The notes under the pieces: generated by a model
Database searches by the model: none
Seen by the model: the letters and a program-made list of their open reading frames with translations, nothing else
Told to the model about the DNA's origin: nothing
NCBI GenBank assembly: GCA_020881835.1
Contig: CP052876.1
Span: 2,604,001 to 2,668,000 of the forward strand
Length of the DNA: 64,000 nucleotides
Origin: Kineosporiaceae bacterium SCSIO 59966
GTDB lineage: Bacteria > Actinomycetota > Actinomycetes > Actinomycetales > SCSIO-59966
Direction of reading: 5' to 3'
In this document: positions 1-64,000 of the stretch, one piece after another
Layout: each line of letters begins with the position of its first letter
Numbering within the stretch: position 1 is the stretch's first letter
Position numbers and translations under genes: made by a program

Positions 1-110
1 CTCTTCTCCTGGCGCAGCCGGCGCACCGAGCGCATGAGCGCGACGCGCAGGTCGGCCGCCAGCGGCGCAGGACGGCACTGGCTCGCGGAGGGCATGGGGG
101 CGGACGGCAT
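1..110 (-). CDS. MarR-family transcriptional regulator, N-terminal part (cut by window edge)
   Basis: Read on the minus strand from the ATG at 108-110, 36 codons run to the window edge. The segment LAADLRVALMRSVRRLRQEK resembles the first helix of MarR regulators, which contributes to the dimer interface. The DNA-binding winged helix would lie outside the window. A TATGCT box six bases before the ATG suggests a leaderless transcript. An inverted repeat over that box fits autorepression, which is common in this family. The family call rests on only about 20 residues and is an inference from the pattern. Confidence 0.6.
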   Translation of the reverse strand, partial: MPSAPMPSASQCRPAPLAADLRVALMRSVRRLRQEK

Positions 111-112
111 GC

Positions 113-142
113 CGTTAGCATAACTCATTACTCCGGCTAACG
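113..142 (-). promoter_or_regulatory. Promoter and probable autoregulatory operator of the MarR gene
   Basis: CGTTAGC at 113-119 and GCTAACG at 136-142 form a perfect 7-bp inverted repeat with a 16-nt spacer. The left arm overlaps the minus-strand -10 box TATGCT (117-122), six bases before the ATG. MarR proteins bind such palindromes; binding here is inferred. Confidence 0.55.
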
Positions 143-208
143 AAAATGCCAGGCCTCAGTGGTTGTGCCCTCCCATCGCCCCTCCCCTCCCCCTCCCCTC
201 CCCTCCTC

Positions 209-231
209 GTGATCATGCAGTCCCGCCACCC
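209..231 (+). repeat. Element A copy 1 (23-bp dispersed repeat)
   Basis: This variant copy begins GTGATCATGC and ends CCCGCCACCC; position 11 onward reads AG where most copies read AA. It lies in the 398-base gap between the MarR start and the end of the permease gene, which otherwise holds only C-rich low-complexity sequence, a degenerate element B and two further A copies. Confidence 0.8.
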
Positions 232-341
232 GGGCGTCGGGCTGGCGCGAGGCAGGTACGGCCTCACGTCACATGACCGCCGTCCCGGACGGCCCGAACG
301 ACCGAGGCGCGCCCGCCGGACACTCCGGATCCTCAGCCCCA

Positions 342-404
342 CGAGCAGAGCGCGGAGTCCGTCACAGCGACATCGGCGTGCGTGCCACCACCGCAGCACT
401 TTGC
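342..404 (+). repeat. Degenerate element B remnant
   Basis: The right half (about 375-404) matches the B family: GGCGTG, then GCCACCA, then CAGCACTTTG, in the same order and spacing as in the copy at 4641-4703. The left half is eroded. The 63-bp extent is assumed from the intact copies. Confidence 0.4.
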
Positions 405-419
405 GCGCCCGGCGTGCGG

Positions 420-501
420 GGGTGGCGGGATTGCATGATCACGGGGACGACGGGGGCTGGGGGTGGCGGGATTGCATGATCACGGGGACGACGGGGGCTG
501 G
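420..501 (-). repeat. Two element A copies in a 41-bp tandem duplication
   Basis: A copies at 420-442 and 461-483 are each followed by the same 18-base tail ending GGGGGCTGG, which gives a perfect 41-bp tandem repeat. They begin a few bases past the permease stop codon (509-511, minus strand) and read in the permease direction. Confidence 0.85.
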
Positions 502-508
502 GGTGGGG

Positions 509-1987
509 TCACGCGACGCCGAGGGCCTGCTTCACGGGGTCGATGGCGAAGTAGAGGACGAACAGCGCGGCCACGCCCCACATCAGGGGGTGCACCTGGC
601 TGGCCCGGCCGCGCGCCACCTTGAGCACGACATACGCGACGAAGCCGGCACCGATGCCGGCGGTGATCGAGTACGTGAACGGCATGAGCACGATGGTGAG
701 GAACGCCGGCATCGCGATCTCCAGGTCGTCCCAGTCGATGCCCTTGACCTGGGTCATCATGAGGAATCCGACGACGACGAGGGCCGGGGTCGCCGCCTCG
801 TAGGGGACGATAGCGACGACCGGGGCGAGGAACGTCGCGAGCAGGAACGCGACACCGGTGACGACGGACGCGAGGCCAGTGCGGGCACCCTCACCGACGC
901 CGGTCGCGGACTCGATGTAGCTCGTGTTGCTCGACACTCCGGCGGCACCGCCGGCAGCCGCGGCGACGGAGTCGACGACGAGGATCCGCCGGGCGTTGGG
1001 CGGGTTGCCGTCCGCGTCGAGCAGGTCGCCCTCCTTGCCGATGGCGACCATCGTGCCCATCGTGTCGAAGAAGTCGGCGAGCATGAGGGTGAAGACGAGC
1101 AGGACGACGCTGATGATGCCGATCTTCTCGATGGAGCCGAGCAGGCTGAACTGGCCGAGCAGGCCGAAGTCCGGTGTCGACACCCACTGCTCGGGTGGCG
1201 CGGGCACGTTGAGGCCCCACGCACGAGGGTTGCGGACCTCACCGTCTGCACCGATCTGCGGCCCGAGGTTCGCGACGGTCTCGACGAGGACGGCGAGGGC
1301 GGTCGCGGCGACGATGCCGCCGAGGATGGCGCCCTTCATCCCGCGGGCCATCATGACGACGATGAGCAGCAGGCCGACGACGAACACCACAGTGGGCCAG
1401 CCCGCGAGGAACCCGCCGATGCCGAGCTCGACCGGGGTGGGCCCAGCCGGTTTGCGGACGAAGCCAGCGTCGAAGAGACCGATGATCGTGATGAACAGCC
1501 CGATGCCGACGCTGATCGCCGTCTTCAGCTGCGCGGGCACGGCCCGGAACACCGCTTCGCGGAACCCGGTCAGGACCAGGACGAGGATGATGAGGCCCTC
1601 GAGGACGACGAGCCCCATCGCGTCCGCCCAGGTCATCTCCGGTAGCCCGGCGATCCCGAACGCCACGAACGCGTTGAGCCCCAGGCCCGCGGCCAGGGCC
1701 AGGGGGTAGTTCGCGACAAGCCCCATGAGGATGGACATCAGACCGGCGACGAGGGCCGTGGCCGCCGCGATCATCTCGAGGTTGGGGCCGTCGCCGCCAC
1801 CGAGGAAGCCGCCGCTGCCGTCCGGCACCGTGCCGAGGATGAGCGGGTTGAGCACGATGATGTAGGCCATCGTGAAGAAGGTCGCCAGCCCGCCGCGGAT
1901 CTCGCGGCCCACGGTGGAGCCGCGCTCCGTGATCCGGAAGAACCGGTCGACGGCGGACGGGGTGCCGGAGGAGGTCTGCGTCGCCAC
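509..1987 (-). CDS. NCS2-family purine permease (AzgA/PbuG-like)
   Basis: A 492-residue inner-membrane permease, probably a proton symporter for adenine, guanine or hypoxanthine. Family marks are GLATFFTMAYIIVLNP near residue 35, AGLGLNAFVAFG near residue 100 and FFDTMGTMVAIGKEGDLLD near residue 310, with about a dozen hydrophobic segments. The AzgA branch shares these motifs; the exact purine cannot be read from sequence. The GTG at 1985-1987 is the first sensible start and has no strong Shine-Dalgarno. The gene stands alone, and element A repeats begin 26 bases after its stop. Confidence 0.9.
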   Translation of the reverse strand: MATQTSSGTPSAVDRFFRITERGSTVGREIRGGLATFFTMAYIIVLNPLILGTVPDGSGGFLGGGDGPNLEMIAAATALVAGLMSILMGLVANYPLALAAGLGLNAFVAFGIAGLPEMTWADAMGLVVLEGLIILVLVLTGFREAVFRAVPAQLKTAISVGIGLFITIIGLFDAGFVRKPAGPTPVELGIGGFLAGWPTVVFVVGLLLIVVMMARGMKGAILGGIVAATALAVLVETVANLGPQIGADGEVRNPRAWGLNVPAPPEQWVSTPDFGLLGQFSLLGSIEKIGIISVVLLVFTLMLADFFDTMGTMVAIGKEGDLLDADGNPPNARRILVVDSVAAAAGGAAGVSSNTSYIESATGVGEGARTGLASVVTGVAFLLATFLAPVVAIVPYEAATPALVVVGFLMMTQVKGIDWDDLEIAMPAFLTIVLMPFTYSITAGIGAGFVAYVVLKVARGRASQVHPLMWGVAALFVLYFAIDPVKQALGVA

Positions 1988-2199
1988 GGGTGCGCATGGT
2001 GCCAGACACCCGCCGGTCGAGCCTGCTCACCGGCAGGTGTCCCCCGCCCGGCAGGCAGCCAGTGTCTCGCGGAGGCCGGGTCCCTCCCGGTTGGTACCGG
2101 TCTGGCCATGGAAGTCACCGGGTGAGACCGAGGTGCTTGGCGCGCGTACGGTGCGACGGGGAGATGACCGGGCGCACCCGGATGGGCGAGGATGCCAGC

Positions 2200-3609
2200 G
2201 TGACGGTTAGGCGCGACCTCGTGGTCCAGCCCGCTAGTCCCCTGCGGGTGGCGATCGTTGGCGCCGGGCCGGCCGGGATCTACGCGGCCCAGGCGCTGGC
2301 CGAGCAGGACGCCGTCCCTGTTGCAGTCGACATCCTCGACCGCTTGCCGACGCCCTTCGGGCTGGTGCGGTACGGCATCGCCCCCGACCACCTGAAGATG
2401 AGGGGTCTGCGGAGCACGCTGCAGCGCGCCCTCGAACACCCGCGGGTGCGGTTCCTCGGCAACGTCGAGGTCGGCGTCGCCCTCCCCTTGGCACAGCTCC
2501 GCGCTCATGTTGACGCGGTGATCTACGCATACGGCGCCGCCGACGCCGGACGGCTCGGTATCGAGGGGGAGGAGCTGCCCGGGAGCCTGACCGCCCTTGA
2601 CCTCGTGTCCTGGTACTGCGGACATCCCGACGCCGACCGCGCCACCGTGGAGGAGGCACTGTCCCACGCTCGTTCGGTGGCGGTCATTGGCGTGGGCAAC
2701 GTCGCCCTGGACGTCGCCCGGGTGCTCGCGAGGGCACCCGAGGAGCTTCAGCCCACCGAGATGCCGCAGCATGTTCTTGAAGCGCTCGCGGACGCGCCGG
2801 TCGAGCAGGTCACCGTCGTCGGACGACGGGGTCCGGCCATGGCCAGTTTCAGCACCCCGGAACTGCGCGAGCTCGGCCAGCTGCGGTCCGCGGTCGTACT
2901 GGTGGACCCTCGCGACCTGGAACTGGTGGGGGCGGCGGAGGAGCGCGCCGCCGCCGAGTCGGCCGTGGCCCGTAACCTGGCGGTTCTGCGCGGCTGGGCC
3001 GAGCACGAGCCTTCCCCGGGAAGCGTCCGGCTGAAGCTACGTTTCCGCTGGCGGCCGGTACGCATCCTCGGACCCCACAGGGTGCGTGCGGTGGAGCTGG
3101 AGCGGACGGCCTCGGACGCTGACGGACAGACGGTGGGCACCGGCGAGCTTGAGCTGCTGCCCGCCGACCTGGTGGTCCAGTCGATCGGTTACCGCGGGAC
3201 CTCCCTGCCGGGTCTGCCCGTCGACGAGCGCACGGGGACGGTGGCCCACACCGCGGGGCGGGTGCTGCGCGACGGACGGCCCTCGCCCGGCGAGTACGTG
3301 GCGGGCTGGATCAAGCGGGGCCCGACCGGGGTGGTCGGCACCAACAAGCACGACGCAAAGGAGACCGTCTCGAGCCTCCTTGAAGATGCCGCCGCCGGAG
3401 CGCTTGGATCGCGCCGGCAGCCGGAGGACCTGCTCGCTGTGCTGATGAGGCAGGGGCTGCAGCCCGTCCTGCTCGAGGACTGGAGGGCGATCGACGCAGC
3501 CGAGGAAGCCCTCGGCGCCACCCACGGGCGCGACCGGACGACGCTGCACGACCGCAACGCGCTCCTCGCCGCGGCCCGGCTTGCCGCGGCCAGCAGGGAA
3601 CAAGCCTGA
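2200..3609 (+). CDS. Ferredoxin/adrenodoxin-type NADP+ reductase (FprA-like flavoprotein)
   Basis: About 469 residues. It opens with an FAD Rossmann motif, VAIVGAGPAGIYAAQAL. PFGLVRYGIAPDH, typical of adrenodoxin-reductase/FprA enzymes, follows near residue 55. A second dinucleotide fold, VAVIGVGNVALDVARVL, lies near residue 165, and GWIKRGPTGVVGTNK near residue 370. These enzymes move electrons from NADPH to ferredoxin. The GTG at 2200 is preferred because GAGG lies eight bases before it. In-frame ATGs at 2164 and 2182 would only add unconserved residues. The gene is monocistronic, so its ferredoxin partner is not identified here. Confidence 0.9.
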   Translation: MTVRRDLVVQPASPLRVAIVGAGPAGIYAAQALAEQDAVPVAVDILDRLPTPFGLVRYGIAPDHLKMRGLRSTLQRALEHPRVRFLGNVEVGVALPLAQLRAHVDAVIYAYGAADAGRLGIEGEELPGSLTALDLVSWYCGHPDADRATVEEALSHARSVAVIGVGNVALDVARVLARAPEELQPTEMPQHVLEALADAPVEQVTVVGRRGPAMASFSTPELRELGQLRSAVVLVDPRDLELVGAAEERAAAESAVARNLAVLRGWAEHEPSPGSVRLKLRFRWRPVRILGPHRVRAVELERTASDADGQTVGTGELELLPADLVVQSIGYRGTSLPGLPVDERTGTVAHTAGRVLRDGRPSPGEYVAGWIKRGPTGVVGTNKHDAKETVSSLLEDAAAGALGSRRQPEDLLAVLMRQGLQPVLLEDWRAIDAAEEALGATHGRDRTTLHDRNALLAAARLAAASREQA

Positions 3610-3871
3610 CTGTCCCTGGGCGGGGTGGTCGGGACGTTCTTCACAGCAGATGTCCCTGTTCCGGCAGCGCTGGTTCTGGAACGCGCAGGCCCGTGCCATG
3701 GACCTCGACGCGGAGTCACGCTCGATCGTGGTGCGGTCCGCGACCGGTTGACGACGACGGCGACGAGCGCCGCCACCGCGCCGCACACTGCGCCGACGCC
3801 GTTCGCCTGTCCATCCGCTGCTGGCCTCCGTCGCGGTGCCGGTCGCCATCGCCGGCGCCTACACTGCGCCG
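3610..3871 (+). other. Intergenic stretch, possible 33-codon reading frame
   Basis: This gap separates the reductase from the DUF2530 gene. A frame from ATG 3650 to TGA 3751 begins MSLFRQRWFWNAQARAMD. It has no ribosome-binding site and nothing recognisable, so it is not annotated as a gene. The last 12 bases hold the next gene's promoter. Confidence 0.3.
3860..3865 (+). promoter_or_regulatory. -10 box TACACT of a leaderless gene
   Basis: TACACT ends six bases before the GTG at 3872, and no Shine-Dalgarno is present. This is the geometry of an actinobacterial leaderless start. Confidence 0.5.
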
Positions 3872-4150
3872 GTGCGGTTCTACCTGCGACCCGAGGAACG
3901 CCACCCGGACCCCGAGCCGCTGCACACGGACGACCGCAAGGCGGTCCTCGTCGGCACCGTCATCTGGCTCCTCGGCCTGGCCGCCACGCTGATCCAGCGC
4001 GAGGACCTCGCCGCGGCGGGCCGGTCCTGGTGGGTGTGGACCTGCGCAGCGGGCGCCGGCCTGGGACTGCTTGGCCTCTCCTATCTGCACCACCGCGAGC
4101 TGCGCGGCCGGCACAAGGACGATGCCGGCCGCCCAACACGCGCCAGCTGA
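3872..4150 (+). CDS. DUF2530 family membrane protein
   Basis: A 92-residue protein with two hydrophobic helices (AVLVGTVIWLLGLAATLI and the stretch around WTCAAGAGLGLLGLSYL) and basic or polar ends. It resembles the actinobacterial DUF2530 family, whose function is unknown. The GTG at 3872 is chosen because a TACACT box ends six bases before it. An upstream ATG at 3836 would add 12 residues but has no translation signal. The gene stands alone on the plus strand. Confidence 0.7.
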   Translation: MRFYLRPEERHPDPEPLHTDDRKAVLVGTVIWLLGLAATLIQREDLAAAGRSWWVWTCAAGAGLGLLGLSYLHHRELRGRHKDDAGRPTRAS

Positions 4151-4221
4151 GAGGCGCTCGACATGTCGGAGAGAACCAGCCCGCGACCCACCGGGGCCGT
4201 GCTGGGTGAGGGTGTGAGCCG

Positions 4222-4566
4222 ATGCGCGTAGTTCCCGTGGCGGACGCCGACGTCGTCGGTGTCGCGAGCGAGCCGGTGTACCGAGTGCGGGTGTGGACGC
4301 CCGGCGGGCGCCCCGGTGCGGCGTGGATGGTGGACGAGTACGACGTGCACGAGGCGGACGACGTTCTCTCGGTGCTGTCCTGGGCCAGGAGCAAGAGTCA
4401 CGACGGCAGCTTCGAGGTGTTTGTGCCGTGCACCGAACGTGCTCGCGCTCGAGACGGGCACTGGGAGGACGTCAAGACGTTCGTCCGCGTGTTCGGCCAG
4501 CCGGCCGACGAGGGCGGAACAACAGAGGTCGTGCTCCTCCACGCCGACGGGCTTCCACAGCACTGA
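4222..4566 (+). CDS. Hypothetical protein
   Basis: A 114-residue soluble protein with no signal peptide or membrane segment. It has alternating acidic and hydrophobic stretches such as YRVRVWTPGG and AAWMVDEYDVHEADDVLSVLSWA. I do not recognise a domain. Third codon positions are GC-rich, as in the neighbours, and GTGAGGGTG just upstream of ATG 4222 could serve as a ribosome-binding site. It is followed 74 bases later by an element B/A cluster. Confidence 0.6.
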   Translation: MRVVPVADADVVGVASEPVYRVRVWTPGGRPGAAWMVDEYDVHEADDVLSVLSWARSKSHDGSFEVFVPCTERARARDGHWEDVKTFVRVFGQPADEGGTTEVVLLHADGLPQH

Positions 4567-4640
4567 ACCTGGGGCCACCCCGCGGATGACAATGGGGCGC
4601 CGGTGGCCCCGGACCTGTGTGGCGTCATGCGCGGCCCCGT

Positions 4641-4703
4641 CACAGAATGCTGAGTTCGGCACAACGTTTCCGGCGTGTCACGCCACGAACCCAGCACTTT
4701 GTC
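4641..4703 (+). repeat. Element B copy 1 (63 bp)
   Basis: Starts CACAGAATGCTG and has the inner block GGCGTGTCACGCCACGAACC. Its right end, CAGCACTTTGTC, is a degraded version of the expected inverted repeat. An element A copy follows 17 bases later. Confidence 0.75.
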
Positions 4704-4720
4704 TGCAGACGACGGGCTTG

Positions 4721-4786
4721 GGGTGGCGGGATTGCATGATCACGAACGAGGGGTGGTCGACTGATCACGAACAAGGGATGGTCGGC
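4721..4786 (-). repeat. Element A copy plus a 25-bp tandem repeat
   Basis: Element A spans 4721-4743. Two 25-bp units beginning TGATCACGAAC follow (4737-4761 and 4762-4786, three mismatches), the first overlapping the end of A. The cluster lies just past the stop (4824) of the minus-strand Hsp90-like gene and A reads in that gene's direction. Confidence 0.8.
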
Positions 4787-4823
4787 TGATCCGCTGCCAT
4801 CGTTCGTCGTCAACCATGACGGC

Positions 4824-7805
4824 TCACCCGAATGCCTCCTCCGCGGCGACCGCCGCGGCCCGGTCCGGTGCCGTCAGCACCTCCTCGACGGCCTGCCGCC
4901 GCCCCCAGCGCCCGGCTGCCTGCGCCAGGCCACGGGCCAGCCCGGCCAGCGTGGTGGCGTGGACGACGGCGTCCGGACCGGTCCCGTCCACCCACCACTC
5001 GACCGGCTCGCCGTCCACGCTGAGGTCGTCGTGCTCGCACCAGGACGGCGGCGCCTGCGCCAGCAGCAGCCGCACTCCCGCAGGGACGTCGCCGGCGCCG
5101 TCGTCGGGGCACTCGCCGTCGACGCGGCCGCCGGCCCGCTCGGACGCCAGGTCGAGGTCGAGCAGGTCGGCCAGGGCGGTCGCGGTCCCCGCGGGGGCGG
5201 GCAGCAACGGACCGAGGTCGGTGCGCTGCCACCACATCGGTGCGTCCGCGACGGCGACGTCGCCCGCGTCGGCGGTGACGGCGGTGCCGTCGGCCTGCGG
5301 GACGCGCAACCGGGCCGGCGGCTCAAGGTCGCCGATCGCGCCGTCCGCCGCGGCACGGGCGAGAACGGTCAGGACGTCGAGCACGGTCCCCGCGGATGCG
5401 TCCCGCTCGGCCAGGGCTGCGAGCATCCGGGCCCAGCCGTCGGCGTCCAGGTCGCCGAGGTCGCGGACGAGCCCGAGGGCGCGGCGGGCGCCGGGGTCGA
5501 GTCCCTGGGCCAGCTCGGGGGCAGGTGGCAGCGCGGCGGCCACCGCGCTGTCGGCGTCCGGGTCGGTGTGTCCGGCCAGGCCGAGACGGCGGCGCAGCCA
5601 CCACGCGGTGTACGCCGGCACCCGGGCGGTCGACCCGTCGGGCCGGCGGACGAGGAGGGGCTCGACGAGCGCTGCCCGCAGGTCGGGTGAGGCGGCCAGG
5701 TGCCGTAGGGCGTCGGCCCAGGCGTCCTCGCGGACGAGGTCGAGGTCCCGGACGGCGAGCACCTCCTCGGCGCTGCCCGGTCCGACGTCCTGGGCCCAGC
5801 GGTCGGCGCCGTCGAGGTCGGCGAGCGCGTCGGGCAGGTCCTCGAGGTCGACCTGGCCGACCCGCAGCAGCGGCAGCGAGCCGGCGACACCGACCGCCTC
5901 GAGCACCTCGGCGCCCCACCGGTGCAGCGTCTCCGCCGAGACCTCCAGGACGTCGTCGGGGTGGAGCAGGCCGGCGACGGTCGACCCGGGCAGGACGAGC
6001 GCGCCGGCCGGCGCCGGCTCGCCGTCCGCCGCGGGCAGCGGCAGGTCGGCCAGCCAGTCCGGCCACGGCCCGCCCGCCCCGTCGCGCACCGCGGCTGCGA
6101 CGAGGGACAGTGCGGCCTCGGTGGCCGCCCCGTCCTCGTCGTCCGCGACCGCGCGGGCGACTGCCGGGTCCTCCAGCACCGCGACCGGCCCGACGGCGCG
6201 GGCGCCGAGCCGCTCCAGCAGCCCGGCGGCCTGCTCGTCGGCGACGACGTCGGGGTGGACGACGCGCAGCCCCGCGGCGGACAGCCCGGCCAGCGCCTCA
6301 CCTGCCACCCCGGGACCGGGCAGCAGCAGGCCCCGGACGCCGCGGACCACCCGGCCGTCGGCGAGCGGGACGGGCAGGGCGGCCAGCGCCTCACGGGCCG
6401 CCGGGTCGGCGGCCAGGTGCGCCAGGGCCGCGTACCGTCGGCGCCACGCTGCGGGGTCGGGGTCGGCGGGCAGCTGGTCGACGAGGTCGGCCAGGGCGAT
6501 CCGCGGGACGCCGAGCGCGGCGAGCGCCGGGCCCGCGGCCCGGGGGGCGCGCACGAGCCCGGCGAGGACCTGACCGAGGACCCGCAGCACCTGCTCGTCG
6601 TCCCCGGCCGGTGCCTCGAGGGCCACGGCGTCCCGGGGGCGCACGAGCGCCCCGTCCTCCACCGTGCGCAGCACCGCCGCAGTGGGCAGCAGGGCGAGGA
6701 CCTGCTCGCGCAGAGCGGCGTCAAGACGGCCGGCGGGCAACCCGGTGGGCACGAGCCGGAGCACGTCGGCGCCGGCCGCAGCCTGCTCGCGCAGCAGGTC
6801 GGTGTAGGCAGCGGCGCACGCGGCGACGAGGGCCTCGCTGGCAGGGCCGTCCGCGACGTGCCGGCGGGTGTGCTCGAGCGGGAAGGTGGCGACGAGCAGA
6901 GCCGGCCACGCCATCGGCTCGTCGGTGGGGGTGGGTGCGTGCAGGACGGCGGGGACGGTCGTGGCCGGGTCGCGGGGCAGGGCCCAGGTGATGCTCCAGC
7001 CGGTGCGCGAGCGCTCCTCGGTGGGCCGGTCGGCGAGCAGCTCCGGGTCGTGGGACCCGTTGCGCCGCAGGGTGATCCAGCGCGCGGAAGGGTCGGTGAT
7101 CGTGCGAGCCGGCCGGCCGGGGACCTCGATGACGACCTCGCTCAGCGCGGGCAGGGCCAGCAGCAGCGGGTCGTCCACCTCGCCGAGCAGCCGCTCGACG
7201 AGGTCGCGGGCGGCGCCGTCGCGCAGCGGGAGCAGGACGGCGGTGTCGTACCCGGTCGGGGCGGCTCCGTCGGCCTCGAACGGCAGCCGTAGCGCGGGGA
7301 CGTGCCCGTCCCGGCGCTCCATCTCGGCGGCCAGGCCCGGCACGTCGGCGGCGGCCTCGCGCAGCAGGGCCAGGGTGTCGCCGCGGGAGAACCGGACGCC
7401 GCGGCCGTGGGAGACGACGACCGGCTCGTCGGTGACCGCGAGGACGGCGGCGAAGCCGACGCCGAAACGGCCGACGGCGGGGACGTCACCGCGCTTGGCC
7501 GAGGCGCGCAGCGAGGCGAGGGCTCGGACGCCGGCGGCGTCCAGCGGGGCGCCGGTGTTCGCGGCGACGAGGGTGGCGCCGTCCGGGCCCTCGGCGAGCC
7601 GGAGCAGCAGCCGGCCGGGCGCCGCGGCCCGGGCCGCGGCGTCCGCCGCGTTCTGGGCCAGCTCGACGACGAGCCGGTCCCGGTAACCGCCGAGGGCAAG
7701 CTCCTCCTCGGCGTTGGCGTCCTCACGAAAGCGGTCGGGGGCAGCCCGCCAACCGGCCAGCACGCGCTCGCGCAGGACGGCCGTGCCGAACGAGTCCCCG
7801 GCCAC
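4824..7805 (-). CDS. Hsp90-like / sacsin-type GHKL ATPase domain protein
   Basis: A 993-residue cytoplasmic protein. Its first 170 residues hold a GHKL ATP-binding fold: ELAQNAADA (the N-box, with Glu and Asn in the usual places), AANTGAPLD, and the lid motif GRFGVGFAAVLAV. The remaining 800 residues are Ala/Leu/Asp-rich and carry no domain I recognise. Actinobacterial annotation often calls this family Hsp90-like or sacsin N-terminal-like; its clients are unknown. GTG 7805 is chosen because it sits five bases after the DUF3027 stop. It is the third gene of a cold-shock/DUF3027/ATPase operon. Confidence 0.85.
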   Translation of the reverse strand: MAGDSFGTAVLRERVLAGWRAAPDRFREDANAEEELALGGYRDRLVVELAQNAADAAARAAAPGRLLLRLAEGPDGATLVAANTGAPLDAAGVRALASLRASAKRGDVPAVGRFGVGFAAVLAVTDEPVVVSHGRGVRFSRGDTLALLREAAADVPGLAAEMERRDGHVPALRLPFEADGAAPTGYDTAVLLPLRDGAARDLVERLLGEVDDPLLLALPALSEVVIEVPGRPARTITDPSARWITLRRNGSHDPELLADRPTEERSRTGWSITWALPRDPATTVPAVLHAPTPTDEPMAWPALLVATFPLEHTRRHVADGPASEALVAACAAAYTDLLREQAAAGADVLRLVPTGLPAGRLDAALREQVLALLPTAAVLRTVEDGALVRPRDAVALEAPAGDDEQVLRVLGQVLAGLVRAPRAAGPALAALGVPRIALADLVDQLPADPDPAAWRRRYAALAHLAADPAAREALAALPVPLADGRVVRGVRGLLLPGPGVAGEALAGLSAAGLRVVHPDVVADEQAAGLLERLGARAVGPVAVLEDPAVARAVADDEDGAATEAALSLVAAAVRDGAGGPWPDWLADLPLPAADGEPAPAGALVLPGSTVAGLLHPDDVLEVSAETLHRWGAEVLEAVGVAGSLPLLRVGQVDLEDLPDALADLDGADRWAQDVGPGSAEEVLAVRDLDLVREDAWADALRHLAASPDLRAALVEPLLVRRPDGSTARVPAYTAWWLRRRLGLAGHTDPDADSAVAAALPPAPELAQGLDPGARRALGLVRDLGDLDADGWARMLAALAERDASAGTVLDVLTVLARAAADGAIGDLEPPARLRVPQADGTAVTADAGDVAVADAPMWWQRTDLGPLLPAPAGTATALADLLDLDLASERAGGRVDGECPDDGAGDVPAGVRLLLAQAPPSWCEHDDLSVDGEPVEWWVDGTGPDAVVHATTLAGLARGLAQAAGRWGRRQAVEEVLTAPDRAAAVAAEEAFG

Positions 7806-7810
7806 GGCGC

Positions 7811-8638
7811 TCAGCGCGGGACGACGACCGCGACGTGCCCTGTCTCGTCGAGGATCGGTTCCGGCAGCGGGTCGACGTTGCGCTCGACGTCGGTCTCGGA
7901 GTGGGCGCCGCAGCCGTGGTCGTAGGACACGACCAGGCCGTCGGACGGGGACCACTCGTTGGCACACACCCCGAACACCTGGCGCAGCGCGCCGGGCAGC
8001 TGAAGGTAGAACCCGCAGGTCAGGCACGGCTCGTCGGCACCCGGCAGCCGCCGGTCGGCACGCTCGGACCGCCGCCCCCGGCCCTCCCCGGTTACCGGGG
8101 CCGGACGGGGGCCGTGGTCGACGGAGGCGTACCACCGCTGCGCGGCCTGGTCGCGGCCCTCCCGGGAGAGCACCCGGCGCCGGCCGAGCCCCAGCTCCCA
8201 CAGGGCGACCTGGTCGACGTCCTCGTCGCCGGTGGCCTCGAACCCGGGCTCGAGCCGCTCGTCGTCCTCCCGGTAGGGCAGGACGTCGCCGTGGCCGACG
8301 TCGCCGGGGGCGAGCCGGTCGGACCACGGCACCCACGGCGGGGGCAGCAACGCGTCGTCGCCGGGCAGCAGCGCGGCCTCGGCGACGGTGGCCACCCGGG
8401 CGCGCGCCGCACGGGCCACTGTGACCGACCAGACCCAGCCGCGGTAGCCGCGGGCGGTGCTGGCGAACCGGTGGGTGACGAGCCGGTCGCCGTCGGCGGT
8501 GACGCCGAGGTGCTCGCCGACCGTCCCCGGGTCGGCGATCTCCTCGGCCGCCGCACGGGCGAGGTCGACGGCCGCCGCGCACACGGCGTCCGGGGCCTTG
8601 CTGCGGGGGCGGGTCGTCGTCCGGGGGGCGGCGGGCAC
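7811..8638 (-). CDS. DUF3027 family protein
   Basis: A 275-residue protein matching the actinobacterial DUF3027 pattern. An N-terminal Ala-rich helix region is followed by the tract THRFASTARGYRGWVW. The C-terminal part is cysteine-rich (EPCLTCGFYLQLPG, VCANEWSPSDG, DHGCGAHSE) and looks like a zinc-binding module. Function is unknown. Its GTG start shares one base with the TAG stop of the cold-shock gene (TAGTG), so the genes are translationally coupled; the Hsp90-like gene follows after five bases. Confidence 0.85.
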   Translation of the reverse strand: MPAAPRTTTRPRSKAPDAVCAAAVDLARAAAEEIADPGTVGEHLGVTADGDRLVTHRFASTARGYRGWVWSVTVARAARARVATVAEAALLPGDDALLPPPWVPWSDRLAPGDVGHGDVLPYREDDERLEPGFEATGDEDVDQVALWELGLGRRRVLSREGRDQAAQRWYASVDHGPRPAPVTGEGRGRRSERADRRLPGADEPCLTCGFYLQLPGALRQVFGVCANEWSPSDGLVVSYDHGCGAHSETDVERNVDPLPEPILDETGHVAVVVPR

Positions 8639-9021
8639 TAGGCCTCCAGGTCGTCGGCGACGGCGCGCAGCACGGAGGCCACCTTGGCGGCCTGACGCCG
8701 GTCGGGGTAGCGACCGCGGCGCAGACCGTTGCCGATGCTGTCGAGCAGTCTGATGAGGTCCTCCACGATGACGCCGAGGTCCTCGGCCGGCTTGCGGTGG
8801 GCGGCGGCGACGGACGGCGTGGGGTCCATGACGCGCACGGAGAGGGCCTGCTTGCCCTTGCGCCCGTCGGCGACGCCGAAGTCGATCCGGGTCCCCGGCT
8901 TGAGCGTGGTCGTGCCGGCGGGCAGCGCGGACGTGTGGAGGAAGACCTCCTCGCCGTCGTCCGTCTGCGCGAAGCCGAAGCCGCGTTCGGCGTCGAACCA
9001 CTTCACCTTGCCAGTGGGCAC
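8638..9021 (-). CDS. Cold-shock domain protein with C-terminal extension
   Basis: A 127-residue protein. Residues 1-62 form a cold-shock OB fold with the RNP1-like tract KWFDAERGFGFAQ and the RNP2-like tract EEVFLHTSAL, which bind single-stranded nucleic acid. The remaining 65 residues are a helical extension absent from classical 67-residue Csp proteins. GTG 9021 is chosen because GAGG lies eight bases before it and the fold begins at once (VPTGKVKWF). It is the first gene of the cold-shock/DUF3027/Hsp90-like operon. Confidence 0.9.
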   Translation of the reverse strand: MPTGKVKWFDAERGFGFAQTDDGEEVFLHTSALPAGTTTLKPGTRIDFGVADGRKGKQALSVRVMDPTPSVAAAHRKPAEDLGVIVEDLIRLLDSIGNGLRRGRYPDRRQAAKVASVLRAVADDLEA

Positions 9022-9108
9022 TTGTGCGACCTCGTCGTCCTCGTCAGGGCTGAGCACCCCGCGGGACTCGCGGGGCGGGTACCAGGCTAACGCCCGGCGC
9101 GCAGGTTC

Positions 9109-9735
9109 TCAGGCGCGCAGTGCGGCCTGGTGGCCGGCCAGCCAGGTGGGGAACGCCCGCAGGTCGGCGAGCAGGACGTCGGGGTGCTCGGCCCGCAGCT
9201 CGGCGGCCGTGTGCGGCCCCGTGGCGACGGCGACCGCCACGGCGCCCGCGGCGCGGGCCGCGGCGACGTCCCCCGGGTGGTCGCCGACGTACCCGGTCGC
9301 ACCGCGGGCCGCCAGCACCTCCCCCTTGGCGCCGGCGAACCGGCCGCCGACCGCCTCGTCGACGAGACCGGCCAGCCCGGTGTCGGCGAGCACCTTCTCC
9401 AGTGCGGGCTGGATCTTGGCGCTGACGACGAGGGTGCGGCCGCCGGCGTCCCGGACGGCGGTGAGGGCCTCGGCGGCGCCGGGGAGGACGGTCACCGGCG
9501 GGGCGTCGGGCAGGTCGTGGCGGCGCCGGTACTCCGCGGCGAGGGCCGGGACGTCCTGGCCGGGCGCGAGGTCGGCCAGCGTGGTCTCCAGCGGCACCCC
9601 GATGTACCGCCACACCTGGTGGGCGCTGACCTCGATCCCGGCGTCAGCGAGGGTGGAGGTCAGGCAGGAGACGATCCGCTCCCGGGAGTCGACGAGGGTC
9701 ATGTCGAGGTCGAACCCGACGACGGGAGCGTGCAC
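9109..9735 (-). CDS. HAD-superfamily hydrolase (phosphoglycolate phosphatase-like)
   Basis: A 208-residue phosphatase of the haloacid dehalogenase superfamily. Motif I is GFDLDMTLVDS (nucleophile Asp9, acid/base Asp11). The motif II region is TLVVSAK, a conserved Lys follows in FAGAKGEV, and motif IV is YVGDHPGDVAAA. The helical cap between residues 20 and 85 marks subfamily I, which includes Gph- and PpaX-like enzymes; the substrate is unknown. A TAGGGT box six bases before the GTG points to a leaderless transcript. Confidence 0.88.
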   Translation of the reverse strand: MHAPVVGFDLDMTLVDSRERIVSCLTSTLADAGIEVSAHQVWRYIGVPLETTLADLAPGQDVPALAAEYRRRHDLPDAPPVTVLPGAAEALTAVRDAGGRTLVVSAKIQPALEKVLADTGLAGLVDEAVGGRFAGAKGEVLAARGATGYVGDHPGDVAAARAAGAVAVAVATGPHTAAELRAEHPDVLLADLRAFPTWLAGHQAALRA

Positions 9736-9741
9736 CGGCCC

Positions 9742-9747
9742 ACCCTA
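9742..9747 (-). promoter_or_regulatory. -10 box TAGGGT of the HAD hydrolase gene
   Basis: On the minus strand TAGGGT is followed by six bases and then the GTG at 9735. There is no Shine-Dalgarno, so a leaderless start is likely. Confidence 0.5.
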
Positions 9748-9924
9748 CGCGTGTCCGGTTTCGTTGGTTTCGGGTTGGTAACATCTTGACGGTCCGGGAT
9801 ACCGGAGGTTGCCCGGCTATTGACGTGCCCTGCGTCACGGGCTGGGATGTCGGCCGGTGCGTCTGTCTCGGGTTCCGACGCGCGGCGCGCCGATCGAACC
9901 AGTCCCTCTCAAGGAGGCACGTCC

Positions 9925-12921
9925 GTGTCGAGTTCCCGCTGGGCGAGGGCGCGCAAGCGCAGCCTCGCCGCCGTCGCGGGTGTCGGGATGGTGGCAGCGA
10001 CCCTGTCCACCGCCGGCGCCGCGACCGCCGCACCGCCGTCCGACAGTCCCGCTGCCGAGAAGCCCGCCGGCCAGGCCTCCGCACCGACCTACGAGGACGG
10101 CCGCTACGTCGTCCTCATGAAGGCCGAGCCGGTCGCCGCCTACGACGGGGGTGTTGCCGGCTACGCCGAGACCAAGCCGGGCAAGGGGAAGAAGTACAAC
10201 CCACGCAGCGCCGCCGCGAAGAAGTACCGCGACTACCTCAAGGCGCAGCAGCGGGAGGCGCAGGAGGCCGCGGGCGTCGACGAGGTCAGCTACGAGTACA
10301 CCGAGGCCCTCAGCGGCTTCACCGCCGACCTCACCGCGGCGCAGGCGACCGCGCTCGCCAAGGACGATCGGGTGCTGGCCGTGACCCCGGACGAGATGCG
10401 TCAGCTCGACACGGTCGTCTCTCCTGAGTTCCTCGGCCTCACCGGCGAGGGGGGCGTCTGGGAGCGGCTCGGTGGCCTGGACCAGCCGGACGGCGCCGGG
10501 GCAGGCGTCGTCGTGGGGATCGTGGACTCCGGGATCTGGCCGGAGAACCCGTCTTTCGCCGGTGAAGGTTTCACGGCGCCGGAAGACTGGGCGGGGGCGT
10601 GCGAGTCGCAGGACGATCCCCTGAACGCAGACGAGTTCTGCAACGACAAGCTCATCGGCGCCAGGTACTTCGTCGACGGCTTCGGGGAGGCGAACCTGGC
10701 CGACTACGAGTACCTGTCCCCGCGTGACGCCGATGGCCACGGGACGCACACGGCGTCCACCGCCGCCGGTAACAACGGTGTCAGCGCCGTGATCGAGGGC
10801 CGCGAGTTCGGTGAGGTGTCGGGCATGGCGCCGGAGGCGCACATCGCCGCGTACAAGGTGTGCTGGGACGGCAAGACCGGATCCGGCTGCTACAACTCCG
10901 ACAGCGCCGCCGCAATCGACCAGGCCGTCGCCGACGGCGTCGACGTCATCAACTTCTCCATCAGCGGCACGAGCTCGAACTTCCTCGACCCCGTGGAGTT
11001 CGCGTTCCTCTTCGCCGCCGAGGCCGGGGTGTTCGTCGCCGCCTCGTCCGGCAACGACGGGCCAACCACGTCGACGACCAATCACCCGTCGCCGTGGCTC
11101 ACGACGGTCGCCGCGTCCACGCACGCCATCCGCGAGCAGACGCTCGTCACCGGAGACGGCTCCCGGTACATCGGCGCCTCCATCACCGACCCGCTGGAGA
11201 CCAGCACGCCGATGGTGCTCGCCGAGGACATCCCGGCGGAGGGCGCGACGTCCGAGGACGCGGCGCTCTGCTTCCCCGGCACCCTCGACCCGACCGCCGC
11301 CGCGGACAAGATCGTCGTCTGTGACCGGGGCGTCAGCGCACGCGTGGAGAAGAGCGCCGTCGTGGCCGACGCCGGGGGCGTCGGCATGGTGCTGGTGAAC
11401 GTCACCGAGGGTTCGCTGGACACGGACCTGCACTCCGTGCCGACCGTGCACCTGTCCCACGAGTACCGGGACGCGCTGCGCGCCTACGTGAGGGACGCAG
11501 AGTCGCCGACCGGCCAGATCCTGCCCACGAACGAGGGCACGACCACGCAGGTACCCGAGGTGGCCGGGTTCTCCTCCCGCGGCCCGACGTACGGAGCCGA
11601 CGGCGACATCCTCAAGCCGGACATCTCCGCACCGGGGGTCGGGGTGCTCGCCGCGTACTCGCCGCGGTCGGCCGGACGCGACTTCGACTTCCTCTCCGGG
11701 ACGTCGATGTCCTCGCCGCACATCGCCGGGCTCGCCGCCCTGGTCAAGGACGCCCACCCGGACTGGTCGCCGATGGCGATCAAGTCCGCGATGATGACAA
11801 CTGCGCGCGACCACGCTTCCGAGGCCAGCAACGACCTGTTCGCCGGCGGCGCCGGGTTCGTCGAGCCGCGGCGCTTCCTGGACCCCGGCCTCGTCTACGA
11901 CTCCGGGTTCTGGGACTGGTGGAACTTCCTCGCTGGGCAGGGAGTGACGTACAACGACGGCACACCCATCAGCGAGACACCGATCGACGCATCCGACCTC
12001 AACCAGGCCTCCATCGCGATCGGCTCGCTGGCCGGCACGCAGACGGTGACCCGGACGGTCACCAACGTGACCGGAAAGACGAAGGTGTGGCACGCCGACG
12101 TCAGCGGTCTGGAGGGGATCGACGTCCAGGTCAGCCCGTCCCGGCTCGTCGTACGGCCTGGCCAGTCGGCCTCCTTCACCGTCACGTTCACCTCGACGTC
12201 GTCCACGACCTACGACAAGTACGCCCAGGGCCACCTCACCTGGCGTGACAACAACGGTTCGAAGGGAACGACCGTCCGCTCCCCGATTGCGGTGCGCCCG
12301 GTCGTCGTGGCCGCCCCCGGTGAGGTGCACGCACCCGCCGGTGCGGAGTCCTTCGAGGTCGAGGTGACCCCGGGCTTCTCGGGCACCATGACGACGTCGG
12401 TGGCCGGGCTCGCCGCGGCCGAAGTGACTGACGCCGAGATGGACAACACCGGCCAGGGGGACTTCGACCCGGGCGACACCCGCAACCACACCCAGCCGCT
12501 CGTCGTCGGCGCCGACACCGAGCTGGTGCGGGTCGAGCTCGTGCCGGACAACCCGGCCGACGACCTCGACCTGTTCATCACCCGGGACTCCGACGGCGCG
12601 CTCGTGGCGTACTCGGCGAGCGGGACGGCGGCCGAGCGGATCACCGCCGAGCTGCCCGCCGGTGCGTACACCGTCCACGTCCAGGCCTGGGCCGTCGAGG
12701 GGGGCGGCCCGTCGACAGGCGCGGACGTCCGGGAGTTCCAGGTGACCGAGTCCGACGCCGGAAACCTCACCGTGGTCCCGGCCGAGCAGGAGGTCACCGT
12801 CGCCGAGCCGGTGACGTTCACCGGTCAGCTCGACGTCGAGCCCGACACCGCCTACCTCGGCTGGATCGAGTTCGGGAACGGCTCGGCCGACGGGGTACGC
12901 ACCCTGGTGTCGGTCGGCTGA
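9925..12921 (+). CDS. Secreted subtilisin-like serine protease (S8) with PA and C-terminal domains
   Basis: A 998-residue exported protease. The signal peptide (about 1-35) has an RARKRS basic start and ends near ATAAPP. An inhibitor I9-type propeptide follows (YVVLMKAEPVA to LAVTPDEM). The S8 catalytic triad is Asp201 in GIVDSGI, His272 in DGHGTHTAS and Ser594 in GTSMSSPHIAG. A PA domain lies between His and Ser, as in plant-type subtilases. Fibronectin-like and pre-peptidase-like domains form the last 300 residues. GTG 9925 is chosen because AAGGAGG ends seven bases upstream. A strong hairpin terminator follows. Confidence 0.95.
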   Translation: MSSSRWARARKRSLAAVAGVGMVAATLSTAGAATAAPPSDSPAAEKPAGQASAPTYEDGRYVVLMKAEPVAAYDGGVAGYAETKPGKGKKYNPRSAAAKKYRDYLKAQQREAQEAAGVDEVSYEYTEALSGFTADLTAAQATALAKDDRVLAVTPDEMRQLDTVVSPEFLGLTGEGGVWERLGGLDQPDGAGAGVVVGIVDSGIWPENPSFAGEGFTAPEDWAGACESQDDPLNADEFCNDKLIGARYFVDGFGEANLADYEYLSPRDADGHGTHTASTAAGNNGVSAVIEGREFGEVSGMAPEAHIAAYKVCWDGKTGSGCYNSDSAAAIDQAVADGVDVINFSISGTSSNFLDPVEFAFLFAAEAGVFVAASSGNDGPTTSTTNHPSPWLTTVAASTHAIREQTLVTGDGSRYIGASITDPLETSTPMVLAEDIPAEGATSEDAALCFPGTLDPTAAADKIVVCDRGVSARVEKSAVVADAGGVGMVLVNVTEGSLDTDLHSVPTVHLSHEYRDALRAYVRDAESPTGQILPTNEGTTTQVPEVAGFSSRGPTYGADGDILKPDISAPGVGVLAAYSPRSAGRDFDFLSGTSMSSPHIAGLAALVKDAHPDWSPMAIKSAMMTTARDHASEASNDLFAGGAGFVEPRRFLDPGLVYDSGFWDWWNFLAGQGVTYNDGTPISETPIDASDLNQASIAIGSLAGTQTVTRTVTNVTGKTKVWHADVSGLEGIDVQVSPSRLVVRPGQSASFTVTFTSTSSTTYDKYAQGHLTWRDNNGSKGTTVRSPIAVRPVVVAAPGEVHAPAGAESFEVEVTPGFSGTMTTSVAGLAAAEVTDAEMDNTGQGDFDPGDTRNHTQPLVVGADTELVRVELVPDNPADDLDLFITRDSDGALVAYSASGTAAERITAELPAGAYTVHVQAWAVEGGGPSTGADVREFQVTESDAGNLTVVPAEQEVTVAEPVTFTGQLDVEPDTAYLGWIEFGNGSADGVRTLVSVG

Positions 12922-12936
12922 CGCAGCACCGCACGA

Positions 12937-12972
12937 CGACGGGCCCCGCCGGTTCTCCGGCGGGGCCCGTCG
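12937..12972 (+). terminator. Rho-independent-like terminator after the S8 protease
   Basis: A perfect 16-bp stem (12937-12952 with 12957-12972) closes on a TTCT loop, 16 bases after the stop codon. It lacks a T tract, as is usual in high-GC actinobacteria. Confidence 0.85.
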
Positions 12973-13036
12973 CACGTCTGAGGTCGCACGTCTGAGTGCC
13001 GTCACCGGCCCGGTCCGTCACGTCCACTGCCCCGGC

Positions 13037-13921
13037 TCAGTCGGCGCGCAGGGCCGGCAGCCGGCCGGCCACCTCCTCGAGCACGGCCTCGCTGCCGGCG
13101 TAGACGCCCTCACCTCGCGGCCAGTGGGTGACGACGTCGGTGAAGCCGAGCTCGGCGGCCCGCCCGACGGCGTCCTCGAACGCGCCGACCGACTCCAGCG
13201 CGTACCCGCCGGCGTCCAGCGACAGGTAGCGGTCGACCTCCGCAGGGTCCCGGCCCGCGGCGCCGAGCACGTCCTCGAACCTGCGCACCAGCCCGGCCAC
13301 GCCGTCCCACCAGCCGGCAGCCCCCTCGGCACCGCCCTGCTCAGCGCCCGTGGTGGCCCAGCCCTGGCCGAAGCGGGCCGCGACCCGCATCGCCCGCGGA
13401 CCGTTGGCGGCGACGACGAACGGCAGCCGCGGCTGCTGCACGCACCCGGGGGCCATCCGCGCCCCCACGGCCGTGTACCGGTCCCCCCGGTAGGTGGTGC
13501 TGGGCGCGGTGAGCAGCCGGTCGAGCAGGTCGACGAACTCGGCGAGTCGGTCCACCCGCTCGCGGGGCGCCAGCACCGGCCTCCCGAGCACCTCGGCGTC
13601 GAACCCGGTCCCGCCGGCACCGACACCGAGGGTGAACCGGCCGTCGGACAGGTCGTCGAGGGTCATCAGCTCCTGGGCGAACGGCACCGGGTGCCGGTAG
13701 TTCGGCGAGGCGACCCACGTGCCGAGCCGGATCCGCTCGGTGACGACCGCGGCCGCGGCCAGCACCGGCACCGCGGCGAACCACGGCTCGTCGGCGAGCG
13801 AGCGCCAGGCCAGGTGGTCGTAGGTCCACGCGTGGTCGAAGCCGAGTCGCTCGGCGCCCCGCCAGCGGTCGGCGTCCACCCGCCACCGGCCCTGGGGCAG
13901 GACGACGATCCCGATCCGCAC
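13037..13921 (-). CDS. LLM-class flavin-dependent oxidoreductase
   Basis: A 294-residue luciferase-like TIM-barrel enzyme. It begins MRIGIVVLPQG and shows the family tracts GFDHAWTYDHLAW, RIRLGTWVASPNYRHP, ELMTLDDLSDGRFTLGVGAG and PFVVAANGPRAMRVAARF. These enzymes use reduced FMN or F420; which cofactor cannot be told here. A TAGCGT box eight bases before the GTG suggests leaderless transcription. The gene faces away from the helicase-associated gene. Confidence 0.9.
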   Translation of the reverse strand: MRIGIVVLPQGRWRVDADRWRGAERLGFDHAWTYDHLAWRSLADEPWFAAVPVLAAAAVVTERIRLGTWVASPNYRHPVPFAQELMTLDDLSDGRFTLGVGAGGTGFDAEVLGRPVLAPRERVDRLAEFVDLLDRLLTAPSTTYRGDRYTAVGARMAPGCVQQPRLPFVVAANGPRAMRVAARFGQGWATTGAEQGGAEGAAGWWDGVAGLVRRFEDVLGAAGRDPAEVDRYLSLDAGGYALESVGAFEDAVGRAAELGFTDVVTHWPRGEGVYAGSEAVLEEVAGRLPALRAD

Positions 13922-13929
13922 GGACGGGC

Positions 13930-13953
13930 ACGCTACGCCAGGGCGCGTACCGT
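13930..13953. promoter_or_regulatory. Divergent leaderless promoters
   Basis: The minus-strand -10 box TAGCGT (13930-13935) serves the LLM oxidoreductase. The plus-strand -10 box TACCGT (13948-13953) ends seven bases before the ATG at 13961. The two starts are only 39 bases apart. Confidence 0.5.
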
Positions 13954-13960
13954 GGTGCGG

Positions 13961-16345
13961 ATGCCTGCCGCCCGCGCTCCCCGCAGCCTCGCGGACGACC
14001 TGCGGTCCCGGGACGACGACGCCCTGGCCGAGCTGCTGCGCACCCGGCCGGACCTGGCCACCCCGCCCCCGGCGGACCTGTCATCGCTGGCGGCGCGGGC
14101 CTCGACCCGGTCCAGCGTCCAGCGGGCCGTCGACCGACTCGACCGACCCGCCCTGCAGGTACTCGAGGTGCTGACGGTCCTCGACGAGCCGGTGGCCCTG
14201 GCCGACCTGGCCCGCGCCTGCGGCGCCCCGCGGGCGGTCGTGGCCCGGCAGGTGCACCGGCTGCGGGACCAGGCCCTGGTGTGGGGTCCGGACGGCGCGC
14301 TGCGCGTCGTCCGGACGGTCGAGGAGGTCCTCGGCCCGGGGGTCGCCGGTCTGGGACCCCGTCTGAGCGACCTGCTCGGCGTCCGCACCTCCGGCCGGCT
14401 CGCCGAGCTGGCCGCGGACGTCGGTCTCGTCCCGGCCGGTGACGCGGCGACGGACCTGGCCGCGGTGGTCGCCCGGCTGGCCGACCCGGCGGCCGTCGCC
14501 GCACTCCTGCAGGACGCCCCCGCCGCGGCCCGTGACCTGCTCGCCCACCTCGCACCCGGTCCGCCGGTCGGCAGCGTCGAGCACGCCCAGCGCCAGGTCC
14601 GCGCCGCCACCGCGCACAGCGCCGTCGACTGGCTGCTCGCCCGGGGGCTGCTCGTCGCGGTCGGCGCCGACCGGGTGGTCCTGCCGCGCGAGGTCGCGGT
14701 GGCGCTGCGCGGCGGTCGGGTCATCGACGGCGTCGACGAGCAGCCGCCACCGGTGAGCACGACGCAGCGACGCCCGGACCTGGTGGACTCCGCCGCGACC
14801 GGTCAGGCCGTCGAGGCGGTCCGGCTCACCGAGCACCTGCTCGAGGTGCTGGGCGCCTCCCCGGCACCGCAGCTGCGGGCCGGCGGGCTCGGCGTCCGGT
14901 CGCTGCGCCGGGTCGCCGACGAGCTCGGCATCGACGTCGACCAGGCCGCCTTCGTCGTCGAGACCGCCTGGGCGGCGGGCCTGCTGGCCTCGGACGGCGA
15001 GCTGGACCCGGCCTGGGCGCCGACCCCGGCGTACGACACCTGGCGGGCCCTCGGTACCGCCGGGCGCTGGGCTGGGCTGGCCACCGCCTGGCGGGCCACC
15101 TCCCGGACGCCCTCGCTCGTCGGCAGCCGGGACGGCCGGGACGCCGTCCGGGCCGCGCTGTCCCCGGACCTGGACCGGCCCGCCGCGGTCGCCGTCCGCC
15201 GGGACGTGCTCACCGAGCTGGCCGAGCTGGCACCCGGGCACGCCCCGACCGAGGACGGGCTCGCCGAACGGCTGGCGTGGCGGGCGCCCCGTCGCAGCGG
15301 CGGCACCGTCCGGCAGCTGCTGGCCGCCACCCTGCGGGAGGCGGCGTGGCTCGGTGTGACCGGCCTGGGCGCCCTCGCCACCGCGGGACGGGCCCTGGCC
15401 GAGGGCGGGGACGCCGAGCAGGTCGCCGCCGCACTCGAGGCCGCGCTGCCCGAGCCGGTCGACCACGTGCTGCTGCAGGCGGACCTCACCGCCGTGGCCC
15501 CCGGCCCGCTCGAGCCCCGGCTCGCCGCCGAGCTCGCGCTCGTCGCGGACGTCGACAGTCGCGGCGGGGCGACGGTCTACCGGTTCAGTGCCGCGTCGGT
15601 GCGTCGTGCCCTGGACGCCGGGCGCGGCGCCGAGGAGGTCCTCGACCTGCTCGCGAGCCGATCCCGGACGCCGGTCCCCCAGCCGCTGGAGTACCTGGTC
15701 CGCGACGTCGCCCAACGGCACGGCCGGATCCGGGTCGGCGCGGCCAGCGCGTACCTGCGCACGGACGACGAGCACGTCCTGGCCGAGGTGCTCGCCGACC
15801 GCAGGACGGCGCCGTTACGGCTGCGGCGGCTCGCGCCGACCGTGCTGGCCGCCCAGGCGGACCCGACGACCGTGCTGGAGACGCTGCGCGGCATCGGGCT
15901 GGCCCCGACGGCCGAGGGACCCGGCGGGGACGTCGTGCTGCACCGGCCGGACGTGCACCGCACCCCGCCGCGTGAGCGGCCGCGCCCGGTCACCGGGGAC
16001 CCGCCGGCCCCGTCCGACGCGCTCGTGCACGCCCTCGTCGCCTCCCTGCGCAGCGGAGAGGTCCGGGCCGGCGAGGGTGACCGGCGGCGGGCGGCGTCCG
16101 CCGGGCTGCCGCCGCTGCCAGTGATGGAACCGGCCCTCAGCCTGGCCGCGCTGCGCGAGGCCGCCGCCGACCGGCGGCCGGTCTGGGTGGGAGTCGCCGA
16201 CCCGGGGGGACGAACAGCGCGGCTGCGGGTCGAGCCGATCCGGGTCGACGGCGGCCGGGTCACGGTGCTGGACACCGCGGTCGGGCAGCTGCGCACCCTG
16301 TCGGTGCACCGGATCACCGGCGTCGCCGTCGCCGAGGCGGAGTAG
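13961..16345 (+). CDS. Helicase-associated domain protein (XPB-like partner)
   Basis: A 794-residue Ala/Leu/Arg-rich protein with no Walker motifs. Winged-helix-like segments occur near residues 50-110 (LDRPALQVLEVL, ARQVHRLRDQALVW), and the segment from about residue 500 (VYRFSAASVRRALDAG onward) resembles the helicase C-terminal/XPB-associated domain. In actinobacteria this family sits beside the XPB helicase gene, as here, suggesting a joint role in DNA repair or transcription-coupled processes; that role is inferred. ATG 13961 follows a TACCGT box by seven bases. Confidence 0.8.
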   Translation: MPAARAPRSLADDLRSRDDDALAELLRTRPDLATPPPADLSSLAARASTRSSVQRAVDRLDRPALQVLEVLTVLDEPVALADLARACGAPRAVVARQVHRLRDQALVWGPDGALRVVRTVEEVLGPGVAGLGPRLSDLLGVRTSGRLAELAADVGLVPAGDAATDLAAVVARLADPAAVAALLQDAPAAARDLLAHLAPGPPVGSVEHAQRQVRAATAHSAVDWLLARGLLVAVGADRVVLPREVAVALRGGRVIDGVDEQPPPVSTTQRRPDLVDSAATGQAVEAVRLTEHLLEVLGASPAPQLRAGGLGVRSLRRVADELGIDVDQAAFVVETAWAAGLLASDGELDPAWAPTPAYDTWRALGTAGRWAGLATAWRATSRTPSLVGSRDGRDAVRAALSPDLDRPAAVAVRRDVLTELAELAPGHAPTEDGLAERLAWRAPRRSGGTVRQLLAATLREAAWLGVTGLGALATAGRALAEGGDAEQVAAALEAALPEPVDHVLLQADLTAVAPGPLEPRLAAELALVADVDSRGGATVYRFSAASVRRALDAGRGAEEVLDLLASRSRTPVPQPLEYLVRDVAQRHGRIRVGAASAYLRTDDEHVLAEVLADRRTAPLRLRRLAPTVLAAQADPTTVLETLRGIGLAPTAEGPGGDVVLHRPDVHRTPPRERPRPVTGDPPAPSDALVHALVASLRSGEVRAGEGDRRRAASAGLPPLPVMEPALSLAALREAAADRRPVWVGVADPGGRTARLRVEPIRVDGGRVTVLDTAVGQLRTLSVHRITGVAVAEAE

Positions 16346-16348
16346 GTT
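16343..16348 (+). promoter_or_regulatory. -10 box TAGGTT overlapping a stop codon
   Basis: The TAG stop of the helicase-associated gene forms the first three bases of TAGGTT, which lies six bases before the next ATG (16355). The DUF4190 gene may therefore have its own leaderless start. Confidence 0.45.
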
Positions 16349-16354
16349 CGGTCC

Positions 16355-16993
16355 ATGAGCCAGCCACCGTCCGGCGACGCCCCCGACCGGTCCGGTGACC
16401 GCCGGCCCGGCGACCCGCCGTCCTACCCCTACCCGCCGGGCCCGTGGCAGGCGCCGGAGGAGGCCACCCGCCCGATCCCGAGCGAGCCCAGCAACCCCAG
16501 CAACCCCAGCAACGCAGCCTCTGGGTCTCCGGAGTCACCTGCGCACGGCACCGGCGGCTACCCCCCGCCCCCCGGGTACCCCCCGGGGCAGCCCGGGTAC
16601 CCCTCCGGGCAGCAGGGCTACCCCGCCCCGCCGCCGTCCCCGCCGCCGGGCTACCCGGGCGGGTACAGCGGTGGGTACACCGGCGGCTACACCGGTGCCG
16701 GGACGTCTCCGGAGCAGCAGTCGGTCCGCACCCAGGCCGTGGTGTCCCTCGTCCTCAACGTCCTGTCGCTGCTGGCCATGGCCAACGTGTTCGGCATCGC
16801 CGGCGGGATCCTCGCGGGTGTGGCGCTCGGGCGGGTCGACACCGACCTCGGCTCGGCGCGGAACCTCGTCCGCTGGTCGTGGATCGTGCTCGTCGGCGGG
16901 CTCGCCCTCCTGCTGCTCGCCGTCCTCGCCGTCGTCGCGTTCCTGTTCATCGGCGGCTTCGCGGCGATGTCGGGCGGGTTCTCAGCGCGGTAG
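16355..16993 (+). CDS. DUF4190 membrane protein with Pro/Gly/Tyr-rich N-terminus
   Basis: A 212-residue protein. Residues 1-120 are disordered and rich in Pro, Gly and Tyr, with repeats such as GYPPGQPGYP and GGYTGGYTG. Two membrane helices follow (VVSLVLNVLSLLAMANVFGI and the stretch from IVLVGGLALLLLAVLAVVAF). The segment GGILAGVALGRV between them is characteristic of DUF4190. The function is unknown. It lies nine bases after the helicase-associated gene. After it, CCTGCGCC at 17001 and GGCGCAGG at 17035 could form a structured leader before xpb. Confidence 0.8.
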   Translation: MSQPPSGDAPDRSGDRRPGDPPSYPYPPGPWQAPEEATRPIPSEPSNPSNPSNAASGSPESPAHGTGGYPPPPGYPPGQPGYPSGQQGYPAPPPSPPPGYPGGYSGGYTGGYTGAGTSPEQQSVRTQAVVSLVLNVLSLLAMANVFGIAGGILAGVALGRVDTDLGSARNLVRWSWIVLVGGLALLLLAVLAVVAFLFIGGFAAMSGGFSAR

Positions 16994-17101
16994 GCCCGGA
17001 CCTGCGCCCTGGACCGTCGTCCAAGGCGGCCCGCGGCGCAGGGAAGGTCCCGGGCCCGGTTGGACGTTGTGGCAGCCAGTGCCCCCTGCGGAAGGACCCG
17101 C

Positions 17102-18754
17102 GTGAACGACGGACCGCTCATCGTCCAGAGCGACAAGACGCTGCTGCTCGAGGTCGACCACCCGGCAGCTGAGGCGTGCCGCCGGGCGATCGCGCCGTTC
17201 GCCGAGCTGGAACGCGCCCCCGAGCACGTGCACACCTACCGGCTGACCCCGCTGGGACTGTGGAACGCCCGGGCCGCCGGACACGACGCCGAGCAGGTCG
17301 TCGACGTCCTGCTCGAGCACTCCCGCTACCCGGTGCCGCACGCCCTGCTCGTCGACGTCGCCGAGACGATGTCCCGGTTCGGCCGGCTCCAGCTCGCCAA
17401 CCACCCGGCGCACGGGCTCGTCCTGCGCGCCCTCGACGTCCCGGTGCTCGAGGAGGTGCTGCGCAGCGCGAAGGTGAAGCCGCTCGTCGGCGCCCGCGTC
17501 GAGCCGGACACCGTCGTCGTGCACCCCAGCGAGCGTGGTCACCTCAAGCAGGTGCTGCTCAAGCTGGGCTGGCCCGCCGAGGACCTCGCCGGCTACGTGG
17601 ACGGGGAGGCCCACCCCATCGACCTGGTCGAGGACGGCTGGGCACTGCGGCCCTACCAGGAGCAGGCCGTTGACGGCTTCTGGCACGGCGGGTCCGGCGT
17701 CGTCGTCCTGCCCTGCGGGGCCGGCAAGACGATCGTCGGCGCGGCCGCGATGGCCCGCGCTCGGTCGACGACCCTCATTCTGGTGACGAACACCGTCTCG
17801 GCCCGGCAGTGGAAGCAGGAGCTGCTCCGGCGCACCTCCCTCACCGAGGACGAGATCGGCGAGTACTCCGGCGCCCGCAAGGAGATCCGCCCCGTCACCA
17901 TCGCCACCTACCAGGTGATGACGACCCGCCGGAAGGGCGCCTACACGCACCTGGAGCTCTTCGACGCCCGGGACTGGGGGCTCGTCATCTACGACGAGGT
18001 GCACCTCCTGCCCGCGCCGATCTTCCGGATGACCGCGGACCTGCAGGCCCGCCGCCGGCTCGGGCTTACCGCGACCCTCGTGCGCGAGGACGGCCGGGAG
18101 GGTGAGGTGTTCTCCCTCATCGGTCCGAAACGGTTCGACGCCCCGTGGAAGGAGATCGAGTCCCAGGGGTACATCGCCCCGGCGGACTGCGTGGAGGTGC
18201 GGGTGACCCTGCCGGACGGCGAGCGGCTCGCCTACGCCACCGCCGAGCCGGAGGAGCGCTACCGGCTGTGCTCGACGTCGGCGGTCAAGCTGCGGGTCGT
18301 CGAGGACCTGGTCCGCCGGCACGCCGGGGAGCAGACCCTCGTCATCGGCCAGTACATCGACCAGCTCGACGAGCTGGCCGACCGGCTCGACGTCCCGCTC
18401 ATCAAGGGCGAGACGACGGTCCGGGAGCGGCAGCGGCTCTTCGACGCCTTCCGCGCCGGTGAGGTCCAGACGCTCGTGGTGAGCAAGGTCGCGAACTTCT
18501 CCGTGGACCTGCCCGAGGCCTCGGTCGCCGTCCAGGTGTCCGGCTCGTTCGGCTCCCGGCAGGAGGAGGCCCAGCGCCTCGGCCGGCTGCTACGGCCCAA
18601 GGGGGACGGGCGCTCCGCCCGGTTCTACGCGGTCGTCGCCCGCGACACCCTGGACCAGGAGTTCGCCGCCCACCGGCAGCGCTTCCTGGCCGAGCAGGGG
18701 TACGCCTACCGGATCGTCGACGCCGACGACCTGCTCGCCGGCACCCACGAGTAG
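17102..18754 (+). CDS. DNA repair helicase XPB (ERCC3-like)
   Basis: A 550-residue SF2 helicase, the usual length for bacterial XPB. An N-terminal XPB damage-recognition-like domain (1-170) precedes Walker A (PCGAGKTIVGA), the DEVH box (YDEVHLLP), motif III (RLGLTATLVREDGREGE) and C-terminal motifs LVIGQYIDQL, VVSKVANFSVDLPEA and QRLGRLLRPK. It unwinds DNA 3' to 5' and is linked to repair. The GTG at 17102 is chosen for the GGAAGGA upstream. The helicase-associated gene lies upstream. An 18-bp stretch of its 3' end recurs at 20717. Confidence 0.93.
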   Translation: MNDGPLIVQSDKTLLLEVDHPAAEACRRAIAPFAELERAPEHVHTYRLTPLGLWNARAAGHDAEQVVDVLLEHSRYPVPHALLVDVAETMSRFGRLQLANHPAHGLVLRALDVPVLEEVLRSAKVKPLVGARVEPDTVVVHPSERGHLKQVLLKLGWPAEDLAGYVDGEAHPIDLVEDGWALRPYQEQAVDGFWHGGSGVVVLPCGAGKTIVGAAAMARARSTTLILVTNTVSARQWKQELLRRTSLTEDEIGEYSGARKEIRPVTIATYQVMTTRRKGAYTHLELFDARDWGLVIYDEVHLLPAPIFRMTADLQARRRLGLTATLVREDGREGEVFSLIGPKRFDAPWKEIESQGYIAPADCVEVRVTLPDGERLAYATAEPEERYRLCSTSAVKLRVVEDLVRRHAGEQTLVIGQYIDQLDELADRLDVPLIKGETTVRERQRLFDAFRAGEVQTLVVSKVANFSVDLPEASVAVQVSGSFGSRQEEAQRLGRLLRPKGDGRSARFYAVVARDTLDQEFAAHRQRFLAEQGYAYRIVDADDLLAGTHE

Positions 18755-18788
18755 CCCCACCCCACCCCCCTCCAGCGCCCCCCACTCG

Positions 18789-18811
18789 GTGATCATGCAA
18801 TCCCGCCACCC
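18789..18811 (+). repeat. Element A copy downstream of xpb
   Basis: A full 23-bp copy beginning GTGATCATGC, 34 bases after the xpb stop and in the xpb direction. The IS110 element begins a few bases further on. Confidence 0.9.
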
Positions 18812-18858
18812 CCCGACCCCTTCGTAGTAATGGCGTTCTGGGAGGGGGTTCGCATAGA

Positions 18859-18917
18859 ACGTCCTCCTGTGTACACGTCTCGGGCTTGGTGTCCCAACGC
18901 GATGAACAGGAGGACGT
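18859..18917 (+). promoter_or_regulatory. Hairpin that would sequester the transposase ribosome-binding site
   Basis: ACGTCCTCCTGT (18859-18870) pairs perfectly with ACAGGAGGACGT (18906-18917). The second arm contains the AGGAGG Shine-Dalgarno (18908-18913) of the transposase. In a read-through transcript this would block translation. It might alternatively be part of an IS110 bridge RNA. Confidence 0.55.
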
Positions 18918-18919
18918 CC

Positions 18920-20266
18920 ATGGGTAATGGTACGGGTTTGACTCGGGGTGATCGGCGGCGTAACGAGCGGCGGGCCCGGCTGCGTGCGGCGGTGCCGGCG
19001 TCGGCTGCGGTGGTGGGGGTTGATCTGGGGGAGGACACCCAGATGGTGGTGGTCACTGACCGGGACTGCCGGGTACTGGCCCGGCGGGTGTTCAAGGGCA
19101 AGGCGTGGGAGCTGGGGCCGGTCCTGGACTGGGCGGTGGAGCAGGCTGCGCGGGCCGGGTTCACGGCGGTGACGTTGGCGTGTGAGCCGACCGGGTCACG
19201 GTGGATGGCGGTGCAGGACGCCGCCTTCGAGCGGGACCTGCTGGTGGTGTGTGTGCAGCCGCTGGCCGCGGCCCGGGCCCGGGAGGAGGAGGACTACACC
19301 CGGGACAAGTCCGACTACAAGGATGCGGTGCTGATCGCCCGGTTGGCCGGTGAGCTGCGCTGCTACGTCCCCGAACGTGTGGAGGAGCAGTGGGCGGTGC
19401 TGCGGCACCTCGGTCGCCGTCGTGGTGAGCTGATCACCCGGTCGACCCGGGCGGTGCTGCAGCTGCGTGACCTGCTCGCGGTGGGCTGGCCCACGGTCCT
19501 GACGGCGGCGAGCAAGCCGTTCGAGTCGATGACCTGGCAGGCGTCGGTGGCGGTGGTGCTGGACCGCTGCAACGGTGACCCGGCCCGGCTGCGGCGGATG
19601 GGCCTGGCCCGGTTCACCGACGCGGTGCGCCGTGAGCTGCCTCGCTGGGGTGGGCGCAAGATCCGCCGCCGGATCGTCGAGGGCGTGTTCGCCGCCCTCA
19701 ACGACACCACCGGCGCGGTGGCCCGCCAACGCGCCGGGGCGCTCAAACGCGCCGCCTGGGCGGTGGATGACCTGCGCGCCGCCCGCGCCCAGCAGCAGAC
19801 CGTCGAGCAGGAGATGCTCACCGCCGTGGACGCCCTGGGCCTGAGCGACCCGCTGGCCTCGATCCCCGGGCTGTCCCTGCCGGCTGCCGCGCAGATCCTC
19901 GCCGAGGCCGGTGACCCGACCCGCTTCGACAGCGCACGGTCCCTGGTCAAGCACGCCGGGCTGAACCCGGTGGAGAACACCTCGGCCACCTTCCGCGGCC
20001 GCACCCGCACCTCCAAACGCGGCCGCCCCGGGCTGCGGCTGGCCGCCTGGCGTGCCACCTGGACGGTGATCCGGCACAACCCGGTCCTGGCCGCCCGCCA
20101 CGCCCACCTGACCAGCCGCCAGCACAACCGGCTCACCCGCGCACAGGCCCACGTGGCCTGCGCCACGACCCTGCTGCGCTGGATCTACGCCGTCACCACC
20201 ACCGGGCAGCGCTGGGACCCCCGGATCGCCGCCGGCCCCACCACCGAGGCCCCCATGGCCGCCTGA
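18920..20266 (+). CDS. IS110-family transposase (DEDD recombinase)
   Basis: A 448-residue transposase. The N-terminal RuvC-like DEDD domain shows VVGVDLGEDT (Asp35), LACEPTGSRW (Glu) and YTRDKSDYKDA (Asp pair). The C-terminal Transposase_20 region reads SIPGLSLPAAAQILAEAGD, then KHAGLNPVEN and a serine-rich stretch before RTRTSKRG. IS110 enzymes use the Asp/Glu site with a C-terminal serine and a bridge RNA. ATG 18920 has AGGAGG six bases upstream. The gene appears intact. Confidence 0.9.
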   Translation: MGNGTGLTRGDRRRNERRARLRAAVPASAAVVGVDLGEDTQMVVVTDRDCRVLARRVFKGKAWELGPVLDWAVEQAARAGFTAVTLACEPTGSRWMAVQDAAFERDLLVVCVQPLAAARAREEEDYTRDKSDYKDAVLIARLAGELRCYVPERVEEQWAVLRHLGRRRGELITRSTRAVLQLRDLLAVGWPTVLTAASKPFESMTWQASVAVVLDRCNGDPARLRRMGLARFTDAVRRELPRWGGRKIRRRIVEGVFAALNDTTGAVARQRAGALKRAAWAVDDLRAARAQQQTVEQEMLTAVDALGLSDPLASIPGLSLPAAAQILAEAGDPTRFDSARSLVKHAGLNPVENTSATFRGRTRTSKRGRPGLRLAAWRATWTVIRHNPVLAARHAHLTSRQHNRLTRAQAHVACATTLLRWIYAVTTTGQRWDPRIAAGPTTEAPMAA

Positions 20267-20531
20267 CCAGCACACCCGCCGACCCCGGCGGGGCGAGCTC
20301 GCACCTTCGTAGAGGGGAAACCCTTCCACCTCGATGATCACCATGAGCAGCCCCGCCAGGCCGCCAGGGAACCTCACAAGCTCGCTTGAACGCTGTTGGG
20401 ACCCCAAGCCCACTTGCCAGCTACGTAGAGACGAGGAACCCGACCCCGGCCACCCCCCCCGGCGGGGAACCCCACACACCACCAACAAGATCAAAACGAC
20501 CCAAGACCTTGACGTGAAACCTCTTACGCTG
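20267..20531 (+). other. Non-coding region after the IS110 transposase
   Basis: About 265 bases without a credible gene. It contains the second CCTTCGTAG, small hairpins such as CCCCGGCGGGG, and a lower-GC tail (about 20480-20530) containing ACAAGATCAAAACG. It may hold the right end of the insertion sequence or a bridge RNA. Up to 20898 the gap continues with element A, element B, an xpb-like fragment and the next gene's promoter. Confidence 0.4.
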
Positions 20532-20554
20532 GTGATCATGCAATCCCGCCACCC
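20532..20554 (+). repeat. Element A copy after the IS110 element
   Basis: A full 23-bp copy beginning GTGATCATGC, 18 bases before an element B copy. Confidence 0.9.
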
Positions 20555-20572
20555 ACGGCCCACTGTCCAGTT

Positions 20573-20635
20573 CACAGAATGCTGGGTTGGTGGCGCGACA
20601 CGCCGGCCAAGCTGCGCCGAACGCAGCATTCTGTG
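20573..20635 (-). repeat. Element B copy 2 (63 bp, perfect ends)
   Basis: CACAGAATGCTG at 20573-20584 and CAGCATTCTGTG at 20624-20635 are a perfect 12-bp terminal inverted repeat. The inner block GGGTTGGTGGCGCGACACGCC is the reverse complement of the one in the 35358 copy. Confidence 0.85.
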
Positions 20636-20715
20636 GCCGACGCGCCGGACCGGACGCGCCAAGCCGGGAAGGTCCCGCAGCACTCGGTGCACGCACCGGT
20701 CGACGTGGCGCGCGG

Positions 20716-20750
20716 AGGTACGCCTACCGGATCGACGATGCGGACGCCTG
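20716..20750 (+). pseudogene. Short fragment resembling the 3' end of xpb
   Basis: Positions 20717-20734 match 18 consecutive bases of xpb at 18699-18716. The encoded RYAYRIDDADA parallels GYAYRIVDADD at the end of XPB. It is probably a decayed partial duplication on the far side of the IS element; chance similarity is not excluded. Confidence 0.35.
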
Positions 20751-20898
20751 CGGGCGGACACGTGCGGGGCCTGATCCGGTACCGTCCGAGGCGTTAGCCC
20801 ACTGGAGTGGTCGGCGCGACGGACCGTAGAGCACCGCTTTACGGATTGTCACGAACGTCCGACACTGAGTAGGTCCGCCCGACGACAAGGAGAATGCC

Positions 20899-21267
20899 AT
20901 GAAGTCCCCGCTCAAGGTGCTCGCCGCGGCCGGCCTCGGCCTCGCGCTCGTGGTCACCGCTGCCCCCGCTCAGGCCGCCCCCAAGGACACGGCGGGAGCA
21001 TCCCTCACCGGCGCATCCCTCACCGGCGCATCCCTCACCGGCGCATCCCTCACCGGCGCATCCCTCACCGGCGCATCCCTCACCGGCGCATCCCTCACCG
21101 GCGCATCCCTCACCGGCGCATCCCTCACCGGCGCATCCCTCACCGGCGCATCCCTCACCGGCGCATCCCTCACCGGCGCATCCCTCACCGGCGCATCCCT
21201 CACCGGCGCATCCCTCACCGGCGCGTCCCTCACCGGCGCGTCCCTGACCGGCGCCTCGCTAACCTGA
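20899..21267 (+). CDS. Secreted pentapeptide-repeat protein of 18 ASLTG units
   Basis: A 122-residue exported protein. The signal peptide [19 protein letters not shown] ends at AQA-APKD near residue 27. Mature residues 34-122 consist only of Ala-Ser-Leu-Thr-Gly, 17 full copies plus a final ASLT. This fits the A(D/N)LXX pattern of pentapeptide repeats, which form a right-handed quadrilateral beta-helix with the Leu inside. AAGGAG lies before ATG 20899. The GGDEF/EAL gene begins 44 bases after the stop. No function is assigned; secreted beta-helices of this kind could be structural or ice/DNA-mimic-like. Confidence 0.85.
20998..21264 (+). repeat. Tandem 15-bp repeat inside the pentapeptide gene
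   Basis: Seventeen units of GCATCCCTCACCGGC plus a 12-base terminal unit. The first 15 are identical in sequence; only the last three show silent changes (GCG, CTG, TCG). Such homogeneity suggests recent expansion or ongoing slippage or gene conversion. Confidence 0.95.
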
Positions 21268-21311
21268 CGTCACGGGGCCCGGTGGTCCGCCCTATCGACG
21301 TTGGAGCACAG

Positions 21312-23774
21312 ATGACCACGCAAGACGTCGAAGGGTCCCGTAGCCAGGCCACGCTGGTGCTGGCTGGTCTGGTCCTGGCGGCCACCGGGCTCATCGCATT
21401 TCTTCCGTCAACGGGGGTCGAGGTCGACCCCGGCATCGGGCTGCCCGTTGCCAGTGCCTTCGTCGCGGTCCTGTTCGTGATGGCGGAGCTGAGCAAGCTG
21501 CACGTCGAGGTGCGGGGACAGGCCTTCTCCGTGTCACTGAGCGATCTCCCGCTCGTGCTCGGTCTGTTCCTTCTGCCGCCCCCGCTTCTGCTCGCAGCTC
21601 GGCTCGTGCCTGCCGCTGTGGTCATGCTCGCGCGCCGGACCGAGATACCGAAGGGCCTATTCAATGGCGGGCTGTTCACGCTCGAGGTCGGCTTGGCCGT
21701 CCTCGTCATGGACGCACTGGTCCCTGAACGCGGTTTCGGCATCAGCACGTGGCTAGGGACCTACGCCACCGTCCTCATCGTGGACGTGGTCGGTGGCGCA
21801 GTCGTCATCTGGGCCATGCACCGGCTCGGCAGTGCGCCGTCCCGGGCTCAGGCGTACCGGATGCTCGCCGCTCTGGTCGTGTCCGGGATGCTCAGCACGA
21901 CACTCGCCCTGATGGCGGTTCTCGTGCTGCATGCCTCCACCGCCGGACTGGCGCTCCTTGGGACGCTAGCCGTCGCAGTGGCCCTTGCTCACCGCGGGTA
22001 CCACCGCCTGCTGCGGCAGCACAACGACCTCAACCGGTTGTTCCTGTTCACCCAGTCCGTCGGCGCCGAGCCCAGGACCGAGGAGGTGGTGCACCAGCTG
22101 CAGATGGAGGCTGCGGATCTGCTGAACGCAGAGAGCGCCGTGGTTCGCCTGCTTCCGGGGCCGGAAGCGGAGGGAGACGACAAATCGGCTGACCGGTTCT
22201 TGTGGACCGCTCCCCCCTGCGCCGTGCCGCGGACGACACGGGACCCGGCTCAGCGAGCATGGCTGGACCGAACCGGGGTGCGTGACGCCGTCCTTGTGCC
22301 TCTGCACGACGACGGACAAGCGGTCGGCGTGGTCCAGGTAGCCAACCGGCGGGGGGCGGCGAGCTCGTTCACCGAGGACGACCTCAAGCTGCTGCAGACT
22401 CTGGTCGCCCACGTCGAGGTGCTCTGGCACAACGGCCGGCTCGTCGACCAGCTGCGCCACGAGGCGACCCACGACGCCCTGACCGGCCTGGGCAACCGCA
22501 CCCTGTTCAACGACGGGTTGCAGGCCCTCATCGACGGCGGCGGCCACGGCGCGACCCTGCTGCTCGACCTCGACCGGTTCAAGGAGGTCAACGACGCCCT
22601 CGGTCACCCGGTCGGTGACGTCCTGCTCGAGAAGGTCGCCGCCCGGCTCCTGGACCACGTCCCGACCGGCTCACAGGTGGCCCGGCTCGGCGGCGACGAG
22701 TTCGCCGTCCTGCTGCGCGGTCTCACCTCACCGGAGGAGGCGCTGGCCACCGCGCGCGCCGCGCGGGCCGCCCTCACCGGAGCGTTCGAGGTCACCGGCA
22801 CCTTCCTCGAGGTCGGCGTCTCCGTCGGCGTCGCCATGGTGCCCTCGGACGGCGGGGACGCTGCCACGGTGCTGCGCCGGGCCGACCTGGCCATGTACGA
22901 GGCGAAGCGGACGGGGGCCGGCGTCGTCCGCTACAGCCCGGTCCTCGACCACCGCAGCACCGGCCTGCTCGAGCTGGCCGGCGAGCTCCGCTCGGCGGTG
23001 GAGCAGGACCAGATCGTCATGTACTTCCAGCCCAAGGAGAGCCTGCGCACCGGCCGGATCGTCGGCTTCGAGGCCCTCGCCCGCTGGATGCACCCCGAAC
23101 GCGGGGTCGTCATGCCCGAGGTGTTCGTGCCGCTGTCCGAGCAGACCGGCCTGGTCGGGCTCCTCGGCGAGGCCGCCGCCAGCCAGGCGCTCGAGCAGTG
23201 CCGGACCTGGCTGAGCCGCCGGCCGGGTGTCGGCGTCGCCGTCAACCTCTCCCCTCGCCGGCTGCTCGAGCCGGGTCTCGCCGCCTCGCTGGACCGGTTG
23301 CTCGCCGAGCACGAGGTCCCGGCAGAGCTGCTGACGCTGGAGATCACGGAAAGCACCGTGATGGCCGACCCGGACGCCGCGGTCCGGGCCATGCACCAGC
23401 TGCGGGACCTCGGCGTGCGGCTGTCGGTCGACGACTTCGGGACCGGCTACTCGTCACTGAACTACCTGCACCGGCTGCCGGTGCAGGAGGTGAAGATCGA
23501 CAAGTCGTTCGTGCTGCCGATGCACCGGGACGTCGGGGCGACCGCCATCGTGCGCTCGATCGTGGAGCTCGCCCACACCCTGGAGCTCACCGTCGTCGCC
23601 GAGGGGGTGGAGAACGAGCCCACCCGGCAGGCCCTCGTCGAGCTGGGCTGCGACGTCGGCCAGGGCTTCGGCCTGGCCTACCCGATGCCACCCGAGGACG
23701 TGCAGGACTGGCTGGTCCGGCACGACGCCACCCGGCGCGAGCGGCGCGCAGGAGGGCGCCCCCGGGCCGTGTGA
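21312..23774 (+). CDS. Membrane-bound GAF-GGDEF-EAL cyclic-di-GMP enzyme
   Basis: An 820-residue protein. Residues 10-240 hold seven or eight membrane helices, followed by a GAF-like domain (about 250-380). The GGDEF domain has THDALTGLGNR and RLGGDEF (460-464) but no RxxD inhibitory site five residues before it. The EAL domain has FEALARW (Glu587), DDFGTGYSSL, KIDKSFV and AEGVEN, so phosphodiesterase residues look complete. It should make and/or break c-di-GMP at the membrane. ATG 21312 follows TTGGAG. A response regulator gene follows 70 bases later. Confidence 0.93.
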   Translation: MTTQDVEGSRSQATLVLAGLVLAATGLIAFLPSTGVEVDPGIGLPVASAFVAVLFVMAELSKLHVEVRGQAFSVSLSDLPLVLGLFLLPPPLLLAARLVPAAVVMLARRTEIPKGLFNGGLFTLEVGLAVLVMDALVPERGFGISTWLGTYATVLIVDVVGGAVVIWAMHRLGSAPSRAQAYRMLAALVVSGMLSTTLALMAVLVLHASTAGLALLGTLAVAVALAHRGYHRLLRQHNDLNRLFLFTQSVGAEPRTEEVVHQLQMEAADLLNAESAVVRLLPGPEAEGDDKSADRFLWTAPPCAVPRTTRDPAQRAWLDRTGVRDAVLVPLHDDGQAVGVVQVANRRGAASSFTEDDLKLLQTLVAHVEVLWHNGRLVDQLRHEATHDALTGLGNRTLFNDGLQALIDGGGHGATLLLDLDRFKEVNDALGHPVGDVLLEKVAARLLDHVPTGSQVARLGGDEFAVLLRGLTSPEEALATARAARAALTGAFEVTGTFLEVGVSVGVAMVPSDGGDAATVLRRADLAMYEAKRTGAGVVRYSPVLDHRSTGLLELAGELRSAVEQDQIVMYFQPKESLRTGRIVGFEALARWMHPERGVVMPEVFVPLSEQTGLVGLLGEAAASQALEQCRTWLSRRPGVGVAVNLSPRRLLEPGLAASLDRLLAEHEVPAELLTLEITESTVMADPDAAVRAMHQLRDLGVRLSVDDFGTGYSSLNYLHRLPVQEVKIDKSFVLPMHRDVGATAIVRSIVELAHTLELTVVAEGVENEPTRQALVELGCDVGQGFGLAYPMPPEDVQDWLVRHDATRRERRAGGRPRAV

Positions 23775-23844
23775 GCCCGCCCCCGCGGAGCCGACGTCGG
23801 ACGACGTCCAGCCGACTCCCAGGTTCCTGCCCGACACTGGTCCG

Positions 23845-24570
23845 GTGGCACGACCGGACACCCCCGAGGCCAGGCTGCTCGTCGTCGACGACGAGCCGAG
23901 CATCCGCGACCTGCTGGCGGCCGCACTGCGGTTCGCCGGCTTCGAGGTCCACACCGCGGCCGACGGCCAGGAGGCGCTGCGGCAGGCCGAGCTGACCCGC
24001 CCCGACCTCGTCGTCCTCGACGTCATGCTCCCCGACCTCGACGGGTTCGCCGTCACCCGCCGGCTGCGCGAGCGCGGCCGGGACGTGCCGGTGCTGTTCC
24101 TCACGGCACGGGACGACGTCCAGGACAGGGTGACCGGTCTGACCGTGGGCGGCGACGACTACGTGACGAAACCGTTCTCGCTGGAGGAGGTCGTCGCCCG
24201 GATCCGCGCCGTGCTGCGACGCACCGGCGCAGGCGCCGACCCGGCCGCCGGCCGGCTCGTGTTCGCCGACCTCGAGCTCGACGAGGACGCCCACGAGGTC
24301 CGCCGCGGGGAGCGCACGATCGAGCTGTCCCCCACCGAGTTCAAGCTGTTGCGCTACCTCATGCTCAACCCGAACCGGGTGCTGTCGAAGACGCAGATCC
24401 TCGACCACGTCTGGCACTACGACTTCGACGGCGAGGCCTCGATCGTCGAGTCGTACATCTCCTACCTGCGGCGCAAGGTCGACCACGCCCCCGACGGGTC
24501 GCCGCTCGCTCCACTGATCCACACCCGGCGCGGGGTCGGTTACGTGCTGCGCCTCCCGCCGGAGGAGTGA
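23845..24570 (+). CDS. OmpR/PhoB-family response regulator
   Basis: A 241-residue regulator. The receiver domain has the acidic pair in VVDDEP, phospho-acceptor Asp59 in VVLDVMLPDLDG, the Thr in FLTARD and the Lys in YVTKPFS. A winged helix (about 145-238) includes ELSPTEFKLLRYLMLNPNRV and SYISYLRRKVD. Its TGA stop overlaps the ATG of the sensor kinase gene (TGATG), so the pair is translationally coupled. The HtrA-type protease downstream may be a target, as in MprAB/PepD systems; this is inference. Confidence 0.93.
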   Translation: MARPDTPEARLLVVDDEPSIRDLLAAALRFAGFEVHTAADGQEALRQAELTRPDLVVLDVMLPDLDGFAVTRRLRERGRDVPVLFLTARDDVQDRVTGLTVGGDDYVTKPFSLEEVVARIRAVLRRTGAGADPAAGRLVFADLELDEDAHEVRRGERTIELSPTEFKLLRYLMLNPNRVLSKTQILDHVWHYDFDGEASIVESYISYLRRKVDHAPDGSPLAPLIHTRRGVGYVLRLPPEE

Positions 24571-26036
24571 TGCGCCCGCTCGCCTCGTCCTCGCTACGGA
24601 CCCGGCTCGTCGCCATCGTCTCCGGGCTCGTCATGCTGTCGCTGCTCGCGGTCGGCGCGGCCACCCTCGCCGCCATGCGCCCGGCACTCGTCGCCGACCT
24701 CGACGACCGGCTGTCCGCCACGGTCGCCGACCCACGGGCCCTGGAGATGCTGGTCAACGACGCCGGCCTGGGCCGGCGGATGCACAACCGACTCCCGACG
24801 GACTACGTCGTCCGCGTCAACGACGCCGCCGGCGAGCAGGTGTTCCTGGACGCCGGGATCACCCCGTTCGAGGACCTGCCGGACCTGTCGGCGGTCACCC
24901 TGGAGCGGGTCCGCGCCATCGGCGGCGACCCGTACACGGTCGACGGGTGGCGGGCCGTGTCCCGCCCCGTGGCGGTGGCCACCCCGACGGGCCGCAGGGC
25001 CGGCTCGGTCACCGTCGCCCTGCCGCTGGCCCCCGTGGACGCGACGCTGGCGGCACTTGCCGCCCGGATCGCCGTCCTCGGGCTGGTGGTGCTGGCGGCC
25101 AGCGTGCTCGCAGGTTGGCTGGCGGTGCGCAGGGCGTTCCGGCCGCTGCGGGACGTCGAGACGGTCACCGCCGCGTTCGCCGACGGCGACACCTCCCGAC
25201 GGGTGCCGGCCGCGCCGGCCGGCACCGAAGTCGGACGACTGGGCGCCGCAGTCAACGAGATGCTGGACCGGATCGAGGCCGACCTCGCAGCCCGGGAGGC
25301 CAACGAGAGGCGTATGCGCCGGTTCGTCAGCGACGCCGGCCACGAGCTACGCACCCCGCTCGCCGCCGTCCGCGGTTTCGCCGAGCTGCACCGCCAGGGG
25401 GCCGTCCGGGACCCCAAGGACGTCGCCCGGACCATGGGGCGGATCGAGCAGGAGGCGGTCCGGATGAGCGGCCTCGTCGAGGACCTGCTCACCCTGGCCC
25501 GGCTGGACGAGCAGCGGCCTCTGCGGCGGGAGCCGGTCGACCTGCTGGTGCTGGCCGCCGACGCGGCCGAGAGCCTGCGCGCGCTCGCCCCGGACCGACA
25601 GGTCCGGCTGACGGGCCTGGACGGTGCCGGGCCGGCCGCCACCCCGGTCGTCGGCGACGACGCCCGGCTGCGGCAGGTGCTGACGAACCTGGTCGCCAAC
25701 GCGGCCCGGCACACCCCGGCCGGCTCCCCGGTGGAGATCGAGGTGGGCACTCGGCAGGGGTGGGCGCTGTGCCGGGTCGTGGACCACGGGCCCGGGGTTC
25801 CGGCCGAGGACGCCGAGCGGGTCTTCGAACGGTTCTGGCGGCGGGACGAGTCCCGCTCCCGCGGCGCGGGCGGCGGGTCGGGTCTCGGGCTGGCGATCGT
25901 GGCCGCCCTCGTGCGCGCCCACGACGGCGCCGTGCGCGTCGTCCCCACCCCCGGCGGCGGGGCGACGTTCGAGGTCGCTCTGCCCGCGGCGTCCTCAGGT
26001 TTCTCCCAGGAAGGGCCCAGCCCGGCCGCAGGCTGA
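24570..26036 (+). CDS. HAMP-containing sensor histidine kinase
   Basis: A 488-residue kinase. One membrane helix near residues 15-35, an extracytoplasmic sensor region (40-155), a second helix (about 163-185), a HAMP linker (RRAFRPLRDVETVTAAF), the H-box DAGHELRTPLA with His258, an N-box (LTNLVANAARHTP), and G boxes DHGPGVP and GGSGLGLAIV. It phosphorylates the upstream OmpR-type regulator, whose stop codon overlaps this start. The architecture matches MprB/TcrY-like kinases of actinobacteria. Confidence 0.93.
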   Translation: MRPLASSSLRTRLVAIVSGLVMLSLLAVGAATLAAMRPALVADLDDRLSATVADPRALEMLVNDAGLGRRMHNRLPTDYVVRVNDAAGEQVFLDAGITPFEDLPDLSAVTLERVRAIGGDPYTVDGWRAVSRPVAVATPTGRRAGSVTVALPLAPVDATLAALAARIAVLGLVVLAASVLAGWLAVRRAFRPLRDVETVTAAFADGDTSRRVPAAPAGTEVGRLGAAVNEMLDRIEADLAAREANERRMRRFVSDAGHELRTPLAAVRGFAELHRQGAVRDPKDVARTMGRIEQEAVRMSGLVEDLLTLARLDEQRPLRREPVDLLVLAADAAESLRALAPDRQVRLTGLDGAGPAATPVVGDDARLRQVLTNLVANAARHTPAGSPVEIEVGTRQGWALCRVVDHGPGVPAEDAERVFERFWRRDESRSRGAGGGSGLGLAIVAALVRAHDGAVRVVPTPGGGATFEVALPAASSGFSQEGPSPAAG

Positions 26037-26076
26037 GGGGTTCTCCTGGTGCGACACCGACGAACCGGAGGCACGA

Positions 26077-27309
26077 TTGACCACTGAGATGACCACGCCC
26101 CCGCACGACCCGTGGGCACAGCGCCCCCCGACCGAGCCACCCGGGCCGCAGCAGCCGGCCGAGGAGCGCCGGCGGGGACCGGGCTGGGGCGGCACCATCG
26201 CCGCCGCCGTCCTGTCCGCGCTGCTCGCGGCCGGTGGCACGGCCGGCCTTGTCACCGCCCTGGACGACGACCCTTCCCCGGCCCCGCCGGCGGCGGGCAC
26301 CGAGTCCGACCAGGAGACCACCGACCAGTCCGACGCGGCGTCGTCCGCACCCGCTCCCGCCGGCCAGGTCGACTGGACGCCGGTCGCCGAGCGGGTCGCG
26401 CCGAGCGTCGTGAGCATCGACGTCCGGGGCCGCACGGGCGCCGGGCAGGGGTCCGGTGTGGTCATCGACGACGCGGGGCACGTGCTGACGAACAACCACG
26501 TCGTGGCCGGCGGCGGCAGCGGTGCACAGGTCCGGATCTCCCTCGACGACGGGCGGGTGCTCGACGCAGAGGTGCTCGGCACCGACCCGGCGACCGACCT
26601 CGCCGTGCTGGCCGTCCCGGACATGCCGGACGACGTCCCGGCGATCGACGTCGGGGACTCCGGCGCGGTGCAGGTGGGCCAGCCGGTGATGGCGCTCGGC
26701 AACCCGCTCGGCCTGTCGCAGACGATCACCACGGGCATCGTCAGCGCCGTGGACCGCCCGGTGACGACGCAGAGCGTGGGCGGTCAGCCGTTCGAGCCCG
26801 GCCTGCCCGTGGTGACGAACGCGATCCAGACCGACGCGGCGATCAACCCGGGCAACTCCGGCGGTGCGCTCGTGGACGCCGCCGGGCGCCTCATCGGGAT
26901 CAACTCCGCCATCGCGTCCCTCGGCCAGGGCGGTCAGGCCGGTTCGATCGGGCTCGGTTTCGCCATCCCCGTCGACCAGGCGCAGTGGGTGTCCCAGTCG
27001 CTCATCGAGACGGGCGCCGTCGAGCACGCCTACCTCGGCGTCTCCCTGGAGAACGCTGTCGTGGAGGTCGACGGTGTCGCCCGAGAGGCCGCCGGAATCG
27101 CCACCGTCGTGCCGGGGACCCCGGCCGAGCAGGCCGGGCTGCGGGTCGGCGAGGCGGTCGTCGCGGTGGACGGCGAGCCCGTGCCCGGTGCCGAGTCGCT
27201 CGTCGCCCAGGTCCGCGAGCGCCAGCCCGGCACGGAGGTCACCCTGTCGGTGGTCGGCCGGGACGGTGAGGTCCGTGAGGTGACGGTGGAGTTCGGCGTC
27301 CGGCCCTGA
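26077..27309 (+). CDS. HtrA/DegP-like serine protease with PDZ domain
   Basis: A 410-residue membrane-anchored protease. A Pro-rich cytoplasmic tail (1-40), one membrane helix (TIAAAVLSALLAAGGTAGLV), then a trypsin-like domain with His141 (NNHVV), Asp174 (ATDLAVLAV) and Ser261 (NPGNSGGAL), and a C-terminal PDZ domain (about 315-405) including VVPGTPAEQAGLRVGE. It would degrade or refold misfolded envelope proteins. The TTG start at 26077 has GGAGG six bases upstream; ATG 26089 is an alternative. It follows the two-component genes by 40 bases and is probably co-regulated. Confidence 0.93.
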   Translation: MTTEMTTPPHDPWAQRPPTEPPGPQQPAEERRRGPGWGGTIAAAVLSALLAAGGTAGLVTALDDDPSPAPPAAGTESDQETTDQSDAASSAPAPAGQVDWTPVAERVAPSVVSIDVRGRTGAGQGSGVVIDDAGHVLTNNHVVAGGGSGAQVRISLDDGRVLDAEVLGTDPATDLAVLAVPDMPDDVPAIDVGDSGAVQVGQPVMALGNPLGLSQTITTGIVSAVDRPVTTQSVGGQPFEPGLPVVTNAIQTDAAINPGNSGGALVDAAGRLIGINSAIASLGQGGQAGSIGLGFAIPVDQAQWVSQSLIETGAVEHAYLGVSLENAVVEVDGVAREAAGIATVVPGTPAEQAGLRVGEAVVAVDGEPVPGAESLVAQVRERQPGTEVTLSVVGRDGEVREVTVEFGVRP

Positions 27310-27321
27310 GCCGGGGACGGA

Positions 27322-27996
27322 GTGGTCGTGGAGCACCTGCTGGACCAGTTCACCGCCGCGGTCGGCGCCGCCGGGGGCAGCGCCCCGGCGGCCGACGTCG
27401 AGGCGGCCGGGATGGACGTACTGCGCCGGTGGTCCGAGCCGCACCGCGGCTACCACGACGTCGAGCACCTCACCGAGGTCCTCGGCCGGCTCGACGAGCT
27501 CGCCGACCACGGGGTGCCGGTGCCCGTCGAGGCCTACCTCGGGGCCTGGTTCCACGACGCCGTCCACGAGGGCCGGGCCGGGGACGACGAGCGCGAGTCC
27601 GCCGAGCTGGCGGCCAAGGAGCTCGCGGCGCTCGGTGTGCCGGACGACGTGGCCCGGCGGGTCGCTGGGCTCGTCCTCGTCACCGCCGGCCACCGGGTGC
27701 CGCCCGGCGACGAGGCGGCGGCGGCGCTCTGCGACGCGGACCTCGCCGTTCTCGCCGCGGACGCCGAGCGGTACGCCCGCTACGTCGCCGGGGTGCGCCG
27801 CGAGTACCCCGGCCTGGACGACGCCACCTTCGCTGCCGGACGCGCGGCCGTGCTGCGGGACCTGCTCGACCGGCCGGCCCTGTTCAGCACCGCGGTCGGG
27901 CGGGAGCGGTGGGAGGCCCGGGCCCGCCGCAACGTCGCGCTCGAGCTCGCTGCCCTTGACGGGCCGGGGACGCCTGTGGACAACGCCGGCGGGTGA
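27322..27996 (+). CDS. HD-domain metal-dependent phosphohydrolase
   Basis: A 224-residue protein with the motifs YHDVEHLTEVL and AWFHDAVHE, a histidine/aspartate arrangement as in predicted HD phosphohydrolases (COG4339-like), and a later acidic segment CDADLAVLAAD. The substrate is unknown. GTG 27322 and GTG 27328 are both possible starts; the second has GGAG five bases upstream. The gene begins 12 bases after the HtrA gene and may share its transcript. Confidence 0.75.
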   Translation: MVVEHLLDQFTAAVGAAGGSAPAADVEAAGMDVLRRWSEPHRGYHDVEHLTEVLGRLDELADHGVPVPVEAYLGAWFHDAVHEGRAGDDERESAELAAKELAALGVPDDVARRVAGLVLVTAGHRVPPGDEAAAALCDADLAVLAADAERYARYVAGVRREYPGLDDATFAAGRAAVLRDLLDRPALFSTAVGRERWEARARRNVALELAALDGPGTPVDNAGG

Positions 27997-28068
27997 GCGG
28001 CGTCTGCGCCTAGCGTCGTACCGCGAGGCCGACCACAGGCACAGGACAGGCACAGGGAGGAGCACGAG

Positions 28069-28359
28069 ATGAGCCGTTTCGAGGTGGACAGCGCCCGGGT
28101 GGCGGCGGCGAGCGCCGCTGTCAACGGGTCGGTGGGGGCGATCTCCACCGAGGTGGACCGGATGATGCGCAACCTGCTGGACCTGCAGAACAGCTGGCGC
28201 GGGACGGCGGCCACGCAGTTCCAGGGACTCGTCACCGACTGGCGCGGCACCCAGGAGCGGGTCCGGCAGTCGCTCGAGGACATCTCCCGGGCGCTGCAGG
28301 CGGCCGGTCAGCAGTACGCGGAGGTGGAGCAGGCCAACACGCGGATGTTCACCCGCTGA
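28069..28359 (+). CDS. WXG100-family type VII secretion substrate (ESAT-6-like)
   Basis: A 96-residue helical-hairpin protein. The WxG turn is NSWRGTAA (Trp43). Near the C-terminus YAEVE (Tyr83, Glu87) fits the YxxxD/E type VII export signal. GGGAGGAGC precedes the ATG. No EccC, EccD or partner EsxB-like gene is in the window, so this is an orphan substrate or adaptor. A strong hairpin terminator follows 9 bases after the stop. Confidence 0.9.
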   Translation: MSRFEVDSARVAAASAAVNGSVGAISTEVDRMMRNLLDLQNSWRGTAATQFQGLVTDWRGTQERVRQSLEDISRALQAAGQQYAEVEQANTRMFTR

Positions 28360-28368
28360 GGCGGCGCA

Positions 28369-28407
28369 CCGCCCTGGCGCTCCGCCGTGGCCGGAGCGCC
28401 AGGGCGG
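28369..28407 (+). terminator. Hairpin terminator after the WXG100 gene
   Basis: A perfect 16-bp stem (28369-28384 with 28392-28407) with a 7-base loop, nine bases after the stop codon. Two element A copies follow it. Confidence 0.85.
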
Positions 28408-28424
28408 ACCCCCAACCCCCACTC

Positions 28425-28480
28425 GTGATCATGCAATCCCGCCACCCCACCCCACTCGTGATCATGCAATCCCGCCACCC
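28425..28480 (+). repeat. Two element A copies between convergent genes
   Basis: Copies at 28425-28447 and 28458-28480, both reading with the WXG100 gene, past its terminator. The convergent PIG-L gene ends at 28501. Confidence 0.9.
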
Positions 28481-28500
28481 GGCGCAGGCGCCCCTTCCCG

Positions 28501-29157
28501 TCAACCGCGGACCTGCCAGCGCAGGTACTCGTGCTCCCCGAGGAGCTCGAGCCGGCGCCACAGCACGCTACCCGGGACCGCCTGGCTGGGGTGGCACGCG
28601 ACGGCCCGGTGCTGCAGGGTCCGTTCCACCGTCAGGACGACGTCGATGTCGGCGTCGTCGTGCCCGACGAACGGGGCGCCGTACTCGACCCGCAGCCGCT
28701 CGGCCACCGTGCGAGGGACCGTCCAGCCCAGGACCGGCAGGTCGAGCCGGACGGCTGCCGCGGTGGCGGCGGCGTGGTCGGCGTGACCGGTGACGCCGGT
28801 GAGGTCGAAGCCGACCAGTCCGTCGGCGTCCGCGGCCCGGACGGCGCGCAGGACGTCGTCCGTGAGCCGGTCGGCCGGCACGTCCTGCAGTGCGCCGTCG
28901 GGGTGGTCGAGCAGGGTCACCGCGTCCAGGCCGAGCACCTCGGCGGCGTCGGCGAGCTCCCGGGCCCGCAGCTCGGCGAGGTCACCGGCGACGCCGTGCA
29001 GGGTCGAGGCCTCCCCGCGGGTTAGGCACAGCACCGACACTCGGGCGCCGGCGGTGGCGAAGGACGCGAGGACCGCACCCAGGGCGAAGGACTCGTCGTC
29101 CGGGTGGGCGACGACGGCCAGCACGGACCGCCAGGACGGCAGGGTGGTCACGGGCAT
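28501..29157 (-). CDS. PIG-L family deacetylase
   Basis: A 218-residue zinc hydrolase of the LmbE/MshB family. The metal site is AVVAHPDDESFALG (His18, Asp20-Asp21-Glu22) with a later His in GVTGHADHAAA. Family members remove acetyl groups from GlcNAc-type substrates, including mycothiol and bacillithiol precursors; the substrate here is unknown. ATG 29157 overlaps the stop of the ArsR-rhodanese gene (TGATG), so the two are coupled. It is the last gene of the original MFS / ArsR-rhodanese / PIG-L operon. Confidence 0.9.
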   Translation of the reverse strand: MPVTTLPSWRSVLAVVAHPDDESFALGAVLASFATAGARVSVLCLTRGEASTLHGVAGDLAELRARELADAAEVLGLDAVTLLDHPDGALQDVPADRLTDDVLRAVRAADADGLVGFDLTGVTGHADHAAATAAAVRLDLPVLGWTVPRTVAERLRVEYGAPFVGHDDADIDVVLTVERTLQHRAVACHPSQAVPGSVLWRRLELLGEHEYLRWQVRG

Positions 29158-29831
29158 CACGCGGCTCCGGGGTCCGAGGTCTCCAGCGGGCGGCCGGCGA
29201 CCCGCCACTCCAGCAGGCCGTCGCGGCTTCGGCGAGCGGGCCGGCCGCGGGCGGCGAGCAGCCGGAGGGCGTCGTGGGCCAAAGCGCAGTACCGGCCACG
29301 GCAGTAGACGAGGACCTCCCGGTCCGCCGGCAGCTCGGCGAGCCGGTCGGCGAGCTGCTCGAGCGGGATGCCCAGTGCCCCTGGCAGGTGACCGGCGGCG
29401 TACTCGACCTCGGGCCGGACGTCGAGGAGGACGGCGTCCCCAGTCTGCACGGCGGCGAGCAGCTCATCGACGCCGACGGCGGCGTCGTCCGCCGCTCCCA
29501 GGTAGGCGTCACCGGCCGCGTCCACACTCGGACGGTGCGCGGCCGCCACGCCGCGCAGCGCCTGCCACAGCGCGGCGACGTCGTCCCCGGCCAGGGCGTA
29601 GCGCACCCGCTTGCCGTCGCGCCGGGAGACGACTAGGCCCGACTCGCGCAGAACCTGCAGGTGAGCCGAGCAGGTGCTCAGCCCGAGCCCCGCGGCACGA
29701 GCCAGGTCGTCGACGCTCCGGGACCCCTGCGCCAGCAGGTCGAGCAGCTCCAGACGCTTCGGGCTGCCGAGCGCCTTGCCGACGGCCGCGAACTCCGCGA
29801 ACAACGCGTCCTTGGCGGCACGGTCAGCCAT
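29157..29831 (-). CDS. ArsR-family regulator fused to a rhodanese domain (copy 1)
   Basis: A 224-residue protein. Residues 1-95 are an ArsR/SmtB winged helix (GSPKRLELLDLLAQG, then LGLSTCSAHLQVLRESGLVV). Residues 110-215 are a rhodanese domain (LLDVRPEVEYAAGHLPGA) with the active-site loop VYCRGRYCALA. Such fusions sense reactive sulfur or metal stress. It overlaps the start of the PIG-L gene. Codons 1-219 lie inside a 931-bp segment repeated at 32603-33533, so this is one of two nearly identical copies and the one with the natural C-terminus (ETSDPGAA). Confidence 0.9.
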   Translation of the reverse strand: MADRAAKDALFAEFAAVGKALGSPKRLELLDLLAQGSRSVDDLARAAGLGLSTCSAHLQVLRESGLVVSRRDGKRVRYALAGDDVAALWQALRGVAAAHRPSVDAAGDAYLGAADDAAVGVDELLAAVQTGDAVLLDVRPEVEYAAGHLPGALGIPLEQLADRLAELPADREVLVYCRGRYCALAHDALRLLAARGRPARRSRDGLLEWRVAGRPLETSDPGAA

Positions 29832-30106
29832 CGGTGACCTCCACGGCCCTGCGCGCACCCACCGGGTCATGCGTCTCGTACATCCGCACCGCGACGACCA
29901 GGGCGGACAGCAGGCTAACCGCCGCGGCGGCCCACACCGCGGCACGCAGGTCCCACAGATCCGCCACGACACCACCGGCGACAGCACCGACGGCGTAGCC
30001 CAGGTCCCGCCAGACCCGGTACACGCCGACGGCCCGGCCCCGCCAGACGGGATGAGCCACGTCCCCGACGACGGCCAACAAGGTCGGGTAGACCATCGCC
30101 GTCCCG
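29176..30106. repeat. 931-bp direct repeat, copy 1
   Basis: The sequence from 29176 to 30106 matches 32603-33533 at a constant offset of 3427 bases. No mismatch was found where the two were compared by eye, and the encoded proteins are identical. It covers most of the ArsR-rhodanese gene and the 3' end of the MFS gene. Confidence 0.9.
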
Positions 30107-30279
30107 TGCCGGGGGCTTCGTTGAGGCCCCTCGCCAGCCCCCACAGCCGCGGGGCCGACGAGGTCGATCTTCATGATGACGATGGTCCCCAGTCCGGCGC
30201 CCAGATGAGCAGCAGCGGCACCGGGACGGCGAGCAGCCAGCCACCGACGAGCACGGGCTTGCGCCGGTGGTGGACCGAT
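29824..30279 (-). pseudogene. MFS transporter remnant (left copy, internally deleted)
   Basis: The minus-strand 3' part (29824-30106) encodes GTAMVYPTLLAVVGDVAHP onward, identical to the intact MFS transporter at 33251-34540. Beyond 30106 only diverged scraps remain. 30112-30184 matches the region near 34100-34165, and 30185-30262 matches 34228-34305, with several substitutions and two internal deletions (about 570 and 60 bases). There is no intact start. The diverged part differs much more from copy 2 than the identical part does, so the segment is a mosaic. Confidence 0.85.
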
Positions 30280-30316
30280 CAAAGTTGCGAACGGCGAATC
30301 AGTTGAACGGCAGGGC

Positions 30317-30412
30317 ATGACCACCGACACCCTTCTCGCCCAGTCCGCCATCGACCAGCTCACCTCAGGCGCCCACACCCTCGTCGTCGAAGGATCCTCC
30401 TACCGCGAACGC
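30317..30412 (+). pseudogene. Probable C-terminal scrap of an IS21-type IstB ATPase
   Basis: The frame MTTDTLLAQSAIDQLTSGAH continues TLVVEGSSYRERER. This resembles the last residues of IstB helper ATPases, where a DRL...H segment is followed by a GxSYR tail. Nothing else of the ATPase is present. It lies at the left edge of the low-GC cassette, in a 375-base gap (30263-30637) otherwise lacking recognisable genes; a possible promoter (TTGCTC, 18 bases, CATACT) lies at 30425-30454. The identification is tentative. Confidence 0.45.
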
Positions 30413-30637
30413 GAGCGTACTCGGTGTTGCTCCAGGGACTGGAGGTCCGCCATACTCAGCAACACCCCAAGGTGGTCCCATGCTCGTGACAACACGATGG
30501 TCTTATCACCCTGACGATCGACAGACGCCTTCCTCCGGACCGACACGGCCGTTCCCACAGGCCACGGGCAGGGAGTCCGTGTCCGTCTACAGGGAGATTG
30601 GCATGTCCACTAGCACAACGGTTTACGGGAGAAGGAG

Positions 30638-31546
30638 ATGCGTCGATACCTACTCTTTGACAGTGGTTGCTCACTGTGTTCGAGAGTCGCTGACGAGATC
30701 AAGACGGCCGCCCGCGGCTGGCTAGACGTGCGAAGCCTGCGCGACCCCGCCATGCAGGAGATTCTGGACAAGGCCGATCCCGATTGGAAATGGCGTCCAA
30801 CGCTGCTCCTCATCGAAGACGATCGGGTTCGCATCGTCCAGGGTGCGACGCTGCTCTCCCGGATCGCGATCGGAATCGGGCCCCGGCAAGCAATGCGGAT
30901 CGCTTCACTTGTCGGCGAGCAGAGCACGCCCGCGGACGCATCCTCACCAGGTCGACGCACGTTCCTGATGTCAGCGGCGGCCGGTGTCGCGACACTAGCT
31001 GGCGCAGCGATCCTCGGTCGGCCCGCACCGGCTGCCGCGCAATCTTCGGGCGCGATGGCCGCCGATGACAAACTCGTGGCGCAAGCACGAGCCACATCCC
31101 AGATCACGGAACTTGAGCAGGCCATCGCCGTGGACTTCGACCTCGAGCCCCTGGGGACCGTGCGTCATTTCGATGGCGGCAAGAGCGAGACTCTGCTGTT
31201 CTACCCATCCAAGGACGACCCCGACAATGTGGCAGCTGCTCTCGTTCTGGCGCAAGACAGTGCGAACAAGACGGTGGCCGGAGCGACGAAGGTGACCCGG
31301 GCTGGAGATGCGCCACAGGACTGGGACTTTGAGGTGCTCGTCACCTCCGACGGAAACACCGTGACCCCCACGGGGGTACCCGAGTACACCGGATGCATGG
31401 TTACCTGCGTCGCCGGGCTCTGCGCGCCCACCGTGGTGCTGACCTGCTCACGACTGATCTTCGCCGCTGCGATCCTAGCCTGCATCACCGCTAGTTGCGG
31501 ATCCCGAGTGGCGCCCTGTCACCGCGGATGCGTTCACCTACTCTGA
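30638..31546 (+). CDS. DCC-like CxxC domain, Tat-like segment and eight-cysteine C-terminal peptide
   Basis: A 302-residue protein of unknown function. Residues 1-95 begin YLLFDSGCSLCSRVADE (Cys11, Cys14), like DCC thiol-disulfide oxidoreductases. An RRTFLM twin-arginine motif (106-107) and hydrophobic stretch to 126 end at a plausible APAAAQ cut near 134. Residues 135-250 form a soluble region. The last 50 residues carry eight cysteines (253, 257, 262, 270, 282, 287, 294, 298) among hydrophobic residues. This tail recalls halocin C8-like bacteriocins by eye only. GGGAG lies six bases before the ATG. GC content is visibly lower than in neighbours, which suggests transfer. A secreted peptide precursor is one reading. 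Confidence 0.65.
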   Translation: MRRYLLFDSGCSLCSRVADEIKTAARGWLDVRSLRDPAMQEILDKADPDWKWRPTLLLIEDDRVRIVQGATLLSRIAIGIGPRQAMRIASLVGEQSTPADASSPGRRTFLMSAAAGVATLAGAAILGRPAPAAAQSSGAMAADDKLVAQARATSQITELEQAIAVDFDLEPLGTVRHFDGGKSETLLFYPSKDDPDNVAAALVLAQDSANKTVAGATKVTRAGDAPQDWDFEVLVTSDGNTVTPTGVPEYTGCMVTCVAGLCAPTVVLTCSRLIFAAAILACITASCGSRVAPCHRGCVHLL

Positions 31547-31608
31547 TCAACGAACGTCGATATCAGCGAATTCGGTGCTGTCCGGCCAACATGAGACAAA
31601 GAGATCTA

Positions 31609-32352
31609 ATGAGTGAAAACCTTGTGGACAGGTTGCTCGCGCAAGCTGGAGCCCGATTCACCTGGCGTATGACCAGCCAAGACCGTGGCTTGATCGCATA
31701 CGGTCGAGGCGTCGTCGACTTCCAAGCCGAGAAAATTGCGACGGTGGACTACTACCTCGTGGCCGACGAACCCAGCCCCAACCACGTGACTAGCAAAGCG
31801 AAGCCACCGGCGACGCGAACGATCACCAATCGAGACGCCATCTTCGTGCTCGCCCCAACCGAGGACGCCGACGAGGAATGGCTTGCATTCGAGACCGGCG
31901 CCGGCGGGCTGTCCGCGTCCGTTCTGGCCCCACTCCTGTGGCTTCGAGGTAGCGTCGTCAAGGTTCAGGACGACCTCATACAGGCCGGTGAGCATGCGCT
32001 CACGATCGACTTCCAAGAATACCTGGACCAACTCGATTCCACGGAACGCGTCACCGAGCGTAGCATGCTGGAATTTGGCCGCGTCGGACTCTCCGGACAA
32101 CAGATCAACGCGACTATACGGGTCAACGAGAGGGGACTCGTCGAAAGAATGACCACGTCCTTCCCCCCGGGCGTATCCCCACTAATCCCCGTCGGGCACG
32201 AACAAGTCGAACAAGAAATCGTCTTGGAGTGGCTGCCCGTCAGGCCAGCGATCCCAACTCCTGATGCGCACATGAGAGTGTCCGCTGGCAATTTTCTTCG
32301 AGCGACCCTCATCGAATCAGGCGTGCCTGGTTGGGGAGACGAGACGGAATAG
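31609..32352 (+). CDS. Hypothetical protein, partner of the cysteine-rich precursor gene
   Basis: A 247-residue protein I do not recognise. It begins MSENLVDRLLAQAGARFTWR and has no signal peptide or membrane helix. Its alternating beta-like stretches (ARFTWRMTSQDRG, RGVVDFQAEKIATVDYYLV, NATIRVNERGLVERM) faintly recall LppX/LolA-like lipid-binding folds without the lipobox. ATG 31609 is chosen because AAAGAGA lies before it; an upstream ATG at 31591 adds six residues. It lies 62 bases after the cysteine-rich gene, on the same strand and in the same low-GC segment, so the two may form one unit. Immunity or processing roles are guesses. Confidence 0.6.
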   Translation: MSENLVDRLLAQAGARFTWRMTSQDRGLIAYGRGVVDFQAEKIATVDYYLVADEPSPNHVTSKAKPPATRTITNRDAIFVLAPTEDADEEWLAFETGAGGLSASVLAPLLWLRGSVVKVQDDLIQAGEHALTIDFQEYLDQLDSTERVTERSMLEFGRVGLSGQQINATIRVNERGLVERMTTSFPPGVSPLIPVGHEQVEQEIVLEWLPVRPAIPTPDAHMRVSAGNFLRATLIESGVPGWGDETE

Positions 32353-32390
32353 TGCTGCCAATCTATCGATGGGTTTCCCCGCCTTCGCTT

Positions 32391-32593
32391 GTCATCACCA
32401 TCGCCTCCTCGGAGGAGAACGCGCCCGTCACGCGGAAGAAGACGTTCGGGTTCCACCCGTCGCTGGCGTTCCTCGACCGCCCCGAGATCGCCGGCGGGGA
32501 GGCTCTGGCCGGGCTGCTGGTAACGCCGGGTCGAACACCGCCGCCGACCACGTCGCCGTGCTAGACACGGCACTGGCGGCCCTGCCCGAGCAC
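32391..32593 (+). pseudogene. IS1380-type transposase fragment, frameshifted
   Basis: One frame reads VITIASSEENAPVTRKKTFG, then FHPSLAFLDRPEIAGGEALA. After a short deletion near 32520, a second frame continues GNAGSNTAADHVAVLDTALA. Together they follow the IS1380 transposase core (GFHP..., RPGNAGSNTAADH). Both ends of the gene are missing. It lies between the cassette and the second 931-bp repeat. Confidence 0.75.
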
Positions 32594-33258
32594 CCCGGCC
32601 CGGAGGTCTCCAGCGGGCGGCCGGCGACCCGCCACTCCAGCAGGCCGTCGCGGCTTCGGCGAGCGGGCCGGCCGCGGGCGGCGAGCAGCCGGAGGGCGTC
32701 GTGGGCCAAAGCGCAGTACCGGCCACGGCAGTAGACGAGGACCTCCCGGTCCGCCGGCAGCTCGGCGAGCCGGTCGGCGAGCTGCTCGAGCGGGATGCCC
32801 AGTGCCCCTGGCAGGTGACCGGCGGCGTACTCGACCTCGGGCCGGACGTCGAGGAGGACGGCGTCCCCAGTCTGCACGGCGGCGAGCAGCTCATCGACGC
32901 CGACGGCGGCGTCGTCCGCCGCTCCCAGGTAGGCGTCACCGGCCGCGTCCACACTCGGACGGTGCGCGGCCGCCACGCCGCGCAGCGCCTGCCACAGCGC
33001 GGCGACGTCGTCCCCGGCCAGGGCGTAGCGCACCCGCTTGCCGTCGCGCCGGGAGACGACTAGGCCCGACTCGCGCAGAACCTGCAGGTGAGCCGAGCAG
33101 GTGCTCAGCCCGAGCCCCGCGGCACGAGCCAGGTCGTCGACGCTCCGGGACCCCTGCGCCAGCAGGTCGAGCAGCTCCAGACGCTTCGGGCTGCCGAGCG
33201 CCTTGCCGACGGCCGCGAACTCCGCGAACAACGCGTCCTTGGCGGCACGGTCAGCCAT
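32428..33258 (-). CDS. ArsR-rhodanese regulator (copy 2, altered C-terminus)
   Basis: Residues 1-219 are identical to the protein at 29157-29831: ArsR winged helix, then rhodanese with VYCRGRYCALA. After LETS the repeat ends (32603) and the frame runs on for about 57 residues of antisense of the IS1380 scrap (GPGCSGRAASAVSSTATW onward), giving 276 residues. The added tail is low-complexity and surely not functional, though the two domains are intact. The start overlaps the MFS stop by eight bases, and the operator at 34555 lies upstream of the MFS gene, so this copy is probably the regulated one. Confidence 0.75.
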   Translation of the reverse strand: MADRAAKDALFAEFAAVGKALGSPKRLELLDLLAQGSRSVDDLARAAGLGLSTCSAHLQVLRESGLVVSRRDGKRVRYALAGDDVAALWQALRGVAAAHRPSVDAAGDAYLGAADDAAVGVDELLAAVQTGDAVLLDVRPEVEYAAGHLPGALGIPLEQLADRLAELPADREVLVYCRGRYCALAHDALRLLAARGRPARRSRDGLLEWRVAGRPLETSGPGCSGRAASAVSSTATWSAAVFDPALPAARPEPPRRRSRGGRGTPATGGTRTSSSA

Positions 33259-33533
33259 CGGTGACCTCCACGGCCCTGCGCGCACCCACCGGGTCATGCG
33301 TCTCGTACATCCGCACCGCGACGACCAGGGCGGACAGCAGGCTAACCGCCGCGGCGGCCCACACCGCGGCACGCAGGTCCCACAGATCCGCCACGACACC
33401 ACCGGCGACAGCACCGACGGCGTAGCCCAGGTCCCGCCAGACCCGGTACACGCCGACGGCCCGGCCCCGCCAGACGGGATGAGCCACGTCCCCGACGACG
33501 GCCAACAAGGTCGGGTAGACCATCGCCGTCCCG
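32603..33533. repeat. 931-bp direct repeat, copy 2
   Basis: The counterpart of 29176-30106 at an offset of 3427 bases, in direct orientation. The cassette with the cysteine-rich gene lies between the two copies. Confidence 0.9.
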
Positions 33534-34540
33534 GCCCCGAGGACGACGGTGCCCACGGCCCAGGGCGTGAACGCGTCGGCCGAGGCGATAACGGCGAGCG
33601 CAGCGGCCTGCGTGGCCATCCCGGCGGTGACGAGGTGCTTGCGGCCCCACCGGTCGGACAGCGCGCCGGTGAGCAGCTGACCCACCCCCCACACCGCCGG
33701 GTACAGCGCGAAGAGCAGGCCGACCCGGTCGACCGGCAGCCCCGACCCGGCGAACAGCAGCGGGAACAGCCCCCAGGACAGACCGAAGTTGAGGTTGTTC
33801 ACCAGGCCGGCCTGGCTCGCCGAGGACAGCGCCGGCTCGCGCAGGCTCGTCTGCAGCACAACCTCGCGACCGGTGAGACCTCCGTGCAGGTGGTCGTGGC
33901 GACCGTCGGCTCGCGGGACGTGACGGGACGCCTCCAGCGAGGCGTGCCCGCGGGTCTCCCGGACGACGAGCGTGGACAGGCCGAGGGCCAGGCCGGTGTA
34001 GGCGAGGCCGAGGAGGAACGGCGCCGGCCGCAGGCCGTACTCCGCAGCCAGGTAGCCGGCGGCGACCGAGGTCACGGCGACCGCGCCGTAGCCGGCAGCC
34101 TCGTTGAGGCCCATCGCCAGCCCCCGCCGCCGCGGGCCGACGAGGTCGATCTTCATGATGACGGTGGTCGACCAGGTCAGTCCCTGGCTCAGGCCGAGCA
34201 GGACGTTGGCTGCCACCACCCAGCCCCAGTCCGGTGCCCAGATGAGAAGCAGCGGCACCGGGACGGCGAGCAGCCAGCCACCGACGAGCACGGGCTTGCG
34301 CCCGTGGCGGTCCGACAGCTCGCCAGCCGCGTAGTTGGCGGCAGCCTTGGCCACGCCGAACGCGGCGACGTAGCTGAAGATGAACGTGTAGCCGGTGACG
34401 CCCAGCTCACGCTCGGCGAGCAGCGGCAGAACCGTCTGCTGCTGGCCGACCATCCCGCCGACGAGGGCGTTGACGGCCACGAGCAGCGTGAACTGAGCGG
34501 CGTTCGCGCGCAGGCCGAGGACGGGACGAGTCTCGGACAC
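33251..34540 (-). CDS. MFS transporter (intact copy)
   Basis: A 429-residue inner-membrane transporter with about twelve hydrophobic segments. The family loop between helices 2 and 3 is GELSDRHGRKPVLVGGW, and the mirrored loop in the second half is GALSDRWGRKHLVTAGM. The substrate is unknown. Its stop overlaps the ArsR-rhodanese start by eight bases. The GTG at 34540 follows a TAGCGT box by seven bases and a perfect inverted repeat by about 15 bases. The regulator is therefore likely to repress the operon. The last 283 bases are part of the duplicated segment. Confidence 0.9.
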   Translation of the reverse strand: MSETRPVLGLRANAAQFTLLVAVNALVGGMVGQQQTVLPLLAERELGVTGYTFIFSYVAAFGVAKAAANYAAGELSDRHGRKPVLVGGWLLAVPVPLLLIWAPDWGWVVAANVLLGLSQGLTWSTTVIMKIDLVGPRRRGLAMGLNEAAGYGAVAVTSVAAGYLAAEYGLRPAPFLLGLAYTGLALGLSTLVVRETRGHASLEASRHVPRADGRHDHLHGGLTGREVVLQTSLREPALSSASQAGLVNNLNFGLSWGLFPLLFAGSGLPVDRVGLLFALYPAVWGVGQLLTGALSDRWGRKHLVTAGMATQAAALAVIASADAFTPWAVGTVVLGAGTAMVYPTLLAVVGDVAHPVWRGRAVGVYRVWRDLGYAVGAVAGGVVADLWDLRAAVWAAAAVSLLSALVVAVRMYETHDPVGARRAVEVTDG

Positions 34541-34547
34541 CCGTCCG

Positions 34548-34580
34548 ACGCTACATCATTCCATTGAGCATTGGAATGAT
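34548..34580 (-). promoter_or_regulatory. ArsR-type operator and leaderless promoter of the MFS operon
   Basis: ATCATTCCA (34555-34563) and TGGAATGAT (34572-34580) form a perfect 9-bp inverted repeat with an 8-base spacer, a typical ArsR site. The minus-strand -10 box TAGCGT (34548-34553) directly follows it, seven bases before the GTG. Binding would cover the -35 region. No copy exists beside the left repeat. Confidence 0.75.
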
Positions 34581-34617
34581 TGAGTGTCGGCAATGACGCG
34601 ACGACCACCACGACGGC

Positions 34618-34974
34618 TCAGTCGCAACCTCGCCGGGTCAGCCACCACGTGACCAGGGCAGTGATGAGGACGGCGACCGCTGTCGTGCCGTACCGCTCCA
34701 CCACCCCGGGGCCGAGGGCCGTCCCCAGGTCGAGGTCGGCGCTCCTCGTCCGGACCGCACTCTCCGCTGGTGGACGACCTGCTGGGCTGGTCGACGTCCC
34801 CTCCCTGGGCCCGGTGTCCCTGCCGTCCTGGTTCAACCAGCGACGCAGACCAGACTCGCTGATCCCGAGGTCCTTGGCGACCCGGGCGACGGAAGCGCCC
34901 GGCTGACGAGCCAGGTCGACAGCCCTCCGGCGGAACTCCGGCGGGTACGGTGCGGGCATCCCGGACTCCTCCAA
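34618..34974 (-). pseudogene. Chimera of IS3 OrfA N-terminus and a CoxG-type C-terminal tail
   Basis: Of 118 residues, the first 50 (MPAPYPPEFRRRAVDLARQP, then VAKDLGISESGLRRWLNQ) match IS3 OrfA helix-turn-helix proteins. The last 40 (ADLDLGTALGPGVVERYGTT, then a hydrophobic helix and WWLTRRG) match the tail of the CoxG protein at 35512-36315 (AELDLGSVVGPALVSRYGTT). The open frame is continuous across the join. It looks like a second coxG-like gene cut by an IS3 insertion. No OrfB remains. An expressed membrane-anchored DNA-binding protein is conceivable but unproven. Confidence 0.7.
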
Positions 34975-34993
34975 GCAACGGATCAGGCGCGCC

Positions 34994-35314
34994 TCAGCGT
35001 GCGTGGCTCTTCAGTTCGCCAATTCTCCGGACCGGCTGACTCGTGGCTGGACACACCCACCAGGCGTCGTTGTCAATGACGCGTGGGTCCAGCGGATGCG
35101 CCCGGGGGTGCATCGGGCACTCGGGAACGCCAACTCGTAGTGTCTCGATCACGGCGTCTTGCACGCCGCTCGCGACGGCAGCTAGGCGCTCATGGTCAGG
35201 CTGAGCCGCATCTACCCCGAACCCGGTGACGACGTCGCCAACCACGACCTCGACTATCTCCTGCCCCGGCGCACCTGCACGTACTGACATGGCGAACTGG
35301 TAAGAGTCGACCAT
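34994..35314 (-). CDS. Hypothetical protein with a C-terminal Cys/His segment
   Basis: A 106-residue protein beginning MVDSYQFAMSVRAGAPGQEI. It has an acidic/hydrophobic middle (VVVGDVVTGFGVDAAQPDHE) and a C-terminal segment PECPMHPRAHPLDP followed by WWVCPAT, whose cysteines and histidines could bind a metal. I do not recognise a family. Codon use is less GC-biased than that of the neighbours, so the gene may be acquired. ATG 35314 gives the shortest frame without element A sequence; a later start at MSVRAG is possible. Confidence 0.5.
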   Translation of the reverse strand: MVDSYQFAMSVRAGAPGQEIVEVVVGDVVTGFGVDAAQPDHERLAAVASGVQDAVIETLRVGVPECPMHPRAHPLDPRVIDNDAWWVCPATSQPVRRIGELKSHAR

Positions 35315-35326
35315 CCCCCAACATTC

Positions 35327-35349
35327 GTGATCATGCAATCCCGCCACCT
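35327..35349 (+). repeat. Element A copy (left arm of an A-B-A unit)
   Basis: Begins GTGATCATGC and ends with CCGCCACCT, one change from consensus. With the minus-strand copy at 35439 it brackets element B. Confidence 0.85.
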
Positions 35350-35357
35350 CTTCCTGC

Positions 35358-35420
35358 CGCAGAATGCTGGATTCTGCACGACTCTCACGGCGTGTCGCGC
35401 CACCAACCCAGCATTCTGCG
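35358..35420 (+). repeat. Element B copy 3 (63 bp, perfect ends)
   Basis: CGCAGAATGCTG (35358-35369) and CAGCATTCTGCG (35409-35420) are a perfect 12-bp inverted repeat. The inner block is GGCGTGTCGCGCCACCAACC. Confidence 0.85.
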
Positions 35421-35438
35421 GGCCAGACGGTGGCCGCA

Positions 35439-35503
35439 GGGTGGCGGGATTGCATGATCACGGGGGGTTAGGGGGGTGCAGGGTGGCGGGATTGCATGAT
35501 CAC
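35439..35503 (-). repeat. Two element A copies downstream of coxG
   Basis: Copies at 35439-35461 and 35481-35503, both in the direction of the minus-strand coxG gene, whose stop is at 35512. Confidence 0.9.
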
Positions 35504-35511
35504 GGGGGGGG

Positions 35512-36315
35512 TTAGGGGCGGGGGTGGCGGCGGCGGGCCAGCCACCAGGTGACGACCGCGGTGACGACGACGGCGACCGCCGTCGTGCCGTACCGGCTCA
35601 CCAGCGCCGGGCCGACGACCGATCCCAGGTCGAGCTCGGCGCTGGTCCTCCGGGTCGCCGGCGGCGCCAGCGGGCGCGGGGGCGGCGTGCTGGGAGCGGG
35701 CTTCGCGGCAGGCTCCCCCGGAGCGGCACCGCCGACCGCAAACTCCTGCGCGGCGGCAGGCTCCTGCGCGGCGACGGCCCGCTGAGCGGCGTCCTGGTCG
35801 GCGGACGGCACCGGCTCCCGAGCCTCCGCCTGCTCCGGCGAGGCCGCTGGCTGCTCAGCCTCCGCCGGCGCCGGAGCGCCCAGCGTCTCGGACAGGCAGG
35901 TCGCGAACTGCCCGAGCAGCTTGTCCCCGACGTCGGAGATCACGCCCCGGCCGAACTGGGCCGGCCGACCGGTGATCCGCAGGTCGGTGTCCACGACGCA
36001 CCGGGTGCCCTCGCCCTCGGGCTCGAGCCGGGCGGTGATGGTGGCCGACGCCGTCCCGTTGCCACGCCTGTCCTTGCCGCTGGCCTCGATGACCGCGCGG
36101 TAGGCGTCCCGGTCCCGCTCGAGGAACCGCCCGGTCCCGGTGTAGTGCAGCGAGATCGGCCCGAGCCGCACCTTCGCCAGCCCGGTGAAGTCGTCGCCGT
36201 CCATGCTGGTCACCTCGGCGCCCGGCAGGCACGGGGCGATCCGCGGCAGGTCGTTGAACGCCTCCCACGCAGCCTCGACGGGCAGCGGGACGGTGAACGT
36301 GTGCTGAAGCTCCAT
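35512..36315 (-). CDS. CoxG-type SRPBCC protein with C-terminal membrane anchor
   Basis: A 267-residue protein. Residues 1-150 are a START/SRPBCC fold of the carbon monoxide dehydrogenase subunit G family (MELQHTFTVPLPVEAAWEAF, LPRIAPCLPGAEV, FLERDRDAYRAVIEASGKD). An acidic Pro/Ala-rich linker follows, then a single membrane helix and WWLARRRHPRP. In Oligotropha, CoxG helps anchor CODH to the membrane. It ends the coxS-coxL-coxM-coxG operon, with four bases before coxM. Its tail is duplicated in the chimera at 34618-34974. Confidence 0.88.
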   Translation of the reverse strand: MELQHTFTVPLPVEAAWEAFNDLPRIAPCLPGAEVTSMDGDDFTGLAKVRLGPISLHYTGTGRFLERDRDAYRAVIEASGKDRRGNGTASATITARLEPEGEGTRCVVDTDLRITGRPAQFGRGVISDVGDKLLGQFATCLSETLGAPAPAEAEQPAASPEQAEAREPVPSADQDAAQRAVAAQEPAAAQEFAVGGAAPGEPAAKPAPSTPPPRPLAPPATRRTSAELDLGSVVGPALVSRYGTTAVAVVVTAVVTWWLARRRHPRP

Positions 36316-36319
36316 CCCC

Positions 36320-37183
36320 TCAGGCTCCCGCAGCGGCCAGGACGGCGCGAGCGGTGAGCACCCCGGCGAGGTGGCGGCGGTACTCGGCGTCGCCGTTGGC
36401 GTCCTCGGGCGGCTGGGCGCCGTCCGCGGCGGCCGACGAGGCCTCCTTGACCGCCTCGGCCGTGACGGGCCGGCCGATCAGCGCCTGCTCCGCCGCGGTG
36501 GCCCGCACCGGCGTGGACCCCATGTTGGTCAGGCCGATCCGCGCCTCGGCGATGGTGCCGCCCTCGACCCGGACGGCGGCGGCGACCCCGACGATCGCCC
36601 ACGCCTGCGCCACCCGGGAGAACTTCTCGTAGTGCGCGCCCCACCCGGTGTACTTCGGGACCCGCACCTCGACGAGCAGCTCGTCCTCCCCGACGGCCGT
36701 GGTGAACACGTCGAGGAAGAACTCCCGCGCCGGGACGGTGCGGCGTCCGCCCGGACCGGCGATGACCATCTCGGCGTCCAGGGCCAGCGCCGGGGCGGGC
36801 AGGTCCCCGGCCGGGTCGGCGTGCACGAGGGCGCCCCCGAACGTGCCGCGGTGACGTACCTGCGGGTCGGCCACGGTCTCGGTGGCCAGTGCGACGAGCA
36901 ACGCGTGCTCGCGGACCAACGGGTCGCGGACGACGTCCGCGTGCGTGGTCATCGCGCCGATGACGATGGCGTCCCCGTCGTCCCGGACGCCGGACAGGTC
37001 GGCGGCCCGGGACAGGTCGACGACGACCTCGGGGGCGGCCAGGCGCATCCGCATCACCGGCAGCAGGCTCTGCCCGCCGCCGAGGACCTTGACGTCGGCC
37101 CCGGACGACGAGAGGTCACCGAGCAGCTGCACGGCAGCCTCGGCGGACTCCGGGGCGTGGTAGTCGAACCGGGCCGGGATCAC
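36320..37183 (-). CDS. Molybdenum hydroxylase FAD-binding medium subunit (CoxM-like)
   Basis: A 287-residue flavoprotein subunit. FAD-binding marks are FDYHAPESAEAAVQLL at the N-terminus, VLGGGQSLLPVMRMRLA (like the AGGHSLLP motif) and ATETVADPQVRHRGTFGGAL (like TIGG). It passes electrons from the iron-sulfur subunit to an acceptor. The GTG start overlaps the large-subunit stop by four bases. CoxG follows four bases after the stop. Confidence 0.9.
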   Translation of the reverse strand: MIPARFDYHAPESAEAAVQLLGDLSSSGADVKVLGGGQSLLPVMRMRLAAPEVVVDLSRAADLSGVRDDGDAIVIGAMTTHADVVRDPLVREHALLVALATETVADPQVRHRGTFGGALVHADPAGDLPAPALALDAEMVIAGPGGRRTVPAREFFLDVFTTAVGEDELLVEVRVPKYTGWGAHYEKFSRVAQAWAIVGVAAAVRVEGGTIAEARIGLTNMGSTPVRATAAEQALIGRPVTAEAVKEASSAAADGAQPPEDANGDAEYRRHLAGVLTARAVLAAAGA

Positions 37184-39684
37184 CGGGCACCTCCCTGTGC
37201 GTCGAGGGTGTCGTCCTGGGCCCCGCTGACGGACTGCGAGGACTGGACCGGCTGCGCCCAGTGCTCGTCCTGGCGGGAGGTCTCCCCGCCGCCGGCGCCG
37301 TGCACCGCCCGCCACACCCGTTGCGGGGTCATCGGCATCTCGACGTCCTGCACCCCGTACGGGCGCAGGGCGTCGACGACGGCGTTGACCACCGCGGGGG
37401 TCGACGCGATCGTCCCGGCCTCCCCGACGCCCTTGACGCCCAGCGGGTTCGTCGTCGACGGGGTCTCGGTGCGGTCCAGGGTGAAGTGCGGCAGGTCCGG
37501 GGCACCCGGCAGGAGGTAGTCGACGAACGTCGCGGTCGTCAGCGTGCCCTGCTCGTCGTAGACGGCCTCCTCGTACAGCGCCTGCGCGATGCCCTGGGCC
37601 AGGCCGCCGTGCACCTGCCCCTCGACGATGAGCGGGTTCACCACCCGGCCGACGTCGTCCACCGCGACGTACCGGCGGATGGTGACCCGGCCCGTCTCGG
37701 TGTCGACCTCGGCCGCGCACAGGTGGGTGCCGTGCGGGTAGGAGAAGTTGTCCGGGTCGTAGGTGGCGTCGGAGTCCAGGCTCGGCTCGACGCCGTCCGG
37801 CAGGTCGTGGGCGGCGAACACGGCGAAGGCGACGTCGGCCATGCTCGTGCCCTTGTCGGTGCCGCGGACGGTGAACCGGCCGCCGGAGAACTCCAGGTCG
37901 TCGGGGTCGGCCTCGAGCATGTGGGCCGCGACGATTTTCGCCTTCTGGACGACCTTCTCAGCCGCCTTGACCACGGCGATCCCGCCGACGACGAGGGACC
38001 GCGAGCCGTAGGTGTCCATGCCCTTGTGGGCGATCTGGGTGTCGCCGTGCAGCACCTCGACGTCCTCGAACGGGACGCCGAGCTGGTCGGCGACGATCTG
38101 GCTCCACGCCGTCTCGTGGCCCTGGCCGTGCGCGCTCGAGCCGGTGAGGACCTCGACCTTGCCGGTGGGCAGCATCCGAATGCTCGCCGACTCCCAGCCG
38201 CCGGCGCTGTAGGACAGGGCGCCGAGCACCCGGGACGGGGCCAGCCCGCACATCTCGGTGAACGTCGAGACACCGATACCGAGCTGGACCGGGTCGCGGC
38301 GCTCGCGCCGCTCGGCCTGCTCGCGGCGCAGCTCGTCGTAGCCGAACAGCTCCTTGGCCCGGGCGGTGGCGGCCTCGTAGTTGCCGGAGTCGTACTCGAG
38401 CCCGGCGACCGTCGTGAACGGGAACTCCTCGTGCCGGATCCAGTTCCGCTCCCGGACGACGAGGGGGTCCTCGCCGAGCTCGGCGGCGAGCTCGTCCATG
38501 AGCCGCTCGATCGCGAACGTGGCCTCGGGTCGGCCGGCGCCGCGGTAGGCGTCGGTCCACGCCTTGTTGGTGAACACGTTCGTGCAGGTGAACCGGTAGG
38601 CGGGGAACTTGTAGATGGCGTTGAACATGAACGCGCCGAGGATCGGCACGCCCGGGGTGACCAGACCGAGGTAGGCGCCCATGTCGGCGAGCAGGTCGAC
38701 CTTGAGGCCGGTGACCCGCCCGTCCTTGGTCGCCGCCAGCGTGAGCCGCTGCACCTGGTCGCGGCCGTGGTGAGCGGTGAGGATGGACTCGGTGCGGGTC
38801 TCGGTGTACTTCACCGGCTTGCCGAGCCGCTTGGCGACGAGCAGGGTCGCGACCTCCTCGGGGGTCACCTGCAGCTTGCCGCCGAACCCGCCGCCGACGT
38901 CGGGGGCGATGACCCGCAGCTTGCTCTCCGGCGTCCCGGTGGTCAGCGCGAGCATGACCCGCAGGATGTGAGGCACCTGGGTCGCCGACCACATCGTGAT
39001 CTGCTCGCCGGTCGGGTCGACGACGACCGAGCGGGGCTCCATGAACGCCGGGACCAGCCGCTGCTGGCGGAACCGTCGCTCGATGACGACGCCCTCGCGC
39101 CGGGCGGTCTCGATGGCCGCGTCGACGTCGTCGCCGGTGCCGGCCGCGGCGGAGTCGAACACCCACGTCGCCGACGCGTTCGTGCCGAGGTCCGGGTGGG
39201 CCAGGTCGGCGCCGTCCTGCACGGCTGCCTCGATGTCGAGGACGACGGGCAGCTCCTCGTACTCGACGTCGACGAGCTCGAGGGCGTCCCGGGCGGCGGC
39301 CGCGCTGCGGGCGACGACGACCGCGACGGCCTCCCCCGCGAACGCCACCCGGTCCACGGCGAGGGCGGGGTGACGGGGCGACTTCATGTCCGGGGTGATC
39401 GGCCACGCGCACGGCAGGCTGCCCTGCTCGTCGTCCAGGTCCTGCCCGGTGAGCACGGCGACGACGCCCTCGGCCGCCCGCGCGGCCGACACGTCGATGC
39501 TGGTGATCCGGGCGTGGGCGAACGGGCTGCGCACGAACGCCGCGTGCAGCATCCCGGGCAGCACGATGTTGTCGGTCCAGCGGGTCCGGCCGGTGATGAG
39601 CCGGCGGTCCTCCTTGCGCCGCCGGGCGCGGCCGAGCTCGGCCCCCGAGCCGTCGGTGGCGGGGCGGTCCTCCAGGGTCGTCAC
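37180..39684 (-). CDS. Molybdenum hydroxylase large subunit (form II CoxL-like)
   Basis: An 834-residue molybdopterin-binding subunit of the xanthine dehydrogenase family. It starts with [16 protein letters not shown], then [18 protein letters not shown]. The active-site loop near residue 380 reads [10 protein letters not shown], the form II signature, rather than the AYxCSFR of true CO dehydrogenases. Other marks are [24 protein letters not shown] and [13 protein letters not shown], with Glu as the probable catalytic base. The substrate is unknown. Its GTG overlaps the coxS stop, and its stop overlaps coxM. Confidence 0.92.
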
Positions 39685-40178
39685 AGCGCCCCCTCCTTCG
39701 TCCGGTCGTCGGCCGACCCGTTGGCGGCGGCGAGCACGGCGGCGACGATGTTCTGGTAGCCGGTGCAGCGGCACAGGTTGCCCTCGAGGCCCTCACGGAC
39801 CTCGGTCTCGGTCGGTGACGGGTTCTCCTGGAGCAGCGCGGTCGCCGCCATGATCATCCCGGGCGTGCAGAACCCGCACTGCAGGGCGTGGTTCTCGTGG
39901 AAGGCCCGCTGGACGGGGTGCAGGTCGCCGTCCGGGGCCAGCCCCTCGATGGTCGTCACCTCGCAGCCGTCGGCCTGGACGGCGAGCACGTTGCAGGACT
40001 TCACGCTGCGCCCGTCGAGGTGGACCGTGCAGGCCCCGCAGTTGGACGTGTCGCAGCCGACCACCGTCCCCACCTTGCCGAGCGTCTCGCGCAGGTAGTG
40101 CACGAGCAGCGTGCGGGGCTCCACGTCGTCGGTGTACGAGACCCCGTCCACTGTCACGTTGATCCGTCGTGTCGTCAC
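39681..40178 (-). CDS. [2Fe-2S] small subunit of the molybdenum hydroxylase (CoxS-like)
   Basis: A 165-residue subunit. The plant-type [2Fe-2S] site is [15 protein letters not shown] (Cys42, Cys47, Cys50) plus Cys62 in VKSCNVL. The second cluster uses [11 protein letters not shown] and [15 protein letters not shown] 40178 is chosen because GGAGG lies seven bases before it. It overlaps coxL by four bases. The 131-base gap before it (to xdhC) probably holds the operon promoter, although no clear -10 box was found. Confidence 0.93.
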
Positions 40179-40309
40179 CGATCCGCCTCCACTGTGTGTC
40201 GTCCGGGTTACGGCGATCAAACGCGGTCCGGTGGCCTGCGCGCAAGGGGTCGGGCCAACTGGATCCGGATGTTCGGTCCGGACTGTGGGCACCGGCCCCG
40301 GCCAGTGGG

Positions 40310-41440
40310 TCAGTGCCGGTGGATGGCGCCGGCCGTCTCGGTGAGCCGGTCGCCGGTGCCACCCCACTCGGTGGAGATGATCTCGGCGGCGATGGAGACG
40401 GCGGTCTCCTCGGGGGTGCGGGCTCCGAGGTCGAGCCCGATCGGGGAGGACAGGCGAGTCAGCTCGTCGTCGGTGAGGCCGGCGTCGCGCAGCCGGGCGA
40501 GCCGGTCCTCGTGGGTGCGCCGGGACCCCATCGCCCCGATGTAGCCGACCTCGGGCAGTCGCAGGGCGACCTGCAGGACGGGGACGTCGAACTTGGGGTC
40601 GTGGGTGAGGACGGCGAGGACGGTGCGCCGGTCGATGCGGCCGGCCTCGGCCTCGGCGGCGAGGTAGCGGTGGGGCCAGGACACGACGACCTCGTCGGCG
40701 TCGGGGAACCGTGACCGGGTGGCGAACACCGGCCGGGCGTCGCACACCGTGACCCGGTAGCCGAGGAAGGTCCCGATCCGGGCCAGGGCGGCGGCGAAGT
40801 CGATGGCGCCGAAGACGATCATCCGCGGCCGGGGCGCGTACGACGAGACGAAGACCCGGGCGCCCTCCCCGCGGCGTTCGCCGTCCGGGCCGTAGCCGAG
40901 CGTCTCGGTGCGCCCGGCGGCCAGCAGGCCGCGGGCGTCGTCGGTGACGGCGGCGTCGAACCGGGGGGAGCCGAGGCTGCCCCGGGTCGGGGTGTCGGCG
41001 TCCTGCGGCCGGACGACGATCCGGGCCCCGACCCGGTCGGGGTCGGGGTGCTCCACGAGGGTGGCGACCGCGACCGGTCGGCCCGCCTCGACGTCGTCCG
41101 CGACCTCGTCGAGGTCGGGGAACGTCGCCGGGTCGACCTGCTCGACGAACACGTCGAGGATCCCGCCGCAGGTCAGGCCGACGGCGAAGGCGTCGTCGTC
41201 ACTGACGCCGTAGCGCTGCAGGACCGGCCGGCCGCCGCCGAGCACCTGCTCGCCCAGCTCGTAGACGGCTCCCTCGACGCACCCGCCGGAGACCGAGCCG
41301 ACCGCCTCGCCGTCCGGTCCGACGAGCATCGCCGCCCCCGCCTGCCGGGGCGCGGACTTCCAGGTCGCGACGACCGTTCCCATCGCGACCGGACGGCCCT
41401 CACGCCACCAGCCGAGGAGCTGCGGCAGGACGTCACGCAC
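40310..41440 (-). CDS. XdhC-family maturation protein for molybdenum hydroxylase
   Basis: A 376-residue protein. The XdhC N-terminal domain has [20 protein letters not shown] and [13 protein letters not shown] with a conserved cysteine. The C-terminal Rossmann-like domain has [18 protein letters not shown] and [16 protein letters not shown]. XdhC proteins insert the sulfurated cofactor into the hydroxylase. Its GTG overlaps the end of the VWA gene by eight bases, so it belongs to the upstream MoxR/VWA unit. It lies just upstream of coxS. Confidence 0.9.
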
Positions 41441-42545
41441 GGCGGACCACCTCCAGGACGTGCTCGAACGCGGCCATCGAGTGACCGGCCACGAAGTCGT
41501 CAACGTGGGGAAGCACCGCGGTGATCCCCTGCTGCACCGGCAGGTAGCCGGCCTTGCCCCGGTGCGGGTTGACCCACACCAGCCGGCGGGACAGCCGCTG
41601 CAGCCGCTGCACCTGCTCACCGAGCTGGGTGGCGTCGCCACGTTCCCAGCCGTCGGAGAAGACCACGAGGACGGCGCCCCGGGCCAGGCCGCGTTGGCCC
41701 CACCGGTCCGCGAACGCCTGCAGCACCTCGCCGAGCCGGGTGCCGCCGGACCAGTCCGGGACGAGCCGGCCGGCCGCGGCGAGCGCCGCCTCCGGGTCGC
41801 GGTGGGCGCGCAGCGCCGGGGTGAGACGGGTCAGCCTGGTGCCGACGGTGAACACCTCGACCCGGCCGCCGCCAGCCATCCCGGAGCGCAGCACCCGGTG
41901 GGCGAGGCGCAGCAGGGCGTCGGCGTACGGGGACATCGACCCGGACACGTCGACGAGCAGCACCACCCGCCGCGGGCGGGTGGTCCGCCGGCGCCACCGC
42001 ACCGGCCCGACCTCGCCGCCGCGGCGCATCTGCTCGCGCAGGGTGCGCCGGGCGTCCATCTCACCGTGACCGGTGGGGCGACGCCGGGCCGCGCGCCGGT
42101 CGGGCAGGGTCACCGGGAGGGCAGCGAACAGGCGCGCCATCTGGGCCCGCTCGGCGGCGGACAGCTCGGCGACATCACGGTGCCGCAGCACCTCCGAGTC
42201 GCTGGCCACGGCCCGGACGACGTCGCTGCGGCCGTCGCCGCTCCCCTCCCCCTCGCCGGTGAGCGGCGCCGCAGGCACCACCCGGACCGGCGGCGCGCCG
42301 CGCCGTCCGCCTCGTTCCAGGCGGCCGGAGAACCAGGCGTCGAAGACCTTGTCGTAGACGGCGACGTCCTCGGGCTCGGAGCACAACGTGGCCCGACCGG
42401 CCCAGTACACGCCGTCGCGCGTGTCGGCGCCCACCTCCGCGACCGCGGCCACGAACGCGGCCGTCCGGTCGGCGGTGACGGCCAGGTCGGCGGCCCGCAG
42501 CGCCCGGGCGAAGCCGACCAGGGTCGTCTCGACGTCCACGGGCAC
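41433..42545 (-). CDS. VWA-domain protein (CoxE-like)
   Basis: A 370-residue protein. The N-terminal 190 residues include RALRAADLAVTADRTAAFV and CSEPEDVAVYDKVFDAWF, typical of CoxE-like proteins. The C-terminal von Willebrand A domain has the MIDAS motif VDVSGSMSPYADALLRL. With the MoxR ATPase it probably acts in assembling the molybdenum hydroxylase, as CoxD/CoxE do in Oligotropha. It follows the MoxR gene by two bases and overlaps xdhC. The GTG at 42545 is used; another GTG lies six bases later. Confidence 0.9.
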   Translation of the reverse strand: MPVDVETTLVGFARALRAADLAVTADRTAAFVAAVAEVGADTRDGVYWAGRATLCSEPEDVAVYDKVFDAWFSGRLERGGRRGAPPVRVVPAAPLTGEGEGSGDGRSDVVRAVASDSEVLRHRDVAELSAAERAQMARLFAALPVTLPDRRAARRRPTGHGEMDARRTLREQMRRGGEVGPVRWRRRTTRPRRVVLLVDVSGSMSPYADALLRLAHRVLRSGMAGGGRVEVFTVGTRLTRLTPALRAHRDPEAALAAAGRLVPDWSGGTRLGEVLQAFADRWGQRGLARGAVLVVFSDGWERGDATQLGEQVQRLQRLSRRLVWVNPHRGKAGYLPVQQGITAVLPHVDDFVAGHSMAAFEHVLEVVRRA

Positions 42546-42547
42546 GG

Positions 42548-43441
42548 CTACCCGGCCATGAGCCGGTCGAGCTGGTTGCGCACCCGGTCGGCGTCCTCGC
42601 GGTACTTCAGCACTGCACCGAGCGTCGTGGCCGCGACGTCCGGGTCCAGGTCGCTGCGCCCCAGGGCGTGCAGGGCGGCGGCCCAGTCGAGGGACTCGGC
42701 GACACCCGGCGGCTTGAGCAGGTCCTCGCCGCGCAGCCGGTGGACGGCGCGCGCCACCTGGTCGGCGAGCCGCTCCGGCAGCTCCGGCATCCGGGTCCGC
42801 AGGATCTCCACCTCGCGCTCCAGGCCGGGGTGCTCGACCCAGTGGTAGAGGCAGCGCCGCTTGAGGGCGTCGTGCACCTCCCGGGTGCGGTTGGAGGTCA
42901 GGACGACGAGCGGCGGGGTCTTCGCGTGGATCGTGCCCACCTCGGGGATGGTGACCGCGTTCGTCGAGAGCACCTCAAGCAGGAACGCCTCGAACTCGTC
43001 GTCCGCCCGGTCGATCTCGTCGACGAGAAGCACGGAGGGGGCGGTGCGCAGCGCCTGCAGGACGGGCCGCTCCAGCAGGAACCGCTCGGCGAACAGGTCC
43101 TGCTCCACGGCGCCGATGTCCATCCCGTCGGGGCCGCTGGTCGCCTCCAGGGCGCGCAGGTGCAGGACCTGCCGGGGGAAGTCCCAGTCGTAGAGCGCCT
43201 GGGTGGCGTCGATGCCCTCGTAGCACTGCAACCGGATCAGCGTGGCGCCCAGGGTCTGCGCCAGCGCCTCGGCGAGCGCCGTCTTGCCGGTGCCGGGCTC
43301 TCCTTCGAGCAGGATCGGCCGGTGCAGTCGCAGGGCGAGCCAGGCGACGGTGGCCAGTCCCTCGTCGGCGAGGTAGCCGGTCTCACGCAGCGCGTCGGCG
43401 AGCGCGGCCGGGGTCTGCAGCTGGTCGGTGCTGTGGCTCAC
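42548..43441 (-). CDS. MoxR-family AAA ATPase (CoxD-like)
   Basis: About 297 residues. Walker A is EGEPGTGKTALAEALA, Walker B LLVDEIDRADDEFEAFLLE, with sensor LTSNRTREVHDALKRRC. These ATPases work with VWA proteins to activate metal enzymes; here the VWA gene follows directly, and hydroxylase genes lie beyond. Starts are uncertain: GTG 43441 fits the usual family length, while ATG 43459 adds six residues. It diverges from moaA, whose start lies about 80 bases away. Confidence 0.88.
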   Translation of the reverse strand: MSHSTDQLQTPAALADALRETGYLADEGLATVAWLALRLHRPILLEGEPGTGKTALAEALAQTLGATLIRLQCYEGIDATQALYDWDFPRQVLHLRALEATSGPDGMDIGAVEQDLFAERFLLERPVLQALRTAPSVLLVDEIDRADDEFEAFLLEVLSTNAVTIPEVGTIHAKTPPLVVLTSNRTREVHDALKRRCLYHWVEHPGLEREVEILRTRMPELPERLADQVARAVHRLRGEDLLKPPGVAESLDWAAALHALGRSDLDPDVAATTLGAVLKYREDADRVRNQLDRLMAG

Positions 43442-43508
43442 CCCCGCAGCATCCCTCATCCGGACGCCGTCGGGGAGGGCGGTGCCTGACAACTGGGGGC
43501 CGCGGACT

Positions 43509-43514
43509 TACCCT
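43509..43514 (+). promoter_or_regulatory. -10 box TACCCT of moaA
   Basis: TACCCT ends six bases before the GTG at 43521 with no Shine-Dalgarno, so moaA is probably leaderless. Confidence 0.5.
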
Positions 43515-43520
43515 GGCGGG

Positions 43521-44606
43521 GTGACGGTCCCACTCGGCATGCCGCGGCTGCGTGGTGGCACTGCGCCCGGCCTGCCGGCCGACCGGCCTGCCGACCCGCG
43601 GCTCGTCGACCAGTTCGGCCGCGCGGCGACCGACCTGCGGGTGTCGCTGACCGACCGGTGCAACCTGCGCTGCGCGTACTGCATGCCCGAGGAGGGACTG
43701 CAGTGGATGGCCGACGAGCGGGTCCTCACCGACGACGAGGTGGTGCGACTCGTCACTCTGGCGGTGCAGCGGTTCGGCGTCGACGAGGTGCGGTTCACCG
43801 GTGGTGAGCCGCTGCTGCGCCGCGGCCTGGAGGACATCATCGCGGCCACGTCCGCGCTGCGGACCGCTCAGGGGCGCGCACCGGAGACGTCTCTGACGAC
43901 GAACGGGCTGGGCCTGGCCCGCCGAGCCGACCGGCTCGCCGCCGCGGGGCTGACCCGGCTCAACGTCTCCCTCGACACCCTGCGCGCCGACCGGTTCCGC
44001 ACCATCACCCACCGGGACCGGCTCGACGACGTGCTCGACGGGGCCCGGGCCGCGGCGCGGGCGGGCCTGGCACCGGTGAAGATCAACACCGTGCTGCTGC
44101 GCGGCATCAACGACGACGAGGCACCGGACCTGCTGCGCTGGGCGCTGCGGGAGGGCTACCAGCTGCGCTTCATCGAGCAGATGCCGCTCGACCCGCAGGG
44201 CGCCTGGGACCGCGACTCGATGGTGACGGCCGACGAGATCCTCGCCCACCTGGAGGCCGAGTTCGACCTGCACCACGACGACCCGGCGACCCGCGGCTCT
44301 GCCCCGGCGGAGACCTGGCACGTCACCGACGGGACGCACATCGGCACGGTCGGGATCATCGCGTCGGTGACCCGGCCGTTCTGCGGGGACTGCGACCGAA
44401 CCCGGCTGACCGCCGACGGGCAGGTCCGGAACTGCCTGTTCGCGACGTCCGAGACCGACCTGCGGACGCTGCTGCGCGACGGCGCCTCCGACGACGAGAT
44501 CGCCGACGCGTGGCGGGCGGCGATGTGGGGCAAGCGTCCCGGGCACGGGATCGACGACCCGTCGTTCCTGCACCCCACCCGCCCGATGTCCGCCATCGGC
44601 GGCTGA
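43521..44606 (+). CDS. moaA: GTP 3',8-cyclase MoaA
   Basis: A 361-residue radical SAM enzyme for the first step of molybdenum cofactor synthesis. The SAM-binding [4Fe-4S] site is Cys47, Cys51 and Cys54 in TDRCNLRCAYCMPEEG. TGGEPLLRRGLEDI binds SAM. The C-terminal second cluster uses FCGDCDRTRLTADGQVRNCL. The protein ends with the conserved GG needed for catalysis. A leaderless start is likely. moaD follows 29 bases later. Confidence 0.95.
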   Translation: MTVPLGMPRLRGGTAPGLPADRPADPRLVDQFGRAATDLRVSLTDRCNLRCAYCMPEEGLQWMADERVLTDDEVVRLVTLAVQRFGVDEVRFTGGEPLLRRGLEDIIAATSALRTAQGRAPETSLTTNGLGLARRADRLAAAGLTRLNVSLDTLRADRFRTITHRDRLDDVLDGARAAARAGLAPVKINTVLLRGINDDEAPDLLRWALREGYQLRFIEQMPLDPQGAWDRDSMVTADEILAHLEAEFDLHHDDPATRGSAPAETWHVTDGTHIGTVGIIASVTRPFCGDCDRTRLTADGQVRNCLFATSETDLRTLLRDGASDDEIADAWRAAMWGKRPGHGIDDPSFLHPTRPMSAIGG

Positions 44607-44635
44607 CCGGTGCCGCTTCGAAGGAGCCTGCTCTC

Positions 44636-44884
44636 GTGATCGTCTCGGTGCGCTACTTCGCCGGCGCGGCGGCCGCGGCCGGCGTCCCGGAGGAGAAGGT
44701 GGAGGTGCCCTCGGGCACCACGGTGTCGGCGCTGTGCGAGCACCTGGCCGGCCGGCACCCGCGGCTGGCGCCGGTGCTCGAGGTGGCGAGCGTGCTCGTC
44801 GACGAGGTGAGCGCGCGCGACCGCGACGCCGTCGTGCCGGACGGCGCCGCGGTCGACGTGCTGCCCCCGTTCGCGGGCGGTTAG
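44636..44884 (+). CDS. moaD: Molybdopterin synthase small subunit (MoaD/ThiS family)
   Basis: An 82-residue beta-grasp sulfur carrier. It begins MIVSVRYFAGAAAAAGVPEE and ends PFAGG; the C-terminal Gly-Gly is thiocarboxylated to carry sulfur to MoaE. GTG 44636 has AAGGAG nine bases upstream. It follows moaA. Its partner moaE lies at 51107, beyond the SipW-type surface-protein island. Confidence 0.9.
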   Translation: MIVSVRYFAGAAAAAGVPEEKVEVPSGTTVSALCEHLAGRHPRLAPVLEVASVLVDEVSARDRDAVVPDGAAVDVLPPFAGG

Positions 44885-44890
44885 GGCCGG

Positions 44891-46369
44891 TCAGGGCCCC
44901 TCGGGCAGCGGGTCCTCGCTGGTCGACTCCGCGCTCGCCGGGTTCTCACTGACCGGATTCTCGGCAGCCGACGGTTCCGGAGGTCCCGACGCTTCCGGCG
45001 GTGCCTCGCCCAGGGACTCCTTGCCGACGGGCTCCTCGGGCAACTTCTCGGTGGGCAGGTTCACCTCGTCGCCGGCTGGCTCCTCGGACGGAACCTCACC
45101 CGCCGGCTCTTCCGCAGCGGTCTTGCCCGTCGGTTGCTCGGCGGCTCCGGTCCCTTCCCCGGTCGCCGGTTCCTCCGGCTGGGGTGCGACCGCCGCCTCC
45201 GGCTCGCTCAGGCGGAGGCTGGTCAGCTCCTCGCTCTGCCGCTCCTCGCAGTTGTCGATGACGTCCGCAGGGCTGGTGTCCCGTAGGCAGTCATCCATGC
45301 CGTCCCCACCGTCGAGGTGATCCTTGCCGTTGCCACCGTCCAGAGTGTCGTCCCCGGGGCCGCCGTCGAGGACATCCTGGCCGTTGCCACCGACGAGGAC
45401 GTCGTTCCCCGACCCGCCGTAGAGATGGTCCTTGCCGTTCTCTCCGCCGTCGACGACGTCGTCGCCGGCGCCGCCCACGAGGACGTCGTCCTGGTTGCCG
45501 CCGTCGAGATCGTCGTTACCGTCGCCGCCGAGGACGACGTCGCCCTGGTTGCCACCGGCGAGCACGTCGTCGCCGGGGCCGCCGACGATGCAGTCCCGTC
45601 CGTTGGAGCCGATGATCGTGTCGTTTCCGCCGAGCCCCAGGATGAGGTACCCGAGGGCCCTCTCGCCCGGCGTGCCCGTTGCCTCGTACCTGTCGGCGCC
45701 GTCGGTGAGGACGATGATCCGATTGGCAGGGAACTCGTCCAGGCCGGCGGCAGTGCACTCACTCGGCGGCTTAGGCGCGGCGATGGCAGCGGCGCCGACC
45801 GTGAGGGTGCCGGTGGCGTAGTCGGTGAAGGCCCTCCCACCGTCGGACTGCACCGCGGTGACGGTGAGCAGGTCGGTGGACGTGAGCTGGCTGTACCGGT
45901 GATCGGTGTCGTCGGTGAGACGCAGGTGCAGCGTCACGGTCGTTTCGCCACCGGGAGCCAGGCCGGCGGCAAGCTCGATGTCTGGCGTCTCGTCAAGGTC
46001 GCAGTAGGACACCCACGTCTCGCCGTCGGTGCTGACCTGCAGCTCGCCGCCATCGACCGGCGTTCCATCCCTCTTGCACCACGCGGACTGAGACGGGTCG
46101 ATGTCGAGGGCGATATCTGCGGGGATAGTGCCGGCGTACTCCACCGTGAGGCTCACGCTCGCGGGCACCCCCGGCATGAGGTCGTCGACGGTCAAGTCGT
46201 ACCCGGGGTCGCCGGCCCCGACGACGACGGTTGCGGCCCCGACCGCGTTGTCCGGGACGACGGCGAAGTCCGAGAACGCGGCCCACGTCGTCCCCGTCGC
46301 CCCGGCGGCGGCGAGCGCGATGACGCCGAGCGCGCCGGCGGTGCGGCGGGTTGTCGTCGGGTTTCTCAT
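44891..46369 (-). CDS. Secreted RTX-type calcium-binding protein with SipW-type signal
   Basis: A 492-residue exported protein. The signal region includes GVIALAAAGATGTTWAAFSD, typical of SipW-dependent secretion. Residues 45-190 are a beta-rich domain (ASVSLTVEYAGTIPADIALD). About residues 245-375 hold RTX nonapeptides, GGxGxDxLxGG, such as GGPGDDVLAGGNQGD, which bind calcium. The last 100 residues are acidic and Pro/Glu/Ser-rich with no sortase motif. Its ATG overlaps the LPRTG gene's stop (ATGA). It is the last gene of the SipW-type operon and converges on moaD, with six bases between stops. Confidence 0.88.
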   Translation of the reverse strand: MRNPTTTRRTAGALGVIALAAAGATGTTWAAFSDFAVVPDNAVGAATVVVGAGDPGYDLTVDDLMPGVPASVSLTVEYAGTIPADIALDIDPSQSAWCKRDGTPVDGGELQVSTDGETWVSYCDLDETPDIELAAGLAPGGETTVTLHLRLTDDTDHRYSQLTSTDLLTVTAVQSDGGRAFTDYATGTLTVGAAAIAAPKPPSECTAAGLDEFPANRIIVLTDGADRYEATGTPGERALGYLILGLGGNDTIIGSNGRDCIVGGPGDDVLAGGNQGDVVLGGDGNDDLDGGNQDDVLVGGAGDDVVDGGENGKDHLYGGSGNDVLVGGNGQDVLDGGPGDDTLDGGNGKDHLDGGDGMDDCLRDTSPADVIDNCEERQSEELTSLRLSEPEAAVAPQPEEPATGEGTGAAEQPTGKTAAEEPAGEVPSEEPAGDEVNLPTEKLPEEPVGKESLGEAPPEASGPPEPSAAENPVSENPASAESTSEDPLPEGP

Positions 46370-47268
46370 CGGTTTCCCCCTGAGGTGCCGCGGAGTCGTC
46401 GGCTGCCGGCGAGGACGGCTCCGCCGACGCCGAGCAGGACGAGACCGACTCCGAGGGCCGACGCCGCGTCGAGGCCGGTGCGGGGCAGGCCCAGGACGAT
46501 TCCGTCGCTGACCTGACCGGGGGTCACCGGTGGCCCGTACCGGGTGCCCAGCACGGCGGTGCCGTCGCCGTCGGTGGTCCCGTCGCCACCCGTGGTCCCG
46601 CCGCCGTCCGTGGTCCCGTCACCACTGTCGGTGGGGTTCTCCGGGGTGGTCGGCTCGGGGTCGATGACCTCAGGCAGGACGCCGACGGCGGGTGTCTCGT
46701 CGACGCTGAGAAGCAGGTCGAACTCCGTCGAGTCGGTTTGGGTGACGTTGTCACCGGCGCGCTCGGTGTGGGTGACGTCGAGCACGACGCACAGGACGCC
46801 GCCGTCGTCCGGCAGGCCGGCGACGACCGGTTCGTCGGCGAGGTCGGGCAGGGTCGTCGTCGTGGTCGCGCCCTCGAGCGGCAGGCAGGCCCGGTCCGGC
46901 CCGCTCTCCCGACCGGGTGTCACACCGAGCACGAGGTACTGCGACAGCTCGCCTTCGCGGTCGCCGCAGCTGTCGTCCCCGGTGTTCGTCTCGGGTCGGT
47001 TGCAGCCGTTCTCATGATCGAGGAGGTCCTCGACACCGAGGCTCATGCGGCGGACGCGTTCGGGCTCCGGGCCGTCGAGCAGGATGACGGCCTGCCGGGT
47101 CGCCGTCGGGTAGAGGTCGGAGATGCGGACGGCGGTGGTGACCTGCCCGTCGTCGGTGCGGACGCTGACCCCGTCGACCGACGGGGTGTCGGCGGCGGCG
47201 ACCACCGGCGCGCCCAGGACGACGAGCACCGCCAGCCCGAGGCCGGCGGTGGTACGGGCACCTCTCAC
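46366..47268 (-). CDS. LPxTG-anchored surface protein of the SipW-type island
   Basis: A 300-residue exported protein. The signal peptide ends near VAAADTPS (about residue 27). The body has paired cysteines (NGCNRPETNTGDDSCGDREG) like those of the TasA-like protein at 47909. A Thr/Gly-rich linker (GDGTTDGGGTTGG) precedes LPRTG, a membrane helix and a basic end (SRRLRG), so a sortase would attach it to the wall. No sortase gene is in the window. GTG 47268 has GGAG upstream and overlaps the peptidase stop. Confidence 0.85.
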   Translation of the reverse strand: MRGARTTAGLGLAVLVVLGAPVVAAADTPSVDGVSVRTDDGQVTTAVRISDLYPTATRQAVILLDGPEPERVRRMSLGVEDLLDHENGCNRPETNTGDDSCGDREGELSQYLVLGVTPGRESGPDRACLPLEGATTTTTLPDLADEPVVAGLPDDGGVLCVVLDVTHTERAGDNVTQTDSTEFDLLLSVDETPAVGVLPEVIDPEPTTPENPTDSGDGTTDGGGTTGGDGTTDGDGTAVLGTRYGPPVTPGQVSDGIVLGLPRTGLDAASALGVGLVLLGVGGAVLAGSRRLRGTSGGNR

Positions 47269-47840
47269 TGCGCGCTCCTGACGTCGACGGGCACGGCTGG
47301 TTGTTCCGCGTCCTCGTCGTTGCTGGACTCCGATGATGCGGACTGTCGGGCGGCCCGGAGTCGGCGGACCGCTGCCGCGAGAAGCACGAGCCCGGCGCCG
47401 GCGGCGAGCAGCCCGACTGCCCGCGGACCCTTGACGAATTCGGACAGCGTCCCGAGGTACGGGACGTGGAACCACACCTCCCCGCGGACCGCGCCGGCGG
47501 GCACCGGGTCGATGTCCTCGCCCCGGTTGGCGTCCCCCTTGGTGACGAAGCTCAACGGGTCCGTGTCGTGCTGGACGCGGACCACTCGGTGGGTGACGAA
47601 CTCCGCGACACCGGGCGCGGTCTGGAAGGTGATGACGTCACCGGCCTCCACCGCCTGCGGGTCGACCGGCTTGACGAGGACCACCGAGCCTGTGGGGATC
47701 GTCGGGCTCATCGATCCGCTGAGTACGGTCAACGGTACAGCGCCGGTGAGCCTCGGGATGACGACAAGGACGAGGAGAACGGCCAGACCTGCAAGACCGA
47801 CGAAACCCGACACGATGTGCCGAGGCAGGTTGCGTCCCAT
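47265..47840 (-). CDS. SipW-type signal peptidase I (S26, Ser-His)
   Basis: A 191-residue membrane peptidase. The first helix (HIVSGFVGLAGLAVLLVLVV) leads to LSGSMSPTIPTGSVVLV with the catalytic Ser43. EFVTHRVVRV supplies His84 in place of the Lys of ordinary signal peptidases, the mark of SipW/archaeal-type enzymes. A second helix lies near residue 150. It should process the SipW-type signals of the adjacent RTX and TasA-like proteins. Its stop overlaps the LPRTG gene start. Confidence 0.92.
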   Translation of the reverse strand: MGRNLPRHIVSGFVGLAGLAVLLVLVVIPRLTGAVPLTVLSGSMSPTIPTGSVVLVKPVDPQAVEAGDVITFQTAPGVAEFVTHRVVRVQHDTDPLSFVTKGDANRGEDIDPVPAGAVRGEVWFHVPYLGTLSEFVKGPRAVGLLAAGAGLVLLAAAVRRLRAARQSASSESSNDEDAEQPAVPVDVRSAQ

Positions 47841-47908
47841 TGGTGTCCGATCCAGTCATGGGGCGGTTGGGTCCGGAGCAAGCGGACCCAACCGCCGCGT
47901 GCTCGTGC

Positions 47909-48571
47909 TCAGTCTTCGGGTGTCTTCTGTGTGAGGTCCCACCGAATGTCGAAGGAGGCGGAGTCGCCCTGGCTTGCGTTCTGGTCGCCCTCGATGAATG
48001 GCAGGCCGATCTCGAAACGGACGCAGACACCCTGTCCACCCCTCAAGTCGCCTAGCTCGACGGGGGTCGTTAGGTCATTGAGGGAGGAGACCGGCACCGA
48101 TTCGGTGAGGTTCTCGCCCCGGCAGGATCCTCCGATAAAGATGTTGTCCCGAGTCGGCTTACTGTAACTCACGTTGACGTAGGCCTGGTCGACAAACTCA
48201 CCGGGGTCCGTCGTATCACCGCAATTCGAGTCAACCGCCTTCTCAGATCTGCTCGAGCAGCCGTTCTCCTCGTCGACGAGGTTCTGCAGGTTGAAGGTCA
48301 GGCTCGCCTTCGGCACGCCTTCCAGGTCTGCACTTGCGATAAAGTAGTCAACCGTCCGGTACTCTCCAGGCGCGATAGCCGGCTGCAACCATCCAACATT
48401 GCTGATCGGGTCAGTACCCTTGAGATCGAGGACCAAGTGTCCCGCCTCGGTTCGGTTCTCGTCGATCGTGTCGAAGTCGCTCCACGCAGCGAACGTGCCG
48501 CCGCCGAGCATGGCGAGTGCGACGACGCCGACGCCGGCGGCGCCGAGGGCGCTCTTCTTGGTCTTGTTCAT
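47909..48571 (-). CDS. TasA/CalY-like SipW-dependent surface protein
   Basis: A 220-residue exported protein. The signal MNKTKKSALGAAGVGVVALA with GGGTFAAWSDF is a classic SipW-type signal, cleaved before the beta-sandwich. The body resembles TasA-like proteins, with acidic loops and paired cysteines (ENGCSSRSEKAVDSNCGD). TasA in Bacillus forms biofilm fibres; a fibre role here is inference. GGGAGG lies before the ATG. It is the first gene of the four-gene operon that includes the SipW-like peptidase, the LPRTG protein and the RTX protein. GC content is lower than average in its 5' half. Confidence 0.85.
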   Translation of the reverse strand: MNKTKKSALGAAGVGVVALAMLGGGTFAAWSDFDTIDENRTEAGHLVLDLKGTDPISNVGWLQPAIAPGEYRTVDYFIASADLEGVPKASLTFNLQNLVDEENGCSSRSEKAVDSNCGDTTDPGEFVDQAYVNVSYSKPTRDNIFIGGSCRGENLTESVPVSSLNDLTTPVELGDLRGGQGVCVRFEIGLPFIEGDQNASQGDSASFDIRWDLTQKTPED

Positions 48572-48746
48572 CTGTGCCTCCCAGCACGGTGTCGCTCGTC
48601 GCGACGTTGGTGGTGGGGGCGGGCTCCTCGCCTCTTCCCCCGGCCTGTCGGAGACAACACTCGTCGTCGGAGGCGACCCGGTCATCGTCAGAATCTGGTA
48701 TCTGGCAGGGCAGCAAACCTGTTGCGGCACAGGGCAGAGACGATGC

Positions 48747-49421
48747 TCAGACGGTCCGGCGTCCCGAGCGTCGAGCAGCCCAGCCGACGCGGTGAGCCAA
48801 CGCCGCTGCCTGCAGCTGGGACCCCACTCCCAGCTTGGTCAGCACCGAGCGGATCTGGGTCCGCACGGTCGCCTCCGACACGACGGCGGTGCGGGCGATC
48901 TCCGCGGCGGGCTGCCCGTCGAGGACGGCGGCGAGGATCTGCTCCTCCCGCTGGGTCAGCCGGCGGAACGGCGCGAGGTTCCGCTCCTGCTCCCGAGTGC
49001 GGTGCTCATGGGCTCGCAACCAGGCGAGCTTGTCGTTCTCGGCGACCGCCGGTCGCCCGTCCAGCACGGCGCCGACGGCGGCGACCACGGCATCGACGGG
49101 GTCGCTCTTCGGGACGACGCCGGCGGCTCCGGCGACGATGCAAGCGCCCCAGCACGCGGCATCGGTCTCCGCAGTGACCACGACGACGGGGCAGACCGTC
49201 CTGACTTCGGGCAGCACGTCCAGGCCAGAGAACTGGCCGAGGTCCAGGTCGAGCAGGAGCACGTCCGGCCGCCAGGCCTGCACCTGAGCGGCGACGTCCG
49301 CCTCAGGGTGGATGAGCACCGCCTCGTAGCCGGCCTCCTGCAAGGCGAGCCCGAGCGCCTGCGCCATCAAGCGGTGGTCGTCCACGAGGGCGACCCGCGG
49401 GACCGGGGACCTGGTCACCAC
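48747..49421 (-). CDS. NarL/LuxR-family response regulator
   Basis: A 224-residue regulator. The receiver begins RVALVDDHRLMAQALG, the phospho-acceptor is in VLLLDLDLGQFSG, and the Lys is in VVPKSDPVDA. The LuxR-type helix-turn-helix (LTQREEQILAAVLDG, VSEATVRTQIRSVLTKLGV) ends the protein. Its start directly abuts the kinase stop. It probably regulates the adjacent SipW-type operon, whose start is 175 bases downstream on the same strand; this is inferred from position. Confidence 0.92.
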   Translation of the reverse strand: MVTRSPVPRVALVDDHRLMAQALGLALQEAGYEAVLIHPEADVAAQVQAWRPDVLLLDLDLGQFSGLDVLPEVRTVCPVVVVTAETDAACWGACIVAGAAGVVPKSDPVDAVVAAVGAVLDGRPAVAENDKLAWLRAHEHRTREQERNLAPFRRLTQREEQILAAVLDGQPAAEIARTAVVSEATVRTQIRSVLTKLGVGSQLQAAALAHRVGWAARRSGRRTV

Positions 49422-50930
49422 TCAGCCGACCCGTTCGACGTCCAGAGTGCCGGGCAAGCGGCCCGGCCGGGAGGCGGCCGGCAGCTCCAGGACGAACCGG
49501 CAACCACACCCTGGAGCCGTGTGGAGACGCAGAACCCCGCCCTGGCTCTCGGCCAGCGCGCGGGCCGAGGGCAGGCCGAGACCCTGGCCGGGGCTGCCGC
49601 TGTCCAGAGTCACACCGCTGTCGAAGACGGCGTCCACCTGATCCGCCGGGATGCCGGGGCCGTCGTCACGCACCTCGACCACCACCGTGCCGTCGCGCAC
49701 CGTCGCGTCGATGACCACCGGCGACCCTGGGGCGTGGCGGTAGGCGTTGTCGAGGAGGTTGCCGACGATCTCTGCCACGGCGTCCGGCTGCGCGACCGCC
49801 AGCACACCGGAGGGCGGGTCGGTGACTTCCAGGCCACGGTGTCGCCAGGTCGCCGCCACCGGTGCCAGGACCCGAGCGACGTCGACCACCCGGTTCGGCA
49901 GGTGCGTGTCCGGGGTCAGCAGCCGCTCGACCCGGGACAGCTCCGCGCGGACCGCCTCGGCGAGCTGACGGCGAGTGGCCTCGTCGAGCTCTGCCCCGGA
50001 CGAGGTGAGCACGGAGCTCGCCGCCCGGATCGCCGACACTGCGCTGCGCGCGTCGTGGCGACGTCGACGGTCCTCGGCGAGCTCCTCGACGTACCGGGAC
50101 AGCGAGGCCATCGCGCTGAGGCTACGGGCCCCTTGCACCGTCAGAGCGCCACGCAGGGCGTCGTACCCGTACCCGGCCACCACCGCGCTCCCGGCCAGGA
50201 GCAGGACGTCGCCGGCGGCTCCAGCCGCCGGTCCGCCCGACCAGAGGACCACGGTCACGGCCAGCGTTGCCGGTACGAGCAGAGCCAGGAGCCAGACGCC
50301 GGACGACGTTCGGCGCATCGTCATGACGAGCACACCGGTGACGACGGCGAGCACGGCGGCCAGCGGCAGCGCGGGCAGCAACGGTGAGGACGGAAGGTGC
50401 CCAAGTGCCGGGAGAACCGTGATGGACACGGCGACGACGGTCACCGCGGCAGCGGCGTTGAGAGTCACCGCCCGGCGCAGGCGGAATGACGTATCGACCT
50501 CGGGGCTGAGAACGCTGCGCCGCAGCAGCATCCCTCCCAGCAGGTACAGGCCGGCCAGGGCGAACCCGGTCGCGACGACCCGGGCCGCGTCGTCCGCGGT
50601 CAGCGCGAGGACCCAGAGGGCGAGCGTCGGGGCCACGCCGATGACGACCAGGCCCAGCGCCAGGTAGGCCAGCGGCACGCGTCCGGTCAGCCGCCACACG
50701 ACGAGGAGCAGCAGGCCCGAGCTCAGCGACGCGCCTGACCACAGTGCCGCCGCCAGCACGCGGACGTCGTCCGCGGCGATGTGGGAGGAAAGAACGACGG
50801 ACAGCCCGTGCAGCATCAGCCCGAGCCCAGCGCCTCCCAGTCCCCACCAGGCGGCCCGCCGTGGGCCCATGCCCGGCAGCTCACCGATCGTCCGCCGATC
50901 GGCACCCCGATAACCACCTGCGCTCGGCAC
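49422..50930 (-). CDS. Membrane sensor histidine kinase paired with the NarL-type regulator
   Basis: A 502-residue kinase with about eight membrane helices in the first 280 residues and no large extracellular domain. The phospho-acceptor segment is RRRRHDARSAVSAIRAASSV, an unusual HDxRS-type H-box. The ATPase region has NLLDNAYRHAPGS, DDGPGIPAD and GQGLGLPSARALAE. GTG 50930 is chosen because GGGAG lies eight bases before it. Its stop abuts the response regulator gene. Confidence 0.88.
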   Translation of the reverse strand: MPSAGGYRGADRRTIGELPGMGPRRAAWWGLGGAGLGLMLHGLSVVLSSHIAADDVRVLAAALWSGASLSSGLLLLVVWRLTGRVPLAYLALGLVVIGVAPTLALWVLALTADDAARVVATGFALAGLYLLGGMLLRRSVLSPEVDTSFRLRRAVTLNAAAAVTVVAVSITVLPALGHLPSSPLLPALPLAAVLAVVTGVLVMTMRRTSSGVWLLALLVPATLAVTVVLWSGGPAAGAAGDVLLLAGSAVVAGYGYDALRGALTVQGARSLSAMASLSRYVEELAEDRRRRHDARSAVSAIRAASSVLTSSGAELDEATRRQLAEAVRAELSRVERLLTPDTHLPNRVVDVARVLAPVAATWRHRGLEVTDPPSGVLAVAQPDAVAEIVGNLLDNAYRHAPGSPVVIDATVRDGTVVVEVRDDGPGIPADQVDAVFDSGVTLDSGSPGQGLGLPSARALAESQGGVLRLHTAPGCGCRFVLELPAASRPGRLPGTLDVERVG

Positions 50931-50980
50931 GTTGCGATCTCCCGGTCCCCTGAGCGTCCGCTCTCCCCATCTAGCGGACC

Positions 50981-51084
50981 GGGGCATCACATCACAGTTG
51001 CCAGACAACGGAGTAGTGACTTCCGTACTCCTCGTCCGAATGGCGGAGTCAGATACCTGCAAACCGGGAGGGGCGTCACATCAC
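50981..51084. promoter_or_regulatory. Direct repeats upstream of the SipW-island kinase
   Basis: GGGGCATCACATCAC (50981-50995) recurs as GGGGCGTCACATCAC (51070-51084). Between them GGAGTA and TACTCC (51010-51031) form a short inverted repeat. The region is the kinase promoter area, so these may be regulator sites; no family is implied. Confidence 0.4.
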
Positions 51085-51106
51085 TGCCGGCTCGAACTCC
51101 ATCCCC

Positions 51107-51616
51107 TCACGGACAGGCCACCCACTCCTGGGACCCGTCCGCGAGCTGCTGGTGCTTCCACACCGGCAAGCGACGCTTGACCTCCTCGACGACCGTCGAG
51201 CACGCGGCGAACGCCTCCTGGCGGTGTGCCGCGGACACGGCGACGACGAGGGCGGCGTCCCCGATCTCCAGCCGGCCGAGGCGGTGGGAGGCGGCGACGG
51301 CGTCGACGGGATGGTCCCGGACGACGTCCGCGAGCACCTCCTGCAGGACCTGCCGGGCGGTCGGGTGGCCGACGTACTCGATGCTCTCGACCCGGCGGCC
51401 GTGGTCGTGGTCGCGGACCACACCGGCGAACGTCACCACCGCGCCCGCTGCCGCGTCGTCCACCTCGGCCGCGTGCTCCTCGACGTCCAGGGGTGCCTCG
51501 GTGACCACCGCGCGCACCACCCGCCGGGCCGGGGCGTCCACCCGGGAGCTGTCCGGGGTGTAGGCCGTGTCGCCGTGCAGGGCCGGGTGGTCGTCGGTCC
51601 GCGATGGTCCAGTCAC
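51107..51616 (-). CDS. moaE: Molybdopterin synthase catalytic subunit MoaE
   Basis: A 169-residue enzyme that converts cyclic pyranopterin monophosphate to molybdopterin with thiocarboxylated MoaD. Marks are GAVVTFAGVVRDHDHGRRVE, IEYVGHPTARQVLQEV, ASHRLGRLEIGDAALVVAVS and VWKHQQLADGSQEWV (catalytic Lys in VWKHQ). The N-terminal 30 residues are extra. A TAGGCT box six bases before the GTG suggests a leaderless start. The SipW-type island lies between it and moaA/moaD. Confidence 0.93.
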   Translation of the reverse strand: MTGPSRTDDHPALHGDTAYTPDSSRVDAPARRVVRAVVTEAPLDVEEHAAEVDDAAAGAVVTFAGVVRDHDHGRRVESIEYVGHPTARQVLQEVLADVVRDHPVDAVAASHRLGRLEIGDAALVVAVSAAHRQEAFAACSTVVEEVKRRLPVWKHQQLADGSQEWVACP

Positions 51617-51620
51617 CGGG

Positions 51621-53843
51621 TCAGCCTACGGCCGGAGAGACACCGACTGGGGCAGTGGACCCATCGGCCCCGGCCGGGCTGGGTGCGGCGGCCCGGTCGA
51701 CCCCCCGAGCAGGGGGACGCCGTTCGGCCGGGGTGGCGGTGCCCTTCAGCACCCAACCGTCGGGCAGACCCGAGACGGTGGCCGAGTCCTCGGTCACGTC
51801 GATGCTGACCTGGCCGTGTCCCACGTCAAGACCGTCCAGCTCGAGGCGTCCCCACGCCGCCGGTAGCCGAGGCCGCAGCGTGAGGGTCCGCGAGGGGACT
51901 TCGAGGTCCACCCCGAGGAGCGCCCGCACGAGCATCAGCGGTGCGGCGCTCGCCCAGGCCTGCGGCGAGCAGGACGTCGGGTACGGCACGGGCTGGCCGA
52001 ACCTGTCCCGGGCGAAACCGCAGAACAGCTCCGGCAGCCGGCCCCCGAACGCCGCTGCCGCCTCGAGCAGCCCGTTGGCCAGCCGGTGGGCCAGCTCCAC
52101 GGCTCCGGGCAGGTGGGCGTACCGCATGAGGCCGGCCACGGCGATCGCGGTGTCGTGCGGCCACACCGACCCGTTGTGGTAGCTCATCGGGTTGTAGGCG
52201 CCCATGTCCGAGGCCAGCGTGCGCAGGCCGTACCCGGAGTCCATGCGCGGATCGGCCAGCCGCTCGACCAGCACGGCCGCGTGCTCGTCACTGACGATCC
52301 CGGTCCACAGGCAGTGACCGACGTTGCTGGTGAGGGCGTCGAGCGGTCGCTTGTCACGGTCCAGGGCCACGGCGAACCATCCCCGGTCGGGTAGCCAGAA
52401 GGCCTCGGCGAACGCGGTGCGTAACTCAGCGGCACGGGCCCGCAGGCGCGCAGCGGTGGCCTGGTCGCCGAAGGCCTCGGCGAGGTCGGCGCGGGCCAGG
52501 TACGCGGCGTAGGCGTACCCCTGCACCTCGCACAGCGCGATCGGTGCGACGCCGAGACGTCCGGCGGCGTCGTTGATCCCGTCGAAACTGTCCTTCCAGC
52601 CCTGGTTGGCCAGTCCCCGGTCGGTGGCACGCCGATACTCCACGAACCCGTCGCCGTCCCGGTCGCCGTACTCGTCCATCCACGCCACGGCGGCGTCGGC
52701 TGCCGGCAGCAGGTCACGGACCACCTGGTCCGGAACGCCCCACCGCCAGGCCTCGGCCAGGACCACCACGAACAGCGGCGTGGCGTCGACGGTGCCGTAG
52801 TAGTGGCTGCCGCCCAGAGCGGTGTCCCGGTCCGGGCCCAGCCGCAGCTCGTGCAGGATGCGCCCGGGTTCCTCCTCGGTGGGCGGGTCGACCCGCCTGC
52901 CCTGCCACCGGGCAAGCGTCTGCAGGGTGCCCTGCGCCAGCGATGTCTCCAGCGGCAGCGCCATGTAGCTGGTGAGCAGGCTGTCACGGCCGAACAGCGT
53001 CATGAACCACGGCGCTCCGGCCGCGACCACCGGCTGGTCGCCGGGCAGGTCGTGGATCTGGAGGACGCCGAGGTCGTGCTCGGTGCGCCGCAGGGTCTCG
53101 GCGAGCACGGGGTGCTCGGCGGTGATCGCCGTGCTGGTCTGGTGCCACCAGCGCAGCTGCCGGGCCGGTCGACTCGTCTCGAGGCCTTCCCCACGGTCCC
53201 CCCTGGGCTGCAGTCCGCGGCCGTCGAGCAGCGGCTGTGCGGTGACCTCGGTCGACCAGGTGGCGCGTGGTGGCACGACCACCCGCCAGGTGAAGCCTGC
53301 CGGGGTGACGACGGGGCTCTCGGTAGCGGTCAGCCGCAGTCCGCGTTCGCCGTCGGCCGCGGTCAGGACGAGCGAGTCGCCGTCGACCCGGACGTTCCCC
53401 TCCCCGGGGCCGGACCGGCCCTCCTTGACCGCGAACAGGTCGGCGAAGTCGGCCCCCACCCACAGCGACAGATTGGCCGTCGTGGCTTCCGCTCCCAGGT
53501 TCTCCACGGTCACGACCTCATGGAGGCCATCGGCCACCAGCCGCTCCCGGACCAGCAGCAGGGTGCTGTCCGCCCGACCGGGGACGGGCGGCCGGCGCAG
53601 CAGGAACCGGGCGCTGTAGGCGTCCTGGCTCAGCACCGACAGGGGCGACGGCGGTGCACCGTCGAGGCGGAGCTCGAGTCGGGACAGCACTCGTGCGTCG
53701 CGGAAGAACAGGCCCTGCGCGCCACCGGGGACGACGTCCCCGGTGGCCTCGGACAGGCAGAACGTGGCACCCGCGACGAGCGTGACGAACCCGCTGTCAG
53801 CTGACAGAACAACGGGCTCGGCGGCGTTCAGCGGCGCCGGCAC
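51621..53843 (-). CDS. Glycogen-debranching-like glycoside hydrolase (amylo-alpha-1,6-glucosidase type)
   Basis: A 740-residue enzyme. The N-terminal beta domain (about 10-230) is a glycogen debranching N-terminal domain (SADSGFVTLVAGATFCLSEA, GLFFRDARVLSRLELRL). The C-terminal (alpha/alpha)6 barrel has PWFMTLFGRDSLLTSYMALP, DRDGDGFVEYRRAT and NPMSYHNGSVWPHDTAIAVA, with acidic residues for catalysis. It would hydrolyse alpha-glucan branches or a related saccharide. GTG 53843 lies one base after the glycosyltransferase stop. Confidence 0.88.
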   Translation of the reverse strand: MPAPLNAAEPVVLSADSGFVTLVAGATFCLSEATGDVVPGGAQGLFFRDARVLSRLELRLDGAPPSPLSVLSQDAYSARFLLRRPPVPGRADSTLLLVRERLVADGLHEVVTVENLGAEATTANLSLWVGADFADLFAVKEGRSGPGEGNVRVDGDSLVLTAADGERGLRLTATESPVVTPAGFTWRVVVPPRATWSTEVTAQPLLDGRGLQPRGDRGEGLETSRPARQLRWWHQTSTAITAEHPVLAETLRRTEHDLGVLQIHDLPGDQPVVAAGAPWFMTLFGRDSLLTSYMALPLETSLAQGTLQTLARWQGRRVDPPTEEEPGRILHELRLGPDRDTALGGSHYYGTVDATPLFVVVLAEAWRWGVPDQVVRDLLPAADAAVAWMDEYGDRDGDGFVEYRRATDRGLANQGWKDSFDGINDAAGRLGVAPIALCEVQGYAYAAYLARADLAEAFGDQATAARLRARAAELRTAFAEAFWLPDRGWFAVALDRDKRPLDALTSNVGHCLWTGIVSDEHAAVLVERLADPRMDSGYGLRTLASDMGAYNPMSYHNGSVWPHDTAIAVAGLMRYAHLPGAVELAHRLANGLLEAAAAFGGRLPELFCGFARDRFGQPVPYPTSCSPQAWASAAPLMLVRALLGVDLEVPSRTLTLRPRLPAAWGRLELDGLDVGHGQVSIDVTEDSATVSGLPDGWVLKGTATPAERRPPARGVDRAAAPSPAGADGSTAPVGVSPAVG
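51623..51628 (-). promoter_or_regulatory. -10 box TAGGCT of moaE
   Basis: The minus-strand TAGGCT overlaps the stop codon of the upstream debranching-enzyme gene and ends six bases before the moaE GTG. Confidence 0.5.
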
Positions 53844-53844
53844 G

Positions 53845-55050
53845 TCAGCCCACCTCGGCGAGTGCAGTACCCGCGGCCGGGGTGGGCAGGGGACCGGCCA
53901 CCCTGCCGGTCTGCTCGGCGATGGCCCGCCGGTAGGCGGCGACGTAGCCCTCGGCCATCCGGTCGGCCGAGAACCGCTCGACGACACTGGCCCGGCACGC
54001 GTGCGGGTTCAGCTCGGTCACCGCGGCAAGGGCGGCGGGCAGCTGGTCGGGGTGGTCGCAGACCAGGCCCGTGACACCGTCGGTGACCACCTCGGGCACC
54101 GCGCCGCCGCGCAGGGCGACCACGGGCGTACCGCAGGCCATGGCCTCGATCATCACCATGCCGAACGGCTCCTCCCACTGGATGGGGAAGAGCAGGCAAC
54201 GGGCACCGGCGAGCAGCTCCCGCTTGGTCACCGCGTCCGCCACGCCCACGAGCCGGTCGGTGCTGCGCAGCCGGGGGCGTACCTCACGGTCGAAGTACTC
54301 CTGCTCGATGGGCTCGCTGCACTTGCCCGCCAGCACCAGCGGCACACCTGCCGCGTGTGCGGCGTCCAGGGCCAGGTGCGGTGCCTTCTGCGGGTGGAAC
54401 CGGCCGAGGAACAACGCGTAGTCGCCCTTCTCCGCCCGGAAGGGCCAGTCCTGCGGGCGCAGGGCGTTGTGCACGACACCGAGCCAGTTCAGGTCTGGTG
54501 CCAGCTCGCGCTGCCGGTGGCTGATGCCGACCAGGCCGACGTCGGCGCCGAGATCCCGGTAGTAGCGGTGCATGTCGACGTCGACGGGGCCGTGCACGGT
54601 GACCACCGTCGGGATGCCACGCTGCCGCAGCACGGCAGCGTTGAGTGGACCGGCCAGGGTGTGGTCGTGCACGACGTCGAGCTCACCGGCGTCGGCGAGG
54701 CGAAGGAGTGCCTTGCGTGCCGCGGCGGCGTGCACCATCTCCGGCGCGGGCTCGCCCAGGCGCTGGGGCACCGGCTCAGGCCACAACGGCACGAACTCCG
54801 CTCGGCTCGTCGAGTGACCGGCGCCGAGCAGGGTGACGTGGTGGCCCTGAGCGACCAGGCTGTCGGCCAGGTCGGCCACGACGGCCTCCACCCCGCCATA
54901 GCCACTCGGCGGGACCTCGAAGTAGGGCGGGGCCACCAGTGCGACCCGCAGCGACGGGACACCGCGGTGAGAGGCGGCGCTCCGTTGCCCGGAGAGTTGC
55001 ATGGGGCGGGCCCACCGGTCGGGAGACTGCTTGTTCAGGTCAACCAGCAC
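53845..55050 (-). CDS. Glycosyltransferase family 4 (GT-B)
   Basis: A 401-residue glycosyltransferase. The N-terminal domain has APPYFEVPPSGYGGVEAVVA, the centre HDHTLAGPLNAAVLRQRG and FLGRFHPQKAPHLALDAA, and the C-terminal nucleotide-sugar site EEPFGMVMIEAMACGTPVVA with EPFG...E. GTG 55050 has GGAGG six bases upstream. It lies one base before the debranching gene on the same strand. The 185 bases upstream are shared with the divergent coiled-coil gene. Confidence 0.9.
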   Translation of the reverse strand: MLVDLNKQSPDRWARPMQLSGQRSAASHRGVPSLRVALVAPPYFEVPPSGYGGVEAVVADLADSLVAQGHHVTLLGAGHSTSRAEFVPLWPEPVPQRLGEPAPEMVHAAAARKALLRLADAGELDVVHDHTLAGPLNAAVLRQRGIPTVVTVHGPVDVDMHRYYRDLGADVGLVGISHRQRELAPDLNWLGVVHNALRPQDWPFRAEKGDYALFLGRFHPQKAPHLALDAAHAAGVPLVLAGKCSEPIEQEYFDREVRPRLRSTDRLVGVADAVTKRELLAGARCLLFPIQWEEPFGMVMIEAMACGTPVVALRGGAVPEVVTDGVTGLVCDHPDQLPAALAAVTELNPHACRASVVERFSADRMAEGYVAAYRRAIAEQTGRVAGPLPTPAAGTALAEVG

Positions 55051-55223
55051 AGCGATCCTCCGCGAAGGACATCTGAACCAGAAGACGGACGGCACCGTCC
55101 CAGGGGCTCAGGTCGGCGTGCCAGCAACGCCGGCACGCCGCTCAGCTACATCTGCTGGTGTAGCACCCGAGCGGTCGGTGAGCAACTCGACCGCGTCCTG
55201 TTCCCGGCCTGCACCACCACCGA

Positions 55224-55229
55224 TAAGTT
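55224..55229 (+). promoter_or_regulatory. -10 box TAAGTT of the coiled-coil gene
   Basis: TAAGTT ends six bases before ATG 55236, with no ribosome-binding site. A leaderless start is likely. Confidence 0.5.
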
Positions 55230-55235
55230 GGTGAT

Positions 55236-56606
55236 ATGGACCCGGCCACCCGCGAGACCTCGCCGGGCGTGGACGAGGCCGTGCACCTGCTCACCCTGGC
55301 CCAGCAGTACTCCGACGCCCTGCGCGCTGAGGCGGAGCAGCTGCGCGCCGAGGCCGCCCGCCTGCAGGAGGAGGCCGCCGAGGCGCACCGAGCGGCGACC
55401 GCCCGGCTCGCGGAGGCCCAGGAGGAGGCCGCACAGCTCGTCGGGGACGCCGGGGAGCAGGCGACCCTGGTCGTGGACGCCGCCGGGCGCACCGGGGACC
55501 AGCTGCTCGCCCAGGCCGAGTCCGAGGCCGCCGAGCTGCGGGCCGCGGCCGAGGCCGTGGCCCGCGAAGCCCGCGAGGAGGCCGAGCGGCTCGTGGCCGG
55601 GGCACGAGCACACGCCGAGCGGCTGACCGCCGAGACCGAGGACGTCGTCCGGCGTCGGACGACGCAGCTCGAGCAGACCGAGGAGCGGATCCGGACGGCA
55701 GCGGCCGAGGAGGCCGAACGGGTCCTGGCAGCGGCGCGGGCCGAGGCGCAGGAGCTGCTCACCCGCAGCCGCGAGGACGCCGAGCAGAGCCACCGGTCCG
55801 CGCTCGAGGAGCTCGAGCAGGCGCGAGCCACTGCCGCCGCCGAGGTGCAGGCCGCTCAGGAGCACGCCCGCCAGCTCCGGGATGCCGCACGGGCCGCCGC
55901 GGACGCCGAGCTCGCCGAGGCCGAGGAGCAGACTGCCTGGACGCGGCGCACCGTCGACGAGCTGCTCGCCACGGCCAAGGAGGAGGCTCAGCGCAGCCGG
56001 GACCGTGGTCACGCGGAGGCGGCGGAGATCGTCCGGTCGGTGCGGGGCCGGCTGCACCGGGTGCTGGGCGCCAGCGCCCAACGGCTGCGGGACCGGATCG
56101 AGACGGCGAACGCCGAGGTCGCGGCAGTCCGCGCCGAGGCCGAGGAGGTGCTCCGCCGCGCTCGACAGGACGCCGAGGCCGAGCAGGCTCGGGCACGCGA
56201 GGCCGCCGAGCACCTCCTGGCGGACGCCGAGGTGCAGGCCGAGGCGAAGATCCAGCGGGCCGAGCGCCGCCTCGGGGAGGCGGAGAGCGGTGCGCGCATG
56301 CTGCGCGAGCGCGTCGCGGAGCAGGTCGCGACCGCCCAGCGCGAGGCGCAGGACCTGCGGCGCCAGGCCCGGGCGGAGGCCACCCAGATCGTCGCCGACG
56401 CGCGGGCGGAGGCCGACGAGCTGCGGGCCCAGGCCCGGGAGGTGCTCGACCGCACCCGGGCCGAGGTGGCCGCCCTGAGCCGCCGCCGTGACCAGATCGC
56501 CGCGGAGCTGGGACAGCTCTCCGGCGTGATCGACGCCCTCGCCGTCCCCGAGCCGGCGACGTCCGACCCCCACTCCCCCACCGACCCCGACCACGACGAG
56601 AGATGA
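55236..56606 (+). CDS. Long coiled-coil protein upstream of DivIVA
   Basis: A 456-residue protein that is almost entirely Ala/Glu/Arg-rich heptads, for example EAEQLRAEAARLQEEAAEAH. It has no signal or membrane helix. The N-terminus lacks the DivIVA motif. It could act as a cytoskeletal rod in polar growth, like FilP or Scy; that comparison rests only on the coiled-coil architecture. The DivIVA-like gene follows 10 bases later, so the two are probably co-expressed. Confidence 0.75.
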   Translation: MDPATRETSPGVDEAVHLLTLAQQYSDALRAEAEQLRAEAARLQEEAAEAHRAATARLAEAQEEAAQLVGDAGEQATLVVDAAGRTGDQLLAQAESEAAELRAAAEAVAREAREEAERLVAGARAHAERLTAETEDVVRRRTTQLEQTEERIRTAAAEEAERVLAAARAEAQELLTRSREDAEQSHRSALEELEQARATAAAEVQAAQEHARQLRDAARAAADAELAEAEEQTAWTRRTVDELLATAKEEAQRSRDRGHAEAAEIVRSVRGRLHRVLGASAQRLRDRIETANAEVAAVRAEAEEVLRRARQDAEAEQARAREAAEHLLADAEVQAEAKIQRAERRLGEAESGARMLRERVAEQVATAQREAQDLRRQARAEATQIVADARAEADELRAQAREVLDRTRAEVAALSRRRDQIAAELGQLSGVIDALAVPEPATSDPHSPTDPDHDER

Positions 56607-56616
56607 CGAAGGTCCC

Positions 56617-57714
56617 ATGAACGAGACCACCTTCCGCACCGTGCTGCGTGGCTACGAGCCGGCGCAGGTCGACAAGCGCATCCACGAGCTCACCGAGGCG
56701 CTGCACGCCGCGCGTCAGCAGGCCGAGGAGCTCTCACGCCGCGTCGAGGCCCTCGAGGCGGCCGAGGCCGAGCGGCTCGCCCAGCCGGCACCCGAGCCGG
56801 AGACCCCGCCCGCGACGTCCGCGACCTACGCCGACCTCGGCGCCCGGGTCGGCCAGATCCTCGAGCTCGCCGAGGAGGAGGCCGCGGACCTGGCCCGCCG
56901 CGCCCGCGAGGACGCCGAGGCGTACCGCCGGGACGTCGAGGAGTCCAGCGCCGTCGTCCGCGCGGAGGCCGACCGGTACGCCGAGCAGACCCGCAGCGAC
57001 GCGGACGCCGAGGCCGCCCGGGTGCTGCTGGACGCCCGGCGCCGGGCCGACGAGATCCTCGACGAGGCCGACCGGGAGGCGACCGCCCGGCGCGAAGAGG
57101 CAGAGGCCGTGTACGAGCGTCAGCGCGCCAAGGCCGCGCAGGCAGCGGCCGACTTCGAGACCACGCTGGCGCAGCGCCGCGAGCGCGCCGAGCAGGACTT
57201 CGTCCAGCGGACCGCCGCCGCCGAGCAGCAGCTGGCCGCGGCGCAGGAGCGCGCCCAGTCGGTCAGCGCCGAGGCCGAGCGCCTGCACGCGGACGCCTCG
57301 CTGAAGGCCCGCCGGATCGTGGAGGAGGCCGAGCAGCAGGCCCAGGAGCTCGTCCGGGAGGCCAGGGCCCATGCCGAGCGGATCCGGGCCGAGTCCGACC
57401 GGGAGCTGGCCGCGGCCACCCAGCGTCGCGACAGCATCAACGCCCAGCTGGCCAACGTGCGTCAGATGCTCGCGACCCTCGGCGGCGGAGCCGTCGCGAT
57501 GAACCTGGCCGACGACGAGCCGGTTGCGTCGCAGCAGGCGGCGCAGGAGGCGGTGGCCCAGCAGGCTTCCGACGACGAGGTCGGCGGGGGCGAGGCCCCC
57601 GACGCCCTGCCGGAAGACGCCGAGCCGGAGGACGCCCTGCCCGAGGACGCCGAGCCCGAGGACGCCGAGCCGCTCGACGAGGACCACGAGCAGGTCGACT
57701 CCCCGACGCGCTGA
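56617..57714 (+). CDS. DivIVA-domain coiled-coil protein
   Basis: A 365-residue protein. The N-terminal DivIVA motif is FRTVLRGYEPAQVDKRIHEL, which carries the membrane-binding turn region. Two long coiled coils (about 75-290) follow, then an acidic tail with EDAEPEDALPEDAEPEDAEP. DivIVA proteins sense curved membrane and recruit wall-growth machinery. GAAGG lies five bases before the ATG. It pairs with the upstream coiled-coil gene; the second divIVA of actinobacteria usually sits next to ftsZ, so this is probably a paralogue. Confidence 0.88.
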   Translation: MNETTFRTVLRGYEPAQVDKRIHELTEALHAARQQAEELSRRVEALEAAEAERLAQPAPEPETPPATSATYADLGARVGQILELAEEEAADLARRAREDAEAYRRDVEESSAVVRAEADRYAEQTRSDADAEAARVLLDARRRADEILDEADREATARREEAEAVYERQRAKAAQAAADFETTLAQRRERAEQDFVQRTAAAEQQLAAAQERAQSVSAEAERLHADASLKARRIVEEAEQQAQELVREARAHAERIRAESDRELAAATQRRDSINAQLANVRQMLATLGGGAVAMNLADDEPVASQQAAQEAVAQQASDDEVGGGEAPDALPEDAEPEDALPEDAEPEDAEPLDEDHEQVDSPTR

Positions 57715-57758
57715 GGTCGCCAGCCCCGCCGGGTGCGTGATCACCCGCGGGCGCCGCG

Positions 57759-57781
57759 GGGTGGCGGGATTGCATGATCAC
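57759..57781 (-). repeat. Element A copy between convergent genes
   Basis: A full copy reading with the minus-strand nucleotidyltransferase gene, whose stop is at 57806. The DivIVA gene ends at 57714 on the other strand. Confidence 0.9.
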
Positions 57782-57805
57782 GAACAGAGATTCTCGACTG
57801 GTTGC

Positions 57806-58387
57806 TCAGCGGAGCCCGTCGGGACTGTCGACGTCCTCGCCGTGGCCGACGTCCCCGCACTCGACCGTCGTCACCCCGTGGGCGCGCAGGTAGTCACGGG
57901 CGCCCCGGTCCCCCCGGGCGGCCTCGGCCGCCCCGGCCCAGTGGGCGCACCCGAGCACGACCGGGTGGCCGGGCCGCCCGGCGTACGCCGCTTGTACCAG
58001 GGCCTCGGCGGGCGGGCCGGTCCCTACCGTGGCCCGCAGGCGGGCGACGACCGCGGGCGTCAGGCCGGGGGTGTCCACGAGCGCGACGAGGACGGCGTCC
58101 GGCACCGGGTCCAGAACCCGGACGGCGCCAAGGCCGGCGCGCAGGGACGCCCCCATCCCCTCGGCCCAGTCCGGCGCGACGACGACGTCCACGCCGTCCG
58201 GGACCAGAACCCTGGCCTGCTCGGCCGCGGCGCCGAGGACGACGAGGACGGGGTCGCAGCCGCCGGCGGCGAGCGCGGCGCACCGGTCGGCCAGCCAGCC
58301 CGGCACGAGCGCCTTGGGCATCCCGTACCGGCGTCCCGCGCCGGCGGCCAGCACGAGCCCGGCGACGCGACCGGCCCGCTCGCTCAC
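57806..58387 (-). CDS. MocA/MobA-like nucleotidyltransferase
   Basis: A 193-residue enzyme. The nucleotide-binding signature is GLVLAAGAGRRYGMPKALVP, followed by VVVAPDWAEGMGASLRAGL and VALVDTPGLTP. MocA and related proteins add CMP to molybdopterin for molybdenum hydroxylases, so a link to the CoxL system is plausible; a different NTP/sugar substrate is possible. The GTG start overlaps the stop of the DUF4031-Nudix gene (GTGA), and the pair forms an operon. Confidence 0.8.
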   Translation of the reverse strand: MSERAGRVAGLVLAAGAGRRYGMPKALVPGWLADRCAALAAGGCDPVLVVLGAAAEQARVLVPDGVDVVVAPDWAEGMGASLRAGLGAVRVLDPVPDAVLVALVDTPGLTPAVVARLRATVGTGPPAEALVQAAYAGRPGHPVVLGCAHWAGAAEAARGDRGARDYLRAHGVTTVECGDVGHGEDVDSPDGLR

Positions 58388-59151
58388 CCCTGCAGCAGCT
58401 CCTCGGCCAGCGGCCACCAGCGGCGGTGCCCGACGACGTCCCGGGCGTCCCCGACGTCCAGGAGCCGGGCCTCGGCGCCCGGGGCAGGGCGCACGGCGGC
58501 GCCGGCGTCCAGGTCCAGGCAGTACAGCGCCTGGTAGGACCACGGCGCGGGGAACGGCCAGCCGGCCGGGGCCGGGCCCAGCAGGCGCAGCCGCTGGTAG
58601 CCGACGGGCCTCAGCTCACCCGGGTCGACGTCCAGGCCGCTCTGGCGGGCCATCGCCCGGGCGACGGACGCCGTGGCGTGCTCCCCCGGCCGGCGCACCG
58701 TCCCGGGCAGGCCCCAGTCGCGGCCGCTGGCGCGGGTGACGAGAAGCCGCCGAGCGGCGTCCCGGACGACGACCCAGCCGCCGATCGTCACGTCGTCCGG
58801 TAGGTCCCGGGGCGAGGCCAGGACGTCGACGCGGTGCGGACCGGCCTGGGGTCCCCACCGGTCGTCCTCGCCGGAGGACAGCACCCGCTCGCTGCGCAGC
58901 GAGGGCACCCGCAGGCCGGAGTCGACGAGCCGGCGCAGCAGCTCGCGTCCCCCGACCGGCTCGGCGCCGGCCGCGACGAGGTCGTCGTAGCGCTCCTGCG
59001 GGACGTCGTAGTGGTCACCGCCGAACGCCCGCTCGGGCAGCCCGGCGCGCCGGGCGAACACGTGCAGCTCCGTCAGGGAGGTGTCGCTGACGAGGTGGGA
59101 CCACAACCGGCCGTGGGCGGGCCAGGCGGGCGGGTCGATGAGCACGGCCAC
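58384..59151 (-). CDS. DUF4031 - Nudix fusion with a degenerate Nudix box
   Basis: A 255-residue protein. Residues 1-85 match DUF4031 (LIDPPAWPAHGRLWSHLVSD, FGGDHYDVPQERYDDLVAAG). The rest is Nudix-like, but the box reads GTVRRPGEHATASVARAM, then ARQSGLDV. The paired glutamates of REUxEE are missing, so classic Nudix hydrolysis looks unlikely. The gene is the first of an operon with the MocA-like gene. TAGGCT lies eight bases before the GTG, suggesting a leaderless start. Confidence 0.8.
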   Translation of the reverse strand: MAVLIDPPAWPAHGRLWSHLVSDTSLTELHVFARRAGLPERAFGGDHYDVPQERYDDLVAAGAEPVGGRELLRRLVDSGLRVPSLRSERVLSSGEDDRWGPQAGPHRVDVLASPRDLPDDVTIGGWVVVRDAARRLLVTRASGRDWGLPGTVRRPGEHATASVARAMARQSGLDVDPGELRPVGYQRLRLLGPAPAGWPFPAPWSYQALYCLDLDAGAAVRPAPGAEARLLDVGDARDVVGHRRWWPLAEELLQG

Positions 59152-59159
59152 GACCGGTC

Positions 59160-59165
59160 AGCCTA
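59160..59165 (-). promoter_or_regulatory. -10 box TAGGCT of the DUF4031-Nudix gene
   Basis: The minus-strand TAGGCT ends eight bases before the GTG at 59151. The groEL terminator lies only 12 bases upstream. Confidence 0.5.
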
Positions 59166-59177
59166 GGCGGACGACGA

Positions 59178-59205
59178 AGGGCGGCACCCCTGCGGGTGCC
59201 GCCCT
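59178..59205 (-). terminator. groEL terminator
   Basis: AGGGCGGCACCC (59178-59189) pairs with GGGTGCCGCCCT (59194-59205) around CTGC, 24 bases after the groEL stop. Confidence 0.85.
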
Positions 59206-59228
59206 CCGTCAGGCGTGGCTGGCGTGGG

Positions 59229-60929
<1,701 letters not shown>

Positions 60930-60991
60930 TCACGTCCCGCGTGCGCGCCGACTCACCGGTCCGGCCGGAAGCGTGTGCTCCCTGGGTTGTC

Positions 60992-61053
60992 CTGTCACTC
61001 TCGTGCCGAGAGTGCCAGTCACATGATTAGCACTCCCACCCCCCGAGTGCAAA
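60992..61053 (-). promoter_or_regulatory. groEL promoter with two CIRCE operators
   Basis: CIRCE-1 is TTAGCACTC, nine bases, GAGTGCAAA (61027-61053). CIRCE-2 is CTGTCACTC, nine bases, GAGTGCCAG (60992-61018). On the minus strand TTGCAC (61047-61052) and TAATCA (61024-61029) are 17 bases apart, a good sigma-A promoter. CIRCE-1 covers it and CIRCE-2 covers the likely start site, as expected for HrcA repression. Confidence 0.92.
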
Positions 61054-61092
61054 TGCCTCCGGTGCCCGGGGCCCGATCTCGGCCCCCGGGGA

Positions 61093-61160
61093 CCCGATCT
61101 CTGGAGGCTTTCCGGGGTCATGGACGCGGGCGAGACCCCGGAAGGCCTCCAGAGATCGGG
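61093..61160. other. 27-bp near-perfect hairpin between groEL promoter and the next gene
   Basis: 61093-61119 and 61134-61160 are inverted copies (26 of 27 pairs) around a 14-base loop. The arms begin CCCGATCTCTGGAGGC. It lies upstream of both divergent genes, so it is not a normal terminator for either. It could be a transcription insulator or a small structured RNA. Confidence 0.7.
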
Positions 61161-61184
61161 CGCGGCGGGTGGCAGGGTGGGTGG

Positions 61185-61628
61185 GTGCGCAGGGTGCTCA
61201 ACCTCCTCAACGGGTCGACGGCGCTCGGACTGGCGCTCGCCCGGGCGGGTGGAGCGGACGTCGTCCCCGGCCCGCACGGGCTGCGGCTGGCGCCCGGGTA
61301 CCGCGCCTGGTTCCCGGCGCCGCGGGCCGCGGCGGTCACCGTCGGTGACGTCGTCCTGCTGCGCATGACGCTCGAGGAGTCCCTGCTCCGGCCCCGGCTG
61401 CTCGCCCACGAGGCCCGGCACGCAGCCCAGTGGGCGAGGTTCCTCGGGCCGATCGGCTTCCTGCCCGCCTACGGCCTCGCCGCGGCCTGGTCGTGGCTGC
61501 GCTGCCGGGACACCGCCCTGGCCAACTGGTTCGAGGTGCGCGCGGGCCTGGCGGACGGCGGCTACCTCAGGGCTGGTAGTCCTCCCCCAGGACGACGGTC
61601 AGCCCGCCGCCGCCGAACGCGTCGCTGA
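61185..61628 (+). CDS. Hypothetical protein with HExxH motif
   Basis: A 147-residue protein. After LNGSTALGLALARAGGADVV and GPHGLRLAPGYRAWFPAP comes LLAHEARHAAQWARFLGPIG, which contains HEARH, the HExxH zinc-protease motif. A hydrophobic stretch (FLPAYGLAAAWSWL) follows. No known peptidase family is clear; the motif may be structural. The last 20 residues run antisense into the LytR_C gene for 62 bases, so the true end may be functional only up to about residue 127. The GTG at 61185 follows a GGGTGGCAGGG stretch. Confidence 0.6.
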   Translation: MRRVLNLLNGSTALGLALARAGGADVVPGPHGLRLAPGYRAWFPAPRAAAVTVGDVVLLRMTLEESLLRPRLLAHEARHAAQWARFLGPIGFLPAYGLAAAWSWLRCRDTALANWFEVRAGLADGGYLRAGSPPPGRRSARRRRTRR

Positions 61629-62235
61629 GCTCGGTGGCGGCACCGCCGAGCGCGTCCGCCAGCGCCTCCGCCGTCGCGGCCAGCGTCTCGTCGGCGTAGT
61701 ACACCGTGGTCGGCGGGGTCGGGCCGGCCCGGTAGTTGTCCACCTCGGTCACGGTCCAGCCGTCGGCGCCCAGCACCTCGGCGGCGCCCCCGGCCAGGCC
61801 GGCGGTCGTCGTCCCGTTGAGCACCCGGACGCCGACGGACCGGTCGACCGGAGCAGGTTCCTCAGTGGGGGGCTCGGGCTCGGGCTCGGGCTCGGGCTGG
61901 GCGTCGGTCGGCGTGCCGGTCTGCGCGTCGGTGGGGGCGTCGGTCGCGGTAGGAGCAGGGGTGCCCGGCGTCGTGGTTCCGCCCTCGGACGTCGGGGACC
62001 CGGCCGTCTCGGTGCTCGTGCCGGTGGGCTCGGAGACCCGGGTGGCGACGTCCGGACCGTTCCCGCCGAGCAGCGTCATCGCACCGACGACGAGGGCCAC
62101 GACGGCGACGACGACGAGCAGGACGGGCACCATCGCAAGCACGGGGTTCGGTCGCGCCCGGTGCGCGCCCCGCCGTCCGTCGCCCGGCTCGACGTCGTCG
62201 AACTCGTCGCGGGGGTACCGGCTCTGCTCGCTCAT
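61567..62235 (-). CDS. LytR C-terminal domain protein
   Basis: A 222-residue membrane-anchored protein. A cytoplasmic N-terminus (MSEQSRYPRDEFDDVEPGD), one membrane helix (PVLAMVPVLLVVVAVVALVV), a Thr/Pro-rich linker with PEPEPEPEPPTEEP, and a LytR_C domain (VGVRVLNGTTTAGLAGGAAE to the end). LytR_C proteins occur with wall-polymer ligases. TAGGCT lies eight bases before the ATG, which suggests a leaderless start. The gene overlaps the end of the convergent HExxH gene. Confidence 0.88.
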   Translation of the reverse strand: MSEQSRYPRDEFDDVEPGDGRRGAHRARPNPVLAMVPVLLVVVAVVALVVGAMTLLGGNGPDVATRVSEPTGTSTETAGSPTSEGGTTTPGTPAPTATDAPTDAQTGTPTDAQPEPEPEPEPPTEEPAPVDRSVGVRVLNGTTTAGLAGGAAEVLGADGWTVTEVDNYRAGPTPPTTVYYADETLAATAEALADALGGAATELSDAFGGGGLTVVLGEDYQP

Positions 62236-62243
62236 CGGCGGCG

Positions 62244-62249
62244 AGCCTA
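62244..62249 (-). promoter_or_regulatory. -10 box TAGGCT of the LytR_C gene
   Basis: The minus-strand TAGGCT ends eight bases before ATG 62235, within a 19-base gap after the DUF3263 stop (62255). Confidence 0.5.
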
Positions 62250-62254
62250 GGCGC

Positions 62255-62539
62255 TCAGACCTGCAGGCCGAGGCGACGGGCCGAGCGGGCGCGCTGGCGG
62301 GACGCGCGCATCCGGCGCAGCCGCTTGACGAGCATCGGGTCGAACGCCAAGGCCTCGGGGGAGTCGATGAGCGCGTTGAGCACCTGGTAGTAGCGGGTTG
62401 CCGACATGTCGAACAGCTCGCGGACGGCCTGCTCCTTGGCCCCGGCGTACTTCCACCACTGCCGCTCGAAGGCGAGGATCTCCCGGTCGCGCGCGGACAG
62501 GCCCGACGGCTCGTCGTCCCGTGACTCTGCGGCGTCCAC
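62255..62539 (-). CDS. DUF3263 family protein
   Basis: A 94-residue protein matching actinobacterial DUF3263: LSARDREILAFERQWWKYAG, AKEQAVRELFDMSATRYYQV and LIDSPEALAFDPMLVKRLRR. The helical pattern suggests a sigma-70-region-4-like DNA-binding fold. GTG 62539 is chosen because GGAGG lies seven bases before it. Two copies of CACTGTAGGCCGCG (62589-62602 and 62610-62623) lie upstream, each with a minus-strand TACAGT box. Confidence 0.82.
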   Translation of the reverse strand: MDAAESRDDEPSGLSARDREILAFERQWWKYAGAKEQAVRELFDMSATRYYQVLNALIDSPEALAFDPMLVKRLRRMRASRQRARSARRLGLQV

Positions 62540-62747
62540 GCTGCGCCCTCCTTGCTCGCTGGTGCTGTGCGGTCCGTGCGTCACCGTCACTGTAGGCCGC
62601 GTCCCCGCCACTGTAGGCCGCGAACCACAGCCGTGTCATTTGTCGCGGCGTGTCGCCGTGGCTGCTGGGGGCAGGCGTGCGGCCGGCTGGCGGCAGGCCG
62701 GTTCGTGCGCTTGCACCGGCGCCTCGCCCTGCCGTAGGCACTGGTCC

Positions 62748-63437
62748 GTGACCCAGCCCGCTCCCGCCGTCCGGACGGAGGTCGTGCACCCCTCGTGGCT
62801 GCCTGTCCTCGACCGCGTCGCCCCGGCGCTCCGCGACGTCGGAGCGCACCTGGCGGCCGAGGCGGCCGCCGGCCACGCGGTGCTGCCGGCCCCCGACCGA
62901 GTGCTCCGCGCGCTCGCGACCCCGCTGGACGACGTCCGGGTGGTCATCGTCGGGCAGGACCCCTACCCGACCCCGGGGCACCCGGTCGGCCTGGCGTTCG
63001 CCGTCGACCGGGCGGTCACCGTGCTGCCCGGGAGCCTGCGCAACATCTACCGGGAGCTGCACGCCGACACCGGGATGCCGGTGCCCGGGCACGGGGACCT
63101 GTCCGCGTGGACCGGGCGCGGGGTGCTGCTGCTCAACCGGGTTCTCACGGTCCGGGCCGGAGCGCCGGGCTCGCACCGGCAGCGTGGCTGGGAACAGGTG
63201 ACGGACGCCGTGCTGCGGGCGCTGGTGCACCGTGGCGGACCGCTCGTCGCCGTGCTGTGGGGCCGGCAGGCGCAGACCCTGCGCCCGGCGCTCGGCGACG
63301 TCCCCGTCGTGACCGGCGCCCACCCGAGTCCGCTGTCGGCGTCCCGCGGCTTCCTCGGCTCACGGCCGTTCAGCTGCGTCGACGAGCTGCTGACCGCCCA
63401 GGGCGCCGACCCCGTCGACTGGTCCCTCCCTCGGTGA
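62748..63437 (+). CDS. ung: Uracil-DNA glycosylase
   Basis: A 229-residue family 1 UDG. The water-activating motif is VVIVGQDPYPTPGHPVGLAF (Asp71); NRVLTVRAGAPGSHRQRGWE follows. The DNA-intercalation loop reads GAHPSPLSASRGF, with the catalytic His in HPSPLS. It removes uracil from DNA. GTG 62748 is preceded seven bases upstream by TAGGCA, close to the leaderless pattern. The TGA stop (63435-63437) lies inside element A at 63434. Confidence 0.95.
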   Translation: MTQPAPAVRTEVVHPSWLPVLDRVAPALRDVGAHLAAEAAAGHAVLPAPDRVLRALATPLDDVRVVIVGQDPYPTPGHPVGLAFAVDRAVTVLPGSLRNIYRELHADTGMPVPGHGDLSAWTGRGVLLLNRVLTVRAGAPGSHRQRGWEQVTDAVLRALVHRGGPLVAVLWGRQAQTLRPALGDVPVVTGAHPSPLSASRGFLGSRPFSCVDELLTAQGADPVDWSLPR

Positions 63438-63493
63438 TCATGCAATCCCGCCACCCCGCTCCCTCTCTCGGTGATCATGCAATCCCGCCACCC
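63434..63493 (+). repeat. Two element A copies, the first containing the ung stop codon
   Basis: Copies at 63434-63456 and 63471-63493, both in the ung direction. The TGA of ung is bases 2-4 of the first copy, so the coding sequence ends within the repeat. Confidence 0.9.
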
Positions 63494-63512
63494 CGCACGC
63501 ACCCCGTTCGCC

Positions 63513-63575
63513 CGCAGAATGCGGGGTTGGTGGCGGGACACGCCGCAAAATCTGTGCCAGAGCCAGCATTCTGCG
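63513..63575 (-). repeat. Element B copy 4 (63 bp)
   Basis: CGCAGAATGCGG (63513-63524) and CAGCATTCTGCG (63564-63575) pair with one mismatch. The inner block GGGTTGGTGGCGGGACACGCC is in the same orientation as the copy at 20573. Confidence 0.85.
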
Positions 63576-63607
63576 GACGGTCCATGAGCAGTCCCCGCCG
63601 CCCGATT

Positions 63608-63743
63608 GCGGATCATGCAGTCTCGCCATGTCCCACTCTCCGAGGGTGGCGGGATTGCATGATCACCGACAGGGGCGCAGTGGTGGGCGGGATTGCATGA
63701 TCACCAACAGGGGGCGCAGTGGTGGGCGGGATTGCATGATCAC
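63608..63743 (-). repeat. Cluster of element A copies downstream of the amidohydrolase
   Basis: A degenerate plus-strand copy lies at about 63608-63630. Minus-strand copies lie at 63644-63666, 63682-63704 and 63721-63743, the last two with the variant GGTGGGCGGG. The three read in the direction of the amidohydrolase gene (stop 63752). The last two are separated by a repeated CAACAGGGG-like linker. Confidence 0.85.
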
Positions 63744-63751
63744 GAAGAGGG

Positions 63752-64000
63752 TCAGGGGTGGGTGGGAGTGGGGTAAGGGCTGAGGTGGACGCCGTCACCG
63801 GCCTCGTCGTCCCAGGTGTAGACCTGCCGGCCGTCGACGAACACCCGCAGCGCGCGGGAGAACACGTCGAGCGGGTCGCCGGACCAGACCACGACGTCGC
63901 CGTCCTTGCCGGGGACCAGCGACCCGACGCGGTCGTCCAGCCCCATGATCGTCGCCGGGTTGATGGTGAGGGCACGCAGCGCCTCGTCGCGGTCCAGGCC
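63752..64000 (-). CDS. Amidohydrolase, C-terminal part (cut by window edge)
   Basis: The last 82 codons of a minus-strand gene that continues beyond the window. It reads GLDRDEALRALTINPATIMG, then LDDRVGSLVPGKDGDVVVWS, and DPLDVFSRALRVFVDGRQVY. This is the typical C-terminal beta-sandwich of imidazolonepropionase-like amidohydrolases (TINPA...G...G.i..GkdADlvvw). The metal-binding histidines lie outside the window. The substrate cannot be told. Confidence 0.85.
   Translation of the reverse strand, partial: GLDRDEALRALTINPATIMGLDDRVGSLVPGKDGDVVVWSGDPLDVFSRALRVFVDGRQVYTWDDEAGDGVHLSPYPTPTHP

Follow-up and report, generated by a model that had tools for sequence, protein, structure and literature searches.

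A putatively exported pentapeptide array and its relatives beside membrane GGDEF/EAL proteins of Actinobacteria: possible extracellular cues for c-di-GMP signalling

Within a 64,000-nucleotide stretch of DNA from Kineosporiaceae bacterium SCSIO 59966 (the window), a gene for a putatively exported protein that is largely one repeated five-residue unit lies directly upstream of a gene for a membrane protein with GGDEF and EAL domains, and this pair belongs to a wider group in which units of a common pattern precede partners with the same type of N-terminal membrane domain. The explanation that we favour, at a little short of an even chance, is that the five-residue unit may be an extracellular cue for the membrane domain of the adjacent c-di-GMP protein. 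On sequence grounds, such a cue is favoured over a beta-helical matrix protein.

The array gene of the window comprises the following features.

20887 to 20892, forward strand: ribosome-binding site AAGGAG, 6 nt upstream of the ATG of the array gene, read directly.
20899 to 21267, forward strand: array ORF of 122 residues, sequence read directly.
20899 to 20976, forward strand: signal peptide, residues 1-26, assigned by eye from its basic start, a hydrophobic stretch and an AQA site.
20977 to 20997, forward strand: linker APKDTAG, from the translation.
20998 to 21267, forward strand: 18 pentapeptide units of 15 bp each, with the stop codon at 21265-21267 (Tandem Repeats Finder, PF00805, AlphaFold model).

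The last of the 18 ASLTG units ends at the stop as ASLT and, in the register set by the stop, the unit reads GASLT. At the DNA level, 15 of the 18 units are identical (GCATCCCTCACCGGC) and the final three deviate, Tandem Repeats Finder giving 17.1 copies with 99% matches. Codon bias does not explain this identity, because the expected chance that two ASLTG units agree at all five codons is about 0.011 and the Ala codon of the unit is GCA, which accounts for 22 of the 273 Ala codons of four neighbouring genes. An earlier note on this DNA had described a secreted protein of 18 ASLTG units encoded by 15-bp repeats that had recently expanded or actively vary in length; the first part stands, with the signal assigned by eye, and the expansion is borne out by the 15 identical units once codon bias is excluded. 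A search of the host genome (3.1 Mb, one contig, actinobacterial) for a second such array gave none, the other matches being short or 44-48% identical. No terminator-like site was found between 20270 and 21420, promoter and Rfam scans at the array locus returned nothing, and no gene for a processing protease lies next to the array.

The surroundings bear marks of their own. An IS110-family transposase gene (18830-20266) lies directly 5' of the array gene, and a 43-bp stretch before the array gene (20709-20752) is 84% identical to 18691-18734, the 3' part of an XPB-like helicase gene that lies beyond the IS110 gene. A repeat that has GTGATCATGCAATCCCGCCA as its core is dispersed, with 407 copies in the genome at no more than one mismatch (196 forward, 211 reverse), often clustered in groups of 2-4, while the same core written backward, taken as a control, has 0. 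Its places in the window are given in one line.

418 to 503, 20536 to 20557, 28417 to 28480, 35436 to 35530, 63423 to 63496 and 63648 to 63751: dispersed repeat with the GTGATCATGCAATCCCGCCA core.

Judged by HMM match and copy number, the window protein is a member of the pentapeptide-repeat superfamily: it scores 104.5 bits against PF00805 (Pfam cut-off 20.2) and has 18 contiguous consensus units, at least eight being the mark by which these proteins are recognised in the available text of PMC8145042. A single-sequence AlphaFold model, with pLDDT 88-95 over residues 41-122, shows a strand every five residues, and in structural comparison it comes nearest to synthetic beta1 solenoids and to natural pentapeptide-repeat proteins, a superfamily with a right-handed quadrilateral beta-helix (over 96 residues Z reaches 9.8, in an aligner for which Z below about 13 may, for repeats, reflect a common arrangement only); Foldseek gave TM-scores of 0.17-0.40 among the 50 matches listed. 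In the window, a beta-helix with about 4.5 coils is the probable fold of the 18 units, in agreement with the fold proposed earlier, and the export signal proposed with it is supported by eye. An ice-binding face, with ladders of Ser and Thr on a beta-helix, was considered and rejected: relatives with 4-5 units or with Trp units oppose it, and in the text that the literature search covered ice binding and this repeat type co-occur just in a genome report.

Downstream of the array lie the partner gene, 44 bp beyond the array stop on the same strand if its ATG at 21312 (preceded by GGAG) is used, and two further signalling genes.

21312 to 23774, forward strand: partner gene, encoding the membrane domain, GAF, GGDEF and EAL domains (HMM, translation).
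21312 to 22070, forward strand: N-terminal membrane-domain part of the partner, which defines the group.
22464 to 22916, forward strand: GGDEF domain, residues 385-535, GGDEF motif present (128.6 bits, translation).
22983 to 23678, forward strand: EAL domain, residues 558-789, EAL motif present (239.4 bits, translation).
23845 to 24570, forward strand: response regulator with a winged-helix output domain (HMM).
24567 to 26036, forward strand: histidine kinase (similarity to the G009 gene; kinase assigned by eye).

An in-frame GTG at 21282 is a possible alternative start. By its GGDEF and EAL domains, each with the motif that names it, the partner is a c-di-GMP turnover protein. Its membrane domain falls below the cut-off of every Pfam family, though as a profile it is found in 59 of 394 genomes of the class (own genome included), and it gives a low-quality model (pLDDT 52).

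The neighbourhood recurs elsewhere. Among 297 genomes of the order, with no other member of the genus or family of the window, the top match of the window protein outside its own genome is a GARLT array in G009 (64% identity), where the next three genes match those of the window, namely the GGDEF/EAL gene (40%), the response regulator (80%) and the kinase (46%). Since G009 shares the gene order of the window, the N-terminal membrane domain of the partner was used as the next query. Repeat similarity alone, by which the window protein matched 87 of the 297 genomes at 1e-8 and from which G009, later G226, were taken further, was dropped as a route to relatives in favour of this domain. By sequence search, it was found in 29 of 396 order genomes, own genome included, in 42 rows that include the window; of the remaining 41, 40 were retrieved and 34 entered the catalogue of units, six being left out as fragments or other arrangements (L082, L094, L103, L105, L109 and L112). 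A tree of 34 partners holds the window and 33 catalogue loci, L083 also being left out. The class profile search returned 123 rows and, excluding G000 and G226, 88 of 121 were read, with the 33 weaker ones excluded.

A Leu-type pentad gene immediately precedes each of the five closest partners, which come from five families and group as one clade (support 100/99 in the tree of 34). Their units are GASLT in 18 copies (window), ten units in G226 (7 SSLS and 3 SSIS), GLSLN in four copies (G039), GARLT in 11 (G009) and GSSLT in about five (G015, where the N terminus is lost at a contig end); outside this clade the units are of the Trp type, for example GLRWN and GAGWR. The link with a c-di-GMP enzyme that had been drawn from the window alone is thus strengthened, the array-partner neighbourhood being found again in other families. 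The partner locus is patchy, the domain occurring in 1 of 199 genomes of the family of G226, which suggests horizontal transfer, and the locus may indeed move in this way.

Across the wider group, a unit was seen upstream of the partner, partly by eye, in 73 of 122 loci besides the window (68 of the 110 where the upstream sequence spans 700 bp or more, 5 of the 12 where it is shorter), and 49 of the 122 showed none, the no-unit loci being chosen by eye. The units of L073-L076 come from a separate array reading, the locus scan having given another ORF or none; L148, L149 and L152 were counted with a single unit, L185 and L193 (one Trp unit each) were left uncounted, and the arrays of L073, L150, L156 and L189 are clipped by contig ends. 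Of the 74 units, window included, 57 begin with Gly, and 69 have Trp and five have Leu as their fourth residue; the pattern is small-x-x-(Trp or Leu)-x, and copies range from 1 to about 22. The carrier is either a small protein or the tail of a subtilase. Of 40 fetched regions, 17 have a subtilase gene immediately before the partner and in the same orientation, and all 17 tails read end in Trp-type pentads (GSRWS, SARWS, GVRWS), with Trp, or Trp and one more residue, at the very end. At the window locus there is no subtilase, and the host genome has five subtilase matches, of which the four read (4/4) are without such a tail.

The small upstream proteins carry 13-residue repeats with AHRWE (G128), ARWMG (G063) or GSSWA (G092), or units such as GASWN in three copies (G487), GATWN (G402), GSGWH (G460), SNGWQ in four (G426), GTSWH (G475), GTRWG in two (G422), ASIWN (G507) and SHTWE in four (G439); in G048, a small GSSWA protein sits between a tailed subtilase and the partner. 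Long pure arrays are formed by GAGWR (22 copies), GSSWR (19), GLRWN (11) and GLTWR (9), and at the other end of the range G729 and G571 have an apparent single unit at the C terminus of the protein. For GASWN, SNGWQ and GTSWH the spacers differ although the unit is constant, and in sister loci the units are spaced by 7-13 residues or apparently single. Copy number of one unit varies among species of one genus, with one genome per species (GLRWN 11 and 9, GLTWR 9 and 7, GRTWA 8, 8 and 6, GHTWS 8, 8 and 6), and RARWS and ARSWR each have three copies in both loci compared. By a hydropathy rule, most small pentad proteins have a signal sequence or a membrane anchor at the N terminus; L145 (GTGWH in four copies) and L195 (GVKWG in three) are without an export signal, yet were counted. 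A few pentad proteins compared with Pfam and NCBIfam matched no entry for the group or for its link with the membrane domain, and the open-access literature yielded no description of either.

The association of pentads with the partner is strong but non-exclusive. In a position control over 31 partner regions (317,959 bp, six frames), in which an array was defined as at least five copies within 70 residues, 12 regions had an array 296-837 bp 5' of the membrane domain and one had its array 1.9 kb off, on the opposite strand; 18 regions had none, and outside these positions no array was found in the 31 regions. A Trp-pentad query of nine whole genomes gave 24 rows from six genomes, of which 18 adjoin partner genes and three meet a contig end before the downstream gene; of the others, one is followed by 1.5 kb without a partner match (G462:C277), one has another GGDEF gene about 2 kb away (G456:C4) and one has a chitin-binding-like end (G439:C13). 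In the reverse search, 39 of 394 genomes had the subtilase tail, and 35 of these 39 belong to the 59 that carry the partner domain (Fisher p about 1e-29, uncorrected for relatedness). A partner follows within 1.5 kb in 41 of the 78 matches, and in 37 none follows directly within that distance; among 11 of these 37 that were inspected, five meet contig ends, four have unrelated neighbours, one precedes an EAL-like gene and one a similar membrane domain.

A few single cases were also recorded. L297 and L326 are Trp-pentad subtilases that end in a chitin-binding-like module (by eye). In a Nocardiopsis bin (L011, about 1640-1669, minus strand), ALTG and ASLTG repeats lie within an ORF resembling a HAD-type phosphatase, and L032 (G119) has a pure 15-bp array encoding SSATG repeats in a 348-residue ORF. 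A 15-bp SLTG-like tandem array about 1 kb upstream of the partner gene in L104 (G134) lies outside any ORF with an export signal and was left uncounted as a pentad protein.

The units follow their partners. Over 74 loci, unit similarity correlates with membrane-domain identity (r 0.30), as it does for Trp units only (r 0.31) and for partners less than 70% identical (r 0.22), with 0 of 500 shuffles as high in each case; adjacent genes are inherited together, so part of this correlation would be expected from that alone. Paralogous loci within one genome differ in their units in 25 of 26 pairs, and the sole pair with the same unit is also the closest (55%). When partners from different genomes are more than 80% identical, the unit is common to the set (RARWS, GRTWA, GATWS, GHTWS, GLRWN and GLTWR) in all sets but one. 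That exception, G048/G092, comes from the reading, since one locus was represented by its subtilase tail and the other by its small protein; the small GSSWA protein occurs in both genomes.

Free spacing, small copy numbers, private units and a fixed place beside a membrane c-di-GMP protein suggest that what is conserved is a short word to be recognised, and not a repeat with a structural role. As a cue, the window protein would be a secreted multi-copy display of one pentapeptide, GASLT, acting either as peptides freed from the array or as an intact array touching the membrane domain, and once exported it would alter the synthesis or breakdown of c-di-GMP via the partner. Because the units of the window are contiguous and probably folded, the intact array could be the active form there. 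We infer export from the signal sequences that were assigned by eye or by the hydropathy rule, as well as from membership in the subtilase family; we likewise infer contact between array and membrane domain, any processing and any effect on c-di-GMP. Counting against a cue are the loci without a unit (49/122), the subtilase tails without an adjacent partner (37/78), the two counted pentad ORFs that lack an export signal and the absence of a processing-protease gene beside the window array, and the two Trp tails before a chitin-binding-like module, read by eye, point to a surface role. Against a peptide precursor in particular, the long Leu-type array is modelled as a stable fold, which free peptides would not need.

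A broader version, somewhat less likely, is that these loci represent an undescribed kind of actinobacterial signalling, in which membrane GGDEF/EAL receptors with a new type of sensor domain would each have a private ligand, an exported and locus-specific pentapeptide array. The arrays, in many cases part of a subtilase that may itself do the processing, would supply each paralogous pair of a genome with its own word and array length would set the dose of ligand, the window gene being the Leu-type extreme with 18 copies and without a protease.

A role at the surface or in the matrix, unlikely in our estimate, retains real weight because of the fold of the window protein and the two chitin-binding-like tails. 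In such a role, Leu-type repeats would form a beta-helix with a Thr/Ser face and Trp-type repeats would bind wall or exopolysaccharide, holding subtilases and small proteins at the surface in a programme under c-di-GMP. The beta-helix model and the location of several tailed subtilases away from a partner gene would fit. However, the same slot also holds arrays with 4-5 units, units spaced by 13 residues and what seem to be single copies, and a unit that tracks the partner and differs between paralogues would be unexpected of a general adhesive. The beta-helical surface or matrix protein of the earlier note is not supported as a conserved role: G039 has four units and G015 about five, under the eight of a pentapeptide-repeat protein, and sister loci have widely spaced or apparently single units. 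We take the beta-helix to be a property of the long Leu-type array of the window, rather than a conserved function.

Less probable still is a regulator resembling YjbI, a secreted pentapeptide-repeat protein of Caulobacter that silences envelope-stress pathways in the account given by the accessible part of PMC12864828. Here the folded solenoid would act from outside on an envelope sensor, either the two-component pair or the GGDEF/EAL protein, with no peptide code. Compared by description only, YjbI combines PF00805 with a secretion signal as the window protein does (signal by eye), and a response regulator and kinase lie 3' of the partner in both the window and G009. This pair of genes is nevertheless found, besides the window, in G009 only (1/40 fetched regions), and relatives with Trp units or 13-residue units occupy the same place without a PF00805 match (4/4 tested). 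Finally, a minor short exported protein inflated by replication slippage, beside the partner merely by inheritance, would suit the recent expansion and the short ASLTG runs inside the unrelated phosphatase ORF of the Nocardiopsis bin, and is very improbable, since the slot is filled across many families by differing units of the Gly/x/x/Trp-or-Leu/x pattern that are in frame and mostly accompanied by an export signal, which neutrality would lose.

The cue that we favour matters for the following reason. For most membrane GGDEF/EAL proteins no signal is known, and a recognisable unit beside a whole group of them would provide a candidate ligand for each locus that can be read from sequence. An odd repeat then becomes a question: does the word set the level of c-di-GMP, and are paralogous pairs insulated from one another by their words?

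Comparison with known systems helps to place the group. The best NCBIfam match of two tailed subtilases of relatives is the mycosin of T7SS (TIGR03921), at 116-117 bits against a cut-off of 278.75, and the tailed subtilases differ in ending in Trp pentads. With Qnr and MfpA, which protect gyrase, the window protein has the fold family in common, but it falls far under the NCBIfam cut-offs (MfpA 39.9 of 360 bits, Qnr 22.1 of 240) and has an export signal. The exported PF00805 proteins (Rfr32 of Cyanothece and YjbI of Caulobacter) are closer, the window protein sharing with them the HMM match, the consensus, the modelled beta-helix and the putative export signal, whereas it consists of a signal peptide and one near-uniform unit only, and its relatives in the same slot are in some cases too short and in others of the Trp type without a Pfam match.

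The nearest likeness in mechanism is with the Phr propeptides of the Rap-Phr systems (RRNPPA), in which a small exported precursor is encoded beside the gene of its receptor, as the window array is beside its partner; short candidate precursors, exported by prediction, lie beside a candidate receptor in the window and for most small pentad proteins. The available portions of PMC11343458 and PMC5199041 describe Phr propeptides as sometimes containing several copies (up to 8 reported) of a signal of 5-10 residues, matured by extracellular proteases, and signals as diverging along with their receptors. The pentad arrays differ in having up to about 22 contiguous copies, some of them on a subtilase, and the window partner is a membrane GAF-GGDEF-EAL protein rather than a cytoplasmic RRNPPA receptor. 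The candidate receptor being of another kind, the parallel with Phr is one of mechanism and not of membership. Repeat proteins or propeptides that are exported and encoded next to a signalling protein are a known theme; what appears to be new, as far as the open-access literature was searched, is the group of pentads that goes with this membrane domain.

Follow-up and report, generated by a model that had tools for sequence, protein, structure and literature searches.

The precursor gene P0001 lies on the forward strand at positions 30638-31546 of the window (the whole 64,000-nucleotide stretch that was analysed) and is an open reading frame of 302 amino acids, open from its ATG; by inspection of the sequence, GGGAG is located six bases 5' of this codon. 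Residues 1-97 (30638-30928, forward strand) make up a putative thioredoxin-like, DCC-like domain, proposed from a weak Pfam DCC1-like match, invariant residues, an AF2 model and Foldseek comparisons. This is followed by an embedded, Tat-like signal peptide (residues 106-134, 30953-31039, forward strand), running from RRTFLM to APAAA, for which a conserved arginine, an AxA motif and TatC in the genome can be cited. The predicted secreted part comprises a middle region (residues 135-252, 31040-31393, forward strand), which may be a pro-region or a carrier of the tail, and a hydrophobic tail with eight cysteines (residues 253-302, 31394-31543, forward strand), the candidate mature peptide. On the 3' side of P0001 and in the same direction, ORF2 (31609-32352, forward strand) encodes a soluble protein of 247 amino acids without signal peptide, a candidate immunity or partner protein.

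The N-terminal domain contains the active-site-like motif DSGCSLC at residues 8-14, with CSLC at residues 11-14 as the initial annotation had read it, and Pro54 (in WRPTL) in the cis-proline position. In 46 modules, C11, C14, P54 and G69 are invariant, while D8 is aspartate in 43 and asparagine in the others. DxxCxxC near the amino-terminus is also a feature of DCC1-like/DUF393 proteins, and the Pfam DCC1-like family (PF04134) matches residues 5-82 weakly, with an E-value of 0.0026 and 19.4 bits versus a cut-off of 27.8; the N-terminal part of most relatives has no Pfam match at all. The DUF393/DCC affinity suggested beforehand is thus borne out by the motif and the weak match, but not at the level of the curated cut-off. 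In the AF2 model of residues 1-97 (pLDDT 85.6), the secondary structure elements follow each other in the thioredoxin-like order beta-alpha-beta-alpha-beta-beta-alpha-alpha, with the CxxC motif beginning the first helix and Pro54 preceding the third strand. Foldseek comparison of these residues gives thioredoxin, PDI and GST N-domain folds as the top matches (probability 0.95-0.99), with a best E-value of 5e-3, none below 1e-3, and query TM-scores of only about 0.38-0.52; thioredoxins are also among the weak PDB matches of a sequence-profile search with the domain. Going by sequence and model together, we regard residues 1-97 as a domain of thioredoxin-like, DCC-like type whose active site is conserved. 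It shares the N-terminal motif, the predicted topology and the weak HMM match with PF04134, and differs from that family in scoring below the curated cut-off and in heading a secreted precursor; to our knowledge, the known DCC1-like/DUF393 members are stand-alone or membrane-associated proteins.

RRTFLM, confirmed at residues 106-111, precedes a hydrophobic stretch (hydropathy 1.8 over 19 residues), and the AxA-type site that had been placed near residue 134 is present as APAAA before a glutamine, with cleavage predicted after residue 134. Across the 46 modules, 45 have the first arginine of the RR motif but only 15 the second, with glycine (14), alanine (7), lysine (4), serine (3) and histidine (2) among the substitutes; most modules also retain the phenylalanine and the lysine or arginine of the SRRxFLK consensus. 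An AxA motif is located 22-42 residues past the arginine in all 45 of the members that have the conserved arginine and enough sequence, where 26.3 would be expected from shuffles, which argues that the mid-chain segment is a signal peptide that follows a domain roughly 100 residues long. In P0001, the twin-arginine before a hydrophobic segment, the signal peptidase site and the genomic Tat machinery are all present; TatC is encoded in each of the four genomes checked, including that of the window (G000), which has tatC. The initial description of a Tat-like segment is right for P0001, but the twin arginine is no feature of the family, and Tat routing has to be qualified because two thirds of the members lack the second arginine. 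Signals with a single arginine can be used by Tat when they are hydrophobic enough (PMC5539426), and cargo oxidised in the cytoplasm can be exported by this route (PMC9995818). On these sequence features, we consider Tat a candidate export route for P0001. The constant first and variable second arginine also make the family a natural test set for the strictness of the Tat motif.

Cysteines are found at residues 11, 14, 253, 257, 262, 270, 282, 287, 294 and 298, so that the last 50 residues contain precisely the eight that had been claimed. At cysteine frequencies of 0.8-1.2%, the binomial probability of eight or more cysteines in 50 residues is about 7e-9 to 1.5e-7. The 19-residue hydropathy reaches 2.19 in the tail. 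The only full-length relative, from a genome of another genus in the same order (G738, L048:6325-7251), is 33% identical over 308 amino acids (E 9e-50), with all eight tail cysteines aligned. The cargo (residues 135-302) groups with those of L032 and L048 alone, which are also the only homologues of the middle region. No Pfam or NCBIfam family matches this cargo at E-values up to 10, and the only, weak Pfam match to the L048 tail, a HEAT domain with an E-value of 0.055, is at chance level. The HMM for fulvocin C-related bacteriocins (NF033852, 35-bit criterion) matches neither P0001 nor its mature part. Profile comparisons with the other cysteine-rich cargo groups are non-significant (best P 0.015 over 43 tail columns), and a relationship with them was rejected. 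In the AF2 model of the full-length protein, the tail and most of the middle region have pLDDT values below 50, so no conclusion on the topology of the tail, a membrane helix included, is drawn from it.

A known enzyme family across the full length of P0001, which the initial annotation had named as speaking against its reading, did not appear in the Pfam and NCBIfam HMM scans. Its likening of the tail to halocin C8 found no HMM support, with no Pfam or NCBIfam match of the tail at E-values up to 10 in libraries that may hold no halocin model. A phage or viral origin was dropped, since phages and viral contigs yielded no match.

The N-terminal module, consisting of the CxxC/proline domain and the embedded signal peptide, is common to 46 actinobacterial proteins, which were found by searching with the whole of P0001 and with the aligned sequences of residues 1-135. 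The design that had been called unusual, in which a DCC-like redox domain ahead of the signal peptide would stay in the cytoplasm and a cysteine-rich cargo would be secreted, is therefore a recurrent one and no chance assembly. The relatives come from Rubrobacteraceae (several copies per genome), Streptomyces plasmids and chromosomes, Kibdelosporangium, Actinocatenispora, Virgisporangium, Microbacterium, Actinomycetospora and scattered others. Their distribution is patchy: the 396 genomes searched of the window's order gave seven strong matches, and of 395 from its class, 17 had any match; the scan of genome contigs used a narrower profile, and close relatives of the window protein are under-sampled in it. 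In an all-against-all BLAST of 45 members, 976 of the 990 pairs are linked via the N-terminal module and 171 via the cargo, and the cargoes behind the signal peptide fall into at least nine unrelated groups. Many are cysteine-rich, with 8-21 cysteines. The largest group (16 members) corresponds to NCBIfam NF033852, "bacteriocin fulvocin C-related", with E-values of 1e-25 to 1e-31 and 91-110 bits for the members scanned. The second group (15 members, each with 10-21 cysteines) contains two sets that are clearly related by profile comparison (E 3e-11). L014 and L015 have a long cargo of the M23 peptidase group with two to four cysteines, for which L015 gives a Pfam match, and L018 and L019 have a cationic, helical cargo with two cysteines. 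The architecture, its recurrence in front of different cargoes, the active-site residues, the predicted cut site and the tail cysteines can all be read from the aligned proteins themselves.

Ten Streptomyces plasmid records contain a fulvocin-type cargo, and the module is present in all eight of those checked. In two such plasmids (L025:5983-6927 and L026:5983-6960), PGAP places the start at 6262 and 6256, respectively, close to where the redox domain ends; most of the module is thereby cut off, which may partly explain why the fusion has gone unnoticed. In a complete Rubrobacteraceae genome (G011, L050/L051, about 2.230-2.250 Mb), four full-length members and a fragment of a fifth are located within 20 kb. 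These members have differing cargoes, and transposases and small membrane proteins are found nearby; the small membrane proteins could be candidates for immunity proteins. The fulvocin C-related precursors, which occur in Streptomyces and further actinobacteria, and P0001 have in common the DCC-like domain and signal peptide in front, a cysteine-rich carboxy-terminal tail and a similar length, but the P0001 cargo has no detectable similarity to the fulvocin C-related domain.

No family was found for ORF2 in the HMM scans, immunity families included. An ORF2 homologue with 75% identity over 123 residues is present at a contig end in genome G408 (L106:10640-11133), where it is preceded only by the last codons of a P0001 homologue (PCHRGCVRLL-stop, compared to PCHRGCVHLL-stop in P0001). 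This remnant indicates that the pair was inherited together and that the precursor gene was lost while its partner stayed. Outliving the precursor gene resembles the behaviour of an immunity gene, a possible role for which ORF2 is a candidate from this one case. In L048, a different gene of 233 amino acids takes the position of ORF2, with a divergent two-component system upstream; a relationship between this neighbour and ORF2 was rejected, the match being confined to 18 residues.

The region of P0001 and ORF2 has a GC content of 57-68%, against 73-77% in its surroundings, and this island is bracketed by perfect direct repeats of 931 base pairs. The left copy (29176-30106) and the right copy (32603-33533) are 100% identical and contain an ArsR-rhodanese gene and the adjoining end of an MFS gene. 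Such a perfect repeat points to recent arrival or to rearrangement, and suggests that an integration or a duplication took place very recently. At the left edge of the island lies a fragment from the 5' end of an istB gene of the IS21 type (30317-30415, forward strand), 84% identical over 32 residues to annotated IstB proteins. MFS fragments that are 89-95% identical to 34086-34315 are present on the left side as well. A scan of the island for promoters and terminators found none.

We propose that P0001 is the precursor of a bacteriocin-type peptide that carries a thiol oxidoreductase in cis and leaves it inside the cell after export, a reading to which, from sequence, we give about an even chance. 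The precursor would have three parts, namely the oxidoreductase domain (1-97), the mid-chain signal peptide (106-134) and the secreted part (135-302). While the chain is intact, the CxxC domain would act in cis on the cargo cysteines, oxidising or protecting them, or shuffling them until they pair correctly. Once the signal segment has engaged the translocase, the N-terminal domain would lie on the cytoplasmic face of the membrane; cleavage by signal peptidase after residue 134 would then leave the domain behind, tethered by the signal helix. Outside the cell, a protease would probably free the tail as an antagonistic peptide, from which ORF2 may protect the producer. The cis redox action, the export route, the proteolytic release, the antimicrobial activity and the immunity function of ORF2 are what we infer for P0001 from sequence. 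A bacteriocin-type role, as the initial annotation had suspected, becomes more likely because the same slot holds a fulvocin C-related domain in relatives, but the tail of P0001 itself has no bacteriocin HMM match. The cytoplasm is normally reducing, which counts against oxidation in cis. Also, the CxxC motif is kept before cysteine-poor cargoes (the M23 group and the cationic helical group), which disulfide formation by itself cannot explain. We hold as a more tentative possibility that the module is general in Actinomycetota: a thioredoxin-like domain with a relaxed Tat-type signal would fold and oxidise its own cysteine-rich cargo before export and then be cut off, and many unrelated antimicrobial and other cargoes would have been captured by it.

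The same retention of CxxC before cysteine-poor cargoes would fit a wider leader or chaperone role, and this makes for the strongest rival explanation: the N-terminal domain would be a generic export leader, acting as a chaperone, in timing or in membrane targeting, the redox centre would serve another purpose, and the cargo may still be a bacteriocin. The domain is far more conserved than any cargo, which speaks for such a leader. However, most cargoes are exceptionally cysteine-rich, and invariant active-site cysteines together with a cis-proline-like residue are expected of a catalyst rather than of a mere handle; we regard the generic leader as less likely than the precursor reading, though not negligible. 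Somewhat less probable again is that the cargo has no part in antagonism and, secreted and rich in cysteine, serves as a structural, a metal-binding or a cell-surface protein, the module being a device of actinobacteria for secreting envelope proteins. The existence of an M23 peptidase cargo would suit such a device, and "fulvocin-related" is a name given by similarity alone. Against it, antagonism genes typically show such a variety of cargoes, a patchy distribution, broken copies and a mobile context, and ORF2 has been kept without its precursor in G408. That the hydrophobic segment is an uncleaved anchor in a membrane-bound thiol redox relay, with the CxxC motif inside and a cysteine-rich domain outside, would agree with its location between two cysteine-bearing domains, but is improbable given the AxA motif at the right distance in every member that could be counted and the lack of relationship between the outside domains of different cargo groups. 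An internal start (for example at Met86), giving an ordinary secreted peptide with a normal Tat signal and leaving the DCC-like part as a separate or fossil product, matches the PGAP starts in the two Streptomyces relatives and is the least credible reading, since no part of the family is more conserved than the N-terminal frame, which is in frame with the cargo, and ribosome-binding sites precede the full-length starts of P0001 and L048.

Returning to the proposed bacteriocin-type precursor with its oxidoreductase in cis, a search of the open-access literature found nothing relevant on bacteriocin precursors with a fused redox domain. As a rule, separate enzymes of the Dsb type oxidise disulfide-rich bacteriocins once these are outside the cell, and a redox domain on the cytoplasmic side, within the precursor, would if true be a different solution both for making disulfides and for the choice of export route. 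We know of no redox domain in the halocin C8 precursor. Like P0001 as proposed, that precursor is exported and its carboxy-terminal peptide is freed by proteolysis. Extracellular release of this kind is stated for HalC8, and for HalH4 it is reported (PMC12893001); P0001 differs from the halocin C8 precursor in the redox domain and in a tail for which no HMM similarity was found. The glycocins sublancin and F4-9 each come with an oxidoreductase gene in their operon (BdbB), and EntV requires DsbA and a protease (PMC6606811). Like P0001 as proposed, these are secreted peptides whose activity depends on, or is linked to, a thiol oxidoreductase (PMC6606811); their enzyme is made apart from the peptide and in the case of EntV acts outside the cytoplasm, while in P0001 the redox domain is fused and placed before the signal peptide. 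P0001 would add to the known bacteriocin-type secreted precursors, and its real interest would come with a demonstration of cis action before export. The N-terminal module also provides a search handle for cysteine-rich secreted peptides that cannot be linked by searches with their cargoes, and it reaches groups most of which have no family name; the nearest named occupant of the slot of the P0001 cargo, the fulvocin C-related domain, is itself known as an annotation only.

Several relatives are broken. L053 is split by an insertion sequence, and L006, L007, L046, L047 and L055 are truncated. In Microbacterium arborescens (L044:5953-7149), the part with the redox domain and signal and a cargo with 17 cysteines are in one frame, with a single stop between them, which makes it either a broken gene or a split version. 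Such turnover of copies (split by insertion sequences, stopped or truncated) fits antagonism genes. All along the window, short interspersed repeats that contain GATCATGCAGTC-type sequence recur between genes, at 189-484, 4719-4756, 18768-18812, 28409-28494, 35435-35518, 57734-57783, 63424-63505 and 63644-63759.
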